IMG/VR virus record: IMGVR_UViG_3300046012_000558
Span: 1-35,648 of that record
Length of the DNA: 35,648 bases
Strand: one strand, 5' to 3'
From: a virus
Each line of letters begins with the position of its first letter. Position 1 is the stretch's first letter. The position numbers were made by a program, and so were the translations under genes. Below are positions 1 to 35,648 of the stretch, piece after piece. Under the pieces are notes generated by a model, which saw only the letters and a list, made by a program, of their open reading frames with translations, ran no database searches and was not told the origin of the DNA.

Positions 1-222
1 AAAGCATATATAAAACATGTTCTTGTCTCCACGGTGTTTCTAGGCCTCGACTATGCTTGCGGGGAAGCCTCCCCTCGCTTTTTTTCATCCATACCTGCCG
101 AGTACCGGAAGGTTGAAATTACTGAAAAAATCGATAAACTAGCCATCCGCGACGCGATTAAACGTGGCGAAGAAGTCCCTGGAGCTCGCTTGGAAAGCGA
201 TGTTAAGCTGGAGGTGAAGTGA
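1..222 (+). CDS. 3' part of chimeric early gene (Gp157-like C-terminus)
   Basis: The frame is open from base 1; a GTG at 34 is only an internal codon. It continues the gene that starts at 35398, and together they would encode about 114 residues. The first part carries the motif VSTVFLGLD, seen in a conserved family of unknown phage proteins. From IPAEYRKVEI onward it closely matches the C-terminus of the full-length Gp157-like protein at 34767-35258, sharing a RKVEI/KKVEI then GEEVPGARL pattern. It therefore looks like a fusion of two gene families. The stop overlaps the ATG of the next gene. Whether the fusion is real or an assembly chimera cannot be settled here. Confidence 0.6.
   Translation, partial: KAYIKHVLVSTVFLGLDYACGEASPRFFSSIPAEYRKVEITEKIDKLAIRDAIKRGEEVPGARLESDVKLEVK
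2..127. repeat. Left copy of 126-bp terminal direct repeat
   Basis: Positions 2-127 are identical to 35522-35647. The flanking bases differ on both sides (a versus c at the left, a versus c at the right). Such an overlap usually means a circular or circularly permuted genome assembled with a fixed word length, so the unit genome would be about 35.52 kb. The reading frame is the same through both copies, so joining them restores one open gene. Confidence 0.9.
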
Positions 223-653
223 GCCCGCCGAGCTGCCCTTATTGCGGAGATATATCCGAATTTGGAAGCACTCAACGGATATATGGGCGCGATTTTGGGA
301 TGGTTTATATATGCCGCAACTATCCCGCGTGCGATGCTTATGTGGGCGTCCATCGAGGAACGGTCGCCCCTCTCGGACGGCTTGCTGATGCAGAGCTACG
401 GCGATGGAAAAGTAACGCTCATGCCGTTTTTGATGCGCTTTGGGAAAGGAAGCTAGAAAAGAAACGCAAAGAATCTCCCTCATATAAAAAACAATGGGCG
501 AGAGGGGGCGCTTACAAGTGGCTCGCTATTCAGCTGGGAATCGATAGAGAAGATTGCCACATTGGAATGTTTGATGTGGAGACATGTAAGCGCGTGGTAA
601 ATATTTGCAAACCATATTGGGAAAAAATAAATGACCGAAACAGACGCATCTAA
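219..653 (+). CDS. Zinc-ribbon phage protein, DUF3268-like
   Basis: 144 residues. The N-terminus has a treble-cysteine zinc ribbon: CPYCG at residues 6-10, then CRNYPACDAYVGVH, followed by a helical segment (APLGRLADAELRRWK) and a C-terminal IGMFDVETCKRVV block. This order matches the zinc-finger-containing DUF3268 family, common in phage early regions; its function is unknown and nucleic-acid binding is only an inference. It starts inside the stop of the upstream gene and overlaps the next gene, so it is part of the rightward early operon. Confidence 0.8.
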   Translation: MSPPSCPYCGDISEFGSTQRIYGRDFGMVYICRNYPACDAYVGVHRGTVAPLGRLADAELRRWKSNAHAVFDALWERKLEKKRKESPSYKKQWARGGAYKWLAIQLGIDREDCHIGMFDVETCKRVVNICKPYWEKINDRNRRI

Positions 654-804
654 AAATTTAAACGCTCTCATCGGCTGGCTCGACGAGGAAATCAAAAAAT
701 TAGAGCACGATCACAGCCGCGCTCACTCCCCTTCATGGGGAAAAACTCTCAGTCGAAGGGAAGTTTCAGCCTACTTCAAAGTTAAAGAGTTTCTTTTAAA
801 GTAA
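631..804 (+). CDS. Small hypothetical protein, last gene of early operon
   Basis: 57 residues starting MTETDASKNL, overlapping the end of the zinc-ribbon gene by 23 bases in another frame. It is charged and probably helical, with no recognised domain. The first 30 bases match 27 of 30 bases at the start of the gene at 35398 (MTETSTSKNL), although the two proteins diverge right after. It is the last + strand gene before the convergent late operon. Confidence 0.6.
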   Translation: MTETDASKNLNALIGWLDEEIKKLEHDHSRAHSPSWGKTLSRREVSAYFKVKEFLLK

Positions 805-825
805 CTTATCAATCTTAATGTATAG

Positions 826-873
826 CTTTAAAAGTGACACATTAGAAGTGGATTATTTTTGTCACTCTTAAAG
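826..873. terminator. Inverted repeat between convergent operons
   Basis: CTTTAAAAGTGACA at 826-839 pairs with TGTCACTCTTAAAG at 860-873 (13 of 14 positions), with a 20-nt AT-rich loop. It lies in the 109-bp gap between the ends of the early (+) and late (-) operons, where a bidirectional terminator is expected. There is no classic T-run, so the role is inferred. Confidence 0.45.
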
Positions 874-913
874 AAATTCTTTAACTAATGCGTCACGTGG
901 AACATATTTTTAA

Positions 914-1252
914 TTATTTAAGGAAGTGATTTTTTAAAATATCCGATTGCGCGAACCAAAGCACCCCGACAAAGATAATGGGCAGTACCAAGGGATGTTT
1001 AAAGAAGACCGTTTTTATCCCACTCCAAAATCCTTGCTGCCGGATTTCCTTTTCTCGCATCTCTTCTACCCTCTCGGCCCATACTTGCATCTTCTCTGAT
1101 ATCGCATCGATTTTATGAAAAACAAACGCGTAGTCGTCCTTAATTTTTTGAGAGGCTGTAGAGAAATCGACTTCAAGCTTGTGGACAGCATCGCGCAGCT
1201 TGTCGATATCTTTAACGAGCATCTCAATTTTATAGCCAGCTTCATCTGCCAT
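914..1252 (-). CDS. Coiled-coil protein with C-terminal membrane segment (XhlA-like)
   Basis: The ATG at 1252 is chosen because GAGGAGG lies 6-7 bases upstream; a longer frame to 1294 has no comparable site. The 112-residue product has a long heptad-rich helix (residues about 5-75, IEMLVKDIDKLRDAVHKLEV), then a basic patch and one hydrophobic span near the C-terminus (PLVLPIIFVGVLWFA). The layout of coil then single membrane anchor resembles XhlA-type lysis-associated proteins, but similarity is architectural only. It is the last gene of the late operon. It could be a holin partner or a membrane-attached tail accessory. Confidence 0.6.
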   Translation of the reverse strand: MADEAGYKIEMLVKDIDKLRDAVHKLEVDFSTASQKIKDDYAFVFHKIDAISEKMQVWAERVEEMREKEIRQQGFWSGIKTVFFKHPLVLPIIFVGVLWFAQSDILKNHFLK

Positions 1253-1298
1253 GCTATACCTCCTCATCGTTAAAATGTCTTCGGCAATGGCCATAAAT

Positions 1299-1634
1299 TT
1301 ATTGGCCGCCGTGCCAGGTCATGGATGCTGCGTTGGTTATATAGGTATCGCCATTTAGTATAGCGGTAGAAAGCACCTTTTTTGCTTTTACTACCAACAC
1401 CTGCGAAGGGGCTGTAGCAAGGTAAGGGTTAACGGTGCCATCTTCGGATTCAAACAAGATATCGCCGCCTGTGCCCGTAAAGAATGTGGCGCAGAATTCG
1501 CTGATAATTTTCCCGTCCCGTCCCGTAACACCTTCCACGGTAAAGAGTGCATCCAGAACGACAATGCCCCCTCGCGTTGAAACGATACCAATATCGGCGG
1601 ATTGTTTGTTTGGGTCTAATGGTTGTGCTGACAT
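1299..1634 (-). CDS. Small hypothetical late protein downstream of tail fibre
   Basis: 111 residues from the ATG at 1634, preceded by AGGAG at good spacing; an upstream in-frame extension to 1712 overlaps the tail-fibre gene and is not needed. The sequence is beta-rich with a hydrophobic core (GIVVLDALFTVEG, QVLVVKAKKVL) and has no signal peptide or membrane segment. It starts 13 bases after the fibre gene, so a structural, decoration or fibre-assembly role is plausible. No family was recognised. Confidence 0.7.
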   Translation of the reverse strand: MSAQPLDPNKQSADIGIVSTRGGIVVLDALFTVEGVTGRDGKIISEFCATFFTGTGGDILFESEDGTVNPYLATAPSQVLVVKAKKVLSTAILNGDTYITNAASMTWHGGQ

Positions 1635-1647
1635 AGTGGTTCTCCTC

Positions 1648-3918
1648 TTAAAAACGAATGATGTAACGGGTGTAAACGTTGACAGGGTTTGTTTGGTTGC
1701 CTCCGGTGGCACTTGTTTGCATAGTTACGCTGCTCAAGCGATCATTAATATTTCCTACGCCGCTCGGGGCCGGAGCGTCCACCCAGACATTAGGTGAAAG
1801 CGTATGGACATGGCTCTGTATCTGCCACGGCTGAAGCGAGCCCAACATATTCCCGCTGCTGCGGTCGGCAAAATCCGGATCAAGGGTGCTTGTTGGGTTA
1901 ACGGGGCCCCCGCGTGCGAACAAGCCATTATTTCGGTTGGGTACTTTGAACAAAAACGCGGATATGGCGTACGTAATCTTGGCTTGAACCTGCGCCGCCG
2001 TATCGGTTGAGAGCAGCGTGACGGGAAGTGCTGTGCGTCCCGCTGGGGCTGGGTTATTGCCTGCGCCATCAACGGTAAACCATACGTAACATTGCCGCGC
2101 ATTGGTGTTGATGTTGAAATAACTACCCGCGGGAATGGCGTTTCCGGCTTTGGCCAGAATATTGGTCACCTGGTTGCCAGATATTTTCAGGAGTGTCTTT
2201 GTGGCCACTTGAGGCGCGGTATCGGCTGAAAGCACGTCCACCTGAATAAGGGTTGCCCCTGGAACGGTAGGCGCGGTACCTACGCCGTTAACGCGGAACC
2301 AAATGGCGAACTGCGTCGCGGCTGGGCTATAAATGCTGAAATAAGTCCCAGGCGTAATTGCGCTTCCGGCCACAGCCGTGAAATACACTTCAGACTTCCA
2401 GGTGGTGATGCCTTGGAAAGCGATACCCACAATAAAGCCGGTGCCCGAATCCGCAGGTGTTGTGACAGCGCCATTGACCAGGGCTCTGAGGTAAACGGTG
2501 GTGGGCGACGTCCGCACTCCCCCGCTGTCAAGCGTAATGGGGTAGCTGTTTTCAAATACGGTCTCAAAATAGCCCGTTGTGCCTGTTGTGGGGGTAGTAA
2601 TCGTTAATGTGCTGTTAACGTCGGCGGCCGCAGAGACAGCACCGGCATAATTATTGGTGATAACTGAATTAAGGTTGTCGGTTGAGGCAATCCCGAAAAA
2701 CCCATCTGTGCCTACCCCGTATTGGTTGAGCGTAGCTGACCAGAGATTTAAGTATTTTCGATTGCTCGCGGTCGAGTCCAGCGTTGTCCCATCGCACAGC
2801 AGGCCATCATCAGGAAGAGAGACCACACCGGCCCATTCTTCAATGACGCCTGCCCGGCTAATCAGCTTGTAGGCCGGCTCCTGAAGCGTCCCGGTAAGCT
2901 CCGTCCCAACGGCGAGCACTTTGTTAATGTCTGTTGGGTATACAGGAACCGGCAATTTCTGGCCAAACGCGAAACTGCGCGCTAATTCATAGGTGCGGTA
3001 ATCGTAGGTGCCTTCAAATGCGCCCAGTTTGATTTCATGGTTGGTGGATTGGTAATTAAAAACGGCGTTAAGCGGCAGATTAATGCGTAAGCGCGCGGTG
3101 TCATTTTCGTCGGTGCCTTTGGTTTTCCCCGTGGTGCTGGGCACAACAAAGGAGGCGAATTTTTTCTGCCAGCTGGACGTTAAGACAAACGTACTCTCAG
3201 GTATTGGTGTTACCACTTCCGCGCTGGGCGTTCCGCCCGTACCAAAGTTTTGCACCCAGGATAACGTGACAGTTGAGCCCGTTGCACTGCGTGCATACAG
3301 GGGGATCGTAACCGTATTATTCTCGAAAGAATTCACGTCGGTAATGTAGTATTCGATGTATTTCGCGGTATCCCCGGGTGATGGGACCGTACAATCAATG
3401 TTCAGGTAATTGACGGGATTGCCTTCGGGAACGAAAGTCTGTCCCTGGGGGAACTGGAGAATAGATAAATTATCATTCGACGTAGAGGGGCTTGTTTTGT
3501 AGAACAGCCATTTAGGCGCAATCCAGGTATTTTGCTGAATGTTGGGGACGCTCAGCGAAAGAGGAAAACGAAACTGTCCGTCGTCAATATAATTTCGATT
3601 AACGCTGGTGGTGTTCCCGTCTTGCTCATCCGTAGAATAAATCGTAAACGCGTAGAGTTGATTGTGATTCAAATCCTCAATCACGACGTAGTAGTCTTTA
3701 TCATCCGCAAAAAACAGCGTGTAAATAGAACCTACGGAACTTAATTGAGCTGGATTATCCCAGGGAACTTGCCCCTCTCTGTCATGAAAAACAGCTTTGG
3801 GTGTGGTTCGCGCCTCATCTTCATAGGTATACAGATACCCATCCGTTAGGAACTTACCTGCAAAATCAGTGAATTGCCAAATGGCATTTGGCATTGGGTT
3901 GTATGTAATAGTGGCCAT
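1648..3918 (-). CDS. Tail fibre with split tail-collar domain
   Basis: 756 residues. Residues 1-110 look like the particle-anchoring domain of podoviral tailspikes/fibres (FAGKFLTDGYLYTY, then TPKAVFHDREG). A tail-collar-type domain begins near residue 358 (VIEEWAGVVSLPDDGLLCDG to YGVGTDGFFG) and resumes near residue 656 (FKVPNRNNGLFARGG), ending QSHVHTL and NPVNVYTRYIIRF. Between them lies an insert holding two tandem repeats of about 62 residues (near 517-579 and 590-652; shared GTYF/GSYF, WF-V-G-G, LSxDTAxQV). The start overlaps the stop of the ejection-protein gene (TAATG). It is probably the host-recognition fibre; the insert may be the variable receptor-binding part. Confidence 0.85.
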   Translation of the reverse strand: MATITYNPMPNAIWQFTDFAGKFLTDGYLYTYEDEARTTPKAVFHDREGQVPWDNPAQLSSVGSIYTLFFADDKDYYVVIEDLNHNQLYAFTIYSTDEQDGNTTSVNRNYIDDGQFRFPLSLSVPNIQQNTWIAPKWLFYKTSPSTSNDNLSILQFPQGQTFVPEGNPVNYLNIDCTVPSPGDTAKYIEYYITDVNSFENNTVTIPLYARSATGSTVTLSWVQNFGTGGTPSAEVVTPIPESTFVLTSSWQKKFASFVVPSTTGKTKGTDENDTARLRINLPLNAVFNYQSTNHEIKLGAFEGTYDYRTYELARSFAFGQKLPVPVYPTDINKVLAVGTELTGTLQEPAYKLISRAGVIEEWAGVVSLPDDGLLCDGTTLDSTASNRKYLNLWSATLNQYGVGTDGFFGIASTDNLNSVITNNYAGAVSAAADVNSTLTITTPTTGTTGYFETVFENSYPITLDSGGVRTSPTTVYLRALVNGAVTTPADSGTGFIVGIAFQGITTWKSEVYFTAVAGSAITPGTYFSIYSPAATQFAIWFRVNGVGTAPTVPGATLIQVDVLSADTAPQVATKTLLKISGNQVTNILAKAGNAIPAGSYFNINTNARQCYVWFTVDGAGNNPAPAGRTALPVTLLSTDTAAQVQAKITYAISAFLFKVPNRNNGLFARGGPVNPTSTLDPDFADRSSGNMLGSLQPWQIQSHVHTLSPNVWVDAPAPSGVGNINDRLSSVTMQTSATGGNQTNPVNVYTRYIIRF

Positions 3919-5753
3919 TAATAATAATCCTCGTTTTCTCTACGTTGTCTTTCGCCGTTGGCATGCGTATTTGCAATAGCTTTGGGGGCTTGTTTCGCCC
4001 CGGCTCCCAGAGCCCGCATCCAGATAGGAAATATTTCTTTGCCTAATCCTTTTGCGTCCACACCTTTTCCTGATACGTACGCATCGCGTAACGCGCTGCT
4101 GCGGGCTATTTTTGAGGCAGTGTTTGCACCTATGTTTGTTGCCAGGGCAGCGGCTCCCCCTGTCGGAGATAGAAAACCTCCCGTGCTTAGCAGCGCAATT
4201 TCTGCCGCTTTCCCGCTGGGAGACCCTAATAGTTTTTTTGCTGAGCCCCATCCAAAAGAAGAGCCTTCCTGTCCGCGTGCCGTAGATAATGCTTGCTCTG
4301 CGCGGATAGCATTTTCACCTTCTTTGCCTAAGAGCCTTCGCGCATCTACGTATTCGGGATTGGTGAGTGTTTTAAGCGCATCCTGCTCGGAAACGGGTTT
4401 TTTGATGATTTTTTGAATGGGTTTAGCGCGGAGCGGTACAATATTTTCCCGATGGTGCGTACGTATAGACTCCCACTCTTTAACCAAGTCATCTCGGCCT
4501 GACTTTTTCAGGGATTCTTCTATGTCGCTTTTAACTAAATTCTGCGCATCTTTTACGCGCGTTTTCTTGGACGCATTTTTTGTCGAGCGCACCATCTCCC
4601 CCAGCTCTTGATAAAGCTTGATGCTGTCGCTTAGTTTGTCGCCTTGAAGGTGCATGCTCTTTAACGCCGGGATGCGGGCTTCTTTAATCAGCTGTCGCTT
4701 TTGAAAATCGGATAACCCTTCTAGCGTAATTCCTTCTTTTTTAGCTTTCTCATTGAGCTGTTTTTTGGATGTTTCACTAAGCTGATATTTTTTGCTAATT
4801 TTCTCATAGGGGTTTTCAGATTTCTTGTAGGTGCCGTATTTTTTATCTAGCCCCTTAAACAAACTCTCATGGTTATTGGTAATATTTAGGTCTTCTACTT
4901 TCTTCTCAAACCCTTTCCACATAGATTGGTTTGCGGATTCTTTTGATGCGGCTGTTTGTTTAACTGTATTTCGAATCGCTTCAGGATTCTGTGCGGCCAT
5001 AGCTCTTTCTTCTGCTTTTCGAACACCTGAAAAAGGCATTACTCCAAGATATTTACTGTAAATATTTGAAGCTGTTTTATCGCCTACCAGGGAGGGCAAA
5101 TCAATTGAATTCTCAGGGAATCGCTTTGCTAATTCGCCCACTTGTTGTGGCGAGTTCATGGTTGCAGGATTTTGTTCAGCCAGTCTTCGCGCTCTACCAA
5201 GATACGCATTAGCGCCCGCTTCCGGTGCGCCACCTACTGCACCCACAGCGCCTCCTAGCAGAGCGGGCAATATCATTGCATAGGGGTCAATCGGTGCGTC
5301 GGGATTCAGGGTAGCTTGTGCACCGCCACCGGCTACCGCTCCAGACGTTGCGCCGCCTAATATTTTGGAAAGATAAGGCGCGGATTTAGTTAACGCTTTC
5401 TCGGCAAGTTTTCCCGCGCCGCCAACGCCAGGCATAAACATTGAGCCAAGGAATTCACCGGTTCCTGCTCCCATGGCTTCAGGGTCAACAAAATCTGCTT
5501 TATAAGGGAATGGCTTTAAATTAGATCCTGTGAGCGCATTTGCGCCGCGTGCTGCGAGGTTATATGTAGAAGGCGCAGCATTAATTGCGCCTTGCGCCAC
5601 ACCTTTACCAAAATTTTTCGCCGTTCCTTTGGCGATATTTTCACCAATGCCGAGCGCATCCATGAGCCCCAATTCTTTTTCATTTTTCTGGGGCTTTCCG
5701 GCTTTGTAGGCCCGGTATTTAGCGATATCTTCTGGTGTTATATTGTTTTTCAT
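3918..5753 (-). CDS. DNA ejection protein, P22 gp16-like position
   Basis: 611 residues, the largest of three consecutive ejection-type proteins and in the slot P22 uses for gp16. There are Gly/Ala-rich hydrophobic stretches near residues 102-150 and 158-180 (ILPALLGGAVGAVGG) and again near 520-550, able to enter a membrane. The middle (about 250-480) is highly charged and helical. No lysozyme motif was seen. It starts within the stop of the preceding gene (ATGA). Known family behaviour is ejection with the genome to build a channel in the cell envelope; homology here rests on position and composition rather than on a recognised motif. Confidence 0.7.
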   Translation of the reverse strand: MKNNITPEDIAKYRAYKAGKPQKNEKELGLMDALGIGENIAKGTAKNFGKGVAQGAINAAPSTYNLAARGANALTGSNLKPFPYKADFVDPEAMGAGTGEFLGSMFMPGVGGAGKLAEKALTKSAPYLSKILGGATSGAVAGGGAQATLNPDAPIDPYAMILPALLGGAVGAVGGAPEAGANAYLGRARRLAEQNPATMNSPQQVGELAKRFPENSIDLPSLVGDKTASNIYSKYLGVMPFSGVRKAEERAMAAQNPEAIRNTVKQTAASKESANQSMWKGFEKKVEDLNITNNHESLFKGLDKKYGTYKKSENPYEKISKKYQLSETSKKQLNEKAKKEGITLEGLSDFQKRQLIKEARIPALKSMHLQGDKLSDSIKLYQELGEMVRSTKNASKKTRVKDAQNLVKSDIEESLKKSGRDDLVKEWESIRTHHRENIVPLRAKPIQKIIKKPVSEQDALKTLTNPEYVDARRLLGKEGENAIRAEQALSTARGQEGSSFGWGSAKKLLGSPSGKAAEIALLSTGGFLSPTGGAAALATNIGANTASKIARSSALRDAYVSGKGVDAKGLGKEIFPIWMRALGAGAKQAPKAIANTHANGERQRRENEDYY

Positions 5754-7123
5754 AGCTCACCAAGCGCCTTGAGCTCAAGGAGTTCTTTTTTTTCAGCGGC
5801 GGTTAAAGGTTTTTGTTGCTCAGTGTTTTGTATTTTTTCTTTTTCATCTTTGTGTTTTGTTAAAACCGCATCCCATTTCTTTCCAAACCCCACATTTTTT
5901 GCTTCATCAATCAGCCCGGCAACGGGCTTTGCATATGTTTTACCTTCAGAATCAACAATACGAATAAGTTCCGCCATTTTTCGCATAGCAACCTCGGGAT
6001 TCTTTCGTATGTTTTCTTTTGCGAAGGTCTCCATAATTTGCTGTTCTTTTTTGGGCTGGATGGAATCACCGTAAAACTGTCGTATTTGCGAAGCCAGAAT
6101 AACTGCCTGTGTATCCTCAAACTCCTTAAAGGCTGCATATTCAGGGATATAGGACCCGGCAGCAGCTCTTGCCTCATCTGTCGCAAGCTTTGTCCTTCCT
6201 GCGGCGCCCGAATACATTTTGATAACTGATGGATCTATCCCGGAAATAGTTTCTTTAATGTTGGCCAAAAATTGCAATTTTGTAGCCGCTTGCGGATTAG
6301 CAAGAATAGCTTTGTCGAGTTTATTCTGTATCGCGGCATCTAATTGGGGATAGGCCTGTTGGTACATCGTTTTTTGTGTCTGATTAGCTTTTGGAAGCTG
6401 GGGCATTCCTGCATTCATTTCTTGTGGCTGGCCCGCGCGATTCATCATTTGTGGCATACCCGCGCCAGATGATTCTCTTTGTGCCGCAAAGGGTATCCCG
6501 CCAGCCATTGGCGCGTGAGGGAATTGTGGCATTTCTTGTGACGCCATCTGCTGTGGGGGCATCTGTTGGAAAGGTTGTCCCTGCATATCAACAGGATTCA
6601 TTTGGAGCGGCGAATTCCCTCCCGCAGCTTGACTTGAAATTGCGGCCATTACTTCAGGTGAAATCCTTCCGCCTGCGGTTTTCGCTTGAAAAATAGGGTT
6701 TGAACGTAATGCAGACTCCCACGCGTTAGTCCCTTCTTGCCCTGAAATTCGTGAACGCGACAAATCTGCCGCGGCATTGGACTGTCCGGCTCTTGCGTGC
6801 GCAGCCCCTGCTTGCGCGCCACGCAGCGAGAATTGTGATTGATAATCTTGCGGCGTATATTGCGAAACAAGACGCGCATATTCAGCTTTCTGAGCCTTCT
6901 CTAGGGCTTTTTGTTTCTCAAATTCTGCTTTGTTTCTGGCCATATCCGCAGCATGAGGAACCTTTGCGCCTTCTAATTTCTGCAACGCATCGTAATATTT
7001 CGCTTGGTTTCCGGCTAAATCGGCAAGACCCTGTTTATGGCGAAACCCCAGAAGCTGACCCATAAAAGAATTGTCCGGGTTGTATTGGGGGATGAGCGCT
7101 GGATTTACATATGTCGCCATCAT
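5750..7123 (-). CDS. DNA ejection protein, P22 gp20-like position
   Basis: 457 residues beginning MMATYVNPALIPQYNPDNSF, with GGAG upstream of two adjacent ATGs. Residues about 20-110 are helical, residues about 165-250 are a low-complexity Met/Gln/Pro/Gly linker (repeated QQMP, AGMPQ), and the C-terminal half is helical and charged. Such composition, with Met/Gln-rich disorder, is typical of phage ejection proteins. It lies between the 228-residue and 611-residue partners. A lytic transglycosylase or protease motif is not visible. Confidence 0.65.
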   Translation of the reverse strand: MMATYVNPALIPQYNPDNSFMGQLLGFRHKQGLADLAGNQAKYYDALQKLEGAKVPHAADMARNKAEFEKQKALEKAQKAEYARLVSQYTPQDYQSQFSLRGAQAGAAHARAGQSNAAADLSRSRISGQEGTNAWESALRSNPIFQAKTAGGRISPEVMAAISSQAAGGNSPLQMNPVDMQGQPFQQMPPQQMASQEMPQFPHAPMAGGIPFAAQRESSGAGMPQMMNRAGQPQEMNAGMPQLPKANQTQKTMYQQAYPQLDAAIQNKLDKAILANPQAATKLQFLANIKETISGIDPSVIKMYSGAAGRTKLATDEARAAAGSYIPEYAAFKEFEDTQAVILASQIRQFYGDSIQPKKEQQIMETFAKENIRKNPEVAMRKMAELIRIVDSEGKTYAKPVAGLIDEAKNVGFGKKWDAVLTKHKDEKEKIQNTEQQKPLTAAEKKELLELKALGEL

Positions 7124-7130
7124 TTATCTC

Positions 7131-7817
7131 CTAGTAATTATTTTTCAGAAAATTACCGAAGTTGGGAAGGCCAGTACCACTTCCAACCAATCCCCCCAGC
7201 CCACTCAATCCGCCGAGCAATGAAGCCCACCCCCCTTCGCGCGCCTGGTTACCTTGCATGCGCGCATTTTGTGCGCCCATCATGGCTTGCATATTTCTAT
7301 CGCCCATGCCGATTAAGTTCTGACCCATCTGGCTGCCATACTGGCCACCGGTGTTCACCATCCCCTGTTGATGCCCTAAACCTTGGTTGTATTGGCCGAG
7401 CATCCGGTCAAGCCATTGGTTTTGATCTCGCGAGGTAATATCTTGCGCGTAGTTGCCCATATTCCGGCCAAATTGCCCACTGTTTAGATTTCCGCTTGCG
7501 CTCGCGGCATTGGTAATCGCGTCTTGTCCTTGCTTCATTTGAAATTGTGCATGCGGGCTCATCTGGTAACGGCCAGACAGCTTTTCAATAAATTCAGGGT
7601 TCATCAGATTTTTATAATTCTGCTGATATTCGCCGAGATTGCCGCGTCCTGCGTCATACCACGGGCGTATGAGGTCATTGGCTTGTCCTGTGAGCCTTCG
7701 CTGTTCTTCCATAGCTTGCTGTATTTGGCGCGCCATTTCGTCGTGGCCTCTGCCCGCACTTTGCCCCCCAAATAAACCACCTAAAGCGGTACCAATTCCT
7801 AATGCTGTGCCTAACAT
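7131..7817 (-). CDS. DNA ejection/transfer protein, small, Gly/Gln-rich
   Basis: 228 residues with AAGG before the ATG. A hydrophobic glycine-rich N-terminus (ALGIGTALGGLFGGQ) is followed by a helical block and a long Gln/Asn/Met/Gly region (QYNQGLGHQQGMVNTGGQYG), ending in another glycine-rich hydrophobic stretch (LLGGLSGLGGLVGSG). This matches the family of small podoviral DNA-transfer proteins encoded just after the tail-completion genes, in the gp7-like slot. Function is inferred from composition and order. Confidence 0.65.
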   Translation of the reverse strand: MLGTALGIGTALGGLFGGQSAGRGHDEMARQIQQAMEEQRRLTGQANDLIRPWYDAGRGNLGEYQQNYKNLMNPEFIEKLSGRYQMSPHAQFQMKQGQDAITNAASASGNLNSGQFGRNMGNYAQDITSRDQNQWLDRMLGQYNQGLGHQQGMVNTGGQYGSQMGQNLIGMGDRNMQAMMGAQNARMQGNQAREGGWASLLGGLSGLGGLVGSGTGLPNFGNFLKNNY

Positions 7818-7827
7818 GATGTCACCT

Positions 7828-8103
7828 TTACGTTAACGTTAATGAAACGGACTTTGTTGTCCCGTCTCCAATAGGGGCTGTGAATTTCAATTTGTACACT
7901 GGGCCCGCTTCCACAATTAATTCGGCTGTAAATACAGCATTTTGCCCATTAACCATTTGGTTAAACGCAATCTGCAATGGACTTATCCAGTCCTGCCATG
8001 CTTGATTTAACTTTCCTTCCTCGTTCAGCAATTTGTCGTACAAGCGGGGAGGGGGCAGCTCTAATACAGGAATGCTCATCGGTTTTCTATCGTCCCCCGC
8101 CAT
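7828..8103 (-). CDS. Small tail-region protein of unknown function
   Basis: 91 residues from 8103, or 83 from the ATG at 8079, which overlaps the upstream stop as ATGA; the start is uncertain because neither has a strong Shine-Dalgarno sequence. A proline-rich motif (VLELPPPRLYDKLL) is followed by AWQDWISPLQ and a short beta-rich C-terminus. It occupies the place where P22 has its tail needle gene but is far too short and lacks heptad repeats. Proteins with a LPPPRLYD-type start occur at this place in related phages; the role is unknown. Confidence 0.65.
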   Translation of the reverse strand: MAGDDRKPMSIPVLELPPPRLYDKLLNEEGKLNQAWQDWISPLQIAFNQMVNGQNAVFTAELIVEAGPVYKLKFTAPIGDGTTKSVSLTLT

Positions 8104-9527
8104 GACGCGCCAATCAGTGCCCAGTCGCTTCGGTTGTAATATTCAAATTTGAAAACAAAATCGTAATAAGAACCTAATTTTGTAAACACAATGCGGTGGC
8201 GGTATTTACCTACTTCTCCGACAGACTCTGGTTTCTTTGCGCTATAGGTATAGCCCCCATCGTTGGAGACATAGAGGAATAGGACGGGGTCATAATCATC
8301 GGGGTTTGCGCTTGGAAGTCCTGCGCGGCCAAGGCCTTTCAGGCAGTCAACCTCAAGGCGATCAACCGATATTTTTCGATAGCGTGGGTCATAGAATCGC
8401 TGCGAAATACGTTGCCTGCGCATCGTTACGCCGTCGTTATCAAAATATTTATCCGAGAGCGCGTAAATGTCGCCGCTCTTGTAAGACCCGATGTAATGTT
8501 TGTTTTGGTAATACACCTGTGTTTGCATGATGTGCCGCGTATCCGGCAATTCTTCGGCTTCACACCAGTCCATCCCGCCGGTGGTTAAGTTATATACCCA
8601 TGTCCGTTGGTCGGTCGTGAAAGACAATATGTAGAATAATTGCCCCTCTAGTTTAAATAGCGTGGAAAACGCATCGTTAGGGGCTTTGTAATTGGAGATT
8701 TCATTCTCCATATTAGGATTGCTGATTTTTCTTGGAATGGTGCCATCGGTAACCATCACCTGGTTTGGACCATTGGATTCAGCGGCCATAAAGAAGAGAT
8801 ACCCATAATCCACTTCAACGGTATCCGCCGATGCGCACCCATAATTCAGCACTAAATTATTATCGCGCTGAAGGGTCACCGGGCTTGAGCCGGCGTTGTA
8901 CCACACTTCGGTTACGGTATTTCCAAAGACAAATAAGCGCCTATTTAAAACAGCAAGCGCCACAATAATGTCTGGCCGCGTGGTAATCGAGGCGAACGCT
9001 TGAGAATTCCATACCAAGCCATTATTGGCGGCTGACTGAAAAAAGGTCGGGGAATTTCCTTGCGAAACAAAAAAGAAACCATCCAGATCGGCCACATCAG
9101 AGGGCAGGGGAGGGAACGCCGCATCTGTAATACGCTGAAAAACGCCGGTTGCCTTTGTGTAGATATAACCAAATGCGCCGTCTACAAAAATAATCTGATT
9201 CGCGTTTGCCGCAATACCTACGTGGCCTGAGAAGGTGGTCAGCGTCCCGATTTGAGAGGGAACAAGCGAAGGACCAATTTTAAATACACCATCGCCGCAC
9301 ACCCAGTACATAAACCCATCATTTACGAGTGATACTCGGGTGACAGTTACGCCGGGCAATGTAATGGCTTTCTTGTAGCCTGGGAATGAAAAAAGCGCTC
9401 GCTGTCCATCCCGGTCATACAGGACCTCGTACATATTGATGGTGCGCTCAGAGTCCAGGCGTTTATATTTCACCTTGTTGAACGGCCCGATAATGTCCAG
9501 CGGTTTTTCAAACGGTTCAGAAGCCAC
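8076..9527 (-). CDS. Packaged DNA stabilisation protein, P22 gp10-like
   Basis: 483 residues, close to the 472 of P22 gp10. It begins with a conserved block (DSERTINMYEVLYDRDG, ALFSFPGYKK) followed by repeated beta-strand modules, as expected of the hexameric tail hub that closes the portal vertex. It overlaps the gp4-like gene by 11 bases. Together these two plug the head-tail channel and provide the mount for fibres. Confidence 0.87.
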   Translation of the reverse strand: MASEPFEKPLDIIGPFNKVKYKRLDSERTINMYEVLYDRDGQRALFSFPGYKKAITLPGVTVTRVSLVNDGFMYWVCGDGVFKIGPSLVPSQIGTLTTFSGHVGIAANANQIIFVDGAFGYIYTKATGVFQRITDAAFPPLPSDVADLDGFFFVSQGNSPTFFQSAANNGLVWNSQAFASITTRPDIIVALAVLNRRLFVFGNTVTEVWYNAGSSPVTLQRDNNLVLNYGCASADTVEVDYGYLFFMAAESNGPNQVMVTDGTIPRKISNPNMENEISNYKAPNDAFSTLFKLEGQLFYILSFTTDQRTWVYNLTTGGMDWCEAEELPDTRHIMQTQVYYQNKHYIGSYKSGDIYALSDKYFDNDGVTMRRQRISQRFYDPRYRKISVDRLEVDCLKGLGRAGLPSANPDDYDPVLFLYVSNDGGYTYSAKKPESVGEVGKYRHRIVFTKLGSYYDFVFKFEYYNRSDWALIGASWRGTIENR

Positions 9528-10218
9528 TGATTATCCTCTTGTAGGATGAGCCGGCACGTCGAACATCGGATGTGCGAATGGTCATGTCGTGAAAATTTGC
9601 GCCACGCATTTCGTTGTAGAGTTTGGTGTAGTCCTGTTGCTTAATATCTGTCCATGACAAGTTATATACTTTGCAGATTTCTCTGGCCAAGCTATGCCGA
9701 AAATAGTTCAGCTGATAAGGCGGCACATTATCGATGGGGATTTGTGCTGTGAAATCGGGCAAATCCTTGATGTACTGCATCGTGAATTGATAAGCCTGAT
9801 CGGGTTTTGGGTAAAGCGTTACCGTGGATACGCCCAATCGATTCTCCAGCATGACAGCCTCTGGGCGGCTTTGCATCGAGTTAACACGCGTGGACTGGTA
9901 ATATTCGATGGGCTGAATAACAACCATCGGATACGTCACCTGCTCTTGTGTCAAATAGCAAAAATTGAGCCGTTGGATTCTTTCAGATTCAAAATCTTGA
10001 TCTTCATCACCAAAAGTGTACGCGCCTTTCCCAACCTCCAGCGTCCATGAAAATTCCGATTTAAAGGGAATATCAACGCTTGGGGAGGCTTGGATAATGT
10101 AAGTGAGAAGCCTAAGGGCGCGCGACATATCGCCATCGGTTGGCATGCGCGTTACGTCCCACTGGTCAGTGAGAAAAAACGCGTCTAGAACAAGCTGATT
10201 AACAGTAATAACGCTCAT
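9517..10218 (-). CDS. Head-to-tail adaptor, P22 gp4-like
   Basis: 233 residues, longer than the 166 of P22 gp4. The N-terminal part is helical (VNQLVLDAFFLTDQW, SRALRLLTYIIQA), there is a WTLEVGKGAYTFG segment, and the C-terminus holds NYFRHSLAREICKVYNLSW. This matches the packaged-DNA-stabilisation gp4 family, which forms the ring under the portal. Some phage gp4 proteins also have peptidoglycan-hydrolase activity; no catalytic motif can be assigned here. Confidence 0.82.
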   Translation of the reverse strand: MSVITVNQLVLDAFFLTDQWDVTRMPTDGDMSRALRLLTYIIQASPSVDIPFKSEFSWTLEVGKGAYTFGDEDQDFESERIQRLNFCYLTQEQVTYPMVVIQPIEYYQSTRVNSMQSRPEAVMLENRLGVSTVTLYPKPDQAYQFTMQYIKDLPDFTAQIPIDNVPPYQLNYFRHSLAREICKVYNLSWTDIKQQDYTKLYNEMRGANFHDMTIRTSDVRRAGSSYKRIISGF

Positions 10219-10271
10219 GCGGCCATCTCATTAAATAATTAAATAGCCGTTAATGCGTCTGACTATTTAAC

Positions 10272-10658
10272 TCAATCCAAATTTTCTAAACTTTTTTCAA
10301 GCGATTTCTTTTTCTTTGAAACCGCATCAATTTTGTCATCGAGTCTTTTCTGTCGTGCTTCTTTGGCTTCTTTGCTGGTAGGGAACCACGCCGCCTTATC
10401 CCTTGCTTCAAACCCTGGACGGGTGACAAGCAATGGCTTTCGGCCTTCATCAATGCTGTGGATGTAGTAAGACGCTACCGTTTCCTCATCAATCAAAACC
10501 GTCGATAAATCATCCCCACTCCTTCGCGCTAAATATCGTGGGTCTATGGGGTGCGCGTATCCCATATCGTCAATTTCAAACTTCTTCTTGACGTATTTCC
10601 ACGCGTGGGGATACCGTTTATCGTTTACATCAATATGTGCGTAGTCTTTTTCAGCCAT
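10272..10658 (-). CDS. Hypothetical protein between coat and adaptor genes
   Basis: 128 residues, strongly charged. Residues 1-100 are mixed alpha/beta with LVTRPGFEARDKAAWFPT; the last 30 residues form a lysine-rich amphipathic helix (DKIDAVSKKKKSLEKSLEN). It lies 57 bases after the coat gene beyond a hairpin and before the gp4-like gene. No family was recognised; a head-decoration or head-completion role is only suggested by position. Confidence 0.75.
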   Translation of the reverse strand: MAEKDYAHIDVNDKRYPHAWKYVKKKFEIDDMGYAHPIDPRYLARRSGDDLSTVLIDEETVASYYIHSIDEGRKPLLVTRPGFEARDKAAWFPTSKEAKEARQKRLDDKIDAVSKKKKSLEKSLENLD

Positions 10659-10676
10659 AAGTAACCTTCATGAATG

Positions 10677-10705
10677 TCGAGGGACATTGCGGGAATGTCC
10701 CTCGA
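10677..10705. terminator. 12-bp hairpin after coat gene
   Basis: TCGAGGGACATT pairs perfectly with AATGTCCCTCGA around the loop GCGGG. On the - strand it follows the coat stop by 10 bases and has no T-run, so it may act as a partial terminator or an mRNA-stabilising/processing element that keeps coat expression above that of downstream genes. Confidence 0.6.
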
Positions 10706-10714
10706 TAATTTCAT

Positions 10715-11965
10715 TTACCCAACGACGCGCACCACGTATGGCGCAATACACGTCGCCCCCACAAGGACATCTAAACGTTTTATATCTAAGTCATTTAAAA
10801 TTAATGACCCTTCGGTATACCGCAGTGCAATGCCATACTGTTCGCTGAACGATACAGAACTTGTCTCCGTACCTGCTCCTAACGATTTCATCTTGGGCAT
10901 CGCAATCTGAAGACCATCGGGAACCAAACAGAAGTTCACGCGGTGAGACGCAACCAAACTAACCGCTTCACCTACACCAATAACACCGCTGACGTTTTGG
11001 TACGGGCTGCTGGTTGAGCTGATAATGGAAGGGGAGACGGTAATCGTACATTCGCCCGAACCGTTAGAGTTTGCATCTGCTAAGACCACAAACTGCATAG
11101 GAACGCCGGTGGCTTCACGCGTGACTAAGTTCACACTTTGCGTCACTTCCAGCTGAATTAAGTCACCTTGCAGCACAACGCCTGTGGTGTTATTGGCTAA
11201 ACCTTCCAGCACGATAGTGTTACCCGATGAAACAGCCGTTTTAACCGTACCGCAATCAATAAAACCACCTACGGCTGTGGTTGTATCGCCGACACCGGAG
11301 GTGTGATAACCCAGGTTCTGTGTTTCAAAAAATTGCGTACCGTAAATATCCGCAATAAAACCACTCTTAACCACGCCTTCATTGATGTTGGGTGTAAAGT
11401 TGGCTTTCATGGAGTTCTTGATGCTAGTACCTGTTTCGATGCCGACGCCCATATGCACCATGCGGTTGTTGTTATCGTGCAACACACCACGCAAGCGCAG
11501 GTTAGCGGCTGCATTATTGACTGTGTCGATGCTGTTAATTAAAGTGCCCGCCGTGCCTACGAAGTTGTTAGCAAACATGAGCTTGCTAATACAATACGTA
11601 TCAACTGTATTCGCCAGCTGAATCGCTGCTGGTTTCACATACATATCTAAAATGTTTAAATCTTTAGCGCTTTTCAAGTCCAACGTTAATTCGCGGGAAT
11701 CAAACGAAAGCCCTTGGTGAGGCTGGATTTCAACCGTAAGGGGAGTGGTGCGATCTTGCACGCCTTCCGGTGTGATGGTTGGGCCTTCGCCGCCGATAAA
11801 GTTATTGATTAAACGCACGTTTACGGTGTCGCCGGACGCGTATTTTTCGTCGGTAAACATACCTTCAAACTTGCGACTACCGATGCGTGCAAATTGAATA
11901 TTATTTGCAAAGGGGGTTAAAGTATATTTACTGACGTAACTGGTGACTTCAAAAGTATTAGCCAT
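10715..11965 (-). CDS. Major capsid (coat) protein, P22 gp5-like
   Basis: 416 residues, near the 430 of P22 gp5. It follows the scaffold gene as in P22. Visible blocks are TLTPFANNIQFARIGSRKFE, then DTVNVRLINNFIGGEGPTI, a helical MYVKPAAIQLANTVD and a Ser/Thr/Gly-rich inserted beta region (about 180-330) before the C-terminal LRYTEGSLILNDLDIKRLDV. This fits the HK97-fold coat with an inserted domain. The product should be the main shell subunit. Confidence 0.88.
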   Translation of the reverse strand: MANTFEVTSYVSKYTLTPFANNIQFARIGSRKFEGMFTDEKYASGDTVNVRLINNFIGGEGPTITPEGVQDRTTPLTVEIQPHQGLSFDSRELTLDLKSAKDLNILDMYVKPAAIQLANTVDTYCISKLMFANNFVGTAGTLINSIDTVNNAAANLRLRGVLHDNNNRMVHMGVGIETGTSIKNSMKANFTPNINEGVVKSGFIADIYGTQFFETQNLGYHTSGVGDTTTAVGGFIDCGTVKTAVSSGNTIVLEGLANNTTGVVLQGDLIQLEVTQSVNLVTREATGVPMQFVVLADANSNGSGECTITVSPSIISSTSSPYQNVSGVIGVGEAVSLVASHRVNFCLVPDGLQIAMPKMKSLGAGTETSSVSFSEQYGIALRYTEGSLILNDLDIKRLDVLVGATCIAPYVVRVVG

Positions 11966-12010
11966 GACGGACCTCGGTTTATAAAATTCTCACAAACCGC
12001 TTTTGAAACG

Positions 12011-12757
12011 TTAGCCCTTACCTATTTTATTTAGGTAGGCCATCATTCCATCTGCGGAGTTCAAATCGTATCCACTGGAGGCACCGGCACTACCGATGTC
12101 TTCATTCATTGGAGCAGGCGTTTTCGAGATATTTCTCGGCCTCAACGATGTTTTAATCTTCTCTTCAAGCTTTACCATTTCCCTCATCTGCGCTGCATAA
12201 TTAGGCATAGCTCTAATCTTTTGCAGGTCAGCAGCATGATGTTTAGCGGCGTGGTAAATCGTCGCTACGGGATCATCAGACCCTTTGATTATTTCAATCA
12301 TTGCGTCTGTGAAGGGAACTTCCCCGTTTTGTATCACTGTTTGTCCGAAATCTTTAAATCTATGCGGTGCTCTTGCAAGCTTAGAGGTATAGTCTTGCTG
12401 CACCCGATCGTATTCCAATTGCTGTTTTTCTTGTGAAATGGCAGTCAATTCTCGGCGGATAATATCTCTGGCCGTGAGGGGCTCTTCACCCTGCTGAACA
12501 TTCTGCACGGGAGAGGTATAGCTCGCGCGCTCTCTCAGTAAATCCGCATTTTGTCGGGCTAGCTCATCAAGCCGTTCCAAGATAAACGCTTGGGTATCTG
12601 CGGGGGAGTCACTTTCTCCGCTCGCATATCCTGCGTCTGCCTCAACCCCAGAATCCATGTTTTGAGGAGCCTCATGGACAACATCCACCCCAACTTGTTC
12701 GTTTTGTATCCCGGCATGACCGGAATCTAAAGAAGCGTCGGAATGTGTATCAACCAT
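12011..12757 (-). CDS. Scaffolding protein
   Basis: 248 residues located between portal and coat genes, the P22 gp8 position. The first 55 residues are acidic and probably disordered; a coiled coil follows (AFILERLDELARQNADLLRE, LTAISQEKQQLEYDRVQQ) and the C-terminus is basic and helical, as needed for coat binding in P22-type scaffolds. It is the first gene of the second late transcript, about 40 bases after a sigma70-like promoter. Confidence 0.8.
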   Translation of the reverse strand: MVDTHSDASLDSGHAGIQNEQVGVDVVHEAPQNMDSGVEADAGYASGESDSPADTQAFILERLDELARQNADLLRERASYTSPVQNVQQGEEPLTARDIIRRELTAISQEKQQLEYDRVQQDYTSKLARAPHRFKDFGQTVIQNGEVPFTDAMIEIIKGSDDPVATIYHAAKHHAADLQKIRAMPNYAAQMREMVKLEEKIKTSLRPRNISKTPAPMNEDIGSAGASSGYDLNSADGMMAYLNKIGKG

Positions 12758-12790
12758 GAAACCCCCGCAAGATGATTAAAATGTAATTAT

Positions 12791-12840
12791 CAGTAATTTA
12801 CTGCTTTTTCCAGCTCATGTCAACTGATATTTGCAGTAAA
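12791..12840 (-). promoter_or_regulatory. Late promoter upstream of scaffold-coat operon, with palindromic sites
   Basis: On the - strand TTGACA (12818-12823) and TAAATT (12795-12800) are separated by 17 bases. The -35 lies inside AAATATCAGTTGACAT and the -10 inside CAGTAAATTACTG, which is itself palindromic. The same arrangement, CAGTTG-17 bases-CAGTAAA, recurs at 19807-19836. Shared half-sites at identical spacing suggest one regulator or one dedicated promoter class for late genes. Confidence 0.7.
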
Positions 12841-12863
12841 TGATTTTTACGTTACATTAAGCT

Positions 12864-12887
12864 AAAAAAACCCCCTCTTCGGAGGGG
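12864..12887 (-). terminator. Intrinsic terminator after portal gene
   Basis: Read on the - strand, CCCCTC-CGAA-GAGGGG is followed by GTTTTTTT, a classic Rho-independent terminator 39 bases past the portal stop. It separates the terminase/portal transcript from the scaffold-coat transcript, which has its own promoter just downstream. Confidence 0.85.
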
Positions 12888-12925
12888 ATAGGGTATCGCC
12901 TTTATGCACAAGGGATTTGGTTGTG

Positions 12926-14932
12926 TTAATAAACGCCTAACTTGGCGCGCTCAAGGTTTAACTTTTCTTGCGCGACATATGCCTGGAACTCGTCTTTATC
13001 CTTGTCGAGCTGTAGCTTTTGTTCCTTAAGGCGTTGTTCTTCCCCTTTGGCTGCGGCGTCCATTTGTAGCTTTTGTTCACGCAGCGCAAGGTCGGCTTTC
13101 ATGTACTCAACCTCTGGCGGTGGCTCAGGCTGGGGAGGGGGAGGCAATTCCTCGCCGTTGCCGGCTGCAACCACTTCTTTGGGAACCATGGCCGCGCGCA
13201 GCCGTTTTACGATTACCTGGGAATTTTGCAGCGGCAGATTCTCTGCGAACAAGTCAGCTGTCAGCTGAGAAATGCTTGGGTTAATTTGCAGCAATTCACG
13301 CATGGAGTCTAAGGCTTCTTGTCGCTGTCCCTCGAAAGAAGAGCCCGCATCAATTTCAATGTAGTAATCTTCGCCGGAGGTATCGTTCTCAATTTTACCA
13401 TCGTATGACTTATTTAATGTAACGGTTCTTGCATCCCCATCGCGTGACTTTAACCGCATTTGTCGTTCGGTATCGTAAATCCGTGGGAATACATCCAAGA
13501 CCACTCTTCCGCATTGGCCTATGGCGCGATTTAGATTGCTGTTGACAATGAACGTGGCAATATTGCCTTGTTTGACACGGTTATCAATGGCTTTCCCGGA
13601 TATTTCGCGTCCTTGATTTCCTTCGTAGGCGTCATAAATTCCAAGCGTCGTATTAATGTTTTGCATCAAACTGTCGTATTGCTGAATAAGGGTAGGGCTA
13701 ATCATTCCTGCCTGAATATTGATAGGCATCGCACCTCCACGTAAATCATCTGGATTAGCAAGAAGGGCTGATTGCGTAAGCTCAGGGGTGTTCCAGATAT
13801 CTTCGAATCCTGCAACGTTAGCAGGGGAAGCCAGCCATTGCTCATTACGCATGCTTTTGGTTAGGTGATTAATTTGCGTAAAAGTATAATTTCCAAATCG
13901 CTGCAAATCTTGTGCGTCCTCAAAGAAAGGTTTGGTCACTTGCTTGCCGCTGAGGTAAGAAGAATCCCCGTCCACAAAGATATAGCCTAAATATTTTGAT
14001 GGCCATGTGCTGTGCTCCAACACATGCTCGCCGGCAATTTTATATTTTCGGATTCGGTAGTCTCGGCAGCTTCTCTTTTTAACGACCTTTAACTCTTCGG
14101 GTATTTCAATAATGGTTTCTATCGGCATGCCCGCTTCTTGAAGCTCCATTTTTTTCATCTCTACATATTCTTGCACGCGCTCTTCATATTGTTTTAAGTC
14201 AACCACTTCGCCAGAGGTGAGCTGAATGATTGTTTTATTGAAGTATTCTTTTCGTTGAAATATAACAATAGCCACTTCATCTTTTGAGACATAGGTTTTT
14301 GCAGAAGTGGGTAAAATTTCATCATTGGTCACTTCAATTCCCGGGTAACGCGCTTCAAATTTTTTGCGCCCCATCACAATATATTCGCCGCATCCCATGC
14401 CGTCTTCTTTTGAAAATTCTCGTGCGCCAATATCCCAGAAACACGTGGTTGGATCTAAAATCTTTTCTATTATTAAGCATTGGTTAAAGCTTTTTTCGTT
14501 TTCGTATTTTGAGTACACTTTAAAAGCGCCAAACCCACCGAACAAAACACTTCGATATGCGGTTTGATAAGCGACATGAGCGTCTGAGTGAAAGCAGGTG
14601 GTTCGAACAAAATCATCACGCAGCTTAATGGATTCCGGGGTGGCTTTGTCTGTAATGCCAAAGACTTGCAAGTCTGGAGTGGATTGGCGTTGTTCTCCCA
14701 GGATGCGTCGCGCTATCCCATAAATTTTGGGGCAGGTGAGGGGTATTTTGTTGTATTGCGTCAGCAATGCTCGTTCATCGGATGACCATTGGTCACGCAT
14801 GCTAAGCCAGAATTTTAATTGGTCATTGTAGCGTTTAATATTTTCAGAGAATCCTGAAAACCATGCATCTGCCATATCCTTCGCTTCTTTAATAATTTTC
14901 TCTTGTTTTGGTTTTGTTAGTTTTGCGCCCAT
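12926..14932 (-). CDS. Portal protein, P22 gp1-like
   Basis: 668 residues from the ATG at 14932, which overlaps the terminase stop (TAATG); a GTG three codons upstream is a less likely start. P22 portal is 725 residues. The N-terminal half has WLSMRDQWSSDERALLTQYN and VLFGGFGAFKVYSKYEN, typical of the P22-like portal family, and the C-terminus is a long helix rich in Lys/Glu/Gln (KADLALREQKLQMDAAAKG), resembling the barrel. The protein forms the dodecameric DNA channel to which TerL docks. Confidence 0.9.
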   Translation of the reverse strand: MGAKLTKPKQEKIIKEAKDMADAWFSGFSENIKRYNDQLKFWLSMRDQWSSDERALLTQYNKIPLTCPKIYGIARRILGEQRQSTPDLQVFGITDKATPESIKLRDDFVRTTCFHSDAHVAYQTAYRSVLFGGFGAFKVYSKYENEKSFNQCLIIEKILDPTTCFWDIGAREFSKEDGMGCGEYIVMGRKKFEARYPGIEVTNDEILPTSAKTYVSKDEVAIVIFQRKEYFNKTIIQLTSGEVVDLKQYEERVQEYVEMKKMELQEAGMPIETIIEIPEELKVVKKRSCRDYRIRKYKIAGEHVLEHSTWPSKYLGYIFVDGDSSYLSGKQVTKPFFEDAQDLQRFGNYTFTQINHLTKSMRNEQWLASPANVAGFEDIWNTPELTQSALLANPDDLRGGAMPINIQAGMISPTLIQQYDSLMQNINTTLGIYDAYEGNQGREISGKAIDNRVKQGNIATFIVNSNLNRAIGQCGRVVLDVFPRIYDTERQMRLKSRDGDARTVTLNKSYDGKIENDTSGEDYYIEIDAGSSFEGQRQEALDSMRELLQINPSISQLTADLFAENLPLQNSQVIVKRLRAAMVPKEVVAAGNGEELPPPPQPEPPPEVEYMKADLALREQKLQMDAAAKGEEQRLKEQKLQLDKDKDEFQAYVAQEKLNLERAKLGVY

Positions 14933-16491
14933 TATATCCACTTGCCCCCTTTCGGTTTAATAATCGGTTTCATACGTGTTTGTTTTTTGATATGGCCATC
15001 AATTCCCATGATGCAATATTGAACCGCATCATGAATATCGGCGTGTCGATTCTTTTCGGGCTTATCGGTGTCTTCCTTCCCGCCTGATGTGCCGATTTGT
15101 TTATAGTGATATTCACCCAAGAAACCTTCTCGGATTAATTCACATCCTTGCTTGCTCAATACAAATGCCGATTTCCCATCAATATTTCTGTTTAATCTGG
15201 TTCGCACCGCTTCCAAGCGTGGCGCTTGGTAATTGCTGTAAGCCGGTGACGCCCTAAATCCGTATTCTGCCAGCAGCATGCGGCATGATTTCTCATCAGT
15301 TGGTTGCTTGCTGTTACCGCTCGGATCGTCTGTAATAATTAATTCGTAATCACGCAGGTTTTGCGAAACGTACGGGAGAAATATATTCTCAATAAAAGAG
15401 CGAAAGCCTGCTTGCGCCGCGCATAATTCTTTAATCAAATGTACGCGTCCATTAGGGGATACTTGCGCGAATACAACAGACGGGCACGTTTCATAATCAA
15501 CCCCAAGGTATACCGGCCTCTGAGGAATATAGTCAATCCTATCGACGCAGTGCATGTCATCGCTGTATTCATGGTAAATTCGTTTCCCGGCAGATGAAAT
15601 GCCGTACTCGCCCATTAAATCAACTTTTATTTTCTCTCTGTCTCTTTTGCCCGGTATAGCGTTCACGTAATAGCTTAATCCCAACCGCTCTAGATTCTCG
15701 GCATGAGGATTGGCGCTATATTCGCCTTCTTTTGTTTCTATTAACCCTGACGGCTGTCTAAACAATTCAAACTTCTCCGGTCTTTCTATTTCAAAAATAT
15801 TGAATAACCAGCTCTTAACTTTTGGCGGGTTCGTGTCCGCATTTACTTTTCCAATAAGGCTTTTAGCCCCATATTTAAACTGTATATCTTCTGTTGGGTA
15901 TCTGTTAACGCGCTGTTGAGTTTTCCCGAGTACGTCCTCTTCGATGTATCTAAGCTCATTGATGTATGCTGATGTGCAATTTAATGAATCCAACTTTTTT
16001 ACATCCTTCGGCCTGTCAAGTGCGATAAAAATTACATGGATAGATATCGGGCCATGTCCATCGTTAAAATTTGCTCGGTACTGAATGGGAGAATTCATGG
16101 CTGGCGGATTTGCGTCTCCCAAATCACTAAACCAATGCAGCCATTCCGGCAATGTTGTTGTTTTTAATTCTGCATATGTATTTCGTATAATTAAAAATTT
16201 CGAGCTGCGAACTCCCTTATTCCATGCAGGCATTCTTGCGGATTGAAAAATAATATCAGCGCAATTAATGGTGGATTTACCGGAGCCAACAGGCCCCATA
16301 ATTACCCGAACAAATGCGTTAGACTGATGGAACGCGAGGCCGGTTTTAGAAGGGGTGTAAACGAGTTTTTTTGAACCGTTTAATTTAAATGAATAAGTGT
16401 CCCAATCTATCTCTATATCAACCGCCGATTTGCGTGATGCCATTTCTTCGGCCCTTGCGTACAGCTTTCTTACTTCAGCTAGGCTCGCCAT
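14932..16491 (-). CDS. terL: Terminase large subunit
   Basis: 519 residues. The ATPase domain has Walker A GPVGSGKS at 66-73 and a Walker B-like AYINELRYI at about 175-183 with the expected acidic residue. The nuclease domain shows the RNase H-like acidic residues in YLGVDYE (D332), IITDDPSG (D388/D389) and HADIHDAVQY (D485/D488). All catalytic parts are present. It overlaps the TerS gene by 17 bases and the portal gene by 1, so the packaging genes are translationally coupled. In P22-type phages it cuts and pumps DNA by a headful mechanism. Confidence 0.93.
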   Translation of the reverse strand: MASLAEVRKLYARAEEMASRKSAVDIEIDWDTYSFKLNGSKKLVYTPSKTGLAFHQSNAFVRVIMGPVGSGKSTINCADIIFQSARMPAWNKGVRSSKFLIIRNTYAELKTTTLPEWLHWFSDLGDANPPAMNSPIQYRANFNDGHGPISIHVIFIALDRPKDVKKLDSLNCTSAYINELRYIEEDVLGKTQQRVNRYPTEDIQFKYGAKSLIGKVNADTNPPKVKSWLFNIFEIERPEKFELFRQPSGLIETKEGEYSANPHAENLERLGLSYYVNAIPGKRDREKIKVDLMGEYGISSAGKRIYHEYSDDMHCVDRIDYIPQRPVYLGVDYETCPSVVFAQVSPNGRVHLIKELCAAQAGFRSFIENIFLPYVSQNLRDYELIITDDPSGNSKQPTDEKSCRMLLAEYGFRASPAYSNYQAPRLEAVRTRLNRNIDGKSAFVLSKQGCELIREGFLGEYHYKQIGTSGGKEDTDKPEKNRHADIHDAVQYCIMGIDGHIKKQTRMKPIIKPKGGKWI

Positions 16492-16870
16492 TCATTTCTT
16501 GCTTAACCATTTTCTGTAATTTTTCGTACATCTCCTCAGCCAGTATCGATGTTCTATCACCGTAGAGTCGGGGCGCGTACTTTTCGCACAACCATTTTGT
16601 CATAGAAACGATGTGAGCCGCTTCTTTTGGATCGCGTTGGTTCGCTATAGATTCTCGAATCATGTTCTTAATGACGTCAGCGCCTACTTCTGCTTGTTCC
16701 ATTTTTGAAATTTCATAATCCTTTCTGCATGCCTCATCTTCGCGTATAAGCCTGCGAAAATTGTCGTATGACATTTTTCGTCCGCCCCGTTCTATCGCTT
16801 CCTTTACGGTAATAAGATCCGATGAAAGAATTTCACATACCTCTTGAAAATTCTTCTTTGTTTCCGTCAT
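16475..16870 (-). CDS. terS: Terminase small subunit
   Basis: 131 residues from the ATG at 16870, one base after the stop of the preceding gene; a longer frame to 17038 would run through that gene and is rejected. An N-terminal helix-turn-helix-like part (DLITVKEAIERGGRKMS, NFRRLIREDEACRKDYE) is followed by helices (AEVGADVIKNMIRESIANQ) and a C-terminal YAPRLYGDRTSI block typical of small terminase families. It should recognise the packaging site and regulate TerL. Confidence 0.82.
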   Translation of the reverse strand: MTETKKNFQEVCEILSSDLITVKEAIERGGRKMSYDNFRRLIREDEACRKDYEISKMEQAEVGADVIKNMIRESIANQRDPKEAAHIVSMTKWLCEKYAPRLYGDRTSILAEEMYEKLQKMVKQEMNGEPS

Positions 16871-16871
16871 C

Positions 16872-17141
16872 TTATTCGGTCGGGGGGTTGGCATTGTCAG
16901 ATATATTCTCGCTCTGTGCCTTTGTATTTTTCGCTTTAATGCGATCGCCAACAGTAGACTCGATTTTGCAAGTATCGTACGCGCCGGATTTTTCCTCCGA
17001 ATTCTGCTGACTTGATACTTCGCTTCTAATGGCATCAACTATCGAAATAGCGATAGAAACAGGAAGATTTTGGCAGCCAGCACCCTTTATAATACATTCA
17101 ATTGCGGATGCGATTAGGTTTTCAGATAAATTAAATTTCAT
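16872..17141 (-). CDS. Small hypothetical protein upstream of TerS
   Basis: 89 residues with AGGAGG upstream of the ATG. Residues 5-45 look like two hydrophobic helices (ENLIASAIECIIKGAGCQ, VSIAISIVDAIRSEV); the rest is polar and probably disordered. It sits one base from TerS and 27 bases after the fibre-like gene. No family was recognised. Confidence 0.65.
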   Translation of the reverse strand: MKFNLSENLIASAIECIIKGAGCQNLPVSIAISIVDAIRSEVSSQQNSEEKSGAYDTCKIESTVGDRIKAKNTKAQSENISDNANPPTE

Positions 17142-17168
17142 ATTTCCTCCTGTTTTTAAATTAAAAAA

Positions 17169-19334
17169 TTAAACTACCGGTCTTGAGCCAAATACATACA
17201 TATTTGTAGCAGAATTACTTGGTTGTAATACTAAAAAATCAAATGGATTTGTAAGGCTTTTTCCAAAAGCTGAAGAGTTTATAAAATTTGTTGCTGCGGG
17301 TGTAACTGTTGATCCATTCAGCCCAATGTTCATTACTCTCACCGATTTGTAAAAAAGTGTTGTTGGAATAATCACTGAGACGGTATTTGATGTCGTATCT
17401 GCATAAATAATGTCTTCATTTCCTGTAGCTATATAATTTGATGCCGATGTGGTCACTATATTCAGACCCGTTAAATTTACCTCTATTCCGCTTGGGTCCA
17501 ATGAATATAAATTACCATCAGATTTTGGATAAACCTTGTTACCACCAGTGGGAGTAGATGGCGTAGTAATGGCTTTCAAATAAATATCAGCCGATGAGCT
17601 AATAATTGACTGTAATGCTACGGTTGTCGAATAGCCAAAACCTATTCTTCCTCCTGTGGGATTGATCCACAATGGCGAACTTCCGCCAACCCCATCCAAG
17701 GAGTCAATTGTCATGCCTGAATTGACATTATCCCAATCCAATTTTAATAATTCATTTCCCGGGCTCCCTACATACAACGGACAATCGGAAAGATAAAGCT
17801 GATTTAATACTGTTGTTGATCCTCCATCTAGAATTATCGAGCCTGCTCCCGAATTTGCATTTAAAACCAGCTGCCCTATTCCAGATATTAGATTGAGAGC
17901 TCCTCCGCTTGTGATTGCGAATGAGGTTGCCCCTCCAGTGATTGTAGAGATTCCAGATATTCCCGTAAGAGTTAAATCAACAAAGGTTGGGCTGTAAGTT
18001 GGATCAAGCTGAAAATCTGCGCTTACTAATTGCACGCCATTAGATGCGGTATATGTTACCCCCATTGCGCTTAAATCATATTCTGTTCCAGCACTATCCT
18101 TCCAAAACGCTTTAGCTGTACCGCTGATATCCTTAGAATAAAATTTCACGCCACTGGGGGGCGTTGATGGCTCGGACATTGTGGCAAAGTATAAATCGCC
18201 GTTAATATTAAAAGAGCTTTGCAGGGATGCAAGAGTGTTGAAAGCTACTCCCACTCGTCCATTGACTGGGTCAGAATTCGCAGATGGATTGAGATGTAAA
18301 AAATATGATCCAAACTCACTAACCGAATCGATAATGCTATATGCGTCTGTTGGGTGACAGCCTAATTTTAAATTCCTTTGAGGATTAGTTTCATCCCGCA
18401 AAATTAATTGATTTGCCGAACCATCATATGTTCCGATAACGGTCAATCCATGCGCATGAACAGGAAAATCAGCGGCAGGATTTCCGTCTCCGGTTTTTCC
18501 AAGCCCCACATTTCCACCATACGCGCCTACATAAGAATTTTCTGGCGTGCTTGTTAGATAATTAAACCCTTGCAGATTTGCTCCGCCAACCGCCTCTCCA
18601 CCGATTAATATCCCTATCTTCCCACTTACTATGCCTGCATTATCAGTAAAGACAATCTGCGGGTCATCAGTAACTGCGGAGATATCCCCCCCAACAGAAA
18701 ACATAGTTAATGGCGTGTCAAAATAATTTACGCTAACTTTCCCGCCGTCCGTTAAAAGATGTATTCCGTCCGTTCTGAAGCGAATAGTGTTTGCCTGCGC
18801 TGAAATATCTAAATCAGCTGTACTTTGCAACAGCAAAGTAGTAAGCGATGCTAATGTCGCATCGCTGGTAGTTAATAAATCCTGGTCAAGAGAAGAATCA
18901 TCCAGAACGCTTAATGTTTTTGAAACGCCCCCGCCAGACAATGTAAATCCATCGGTCAACGGTGGCGGATTGTCTAAGATAAAGTCTGAGCCTGAAATAG
19001 TTAATGTGCGAGGAATCACGCCAGAGGTCAATGAGAAGCCGTCGGCATTATCAAGAAGGGAGCCAGCCCATTCAAAACCGAACGCCGCCGATGATTGCGC
19101 GCGAAGCAATGTATTGTTGGCCCCTATCCCAAGACGACCAAAAACGGTTGAAAAACCTAGCAAATCACCTTTGGTGGTCAGCTTTGCTATTTGAGCCTGG
19201 AACGTTCCGAAAGGAACCTTATTGGTTACCGCAGAAGGAGTTCCCACATTTTGGGACATGGGCAATAAGTCTGTTGCCTGGTAGGGCGTCGTAGCAAGGG
19301 GAAGCCCCGAAATTCTTTCATCTGATGCGGACAT
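17169..19334 (-). CDS. Second tail fibre-like structural protein
   Basis: 721 residues, rich in Ser, Thr, Gly and beta-strand patterns. It opens with DERISGLPLATTPYQATDLL, a start common in phage fibre and neck-fibre proteins, then has repeated blocks of the form GRVGVAFNTLASLQSS / GRIGFGYSTTVALQSI each followed by a phrase ending in YSKDISG or YPKSDGN, indicating internally duplicated shaft modules. The position upstream of the terminase genes is unusual for a main fibre. It may be an accessory adhesin or decoration. The sequence has no chaperone or endosialidase motif. Confidence 0.7.
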   Translation of the reverse strand: MSASDERISGLPLATTPYQATDLLPMSQNVGTPSAVTNKVPFGTFQAQIAKLTTKGDLLGFSTVFGRLGIGANNTLLRAQSSAAFGFEWAGSLLDNADGFSLTSGVIPRTLTISGSDFILDNPPPLTDGFTLSGGGVSKTLSVLDDSSLDQDLLTTSDATLASLTTLLLQSTADLDISAQANTIRFRTDGIHLLTDGGKVSVNYFDTPLTMFSVGGDISAVTDDPQIVFTDNAGIVSGKIGILIGGEAVGGANLQGFNYLTSTPENSYVGAYGGNVGLGKTGDGNPAADFPVHAHGLTVIGTYDGSANQLILRDETNPQRNLKLGCHPTDAYSIIDSVSEFGSYFLHLNPSANSDPVNGRVGVAFNTLASLQSSFNINGDLYFATMSEPSTPPSGVKFYSKDISGTAKAFWKDSAGTEYDLSAMGVTYTASNGVQLVSADFQLDPTYSPTFVDLTLTGISGISTITGGATSFAITSGGALNLISGIGQLVLNANSGAGSIILDGGSTTVLNQLYLSDCPLYVGSPGNELLKLDWDNVNSGMTIDSLDGVGGSSPLWINPTGGRIGFGYSTTVALQSIISSSADIYLKAITTPSTPTGGNKVYPKSDGNLYSLDPSGIEVNLTGLNIVTTSASNYIATGNEDIIYADTTSNTVSVIIPTTLFYKSVRVMNIGLNGSTVTPAATNFINSSAFGKSLTNPFDFLVLQPSNSATNMYVFGSRPVV

Positions 19335-19336
19335 AG

Positions 19337-19561
19337 TTAGCTCTCTTGTAGAATCTTAAAACCGTTTTCTTGAAGTAGAAAACCATCGTTTTCTTGTAGC
19401 AATGCGCCCCCTGGACACACCACGTCAATCAATATTCCAAATCCATTCTCTTGTAATAACCGAAATCCATTCTCTTGAAGCAAAAATCCTGTGCAGGGCG
19501 GTGTTCTAGCTCCCCGCGTATAACAAGCAATATAGTTTTGATTCAGCGCATCGCGGGACAT
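19337..19561 (-). CDS. LLQENGF-repeat small protein
   Basis: 74 residues. After a Cys-containing N-terminus (CYTRGARTPPC) come degenerate repeats of a 7-9 residue unit: FLLQENGF, RLLQENGF, ALLQENDG, FLLQENGF, KILQES. Short LLxE(N/D)G repeats are seen in small proteins encoded next to phage structural genes, with unknown function. It lies between the DUF6582-like gene and the fibre-like gene, with a 2-base gap to the latter. Confidence 0.65.
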   Translation of the reverse strand: MSRDALNQNYIACYTRGARTPPCTGFLLQENGFRLLQENGFGILIDVVCPGGALLQENDGFLLQENGFKILQES

Positions 19562-19771
19562 TTAGCATTTACCCTTCTTGAGCATCCGATTTGCCTTTGC
19601 GTCGATTTTCTTCTTTTCAGATTCGGTGATTTTCCCTTTCTTTACCATCTGCGTAGCCCGTGCTTTTGCATTGGCCGCATGACTTTTATCTGGCATCGGG
19701 TATTTTTTTTCGGAGGGGAGGCCAAAGGTTGATTTTTTTAATGCGCTACGCACTTTTGATGTGAGATTCAT
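19562..19771 (-). CDS. Small basic protein, DUF6582-like
   Basis: 69 residues from the ATG at 19771 (a GTG at 19780 is also possible). It contains LPSEKKYPMPDKSHAANAKA and a lysine-rich repeat KIDAKANRMLKK, the signature of a small phage protein family that I place with DUF6582; the function is unknown. It is the first gene of the terminase/portal transcript, about 35 bases after a late promoter. Confidence 0.75.
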   Translation of the reverse strand: MNLTSKVRSALKKSTFGLPSEKKYPMPDKSHAANAKARATQMVKKGKITESEKKKIDAKANRMLKKGKC

Positions 19772-19804
19772 GTCAACCACCCCGTCGGGAATAAGATAGG
19801 GATT

Positions 19805-19850
19805 ATTTTACTGAAGTTTCAAGTAGTATGCAACTGATATTTTCAGCAAT
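19805..19850 (-). promoter_or_regulatory. Late promoter of the packaging/fibre operon
   Basis: On the - strand TTGCAT (19828-19833) and TAAAAT (19805-19810) are 17 bases apart. The surrounding motif GAAAATATCAGTTGCAT and CAGTAAAAT copies the promoter at 12791-12840, with CAGTTG and CAGTAAA again exactly 17 bases apart. It is the only promoter visible for the seven-gene transcript ending at the 12864-12887 terminator. Confidence 0.65.
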
Positions 19851-19901
19851 AAACGGATATAGCAGTATCAAGACACGCGGATTACTGTATTTTTCGGTAA
19901 A

Positions 19902-20122
19902 TTACTTCTTAGGTTCGGTGCTTTCTTTGAGTTTTAAAAGGATGCCGCCAGTAGTGAGGATGGCTCCAAAGCCGCCAGAAAACTCGAGTGGGTTAAAGTG
20001 GGGAAGGGTGAGGGCGGTAAAAACGATGTGGGAAAGGAAAGGCAGGCTAGGGCGATGAGGATTCGCCCTAGATCGTAGGTTTCATTGTCGATGCCGGTGA
20101 AACAGTCTTTTATAAGTTTCAT
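19902..20122 (-). pseudogene. Frameshifted holin-like small membrane protein
   Basis: From the ATG at 20122 the product begins MKLIKDCFTGIDNETYDLGR, a start shared by a widespread family of phage holin-like membrane proteins, but then turns into a Pro/Ser/Leu run and ends early at 19934. The -1 frame continues correctly as FSGGFGAILTTGGILLKLK and ends at the TAA at 19902. The span of 221 bases is one short of 74 codons, so one base seems missing near the GGGAAAGGAAAGG run at about 20030-20045. It may be a real mutation or a homopolymer error. Restored, it would be 73 residues with two membrane spans. Confidence 0.75.
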
Positions 20123-20133
20123 AATAGGTACAA

Positions 20134-20163
20134 ATTATACCTTTTCTAAACCTTTTCTGAACC
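20134..20163 (-). promoter_or_regulatory. Promoter with tandem 11-bp repeats before the holin-like gene
   Basis: On the - strand TATAAT (20139-20134) lies 16 bases after TTCAGA (20161-20156). The spacer region is made of two tandem 11-bp units, GGTTCAGAAAA and GGTTTAGAAAA, followed by GGTA-TAATTTG-TACC. Only 11 bases separate the -10 from the ATG at 20122, so the leader would be very short. Confidence 0.5.
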
Positions 20164-20531
20164 TATTCGATTACCCTACATAAAAAATTTGTATCTAATT
20201 TTGATTTCGACAGCTCTTCCAAAAAAAATCCGCCCACACAAGAGTGCTCAGACTGCTCAAGATGGCAGCGTCGGGTTTTATCTTCACATTCGCACATTTT
20301 ATGGGCTCCGGAATTTTGTCTTGCCTTTATGTAAGGTACGTATTTCTCTTTTAAATATCTATTGTAATGAATCTCTCCAGCATGCAAAGAAGCAGCAACA
20401 AACCTATCCGGGTCTTTTTTAAATAAATCTTGAACGCCGCGCTTTTCGATGTCCTCTAAAATCCACTTTATTATAAAAGATTTTTTCGGTTCGTGGATAT
20501 GGCAAAGAATTTCCCTTATTTTTTCATTCAT
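20163..20531 (-). CDS. Hypothetical protein with Cys/His-rich C-terminal half
   Basis: 122 residues from the ATG at 20531, which overlaps the upstream gene (ATGAATGA); an upstream extension to 20585 is unnecessary. Residues 1-75 look helical and well ordered (IREILCHIHEPKKSFIIKWI). The C-terminal third (MCECEDKTRRCHLEQSEHSC) has clustered Cys and His but no standard zinc-finger spacing. A +1 frame after about residue 82 also reads plausibly, so a second indel cannot be excluded. No family was recognised. Confidence 0.55.
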   Translation of the reverse strand: MNEKIREILCHIHEPKKSFIIKWILEDIEKRGVQDLFKKDPDRFVAASLHAGEIHYNRYLKEKYVPYIKARQNSGAHKMCECEDKTRRCHLEQSEHSCVGGFFLEELSKSKLDTNFLCRVIE

Positions 20532-20736
20532 TCGCTGATCCAATCCGAAGTTTTTCGTCTGTAACCACTTCAAATTCCCCCTCAATGAATGGCTTATGGT
20601 TATATTTTTTTATGTTGCCGCCATAATTTCTAGCCGGGTGGACGCTCACCAAATATCTCAAAGCATCCAAGTGGTGATCAGACGGAAGCTCAAATAGCTC
20701 ACCAGGAAATCCAAAAGTAGATGCTATATCTTTCAT
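20524..20736 (-). CDS. Small hypothetical protein
   Basis: 70 residues with AAGGG upstream of the ATG. It contains FELPSDHHLDALRYLVSVHP; a His/Asp-rich LDALRYL segment of this kind is common near the C-terminus of phage terminases and other nucleases, but this protein is too short to be one. It is the first gene after the operator-like palindrome at 20782-20801 and is coupled to the next gene. Confidence 0.6.
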   Translation of the reverse strand: MKDIASTFGFPGELFELPSDHHLDALRYLVSVHPARNYGGNIKKYNHKPFIEGEFEVVTDEKLRIGSANE

Positions 20737-20781
20737 TACAACCCTTGCTTATGTTACAATTAAATATCATCCATCATATTA

Positions 20782-20801
20782 CCGGTAATTGTTATTACCG
20801 G
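20782..20801. promoter_or_regulatory. CCGGTAAT palindrome, operator candidate A
   Basis: CCGGTAAT-TGTT-ATTACCGG is a perfect inverted repeat of 8-base arms, 45 bases upstream of the gene starting at 20736. Two 20-bp relatives lie at 30855-30874 and 30931-30950 before the replication genes. The rest of the 20737-20908 interval is AT-rich, with one 5-bp CGAAG/CTTCG inverted repeat. Confidence 0.6.
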
Positions 20802-20908
20802 AAATAGTGATTATGATTGTTTTTTGCGAAAATCCATATAAAGCGAAGCAGATCCTTTACTTCGTTTTCTTATAGTAATTCTTAAGCCAAATATTTTATA
20901 GGTAGGAA

Positions 20909-21013
20909 TTATCCTATATCGCTCGCTGAATTAATTTTTTCATTTTTTCGCGCCCCATTAAAAGCACTTAGTTGGGCGAAAAGAATTAAGACCATCATTA
21001 CCCCAAAATACAT
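20909..21013 (-). CDS. Possible small membrane peptide after holin
   Basis: A 34-residue frame, MYFGVMMVLILFAQLSAFNG followed by a charged tail. One hydrophobic helix then Arg/Lys/Glu. It is directly downstream of the M15 endolysin/holin pair, where spanins or other small lysis peptides often lie. There is no clear ribosome-binding site, so it may be non-coding. Confidence 0.3.
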   Translation of the reverse strand: MYFGVMMVLILFAQLSAFNGARKNEKINSASDIG

Positions 21014-21045
21014 CAGGCGATGAACGCAGGGTGCCAAATAATTGA

Positions 21046-21330
21046 TTAACCTCTGGGGGTATTGCCGACATTTCCTTTCTCCTGCTCATTTTTTTTCCAA
21101 ATTGCTTCATATAATTCAATTCTTTTCGATAATAACCCTCCTTCTTTGGTCAACCGAGCTTCTTCTCTTAAAAGTTCGAACGCGGGCTTAAACATATAAT
21201 AAACTGCCATGCCGTATATTACGCCAATCATCCAAGATTTCACGGTTTCATGGCCGCCAAAAATCAATAAAGCAACAGGAATAACCGTGACCAATAAAAT
21301 AAAACTGCCGTACACTAATAATCTATTCAT
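21046..21330 (-). CDS. Putative holin
   Basis: 94 residues from the ATG at 21330, with GGAGG at ideal spacing and an ATGA overlap with the endolysin stop. There are two hydrophobic spans (residues about 4-25, YGSFILLVTVIPVALLIFGG, and 31-48, WMIGVIYGMAVYYMF) followed by a charged cytoplasmic helix. Two spans, a charged tail and coupling to an endolysin make a holin the best reading; it belongs to no family I can name. Confidence 0.7.
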   Translation of the reverse strand: MNRLLVYGSFILLVTVIPVALLIFGGHETVKSWMIGVIYGMAVYYMFKPAFELLREEARLTKEGGLLSKRIELYEAIWKKNEQEKGNVGNTPRG

Positions 21331-21719
21331 ATTTCCTCCACTATTTCCCAATGCGGGTAGTCTTTAAATGTGTTCCAGTCGCCACCCCACTTTATCAGGC
21401 TGGTAATTTTCTTCTCAAATGACAGCCTATTTCTAACGGCTTTAACGTAGCTCGCGAACTTTTTAAATTCCTCTATGTTATCCCAGTCCACAGGGTAAGG
21501 CACAACATCGACAGACTGGCTAGGCATAGAATTATGTTTGCTATGAGGCCAGCGCAATCGCGAATTACCTGCCTTAAAAGCTCTGGTCTGGTCGGCTTCG
21601 TTTCTGAACCCGCAGAGGATGGAACAGTCATAAGCTATGATTACCTCGTTAAATAGCGTTTGTAAATCAGAGTGGCATGTAGCAAGAGCTTCGCGTGAGC
21701 GTGGGCTAAAAGATGGCAT
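21327..21719 (-). CDS. M15-family peptidase endolysin
   Basis: 130 residues, the usual size of phage L-alanyl-D-glutamate/D-Ala-D-Ala-type peptidases. The zinc motif appears as SKHNSMPSQSVDVVPYP, giving ligands H62 and D71, and the second part WGGDWNTFKDYPHWE gives H123 and a catalytic acidic residue nearby. No signal peptide, so a holin is needed for release. It cleaves peptide cross-links of peptidoglycan at lysis. Its start overlaps the stop of the upstream 61-residue gene. Confidence 0.88.
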   Translation of the reverse strand: MPSFSPRSREALATCHSDLQTLFNEVIIAYDCSILCGFRNEADQTRAFKAGNSRLRWPHSKHNSMPSQSVDVVPYPVDWDNIEEFKKFASYVKAVRNRLSFEKKITSLIKWGGDWNTFKDYPHWEIVEEI

Positions 21720-21904
21720 TAATGTTCCTTTCTTTTTTTTTGTATTTCATATATTGCTTTCCCAAGCGAAAGCTGAATAAATTTTGTAAATTTTTCGTCC
21801 GTATGGCCTGGATTACCATCCCAATAAAATTCAATCTTCATCCCCTCTTCAAAGTTAGTCACTACGAAGTGATCGTATTTGTAGTTTTTTTCAAATCTCT
21901 TCAT
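21719..21904 (-). CDS. Small hypothetical protein
   Basis: 61 residues from the ATG at 21904; a start at 21913 is also in frame but has the Shine-Dalgarno too close. It is a compact alpha/beta-like sequence (YDHFVVTNFEEGMKIEFYW) with a lysine-rich tail. It is coupled to the endolysin gene. No family was recognised. Confidence 0.6.
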   Translation of the reverse strand: MKRFEKNYKYDHFVVTNFEEGMKIEFYWDGNPGHTDEKFTKFIQLSLGKAIYEIQKKRKEH

Positions 21905-21941
21905 AGGGCTCATTTCCTGGCATTATTCCCATCAGATTTAA

Positions 21942-22157
21942 TCATCTCCACCCTTCCCCATCGGCATAATCATTTATTGATTTTGCGAGATTTTTCGCTT
22001 CCTGTGGGGAGAAAGAAAGGTGGACCTCTTCTTCTCCATTATAAAAAGATACCTTTACCATATTGGTCGGAACCTGTATTTCTGAGTCATATCCGATTAT
22101 TACGCCTGGTCCTTCAATAGTTTTATACCAGCCTGCCCTAGAACGGTATATCATCAT
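21942..22157 (-). CDS. Small hypothetical protein after SSB
   Basis: About 71 residues from adjacent ATGs at 22157/22154, which overlap the DDDIPF codons of SSB in another frame. The sequence has [20 protein letters not shown], a beta hairpin followed by a helix ([14 protein letters not shown]). The longer frame to 22268 lies inside SSB and is rejected. No family was recognised. Confidence 0.6.
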
Positions 22158-22617
22158 CTGAAAATGTACTCCCTTGTCGCAACCCTCCCGGGTATGTCCC
22201 TGCACCATGCGCGGCAGTCCCGCCGCTCGCTTCCGCGTATGCCCTGCTTTCATCATACCCTCCTCCACTATTGCTGCCTTTGCTATCCAACATCTGCATT
22301 TCAGATGCGACTATTTCCGTTGCGTAGCGGTCACCTCCTATTTTTTCATCAAACCATTTCCTGGTTTGCAGCTTACCCTCGATATAGATTTTGCTGCCCT
22401 TGTTTAAGTACTGCCCAGTCACTTCAGCCAGACGGCCATACATTACCACCCTATGCCACTCTGTCTGCTCTTTCTTCTCGCCGGTTGTCTTGTCTTTCCA
22501 TGTTTCGGTAGTGGCGATAGATATCGCGCACACAGAGTTGCCATTAGTAAGCTTCTTCACTTCTGGCTTTTGTCCAAGATGGCCTAGTATGATTACTTTA
22601 TTTACGCCTTTGCTCAT
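22138..22617 (-). CDS. ssb: Single-stranded DNA-binding protein
   Basis: 159 residues. The OB-fold is clear ([17 protein letters not shown], then [15 protein letters not shown] and [15 protein letters not shown]), followed by a Gly/Ala-rich linker and the acidic tip DDDIPF that recruits partner proteins. Length and tip match bacterial and phage SSB of proteobacteria. It probably works with the RecT annealase and the replication proteins. It is coupled (TAATG) to the preceding gene. Confidence 0.95.
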
Positions 22618-22889
22618 TATTGGTTTGCCTTTTCTGCTCTGTACTCTTTTAGAATATCTTTTAAAGCTGCGTAAAACTTTCTTGCTAAGCCTTCTCTATC
22701 AAAAAATGATTCACTATTAAATATATATTCTCCATCAATATCTCTCTCTAGCGATATCCAGCCCACTCTGTAAACATTTCTGTCGTTAATTATGTCAGTG
22801 TCGCTCATCAAGCTAACCATAGCATCACAGTCATGTTCTGTAAATTCTTGTGTAGCCTGTATTAAGTTATTGCACAACAAACAGCTCAT
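22617..22889 (-). CDS. Hypothetical protein upstream of SSB
   Basis: 90 residues starting [11 protein letters not shown] (CxxC near the N-terminus) with GAGGG upstream. The middle contains [20 protein letters not shown] and the C-terminus is an amphipathic helix. The single CxxC pair is too little to call a zinc finger. Translational coupling to SSB suggests a DNA-metabolism context only. Confidence 0.65.
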
Positions 22890-22937
22890 TTATATTGCCC
22901 TCAAATAAATTAAAAATGCAGAAACCCCACGAACCCC

Positions 22938-23141
22938 CTAAATTCTTCTATTCCAATTTCGTAACGCCTGTTCTCGCGTCTCGCACAGACCTCCGGATTC
23001 TATTCCGCAATCATCCCCGTCGCATATTACAACAAATTCAATGCCACTCCGCGCTGAAGCTTCATGCAGGGTTGCAGATTCCCCGCAAAACGGACATGAT
23101 TTCAGTGCAGCAGCACCTTCTTTTGTATTTTCATTTATCAT
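22938..23141 (-). CDS. Lar-like zinc-ribbon protein
   Basis: 67 residues from the ATG at 23141, which has GGA upstream and overlaps the preceding stop. The motif LKSCPFCGESATLHE, a second Cys pair (ICDGDDCG) and the ending EQALRNWNRR match the Lar/restriction-alleviation type zinc ribbon family, common in phages. Anti-restriction activity is known for Rac Lar but cannot be assumed for this relative. Confidence 0.8.
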   Translation of the reverse strand: MINENTKEGAAALKSCPFCGESATLHEASARSGIEFVVICDGDDCGIESGGLCETREQALRNWNRRI

Positions 23142-23427
23142 TATTATTCCACGCATATACGTGCCAAACGTACAAACCAACTTCTGCTGTTCCAATATAT
23201 CTGCTAGATTGCATTACAGGCTTCATCTTAGGAAAATCAACTCCAGTCCCTACTACTAAGAACTCTTGCATGCAATGCCTCCCCTCGCTGACTATAAGAT
23301 GTTCCACCCAAAGCGTTAGCTTGCCTCCTTGGCTTTTAACGCATAAAAACTGCAAAACTGGAGGCATAGAAATCCCCCTCACTTCATTAAAAAAATCCAA
23401 TTCATATTTATATATTTTTCTCGTCAT
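23131..23427 (-). CDS. DUF7352-like phage protein
   Basis: 98 residues from the ATG at 23427 (GGGGAAGA upstream). It has the family pattern IYKYELDF...ISMPPVLQFLCV...LTLWVEH, FLVVGTGVDF and a terminal YVWHVYAW. This small beta-barrel-like family is widespread in phage early operons and has no known function. Confidence 0.72.
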   Translation of the reverse strand: MTRKIYKYELDFFNEVRGISMPPVLQFLCVKSQGGKLTLWVEHLIVSEGRHCMQEFLVVGTGVDFPKMKPVMQSSRYIGTAEVGLYVWHVYAWNNNDK

Positions 23428-23677
23428 TCTTCCCCACCCCCACAGGCTTACCAACTATCCTCGATACCGAGTTATCAGGCGCAACCATTAATCTGCCAGC
23501 TTTAATTAATTTTTTCCTTAGCTTCTCTAGCTCTTCTTCGCTCCATTGATAAAGCTCTTTCTCCGTCTTCGCAAGCTCCCTTGCAAAATACCATAAAGAA
23601 AAAACAAGCCCACAAAGCAACCCGCTTAGATTCCCAATCAAGAAAACATCAAGCAAAAGCATATCGTTATCGGTCAT
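23408..23677 (-). CDS. Single-pass membrane protein
   Basis: 89 residues. One hydrophobic span near the N-terminus (FLIGNLSGLLCGLVFSLWYF) is followed by a charged helix (KTEKELYQWSEEELEKLRKK) predicted to be cytoplasmic. The start overlaps the preceding stop (ATGA). Function unknown; its position away from the lysis genes argues against a main holin. Confidence 0.65.
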   Translation of the reverse strand: MTDNDMLLLDVFLIGNLSGLLCGLVFSLWYFARELAKTEKELYQWSEEELEKLRKKLIKAGRLMVAPDNSVSRIVGKPVGVGKNDEKNI

Positions 23678-24861
23678 GCATCTCTCTCGGGAGGAACTAT
23701 TGCCTTATCTAGCTCACCTATGAGGGCGTCGGCCCATTTAACAAATGCCCGAACATGAATCTCTTTCTGCGTGCTCGTAAGAAACCCATGCATCGCCATA
23801 GCGGCGAAATAGTCGCGCCTGGATAGTTTCTCATTATTAATAGCTATATGCGTATTGGGAGATTGTGTAAGCTTAGCCTGCAGCTCTTCTAGCGCCGAAG
23901 CGCGTCCATTTTCATAACCCCTATCGTAGCCATCATTCCAATCCGAAGCTTTATGCTCATGCGAGCCAGAACACTTATCCGGGATTTCCGGATAACTGGG
24001 CGGGGCAGATATATCACATGGGTTTTCGCATTTTGCGCACTCGAGCCATACAGGAGCGCCACAACATTTGATTTTATCATCTTGCCGAGGCTCATCATCA
24101 AGCTCTTCGACGAGGTCGCCGTCGTGTGTAATCCCGACCGCCAAATATTTTCCTTTTTCCGTCCAACAGAATTCAAATATTTCATCGGAAAATGGATATA
24201 GCATTCCGATCTCGCTTATCATCCTCATTTCCCCAGTTATCTCTCCATTACGCATCCTATACCGCTTGCCAACCTTGGGCGGAACTGTTGGCAATTCTTC
24301 GGCGCAGAGTAAGCAATAACCTTTAAATCCTAATGGGTGGGAACATTCATGTTTACCTATCTGCGGAACTTCTGACGCATTACTATAAGCCTGTCGGGTT
24401 TCTTGAAGTAAGCCTGACATGCTAAAGCACGATATTTTTTCTATTCCTGGGGATTTAGGGGATTTGTAAACAGCAGACTCTTCGTTTTTTAGATTTTCTT
24501 CAATTTTTTGCGGAATACATAAGCAGCCGCATTTAGAACAACAACCAATATCTCTTGGATACATTCCGCTTCCGCAGCATGAGCTTCTTATTATGTCGCA
24601 ATTCGGATTTACTAAGCTCGAAATCTCTTCGTGCACTTTTTCAGCAGAAGCAGGAGTTACGATGACTTCTTCGATGAGGTCGTGTATGCTTGCGCCGCCG
24701 GTAATCCATTGATTGCCAAACTCCTCCCATGTCATCAAGGAGGCTTCTCTATCTTCACATGTAAAGATTATTGCCCCTCTTGGCGTTTTTGCCTTTTTTA
24801 TCGGGTAAATTATACCGCTTCGTGAACGATAAGATTTCCCATCTTCAAGCTTTAGTGTCAT
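23674..24861 (-). CDS. 395-residue mosaic protein with duplicated Tudor-like/Zn modules
   Basis: The protein appears built from pieces that other phages encode separately. Residues 5-66 (DGKSYRSRSGIIYPI to DLIEEV) and 197-255 (VGKRYRMRNGEITGE to DLVEEL) are diverged copies of one beta-rich module ending in a conserved DL(I/V)EE. Each is followed by Cys-rich stretches (CCGSG and CCSKCGC at 95-113; CCGAP and CAKCENPC at 266-282). A His/Cys group HECSHPLGFKGYCLLC sits at 171-186, and residues 345-385 carry a DYFAAMAMHGFL helix typical of small phage proteins. Function unknown. Confidence 0.7.
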   Translation of the reverse strand: MTLKLEDGKSYRSRSGIIYPIKKAKTPRGAIIFTCEDREASLMTWEEFGNQWITGGASIHDLIEEVIVTPASAEKVHEEISSLVNPNCDIIRSSCCGSGMYPRDIGCCSKCGCLCIPQKIEENLKNEESAVYKSPKSPGIEKISCFSMSGLLQETRQAYSNASEVPQIGKHECSHPLGFKGYCLLCAEELPTVPPKVGKRYRMRNGEITGEMRMISEIGMLYPFSDEIFEFCWTEKGKYLAVGITHDGDLVEELDDEPRQDDKIKCCGAPVWLECAKCENPCDISAPPSYPEIPDKCSGSHEHKASDWNDGYDRGYENGRASALEELQAKLTQSPNTHIAINNEKLSRRDYFAAMAMHGFLTSTQKEIHVRAFVKWADALIGELDKAIVPPERDA

Positions 24862-25051
24862 TTTTCATTACCCTTTCTATGATTTCGATTGCTTTTTTAA
24901 AGCATGCTGTTTGAGAAATTTTTATACTTCTTTCGCGCCGAATATCTTCTTCGGAAGAATAGAAAGATAATCGCGTATCGCAATATCTTTCTTCGCTTAA
25001 AATATAAAAATTAATTATCGAAATAATCTCTTTCGCCTGTTCGTCAGTCAT
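24845..25051 (-). CDS. Small helical protein, MTDEQAK start
   Basis: 68 residues from the ATG at 25051, with GAGGAG upstream; the longer frame to 25123 lies in the neighbour. It starts with the same 23 bases as the next gene (encoding MTDEQAK). Mostly helical (EIISIINFYILSEERY, FKKAIEIIERVMKN). No family was recognised. Confidence 0.65.
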   Translation of the reverse strand: MTDEQAKEIISIINFYILSEERYCDTRLSFYSSEEDIRRERSIKISQTACFKKAIEIIERVMKNDTKA

Positions 25052-25296
25052 AATAACTCCTCGGGCACCCTCATCCAGAATGAGAAGGGGTTTTTCAAAT
25101 CTTTTGATGAAACCCCTGCGCATGAACGCAGGCAGCTACCCACGCATTGGAATCTTTCCCCATCTTTTGTTATTCGTCCCTTATGTCTAGCCCATCCTTT
25201 GTTGCCGGCAGGATAAAATAAAAAAACAATTTCATCAGGATTGGGAGGAGTTTTAACGCTTACAAATTCAGCATCTTTCGCCTGTTCGTCAGTCAT
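25048..25296 (-). CDS. Small hypothetical protein, MTDEQAK start
   Basis: 82 residues from the ATG at 25296 (GAGGC upstream). After the shared MTDEQAK leader the sequence is unlike its neighbour: beta-rich with FLFYPAGNKGWARHKGRI and a Cys pair (CVGSCLRSC). The stop overlaps the next ATG. No family was recognised. Confidence 0.65.
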   Translation of the reverse strand: MTDEQAKDAEFVSVKTPPNPDEIVFLFYPAGNKGWARHKGRITKDGERFQCVGSCLRSCAGVSSKDLKNPFSFWMRVPEELL

Positions 25297-25717
25297 TTTT
25301 AGCCTCATTCATAGGCAACGCAAGAATCCTTAACCATGGCAAAGGGATATCAAACTGAAACTCTCTTTTTATGTCATTCTTAAACTGATTTTTAAAAACA
25401 TCGTCGATAGAAGACCATAATTTTTCAATGATTGGCGTAATGTCATAAGCAGCCCCCTCTCTTCTTACTGCATATCTAAACGCGCAGACCGCAAGAGATT
25501 CTATTTCTTCGTCGGTTAATTTACTTTTAGTATATTCCTTGTCACTATTGGTATAGTAGCCGTGGGCGCCACACGCAAAGCAATGCGCAGGCGGAATATT
25601 AGATTCTAAGCCGTAGTGTTCTCCGCATATTTCGCACTTATATCTTTTGATTTTGTCAGCCACCTTTCGGTGGCTCCGGAAAAGATATTTCTTAAGAATC
25701 CAAATTCCAATCTTCAT
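25289..25717 (-). CDS. Zinc-finger protein with C-terminal helical domain
   Basis: 142 residues. A treble of Cys pairs (YKCEICGEHYG and HCFACGAHGY) forms a likely zinc ribbon at residues 28-54. Residues 65-110 (SKLTDEEIESLAVCAFRYAV) resemble a helical domain common in phage early proteins. It overlaps the methyltransferase stop and the next start. Function unknown; nucleic-acid binding is an inference. Confidence 0.68.
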   Translation of the reverse strand: MKIGIWILKKYLFRSHRKVADKIKRYKCEICGEHYGLESNIPPAHCFACGAHGYYTNSDKEYTKSKLTDEEIESLAVCAFRYAVRREGAAYDITPIIEKLWSSIDDVFKNQFKNDIKREFQFDIPLPWLRILALPMNEAKND

Positions 25718-26211
25718 TCTTTATCCATATCCCCAATTGTTTTCATAAAAACCATCCAGTGTGTATTATTAAGCTTTCCGGATTTGTGCCCAAACAGCGG
25801 TGCCGCACCAATAACCTCTAAGATTTCGCTCACTTTTATCTGTGTTTCGCTCCACTTAAAAATTAAAATTCCATGTTCCTGCAATACACGCATACACTCC
25901 GCAAAACCTTGCCTAAGCTCAATGCGCCAATCTTTACTTAAAACCCCATACTTTTTCGCCATCCAACTTTCTCTTCCGGCATCCTTAAGGTGTGGAGGGT
26001 CAAAAACCACAAGCTTAAAAGACAAGTCCGGGAAAGGCATCGATTTAAAATCAATCTCCATGTCAGGGGTTATTTCCAGAATTCTTCCGTCGCAAAGTGT
26101 GTGTTTTTCCGTGCGAATATCGGCATAAAAACAGAGAGGGTTATTTTTATCAAACCACATCATCCGCGCCCCGCAACAGGCATCAAGCACAATTTTTCCA
26201 GGCTCTATCAT
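25714..26211 (-). CDS. Phage SAM-dependent DNA methyltransferase, DPPH type
   Basis: 165 residues. Motif I is VLDACCGARMMWFD, a variant characteristic of a compact phage family; motif IV is VVFDPPHL with the DPPH signature of N6-adenine-type enzymes; the C-terminal HWMVFMK block also fits. There is no visible target-recognition domain, so specificity is unknown. It may modify phage DNA against host restriction. It is the first gene of the tightly overlapped 21.0-26.2 kb operon, preceded by a long structured leader. Confidence 0.85.
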   Translation of the reverse strand: MIEPGKIVLDACCGARMMWFDKNNPLCFYADIRTEKHTLCDGRILEITPDMEIDFKSMPFPDLSFKLVVFDPPHLKDAGRESWMAKKYGVLSKDWRIELRQGFAECMRVLQEHGILIFKWSETQIKVSEILEVIGAAPLFGHKSGKLNNTHWMVFMKTIGDMDKE

Positions 26212-26260
26212 CTCACTATCCCAAAAAGTTAAAAGTCATGCACAAAAATATCGATTTATT

Positions 26261-26316
26261 GTGCACGTTGAGTAGGACGTGCACACGAAAACGGCTTTTC
26301 GTGTGCACGTTATTTT
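26261..26316. promoter_or_regulatory. Two mutually exclusive hairpins, one terminator-like on + strand
   Basis: GTGCACGT (26261-26268) pairs with ACGTGCAC (26277-26284), and the same right arm also starts a perfect 15-bp stem, ACGTGCACACGAAAA / TTTTCGTGTGCACGT (26277-26291 / 26296-26310) with loop CGGC. On the + strand the long stem is followed by TATTTTTT, a Rho-independent terminator. On the - strand the structures lie in the leader of the methyltransferase gene, where the alternative pairing could act as a switch. Confidence 0.7.
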
Positions 26317-26516
26317 TTCATGTATAAAATTTTCAATTTTTTATACATATAATGCCGTGTCTCTCCGGCTGTCAAGTCGTTTCTCGCGCCGGCCAAGTTA
26401 AGGCCGCCTTCTGGCTCCAGACTTCCTCGTGCCGCGATTTCTCCCTTGCGATCGGGGGCTAGGTCATATTGCGCCTTTATGCTAGCGACGGACCTCACGA
26501 TTTCCCGTGGGCGCAC
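26310..26516 (-). other. GC-rich open frame, doubtful coding
   Basis: A 68-codon open frame (MRPREIVRSVASIKAQYDLA at the start) spans a block markedly richer in G+C than the AT-rich DNA around it. There is no ribosome-binding site, the frame ends by reading through the promoter and hairpin at 26320-26375, and the block has several short complementary segments (CGGCC-TTAACTT-GGCCG; CACG-GGAAAT-CGTG). It may be a structured RNA or an acquired fragment rather than a gene. Confidence 0.3.
26320..26375 (-). promoter_or_regulatory. Promoter candidate with AT-rich hairpin, for methyltransferase operon
   Basis: A perfect -35 TTGACA (26375-26370, - strand) is followed at 17-18 bases by TTATAT/TATATG. 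A 10-bp hairpin, ATGTATAAAA / TTTTATACAT (26320-26348), lies at and just after the -10. It would give a leader of about 130 nt before the methyltransferase start. The -10 is weak. Confidence 0.5.
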
Positions 26517-26700
26517 CGTGAATACTGTTTAGCGCATACCTTTTGGTTATTATCCTCGTCGTTAATCTTCTATACGGCATACTGTCAATATCAAAATCGT
26601 TAAAATTCGAAATTTGTATTTTTTCTTGAAAAGAGGTTCCCGGCGTACAGAAATATTTAGGCTCTATTTCTTTTTCGCTTAATCCATCTTTCATTTTCAT
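26482..26700 (-). CDS. Small hypothetical protein downstream of tRNA-like element
   Basis: 72 residues from the ATG at 26700 (or 70 from 26694), preceded by AAAGAGGAAG. The longer frame to 26790 runs through the tRNA-like element and is not used. The sequence MKMKDGLSEKEIEPKYFCTP is polar with no recognised domain, and its last codons overlap the GC-rich block. Coding status is plausible because of the good ribosome-binding site. Confidence 0.45.
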   Translation of the reverse strand: MKMKDGLSEKEIEPKYFCTPGTSFQEKIQISNFNDFDIDSMPYRRLTTRIITKRYALNSIHGAPTGNREVRR

Positions 26701-26717
26701 CTTCCTCTTTAAAAAGT

Positions 26718-26844
26718 GGCTATGTCGGGATTTGCACCCGAGAATCGGCTCCGTTTCGGTAGTTTTGGGAGCGACCCAAAAACCCCTCACTTGAGATGTT
26801 CACACACCCCCCTTCCAACCTATCCGCCACTCAGCGACATAGCC
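26718..26844 (-). ncRNA. tRNA-like element with acceptor stem and T arm
   Basis: Read on the - strand the ends form a perfect 7-bp acceptor, GGCTATG (26844-26838) with CATAGCC (26724-26718). Directly next to the 3' half is a T arm, TCGGG-TGCAAAT-CCCGA (26741-26725), with the 7-nt loop and spacing of a true tRNA. The segment after the 5' half (TCGCTGAGTGG) looks like a D arm. The middle is about 45 nt too long and holds a strong hairpin (TTTTGGG-TCGCT-CCCAAAA) but no clear anticodon stem. It could be a decayed tRNA or a tRNA mimic. No CCA is encoded. Confidence 0.4.
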
Positions 26845-26861
26845 ATAAAAAGTGACACCAG

Positions 26862-26916
26862 GCCGGAATTGCACCGGCTGATTTTTTGTTTAATGGCACT
26901 AGCTGGTTGGCTAGTG
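26862..26916 (-). other. Second T-arm-like hairpin and a 7-bp hairpin
   Basis: GCCGG-TGCAATT-CCGGC (- strand, 26878-26862) copies the T-arm form of the neighbouring element, and both are followed by a CACTTTTT run. Next to it, CACTAGC-CAACCA-GCTAGTG (26916-26897) is a perfect 7-bp stem. No matching acceptor half was found, so a complete tRNA is not supported; the pair may end a transcript. Confidence 0.4.
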
Positions 26917-26919
26917 AAT

Positions 26920-26991
26920 TTACCCATTCTGACGCGGGCCATCATGGGTTGGACGTTCAGCTTTAAAAATCGGAATATCTTTAAAATTCAT
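26920..26991 (-). CDS. Possible 23-residue peptide
   Basis: MNFKDIPIFKAERPTHDGPR continues to a TAA at 26920. It has GGCGGAGAG upstream and overlaps the stop of the peptide before it (ATGAATTTTAA), suggesting coupled translation. It is too short to judge further. Confidence 0.35.
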   Translation of the reverse strand: MNFKDIPIFKAERPTHDGPRQNG

Positions 26992-27055
26992 AATTAACAC
27001 TCTCCGCCACATCCTTTTCTGGATCAATTTTTACCGATCCGTCTTCTTCAGTCAT
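26981..27055 (-). CDS. Possible 24-residue acidic peptide
   Basis: MTEEDGSVKIDPEKDVAESV continues to a stop that overlaps the next ATG. The ribosome-binding site is weak. With the 23-residue frame it forms a pair of coupled mini-genes in an otherwise non-coding 0.94-kb interval. Confidence 0.35.
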   Translation of the reverse strand: MTEEDGSVKIDPEKDVAESVNYEF

Positions 27056-27126
27056 AACCCATCACTAATTCGTTACTTTAGTTAAAACACACTTACATTA
27101 AATCGCATGTTTAGTGAAAGGGCGCA

Positions 27127-27151
27127 AGTTATTAGGAATTTCCTAATAACT
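27127..27151. promoter_or_regulatory. 25-bp near-perfect palindrome
   Basis: AGTTATTAGGAA and TTCCTAATAACT are perfect 12-base arms around a single central T. It lies 4 bases past the stop of the lipoprotein gene, has no T-run, and is unrelated to the CCGGTAA and CAGTAAA sites. It is probably a protein-binding site or mRNA 3' hairpin. Confidence 0.55.
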
Positions 27152-27154
27152 AAT

Positions 27155-27463
27155 TTAATCACAAGTCGTCCGTACTCCGCCAATTTCAGCTCGCGAGTAA
27201 CACTGCGTTCCGCCAAACCGAGGGGGCAGCGTAATTGGCTGCACTGGCTGAGACATCGGTCGCAGGTTCTCGCGAATATTTCTCAAATCCTGCTCTCTGC
27301 TCCTCTCTATCTGCGCCTCCAGAGTCTGCCGGCATTGGTAATAATGAACCGACCCCTCTGGCGCGCCCATGTTCGCGCAATGCTGCTTCTTGTTCGCTTC
27401 CATCACCTCCGGTGACACGCACCCCGAAAGCAGCCCAATACAGACTATAAGTAGAATCCTCAT
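27155..27463 (-). CDS. Small lipoprotein
   Basis: 102 residues with AGGAGG before the ATG. A typical lipoprotein signal (RILLIVCIGLLSGC) gives a lipidated Cys at residue 15. The mature part has two Cys pairs and a QTLEAQIERSREQDLRNIR helix, with MGAPEGSVHYYQCR, a pattern of a conserved small lipoprotein family. It should be anchored in the cell envelope; superinfection exclusion or envelope change are possible roles but not shown. Confidence 0.75.
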   Translation of the reverse strand: MRILLIVCIGLLSGCVSPEVMEANKKQHCANMGAPEGSVHYYQCRQTLEAQIERSREQDLRNIRENLRPMSQPVQPITLPPRFGGTQCYSRAEIGGVRTTCD

Positions 27464-27795
27464 TTGCTTCCCTCCTTTGACTCTATGTAAGCATCAAGCG
27501 TCTTGAGCGTCGCATGCATTATTTCCGACAACTGCGTATACGGGTTTGCCTTTTTGCCGTCGTAAATAGTGCCAACAAAGCAAAACAAGACTTTCCCTAA
27601 AATATCTTTCTGCCTCCCAAGCCTCATATCTTCATTTAAGATATCAACCATCTTTTCGACGCGATCATCACCCTCCCTCTGTTCCTCTCTCTCTTTCTTT
27701 TCCTTTGAAGCTGCCTCCATGATTCTCTCAAGCAATTTCTTCCCCTTTTCTTCGTCGCAACGCTCTAATATATCTTTAAGCACTTCTTTCATCTC
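27460..27795 (-). CDS. Small helical charged protein
   Basis: 111 residues from the ATG at 27795 (GGGG upstream, good spacing); a start at 27822 (MSKHKHKGKE) is possible. The first 60 residues are a Lys/Glu-rich helix (KLLERIMEAASKEKKEREEQ), followed by a helical domain (LGKVLFCFVGTIYDGKK). It overlaps its neighbours on both sides. No family was recognised. Confidence 0.65.
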   Translation of the reverse strand, partial: EMKEVLKDILERCDEEKGKKLLERIMEAASKEKKEREEQREGDDRVEKMVDILNEDMRLGRQKDILGKVLFCFVGTIYDGKKANPYTQLSEIMHATLKTLDAYIESKEGSK

Positions 27796-28075
27796 TTTCC
27801 CCTTGTGTTTGTGTTTTGACATAATTATCCATCTCTGTGATTGCCCGCATAAGTTCGGCAATCCCTCCTTCTGTTCCTGTGCCGAGCTGCTCTGCCAACA
27901 TATTCGATAAGCGATACGCCGCTTTCACGAATCCGTGATACGCGATGTTAAGCCCCGCAACAGAATCATTCTCTTTCTCGCTCGTTAATTCCATCATTCG
28001 CATGATGCGAGCGCAGACATCATTGACCTTTTCATTTGTGTAACCATAATCAGTCGTTTTAGTGGATTGTTTCAC
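27776..28075 (-). CDS. Small helical protein, GTG start
   Basis: 99 residues from the GTG at 28075, which has GGAGG at ideal spacing; the ATG-led longer frame at 28105 lies within the preceding gene. The core is two helices (DSVAGLNIAYHGFVKAAYRL and GGIAELMRAITEMDNYVK). The same layout recurs in the next two genes. No family was recognised. Confidence 0.68.
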   Translation of the reverse strand: MKQSTKTTDYGYTNEKVNDVCARIMRMMELTSEKENDSVAGLNIAYHGFVKAAYRLSNMLAEQLGTGTEGGIAELMRAITEMDNYVKTQTQGERDERSA

Positions 28076-28358
28076 GCGTTTCCTCCCTCGATTTGTTAAT
28101 ATCAATACACTCTAGCAGATTTCTACACATATCAAGCCCCAACATCTCGGACGTGTATTTTTCGTTAGAAAAGTTGACGCACAGCTTTGCTAAATGATTA
28201 ACCATGGCTACCACGATTATATTAATGCTATCACTTGATCTTCCATTAATCTCTAAATGCCGGTTAAACAATGTCTCCATATTAACGTACAGTAGCCGTA
28301 TCTGTTCGTCCATCGTTTTGTCCGGCGCATCTCTAAAGTTAAAAGTTTCTGCGCTCAT
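28059..28358 (-). CDS. Small helical protein
   Basis: 99 residues, start coupled to the upstream stop (ATGA). Helical throughout (MDEQIRLLYVNMETLFNRH, SINIIVVAMVNHLAKLC). Resembles its two neighbours in length and helix order. No family was recognised. Confidence 0.68.
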   Translation of the reverse strand: MSAETFNFRDAPDKTMDEQIRLLYVNMETLFNRHLEINGRSSDSINIIVVAMVNHLAKLCVNFSNEKYTSEMLGLDMCRNLLECIDINKSREETRETIH

Positions 28359-28600
28359 GCGTACTTCTCTTTATCGGGCGCATTGAGAAAATCCTTAGTG
28401 ATTCTAATGACTTCTTCTAGTCGTGCGTCAACCCCTTCCGGCGTTCCTGTTTGCTTAATTACTTCACCCACTAAAAGAGATGCCGCTCCTAATCCCGAAT
28501 AAGCATCCACAGAGTTTGCTACCGTGTAGTCGATAAAAGCAGTAAGCAAGTGATTCGCGAGTGAATTAGTCTCTGCGTTAAATTTCTCTACGTCTGTCAT
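28355..28600 (-). CDS. Small helical protein downstream of helicase loader
   Basis: 81 residues with AGGAG before the ATG. Contains DAYSGLGAASLLVGEVIKQ and ARLEEVIRITKDFLNA. The stop and start are coupled to its neighbours. It may be a diverged member of the three-gene set 27776-28600. No family was recognised. Confidence 0.68.
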   Translation of the reverse strand: MTDVEKFNAETNSLANHLLTAFIDYTVANSVDAYSGLGAASLLVGEVIKQTGTPEGVDARLEEVIRITKDFLNAPDKEKYA

Positions 28601-29475
28601 ACTGTACTCCTGTCTCTCCAGTTAAAAGTTATAAAGAGCCCTTTACCGTCTTTTGTCTCCGCAAGACGTCGAAAAGCCCCCTCGCCAAGTGCCGTTTTTA
28701 TGCCGTCTTTGTCTGTGTTTGTCGTGATGATTGTGGGCCTGCCGTTGCTATAACGCCCTTCTATGAGCTTGTGCAACTCCACCTGCTCTGTGGGCGTCCC
28801 GTATTGCCTCCCCTCTCCCATTTCGTCGATGATAAGGAAATCAGGGGCTATATACCGTTTAATGACATCCATGCTGCTTTTTGTACTCCCGTAGCGATAC
28901 GTCCCTTTTATCTCATCAAGTATAGTCCATATTTGTTCGTGCATAACTTTGTAACCGGCGTCTAAAAAATGACGGTAAAGCCCGTAGGACAAGTGTGTTT
29001 TACCTGTCCCTGTTGCCCCGTACATAATCAGATTAAGGTTTCTGTATCGCCCACTTATACTCTCTGCATACCCCTTGATACAGATAAAAGCGTCTATCTG
29101 CATGCGATGCTCATCCGACGTATACCGCTCATCACACATCGAAAAGCTATCAAGCGTGCAGTGCTTATAAGCCTCCGGTATCTTCGCAAGCTGACTATAA
29201 ACGTAGGCTAGCCGCGCGTCGCTCTCATCCGTCGCCGCCCTTCGTGACCCAACTGACAAAACCACACGTTTACCCGAAAACCCCAAAAACGTCGAGAGCC
29301 ATGACAAAAAGTCTCGCCTTACCCGTGCCTCTACGTGCTCATTCGGCGCGAGCAGACGTATGACATCACCATCCTCCGCTACTTGCAACGGCTTTACCCA
29401 CGTCGCTATAACATCATCCGGGAATTTGATACGCAGACTCTCTACACACTCCATCCACCGCTCTTCTACCGTCAT
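28597..29475 (-). CDS. Helicase loader: DnaA-domain-I-like part fused to DnaC-type AAA+
   Basis: 292 residues. Residues 1-75 read like DnaA domain I (ESLRIKFPDDVIATWVKPLQ, then IRLLAPNEHVEARVRRDFL), the part of DnaA that contacts DnaB and DiaA. Residues 110-290 are an IstB/DnaC-like AAA+ domain: Walker A GATGTGKT at 153-160, Walker B FLIIDEMGEG at 213-222, sensor I TIITTNTD and a GAFRRLAET arginine element. Position after the initiator gene mirrors lambda P. The start is the ATG at 29475, overlapping the initiator stop (TGATG). Role: bring the host helicase to the phage origin. Confidence 0.85.
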   Translation of the reverse strand: MTVEERWMECVESLRIKFPDDVIATWVKPLQVAEDGDVIRLLAPNEHVEARVRRDFLSWLSTFLGFSGKRVVLSVGSRRAATDESDARLAYVYSQLAKIPEAYKHCTLDSFSMCDERYTSDEHRMQIDAFICIKGYAESISGRYRNLNLIMYGATGTGKTHLSYGLYRHFLDAGYKVMHEQIWTILDEIKGTYRYGSTKSSMDVIKRYIAPDFLIIDEMGEGRQYGTPTEQVELHKLIEGRYSNGRPTIITTNTDKDGIKTALGEGAFRRLAETKDGKGLFITFNWRDRSTV

Positions 29476-30761
29476 CACGCCCCCTCAGTCTCTTCAGTCT
29501 CAGCCACAGCATACTTGCGTCTTAGCTGCTCCACATCAAACTCACCGGTCTCCATGACAAATTTTTTCGCCCTTTTGGGTTGACTTAAGCGTCTTTTTCG
29601 ATCATGCTGACCTTTCTCAGTTGCATCACTTTCCTTTTCTTGACCCGCCGGTACCAGCGGGTTTTTTTTGTCCGCAATAGCCTCCAGCATCCGCGAGTGA
29701 TAGTACCCAGGGGAGTACGGTAACTTACCCCTTAGCCGGACGCTTGCCTCATCGCACGCCTCACAAATTCCTCTAATTTCATCCAGTGTCAAATCAGTCG
29801 CCCATTCCAAAAACATCGCGCGGAAATGTCCGTGTGCGCGCGTCATGTCCTGCTGTAGCTTCATCCGAATGCCGGCGTTAAGTCCCTCTTTGCCCGCAAA
29901 GTACGACGCAACGGCCCAAACGTCTTCCGTCTCCTTGAGCTTCGCGCTGCCGACATCAGCGCTTAGCTCCTGCAGCCCGGCCGTGGATTCGGACTCCACG
30001 TACCGCCGCGGTGAAGACGGTAACGGCGATTCGGCCTCGCTGTCGCTCACAATCCCACCATCGGTGCTGCTCTCAGTTGCACCACCTATCCAGGTGTCGG
30101 GGTGCGTCCCGGTCATCGCCGGGGTTTCTTCTTGGTTCAAAAAATCGTTTCCGCTCAAAATAACACCCGCAGGCGCACACGCCCGCGTTTTAGTTATTTT
30201 AGTTTTAGTTTTTAAACTGCCTATTGTTAATGCTGTCGACTTTGAAAATTCGGCAGGGTTATCGGCATGCTGAAAACCTATATCGCTGTTACTGCTGTTA
30301 ACCCTGTCGTCGCTTCCATTTAATATATCAATAATCTCTTTTAAATCAATATCTTTCAGCTTATCAGACCCTGTCGCCAACCCTGTCGCCAACCCTGTTG
30401 GCATGCCTGTCGCCAACCCTGTCGCCAACCCTGTCGCCAGCATGCTGTCACTTTTTGCATAAATTTGAGCCAGCGGACATGACAAAACAATCCCTTTGCC
30501 GTCCAGAGTCCACTTTTTTACAAGCCCCACCTCCTCCAGTTTTTCGACACCTCGCCTTACCCTTCCCGTTCCTTTTACTCCAAACATTTGAGCCAAACTC
30601 GGCCAGTATGTCTCCCACATCCGCGTATCTTTATTCCCTTCCATGCGCGCGGCAAGATAAATGCAGTGCGCAAGCGGCGTCTTTCTAACAGCGCGCAATG
30701 CAGCAAGCTCATCGCTACAGAAACTTACCCTCTGACCGACAAATTTTTTCCCGTGAGACAA
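29475..30761 (-). CDS. Replication initiator (lambda O-like role), TTG start
   Basis: 428 residues from the TTG at 30761, chosen because GGGGAG lies 7 bases upstream and no in-frame ATG fits. Residues 1-100 are a winged-helix DNA-binding domain (TYWPSLAQMFGV, GRVRRGVEKLEEVGLVKKW). Residues 108-131 are repeats of LATG encoded by the iteron DNA. A long low-complexity linker follows to about 280, then a helical C-terminal domain (MFLEWATDLTLDEIRGICEA). Presence of the iterons in the gene, and a helicase loader after it, support an initiator. Confidence 0.78.
   Translation of the reverse strand: MSHGKKFVGQRVSFCSDELAALRAVRKTPLAHCIYLAARMEGNKDTRMWETYWPSLAQMFGVKGTGRVRRGVEKLEEVGLVKKWTLDGKGIVLSCPLAQIYAKSDSMLATGLATGLATGMPTGLATGLATGSDKLKDIDLKEIIDILNGSDDRVNSSNSDIGFQHADNPAEFSKSTALTIGSLKTKTKITKTRACAPAGVILSGNDFLNQEETPAMTGTHPDTWIGGATESSTDGGIVSDSEAESPLPSSPRRYVESESTAGLQELSADVGSAKLKETEDVWAVASYFAGKEGLNAGIRMKLQQDMTRAHGHFRAMFLEWATDLTLDEIRGICEACDEASVRLRGKLPYSPGYYHSRMLEAIADKKNPLVPAGQEKESDATEKGQHDRKRRLSQPKRAKKFVMETGEFDVEQLRRKYAVAETEETEGA
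30316..30441. other. Probable replication origin: six 12-bp iterons plus AT-rich tract
   Basis: Six tandem units of CCTGTCGCCAAC run without gaps from 30370 to 30441; units 1, 2, 4 and 5 are identical, unit 6 has one change and unit 3 is degenerate (CCTGTTGGCATG). An AT-rich tract (TTTAATATATCAATAATCTC) lies at 30318-30356. Iterons beside an AT-rich DNA-unwinding tract within the initiator gene is the lambda-origin layout. Confidence 0.75.
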
Positions 30762-30854
30762 GGATGCTCTCCCCTTTTAAAAAACATCCCTACCCTAAAA
30801 AACGTCCCTTGCAATCCGTTTATCTGAAAAAATCTAAAATCTGATCTATAATTG

Positions 30855-30874
30855 CCGGTAACATAATATACCGG
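30855..30874. promoter_or_regulatory. CCGGTAA operator candidate B
   Basis: CCGGTAACATAATATACCGG is a 20-bp inverted repeat with 6-base perfect arms, of the same length and pattern as the site at 20782-20801. It lies between the regulator gene and the initiator gene, in the initiator promoter region. Confidence 0.6.
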
Positions 30875-30930
30875 AATTGTTAATTTTCATGCTGTGCCTA
30901 GGAAAAACAGACCCATCAGCCTCACTATTG

Positions 30931-30950
30931 CCGGTAACCTCTATTATCGG
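30931..30950. promoter_or_regulatory. CCGGTAA operator candidate C
   Basis: CCGGTAACCTCTATTATCGG is 20 bp with arms differing at one position. It is flanked by TATTG, as is site B. Sites B and C are 76 bp apart, about seven helical turns, which would allow cooperative binding. Confidence 0.55.
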
Positions 30951-30972
30951 GAATTACCAGCAATATTTATCT

Positions 30973-31224
30973 CTAGCTTCCCTTCTTCCGCCTAGTATTA
31001 TCTTCTTTTTCTGCCTTCTTAGGCATCCCATAAATGTCGTCCAACGTCGTAGGTATGCCGGCATATGTAGCGTATTGAGCGATTCTCTTTGCGAATTCAA
31101 CAGAAATATTACGCCTGCCAGATTCCCAAGCTCGAACAGTTGCTTCTGGCACTTTAATAGCCTCCGCAAGTTTCACTTGAGTCATCCCCAACTTTTTTCT
31201 TATTTCTCTTACGTATTCGATCAT
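30973..31224 (-). CDS. XRE-family regulator with leaderless start
   Basis: 83 residues from the ATG at 31224; the longer frame to 31269 would start inside the promoter. Residues 4-60 form a classic five-helix HTH (IRKKLGMTQVKLAEAIKVPE, VRAWESGRR), and the C-terminus is a short basic tail (KKAEKEDNTRRKKGS) with no dimerisation or LexA-like autocleavage domain. This suits a Cro-like or minimal repressor. Promoter geometry puts the transcript start on the ATG. It probably controls the divergent promoters beside it. Confidence 0.83.
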   Translation of the reverse strand: MIEYVREIRKKLGMTQVKLAEAIKVPEATVRAWESGRRNISVEFAKRIAQYATYAGIPTTLDDIYGMPKKAEKEDNTRRKKGS

Positions 31225-31230
31225 TCGCGC

Positions 31231-31260
31231 ATCATAGATGACATGCGTTACGCGTGTCAA
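31231..31260 (-). promoter_or_regulatory. Leftward promoter of the regulator, overlapped by a 21-bp palindrome
   Basis: On the - strand TTGACA (31260-31255), 18 bases, then TATGAT (31236-31231). Seven bases further is the A of the regulator ATG. The palindrome TGACATGCG-TTA-CGCGTGTCA (31239-31259) fills the spacer and -35; its arms match at 8 of 9 positions. A bound regulator would block this promoter. Confidence 0.75.
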
Positions 31261-31285
31261 CAAAAACAATAAAAAAATATTTTAA

Positions 31286-31299
31286 CGTAACGCTTGACA
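31286..31299. promoter_or_regulatory. Second operator half-site
   Basis: The - strand reads TGTCAAGCGTTACG here, matching the left arm and centre of the 31239-31259 palindrome (TGACATGCGTTACG, 12 of 14). It covers the -35 box of the rightward promoter. Confidence 0.55.
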
Positions 31300-31321
31300 C
31301 GGTTACAAATGATGCTATACT
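31294..31321 (+). promoter_or_regulatory. Rightward early promoter
   Basis: TTGACA (31294-31299) and TATACT (31316-31321) are separated by 16 bases. The first rightward gene starts at 31369 with GGAGG upstream. The -35 overlaps an operator half-site. Confidence 0.8.
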
Positions 31322-31368
31322 CCACTCATACGGTAGCAATAGTGCAGCCGGTTAATAGGAGGTATAAG

Positions 31369-31701
31369 ATGAAAAAACTCACGCGAGCAACTTTAAAAAG
31401 CTTCGTTAAAAAAAACATAGACGATCTTTTTATAAATGTTAAAAGCAGTTTTAACGGAATGATAGACGGCTGCCAGGAAGAAAAGGGAGGCTTTGAAAAA
31501 ATAGAGCTGACAAATAAAGATTTTCATTTTGATAATACGCTTGGCATAAAGGATGTGTGGCTGGTGGGAGGGAACGGCAGCTCTAAAGATCACTTCACCC
31601 ACCACGATGACCGCCAATTTAGCGGCATCAAAGTCAATAATTGCTGTGGAATTTTTGTTTTAGCGATAAAAAAGGAGGAAGCACCATGCACGCTGAACTA
31701 A
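31369..31701 (+). CDS. First early gene, conserved phage hypothetical
   Basis: 110 residues from the ATG at 31369 (TAGGAGG upstream); the in-frame codons back to 31294 lie in the promoter. Contains RATLKSFVKKN, a KSSFNGMIDG motif and FTHHDDRQFSGIKVNNCCGI, which together form a pattern I associate with a conserved phage family of unknown function. As the first early gene it could be a host-takeover factor, but there is no direct support. Confidence 0.75.
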   Translation: MKKLTRATLKSFVKKNIDDLFINVKSSFNGMIDGCQEEKGGFEKIELTNKDFHFDNTLGIKDVWLVGGNGSSKDHFTHHDDRQFSGIKVNNCCGIFVLAIKKEEAPCTLN

Positions 31702-32102
31702 TATACAGGCGCAAGCTGCGAGAATTTACTGACAACCTCGTTGATGAGGGTATATCATTCGTTAGCGAGGATGTACTAAAGAGGTATTGCGATCAACAGG
31801 ATATCGATGAGCTGGTGGCTTTGTACGCTGAGTCAACATCACGCTATCAGAAACAAGATATACTGGAAGATTCAGTAAATGGTGATGCGGGCGCATTACT
31901 GATGCAATTCATGAAATTCGGGAAACAAGAAGAAAAACAGGGAGTGGCATTAGCTTTAGCAGAGGGTATGTGCGAAAAGGTTAAGGCGGCGCTTATGTTG
32001 TCCATTATCGATGACATCAACTTTGAGCTGCCCTACAAAGAGGATGAGCGAGCACGTAGCGCCCATCTTGAGGCTTCCCTTTCTTTTTCATCTTACGCAT
32101 AG
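31686..32102 (+). CDS. Early hypothetical protein
   Basis: 138 residues from the ATG at 31686 (GGAGG upstream), overlapping the previous gene. Helical and acidic (VLKRYCDQQDIDELVALYAE, VNGDAGALLMQFMKFGKQ), with a soluble profile. No family was recognised. Confidence 0.72.
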   Translation: MHAELIYRRKLREFTDNLVDEGISFVSEDVLKRYCDQQDIDELVALYAESTSRYQKQDILEDSVNGDAGALLMQFMKFGKQEEKQGVALALAEGMCEKVKAALMLSIIDDINFELPYKEDERARSAHLEASLSFSSYA

Positions 32103-32111
32103 GAGAGAATC

Positions 32112-32327
32112 ATGAAAATAGCAGCAAATCAGAATGGCGTTAAGTCTTTAGAGAGCTATATTGATAACTTATCTAGAACAGCGGCTAGAGAGTTAACGCG
32201 GTATCAGCTATACGAGCACTATGGTAAGCGGTACCAGTCTTTTTGTGATGCTTTGAAAAAGGCTAAACGTCAGCTTTTTTGGGAGCGGGTGAGACAGTCT
32301 TTCTTGCGCTTAATGGGTGCCGCATGA
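32112..32327 (+). CDS. Small basic helical protein
   Basis: 71 residues with GGAGAG upstream. Basic C-terminal helix (KKAKRQLFWERVRQSFLRL). Overlaps the next gene at ATGA. No family was recognised. Confidence 0.68.
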   Translation: MKIAANQNGVKSLESYIDNLSRTAARELTRYQLYEHYGKRYQSFCDALKKAKRQLFWERVRQSFLRLMGAA

Positions 32328-32515
32328 GTATCGCGGACATGTACAAGAGCAAAATCGACCAGATTTTAGCAACATTTAAAGACGACATAAATGTCCTCGT
32401 CACATCCGCGTATCACAAAGGATATATGGATGCTTGCGATGATGCAATTAAAACCATAAGTAACACTGCAACAGGAGATAAATCTAATGAAACAAATAAC
32501 GCAAATAACGCTTGA
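32324..32515 (+). CDS. Small acidic helical protein
   Basis: 63 residues from the ATG at 32324. Contains YHKGYMDACDDAIKTI and an Asn-rich tail. The stop overlaps the next gene by 29 bases. No family was recognised. Confidence 0.62.
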   Translation: MSIADMYKSKIDQILATFKDDINVLVTSAYHKGYMDACDDAIKTISNTATGDKSNETNNANNA

Positions 32516-32846
32516 TAGCCTGCTCAGATACCATCAGGGCTATCTGGATAATAAAGCATTGATTAAGTATAAAGACTCTCTCCCCAACGCCGTTCCGGGG
32601 CAACAGCTTGTTTTGAATGAATGTAATTTAAGAGGGTTAGACTTTCGTAGAGTAGATTTAACCGACGCTGATTTAAGCGGTTCGGATGCAACAGGCGCAA
32701 ACTTTATGGGCTGCGCGATGCCGGAGGAAAAGTATATGCCTGAGATTAATGTCTGCGACCTATGGGGACAAGAATTTCACGGGAGCGAAGAGGCGGCGCA
32801 GAAAGCCTATGATGAATTATTAAATAAATCGGGAGGTTCATCATGA
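32487..32846 (+). CDS. Pentapeptide-repeat protein
   Basis: 119 residues. Residues 42-78 contain repeats of the A(D/N)Lxx type (LNECNLRGLDFRRVDLTDAD, LSGSDATGANFMG), forming a short quadrilateral beta-helix of about seven repeats. Some such proteins mimic DNA and inhibit gyrase, but this one is too short to claim that. It ends in a helical tail and is coupled to the next gene. Confidence 0.8.
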   Translation: MKQITQITLDSLLRYHQGYLDNKALIKYKDSLPNAVPGQQLVLNECNLRGLDFRRVDLTDADLSGSDATGANFMGCAMPEEKYMPEINVCDLWGQEFHGSEEAAQKAYDELLNKSGGSS

Positions 32847-33022
32847 ACGCGGCAATGAGAGTAGCGATTGGGCTAACGTGCGTCATCGCGCTGTATGCAA
32901 TATTTCTGCATGAGCCCCTGGCTTTTAATGCTAACACAATCCCCCCTATCCTTATTGGGTTGGGGGCTCTTATTGGCTACAAGCTAACCAGCAAGGAGGC
33001 TGACGATGACAAAGCGGAATGA
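32843..33022 (+). CDS. Two-span small membrane protein
   Basis: 59 residues with GGGAGG upstream. Hydrophobic spans at residues 5-21 (MRVAIGLTCVIALYAIF) and 31-44 (IPPILIGLGALIGY), ending in an acidic tail (SKEADDDKAE). Overlaps the preceding stop (ATGA). An early membrane protein could affect superinfection; this is speculative. Confidence 0.62.
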   Translation: MNAAMRVAIGLTCVIALYAIFLHEPLAFNANTIPPILIGLGALIGYKLTSKEADDDKAE

Positions 33023-33051
33023 GAAAAAATCCAATATGAGGAGAAACGAAC

Positions 33052-33348
33052 ATGAATCATGAAAGCATTGAAGTAGGGAAAATATATACGGACTCTAATG
33101 GTGTAAAATTTTTAGCTAAAAGGTTATGTGATGATATGAGTCTCAGACCATACGCGCCAGAGAGGCAAATTTGCGTACAGATTGTTTTGGCAATGATTGC
33201 CGAGATAGAAAAAGAGATGGCCATAAAAAAACATGAGGCGCTAGATTTTTCTAGGCATTCGAGAGAGCGATTAGAGCTCGAGGCAGAGGCTGGAGCTTTG
33301 AATAAATCAGTACTTATAATCGAAAGATTTTTGGAGGAAACAGCATGA
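33052..33348 (+). CDS. Early hypothetical helical protein
   Basis: 98 residues with GAGG upstream. N-terminal strand (IEVGKIYTDSNGVKFLAKRL), then long helices (IVLAMIAEIEKEMAIKKHE). An 18-codon frame starting at 33006 overlaps its start and might be a leader. The stop overlaps the RecT start. No family was recognised. Confidence 0.68.
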   Translation: MNHESIEVGKIYTDSNGVKFLAKRLCDDMSLRPYAPERQICVQIVLAMIAEIEKEMAIKKHEALDFSRHSRERLELEAEAGALNKSVLIIERFLEETA

Positions 33349-34304
33349 AAACTGAAATGACAACATTTGAACAAGAGCCAACCAGCTTAATAGCTTACGA
33401 TGATTCATCCCCTTTGTTGCAGGATGGCATGTTTGAAAAAATGATTAAGCTGGCTGATTTAATGGCAAAGTCACAAACCTTGCCTGAGCATTTTCACAAC
33501 CGGCCCGGCGATTGTTTGCGTGTTATTGAGCTCGCGCATCGTATGCGGCAGTCACCTTTTGCATTAGCTGACTGGTGCTATATGACAGGAGGGAAGCTGT
33601 CTATGGAAGGCAAAGGTATTGCCGCTTTGGTCAATAGCAGCCCGCGTATAGTGGGCTCCTTAGACTACAAGTACTCTGGCAATAAAAATAACCCTGCCGA
33701 ATATGCGTGCACGGTCATTGGGCTGCGACGCGGGGAGGAAGAGCCTAGAGAAGTCAAAGTAACATTAAAACAAGGGATAGACGATAGTACAAAAAAACAG
33801 AAAGATGGAAGCATGAAATGCAATCCTCGTTGGCATAAGGATCCAGATCAGATGTTAGCCTACTATGGCTCGCGCGTATGGGCTCGACGATGGGCCCCAG
33901 AGGTTATTGGTGGCTTATATACACCAGATGAGTTAAATGCTGTTCAGCGAGACGAGTCGGGGCGCGCTGTAGTTATCCAGCGCGCCTACAAGAAACCGAT
34001 TAAGGACATTCCCATTGTCATTGCACCGCCTATTACCGAACCCGGCGTACCCGCTGGACTTATGAAATCTGCGTTCCAAGAAATGGATCAAGCGGCGGTC
34101 AATGATGATGATAAAGGTCTGAAGAAAGCATTTGCTTTCTATTGGGGAGAGGTTAAAACACATGACGCTACCCTTCTGCCTGAGCTGAAGCAGAAATATG
34201 AGGGCTGCAAGGCGTTTATGCAGGCAAAGAAACCAACCGAGGAAGAGCCGGTTGTTAAGCAAGATGAATGGACGGAAGCATATGATAATGCGGAGGTGGC
34301 ATGA
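33345..34304 (+). CDS. recT: RecT-family single-strand annealase
   Basis: 319 residues. The core shows MAKSQTLPEHFHNRPGDCLR, the GGKLSMEGKGIAALV block and the late RVWARRWAPEVIGGLYTPDE motif that identify RecT-type recombinases; the last 90 residues are a variable acidic tail. It should anneal complementary single strands during recombination and concatemer formation, working with SSB. No RecE or lambda Exo-type nuclease was found next to it, so the 5' exonuclease partner is missing or unrecognised. Confidence 0.85.
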   Translation: MKTEMTTFEQEPTSLIAYDDSSPLLQDGMFEKMIKLADLMAKSQTLPEHFHNRPGDCLRVIELAHRMRQSPFALADWCYMTGGKLSMEGKGIAALVNSSPRIVGSLDYKYSGNKNNPAEYACTVIGLRRGEEEPREVKVTLKQGIDDSTKKQKDGSMKCNPRWHKDPDQMLAYYGSRVWARRWAPEVIGGLYTPDELNAVQRDESGRAVVIQRAYKKPIKDIPIVIAPPITEPGVPAGLMKSAFQEMDQAAVNDDDKGLKKAFAFYWGEVKTHDATLLPELKQKYEGCKAFMQAKKPTEEEPVVKQDEWTEAYDNAEVA

Positions 34305-34519
34305 TGGATAGACAAAAACTAGATGCCATTAACAAAACTATAACCTCTATGAGGTGCGCTTTAGGTTTTCTGCGGCCGCTGCTCCCCATGCAGGATAAAG
34401 AGCTAAGCCTGACGTTTCCGGGCCAAGATATTTATTCCCAGATTTGTTTCGTCACCGGTCAACTTGAGGGGCTGGCGCTTAGATGTGCAGATATACGCGA
34501 CAAGGGGGACATATCATGA
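34301..34519 (+). CDS. Small hypothetical protein after RecT
   Basis: 72 residues, coupled to RecT (ATGATG at its stop). Helical with ELSLTFPGQDIYSQICFVTG. No family was recognised. Confidence 0.66.
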   Translation: MMDRQKLDAINKTITSMRCALGFLRPLLPMQDKELSLTFPGQDIYSQICFVTGQLEGLALRCADIRDKGDIS

Positions 34520-34770
34520 ACCGCCCAAACTTTACCCGTGAACAAGAAGACTGGCTGTGCGAAGCCATAGGGCATTGGTACTTTGAGTGGAAGCATAAAA
34601 TGACTGACGGCTCTCCGCATAGGCTTGGTTATGCAACAGAGCTGCTAAAAAGTGTTATATGTGACGATATCCCCGATGAGCGTGCTAAAGAAATTTTGGA
34701 GCATGCGCTAGGGCTACGCGATAAGGTTGAGAATTCTGCAAATTCACAGGAACAGGAGAATAGGAAATGA
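34516..34770 (+). CDS. Small hypothetical protein
   Basis: 84 residues from the ATG at 34516 (GGGGG upstream), which overlaps the previous stop. Contains EDWLCEAIGHWYFEWKHKMT and helical remainder. Coupled to the Gp157-like gene. Confidence 0.68.
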   Translation: MNRPNFTREQEDWLCEAIGHWYFEWKHKMTDGSPHRLGYATELLKSVICDDIPDERAKEILEHALGLRDKVENSANSQEQENRK

Positions 34771-35258
34771 AACCATTATACGAAATAGCGACCAGTTACC
34801 GCGCAATCTTCGACAGCTGCGTCGATGAGGAAACGGGCGAAATTAAAGATATCGCCCTCTTCGATGGGGTTGTCGGCGAATTTGACGGAAAGGCTGTTGC
34901 GATTGCTAGCTTTATCAAGAACTTAGAGGTTGAAATTAACGGAATCAAGGAAGCCGAGAAAGCGATGATGAAGAGGCGTAAATCTTTAGAGTCGCTTCTT
35001 GAGCGTCGAGACAATTACCTTAAGGACAATATGGAGCGCTGTGGTATCTCACGCGTTAAACATACTTATTTTCACATAAACCTCAAGCAGAACCGTGAAA
35101 GCGTAGATGATTATGATAAAGCAGCCATCCCTGATAAATTTAAGAAGGTGGAAATTATCGAAACTATTGATAAAATCGCCATCCTTAAAGCTATCCAGTC
35201 GGGCGAAGAGGTTCCTGGCGCTAGATTGGTCCGCAAAATGAAAGTGGAGATTAAATGA
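34767..35258 (+). CDS. Siphovirus Gp157-like protein
   Basis: 163 residues. A helical coiled-coil region (EINGIKEAEKAMMKRRKSLE) precedes a conserved beta part, GISRVKHTYFHINLKQNRES, and the family C-terminus IPDKFKKVEIIETIDK then SGEEVPGARLV. These features match the Siphovirus Gp157 family, reported to be linked to phage resistance in Streptococcus and frequently near recombination genes. Its C-terminal domain is repeated in the chimeric gene across the genome join. Confidence 0.85.
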   Translation: MKPLYEIATSYRAIFDSCVDEETGEIKDIALFDGVVGEFDGKAVAIASFIKNLEVEINGIKEAEKAMMKRRKSLESLLERRDNYLKDNMERCGISRVKHTYFHINLKQNRESVDDYDKAAIPDKFKKVEIIETIDKIAILKAIQSGEEVPGARLVRKMKVEIK

Positions 35259-35401
35259 TGAATGACAAACATATTATATTTAAAACAATGGCTCTATTCT
35301 TTCTCTGTATGACGGCGCTATATTCCTGCTCGATTGATAAAATCCTTGAGAGGATTGAAGGAAATATAGAGGCTATGACAAAAACAGGAAACAACAAATG
35401 A
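35255..35401 (+). CDS. Small membrane or lipoprotein-like peptide
   Basis: 48 residues from the first of two adjacent ATGs, overlapping the Gp157 stop. A hydrophobic N-terminal helix (IIFKTMALFFLCMTALYSC) ends in a possible lipobox Cys, followed by a short amphipathic helix. The last codons overlap the next start (ATGA). Confidence 0.58.
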   Translation: MMNDKHIIFKTMALFFLCMTALYSCSIDKILERIEGNIEAMTKTGNNK

Positions 35402-35648
35402 CCGAAACAAGCACATCTAAAAATTTACCCTTGTTTTACAAATTAGAAGGCCGCGAGGTTGTGCCCTGTGAGTTAATGGAATGGTCTGCTTATATGCGAA
35501 AAATAGATCGCATTCTATGGCAAGCATATATAAAACATGTTCTTGTCTCCACGGTGTTTCTAGGCCTCGACTATGCTTGCGGGGAAGCCTCCCCTCGCTT
35601 TTTTTCATCCATACCTGCCGAGTACCGGAAGGTTGAAATTACTGAAAC
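35398..35648 (+). CDS. 5' part of chimeric early gene, runs off window
   Basis: Starts MTETSTSKNL and continues FYKLEGREVVPC, LMEWSAYMRKIDR and VSTVFLGLDYACGE, a conserved phage family of unknown function, then enters the terminal repeat. In relatives I know, the sequence after the FLGLD motif is different; here it switches to a Gp157-like C-terminus. Continuing into base 2 of the window gives a 114-residue product ending at 222. Confidence 0.65.
   Translation, partial: MTETSTSKNLPLFYKLEGREVVPCELMEWSAYMRKIDRILWQAYIKHVLVSTVFLGLDYACGEASPRFFSSIPAEYRKVEITE
35522..35647. repeat. Right copy of 126-bp terminal direct repeat
   Basis: Identical to 2-127. The last base of the window (c) departs from the left copy (a). 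Confidence 0.9.

Follow-up and report, generated by a model that had tools for sequence, protein, structure and literature searches.

Gene content of the locus

We analysed a 35.6 kb IMG/VR virus record (IMGVR_UViG_3300046012_000558; the window is its whole length of 35,648 nucleotides) and found that its minus strand carries a helicase-loader gene whose product begins with a DnaA domain I. The gene lies directly downstream of a putative replication initiator gene (Table 1). It reads as 293 aa from a GTG at 29478 or as 292 aa from an ATG at 29475, with the stop at 28597. The ATG is probably the start that is used, because the TGA of the upstream gene sits inside a TGATG overlap that couples the two genes translationally. 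Residue numbers below follow the 293-aa version; an earlier note on this DNA used the 292-aa frame.

Searches of Pfam, PHROGs, NCBIfam and the phage collection gave no match to the putative initiator. Its gene contains direct iterons, which encode an LATG repeat within the protein, and AT-rich DNA lies beside them. In phage lambda, the iterons are likewise found in gene O with AT-rich DNA beside them, and the loader gene comes next, as in the window; however, no sequence relation between lambda O and the window initiator was detected. The iterons and the AT-rich DNA thus form a candidate lambda-like replication origin, whose origin function is suggested by this layout. A single match to the DnaA box TTWTNCACA lies in the window (at 12902; 3.5 expected), and there is none near the replication genes. 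With lambda-like iterons in the adjacent gene and no DnaA box near the replication genes, the earlier proposal that the phage bypasses host DnaA is plausible.

The window also holds podovirus-like head and DNA-ejection genes (portal, terminase, head closure and DNA ejection) and the further genes listed in Table 1, among them one for a pentapeptide-repeat protein; proteins of this type can act on DNA gyrase. We found no match to DnaB_C or a DnaB-type helicase in the window. Taken with the iterons and AT-rich DNA, this makes it most likely that origin opening is carried out by the phage itself and that DnaB is supplied by the host. As to the identity of that host, there is no tRNA in the window and no close phage, and the terminase is 27–36% identical to those of phages of varied hosts.

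Table 1. Features of the replication region and other genes in the window (residues numbered from the GTG at 29478).
Feature	Position	Strand	Evidence or remarks
Fused helicase-loader open reading frame	28597..29478	(-)	Open reading frame; PF11638 and PF01695; PHROG 50; full-length AF2 model, mean pLDDT 85.5
DnaA domain I, residues 1–77	29248..29478	(-)	PF11638 30.9 bits; own profile 47.7 bits; PDB fold matches
Flexible hinge between domains, residues 78–83	29230..29247	(-)	Sole segment with pLDDT < 50
Loader helix (84–97) and DnaC-type AAA+ domain, residues 84–290	28609..29229	(-)	PHROG 50, phmmer, Foldseek
Walker A GATGTGKT, residues 154–161	28996..29019	(-)	G154, G157, G159 and K160 invariant in 78 sequences
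Walker B DFLIIDEMG, residues 213–221	28816..28842	(-)	L215, D218, E219 and G221 invariant in the 78-sequence alignment
R271, arginine-finger position	28666..28668	(-)	Invariant in 78 loaders
TGATG overlap, initiator stop and loader start	29473..29477	(-)	GAGGGGG just upstream; translational coupling; sequence
Putative replication initiator, 428 aa	29475..30761	(-)	Directly upstream of loader; internal iterons
Six 12-bp iterons, consensus ACCCTGTCGCCA	30368..30439		Inside initiator gene; TRF score 116, period 12, 6.0 copies
Extra partial iteron copy	30300-30309		Repeat search
AT-rich stretch beside iterons, candidate unwinding element	30180..30367		30–43% GC in most 60-base windows
SSB	22138-22617	(-)	
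DNA methyltransferase-like protein	25714-26211	(-)	PHROG 954
Small pentapeptide-repeat protein	32487-32846	(+)	
RecT-family annealing protein	33345-34304	(+)	

The AAA+ half belongs with DnaC-like loaders

We found that residues 94–289 match the PHROG 50 family 'DnaC-like helicase loader' (E 6e-38, 132 bits) and that the protein matches PF01695 IstB at 49.1 bits (cut-off 24.1). In a phmmer search, the AAA+ half matched E. coli DnaC (6qel) at E 2e-13, and its best Foldseek matches were 6qem and 6qel, making E. coli DnaC in the DnaBC complex the nearest solved structure both by sequence and by fold. To place the protein among its relatives, we used an alignment of it with 77 other loaders from phages, plasmids and viral contigs (78 sequences). 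The Walker A, Walker B and arginine-finger positions of DnaC-like loaders are all present, as is sensor I (N254, invariant in the alignment), so that the motifs described in the earlier note are real. R271 is presumably the arginine finger of the DnaC family, as in E. coli DnaC. The C-terminal FxW..R of loaders is also kept, and helix 84–97 aligns with a helix common to all loaders. From this family membership, the protein would be expected to load host DnaB in an ATP-dependent manner.

The N-terminal segment is a DnaA domain I in place of the usual module

In the N-terminal segment, residues 6–61 match PF11638 DnaA_N at 30.9 bits, above the curated cut-off of 24.6 bits (E 2e-7), and the span of the domain is given as residues 6–64 within the segment listed in Table 1. 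A profile that we built from 49 aligned domain I sequences of cellular DnaAs scored 47.7 bits against the protein, whereas 2000 shuffled versions of its sequence reached no more than 5.6 bits, and phmmer matched the E. coli DnaA domain I structure 2e0g at E 6e-5. When residues 1–82 were modelled alone, from the single sequence without an alignment (pLDDT 77.8), the predicted order of elements was alpha-alpha-beta-beta-alpha-alpha-beta (helices 4–15, 21–28, 47–56 and 58–64; strands 32–36, 39–44 and 71–76), and the model has the KH-like alpha-alpha-beta-beta-alpha-beta fold of DnaA domain I. Its three best structural matches are all DnaA domain I structures: 4tps (Z 11.7, rmsd 2.4 over 77), 2wp0 (Z 9.7, rmsd 2.5 over 75) and 2e0g (Z 8.4, rmsd 3.2 over 79); unrelated KH-like ribosomal proteins and DciA (8a3v) follow at Z of about 8 and lower. 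With both domains matched by profile and by predicted fold, the protein is what the earlier note had read from residues 1–75 and the motifs behind them, a loader of the DnaC/IstB type preceded by a true DnaA domain I.

In 72 of the 77 other loaders, a zinc-ribbon-like CxxH...CxxC motif precedes the AAA+ domain; of the remaining five, two are short, two begin with an N-terminus of the E. coli DnaC type, and in one the motif is degenerate. The window loader has neither the zinc-ribbon ligands nor a DnaC-type N-terminus in this alignment, and DnaA domain I stands where a DnaC/DnaI-type helicase-binding module would be. The remark in the earlier note that this segment is missing from lambda P and standard DnaC understates the difference, since phage loaders normally have another N-terminal module there, and its absence here makes domain I a replacement, not an addition. 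Because the DnaC/DnaI-type module is missing, we file the protein as a variant DnaC-like loader on the strength of its AAA+ core, a placement made from sequence. PHROG 50 phage loaders such as those of mEpX1, Vibrio phage X29 and Pseudomonas phage F10 resemble it in the AAA+ core (26–30% identity, with the invariant motifs) and in gene position directly after a replication initiator, but differ in their zinc-ribbon-like N-terminus. E. coli DnaC shares the AAA+ fold; in contrast to the window loader, it docks onto the LH-DH module of DnaB by means of an N-terminal helix. Unlike the window loader, lambda P is not known to be an AAA+ protein.

The combination of domains appears to be without precedent

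To look for other cases, we searched about 169 loader loci (7,971 open reading frames from phages, plasmids, viral contigs and genomes, among them a DnaA contig that served as a positive) with the domain I profile and found no other credible fusion, the next best score being 11 bits. DnaA_N was absent from every part of 50 virus and phage records with DnaC-like loaders. A Pfam scan of the loader alignment reported DnaA_N for the window member, and the family is not among the 25 most shared. A whole-protein search of 369 genomes of one class (inferred to be Gammaproteobacteria in the GTDB sense) gave no loader-sized protein spanning both domains: DnaAs matched residues 5–220 and loaders matched residues ~97–290. 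Peptide patterns for domain I, run over 2.9 million viral contigs, returned 15 stretches, and those of an earlier alignment 85, with none confirmed in either case. Pattern searches found no close relatives of the loader, initiator or terminase in viral contigs and none of the loader in genome contigs, in sets from which near records may be omitted. All of these searches are bounded by the sensitivity of tblastn and of the patterns, and records very near the window may be left out of them.

Of 398 Pseudomonadota genomes, 389 contain DnaA_N, in almost every case as a single copy. The extra copies that we re-examined comprised one second full-length DnaA (L231) and 13 non-DnaA open reading frames above 14 bits; in all 13, domain I is C-terminal, and most are recognisable helix-turn-helix (HTH) initiators. 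In a profile search of these genomes for loaders, none of the genomes with a second DnaA_N is among the 33 with a loader-like match, a number that counts loaders only, the profile used (alignment A4) having lost its N-terminal columns. A 122-aa open frame at G571:C1:2960985-2961227 may be a DnaA domain I that stands on its own; it shares 32% identity with the domain in the window.

Some candidates were rejected. Vibrio phage PVP-XSN, Escherichia phage 683R6 and others gave tblastn matches into the N-terminus and have no DnaA_N there. DnaA matches to the N-terminus in the phage collection were, in those opened or annotated, cellular dnaA in phage-labelled contigs; CAKLQH020000026.1, AFYI01000003.1 and MT839682.1 are such bacterial contigs in the phage collection.

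Such a fusion is not described in the open-access literature that we searched, which is weak evidence. Taken together, these data indicate that the combination of a loader with DnaA domain I is real and apparently unprecedented, the novelty lying in the combination, and that it is not a common phage architecture. Because no second copy of the fusion is known, there is no conservation from which function could be argued.

Domain I is closer to cellular DnaA than to C-terminal copies

Cellular DnaA domain I (PF11638) is like the window domain in sequence and fold. The nearest sequences are the cellular DnaAs L204 and L215, with 25 of 58 residues identical (43%); both appear to be of a Pseudomonas-like type. 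The C-terminal type found on initiators shares 8–15 identical residues with the window domain, at most 15 of 57. We considered that domain I passed from an initiator C-terminus to the loader and rejected this, since the window copy is nearer to cellular DnaA, making capture from dnaA likelier. Judged by sequence, the domain is most simply explained as having been captured long ago from a cellular dnaA.

DnaA domain I turns up repeatedly as an addition to replicon initiators. Phage-like initiators ending in DnaA_N are present in L232 (637-1740, forward strand), L241 (1099-1692, reverse strand) and L242 (625-1773, reverse strand), and short HTH proteins with C-terminal DnaA_N in L233, L234, L235 and L244 (also L236–L239); four of the short proteins adjoin ParA-like genes, and one of these also adjoins a ParB-like gene. 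No loader gene was found within ~1.5 kb of the C-terminal cases, including no DnaC-type loader beside the L232, L241 and L242 initiators. These HTH initiators of phages and plasmids resemble the window in that a mobile replication module has borrowed domain I outside DnaA, but they carry it at the initiator C-terminus, whereas in the window it is at the loader N-terminus.

The contact faces of domain I are unequally kept

Domain I of E. coli DnaA uses L5, W6, Q8, C9, L10 and L33 for dimerisation, contacts DnaB via E21 and F46, and contacts DiaA via E21, W25, N44, F46 and W50 (PMC5448010). In the window domain, W6, C9, W25 and N44 are kept (as W8, C11, W27 and N46), and E21, F46, W50 and L33 are changed (to V23, H48, R52 and E35). 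Among 59 aligned cellular DnaAs, F46 is present in 52, W50 in 51 and E21 in 2; replacement of F46 and W50 is therefore telling, and replacement of E21 says little. It is therefore unlikely, from the residues alone, that the window domain uses the E. coli DnaB/DiaA face unchanged. The idea of a DnaB/DiaA hook is not supported in the form first given; W25 and N44 of that face are kept. H. pylori DnaA also lacks F46 (PMC5448010), which makes a different contact conceivable. The dimer face (W6 and C9 equivalents) is better kept than the DnaB/DiaA face.

A proposed role in helicase recruitment

On balance, we favour a lambda-type initiator and loader pair in which the helicase-binding N-terminus of the loader has been swapped for DnaA domain I, likely as a recruitment latch. 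The phage initiator would bind the iterons inside its own gene and open the AT-rich DNA beside them, and the AAA+ loader, translated in concert with the initiator, would bring in the DnaB helicase, proposed to be that of the host because none of its type was found in the window. Domain I would take the place of the N-terminal helicase-binding module, which is zinc-ribbon-like in most phage loaders and helical in DnaC, and most likely grips DnaB and/or the initiator complex with a surface that has become adapted to this phage. We are less sure of the step in which domain I takes over this contact, and least sure of its partner.

DnaC lacking its N-terminal domain (53-end) cannot bind DnaB (PMC9912922), so a loader needs some latch at its N-terminus. 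DnaA domain I has the same fold as the KH-like domain of the DciA loader, and an interaction with DnaB is reported for each of them (PMC9912922, PMC5720831). DciA (DUF721) uses its KH-like fold in helicase loading (PMC5720831, PMC9912922) but has no AAA+ domain, and the window loader has no DciA family match. The failure of truncated DnaC on DnaB, the lack of such a domain in the window loader and the reported interaction of KH-like domains of DnaA and DciA with DnaB together point to domain I as the latch. The changes of E21 to V23 and F46 to H48 count against this, as they make direct DnaB binding by the known face doubtful, and so does an initiator that has no recognised homologue.

Since the dimer face is the better kept, pairing with host DnaA or self-association has to be weighed. 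Domain I could be an adaptor whose kept alpha-1 dimer face (W8, C11) pairs with domain I of host DnaA, drawing the loader and helicase to DnaA or sequestering DnaA and so stopping host initiation. Retention of this face with loss of F46 and W50 would fit, as would the closeness to cellular DnaA over the C-terminal type. However, W6 is found in 58 of 59 DnaAs and in all 10 C-terminal copies that reach the column, so its conservation may be structural; L33 of the dimer face is E35 here, and the single DnaA box of the window is far from the phage origin. We consider the adaptor role unlikely. We think it quite unlikely that domain I is instead a self-association module that aids loader oligomers, with the helicase contacted by the AAA+ part or by helix 84–97. 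The kept dimer-face residues and the alignment of that helix with one common to all loaders agree with this, but other loaders oligomerise without domain I, and N-terminal deletion of DnaC abolishes DnaB binding (PMC9912922).

That the protein is a divergent or degraded DnaA that lost domain IV, and not a loader, is very improbable. Many DnaAs do align over residues 5–220 at ~30% identity, and the TIGR DnaA model aligns with residues 8–255 at 35 bits. Against this, the AAA+ part has a score of 132 bits for DnaC-like loaders but one of 13.7 bits, below the cut-off of 23, for the DnaA ATPase family PF00308; the loader-specific invariants and C-terminal FxW..R are kept; the gene follows an iteron-bearing initiator gene, as phage loader genes do; and the protein ends at 293 with no domain IV. 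An assembly chimera of a host dnaA start and a phage loader is hardly credible: the fusion is known from one contig only, but the nearest sampled domain I is merely 43% identical, the reading frame and hinge are clean, and the evidence against such a join includes a start TGATG-coupled to the phage initiator and a GC3 that is the same either side of the junction (0.55 vs 0.53).

Implications for helicase loading

If domain I is a recruitment latch, a broader reading may be offered tentatively, as one that we would not yet rely on. Both halves of the DnaA-to-DnaC hand-over would lie in one polypeptide, giving a self-recruiting loader for which host DnaA and the host loader are dispensable, and helicase latches would be interchangeable KH-type modules. 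The cellular loader DciA has been replaced several times by phage loaders (PMC9912922). The finding touches on how loaders grip the replicative helicase and on how phage loaders came to replace DciA. As a natural module swap, the window protein offers a ready test of whether domain I alone, away from the initiator, recruits DnaB or DnaA, and by which face.
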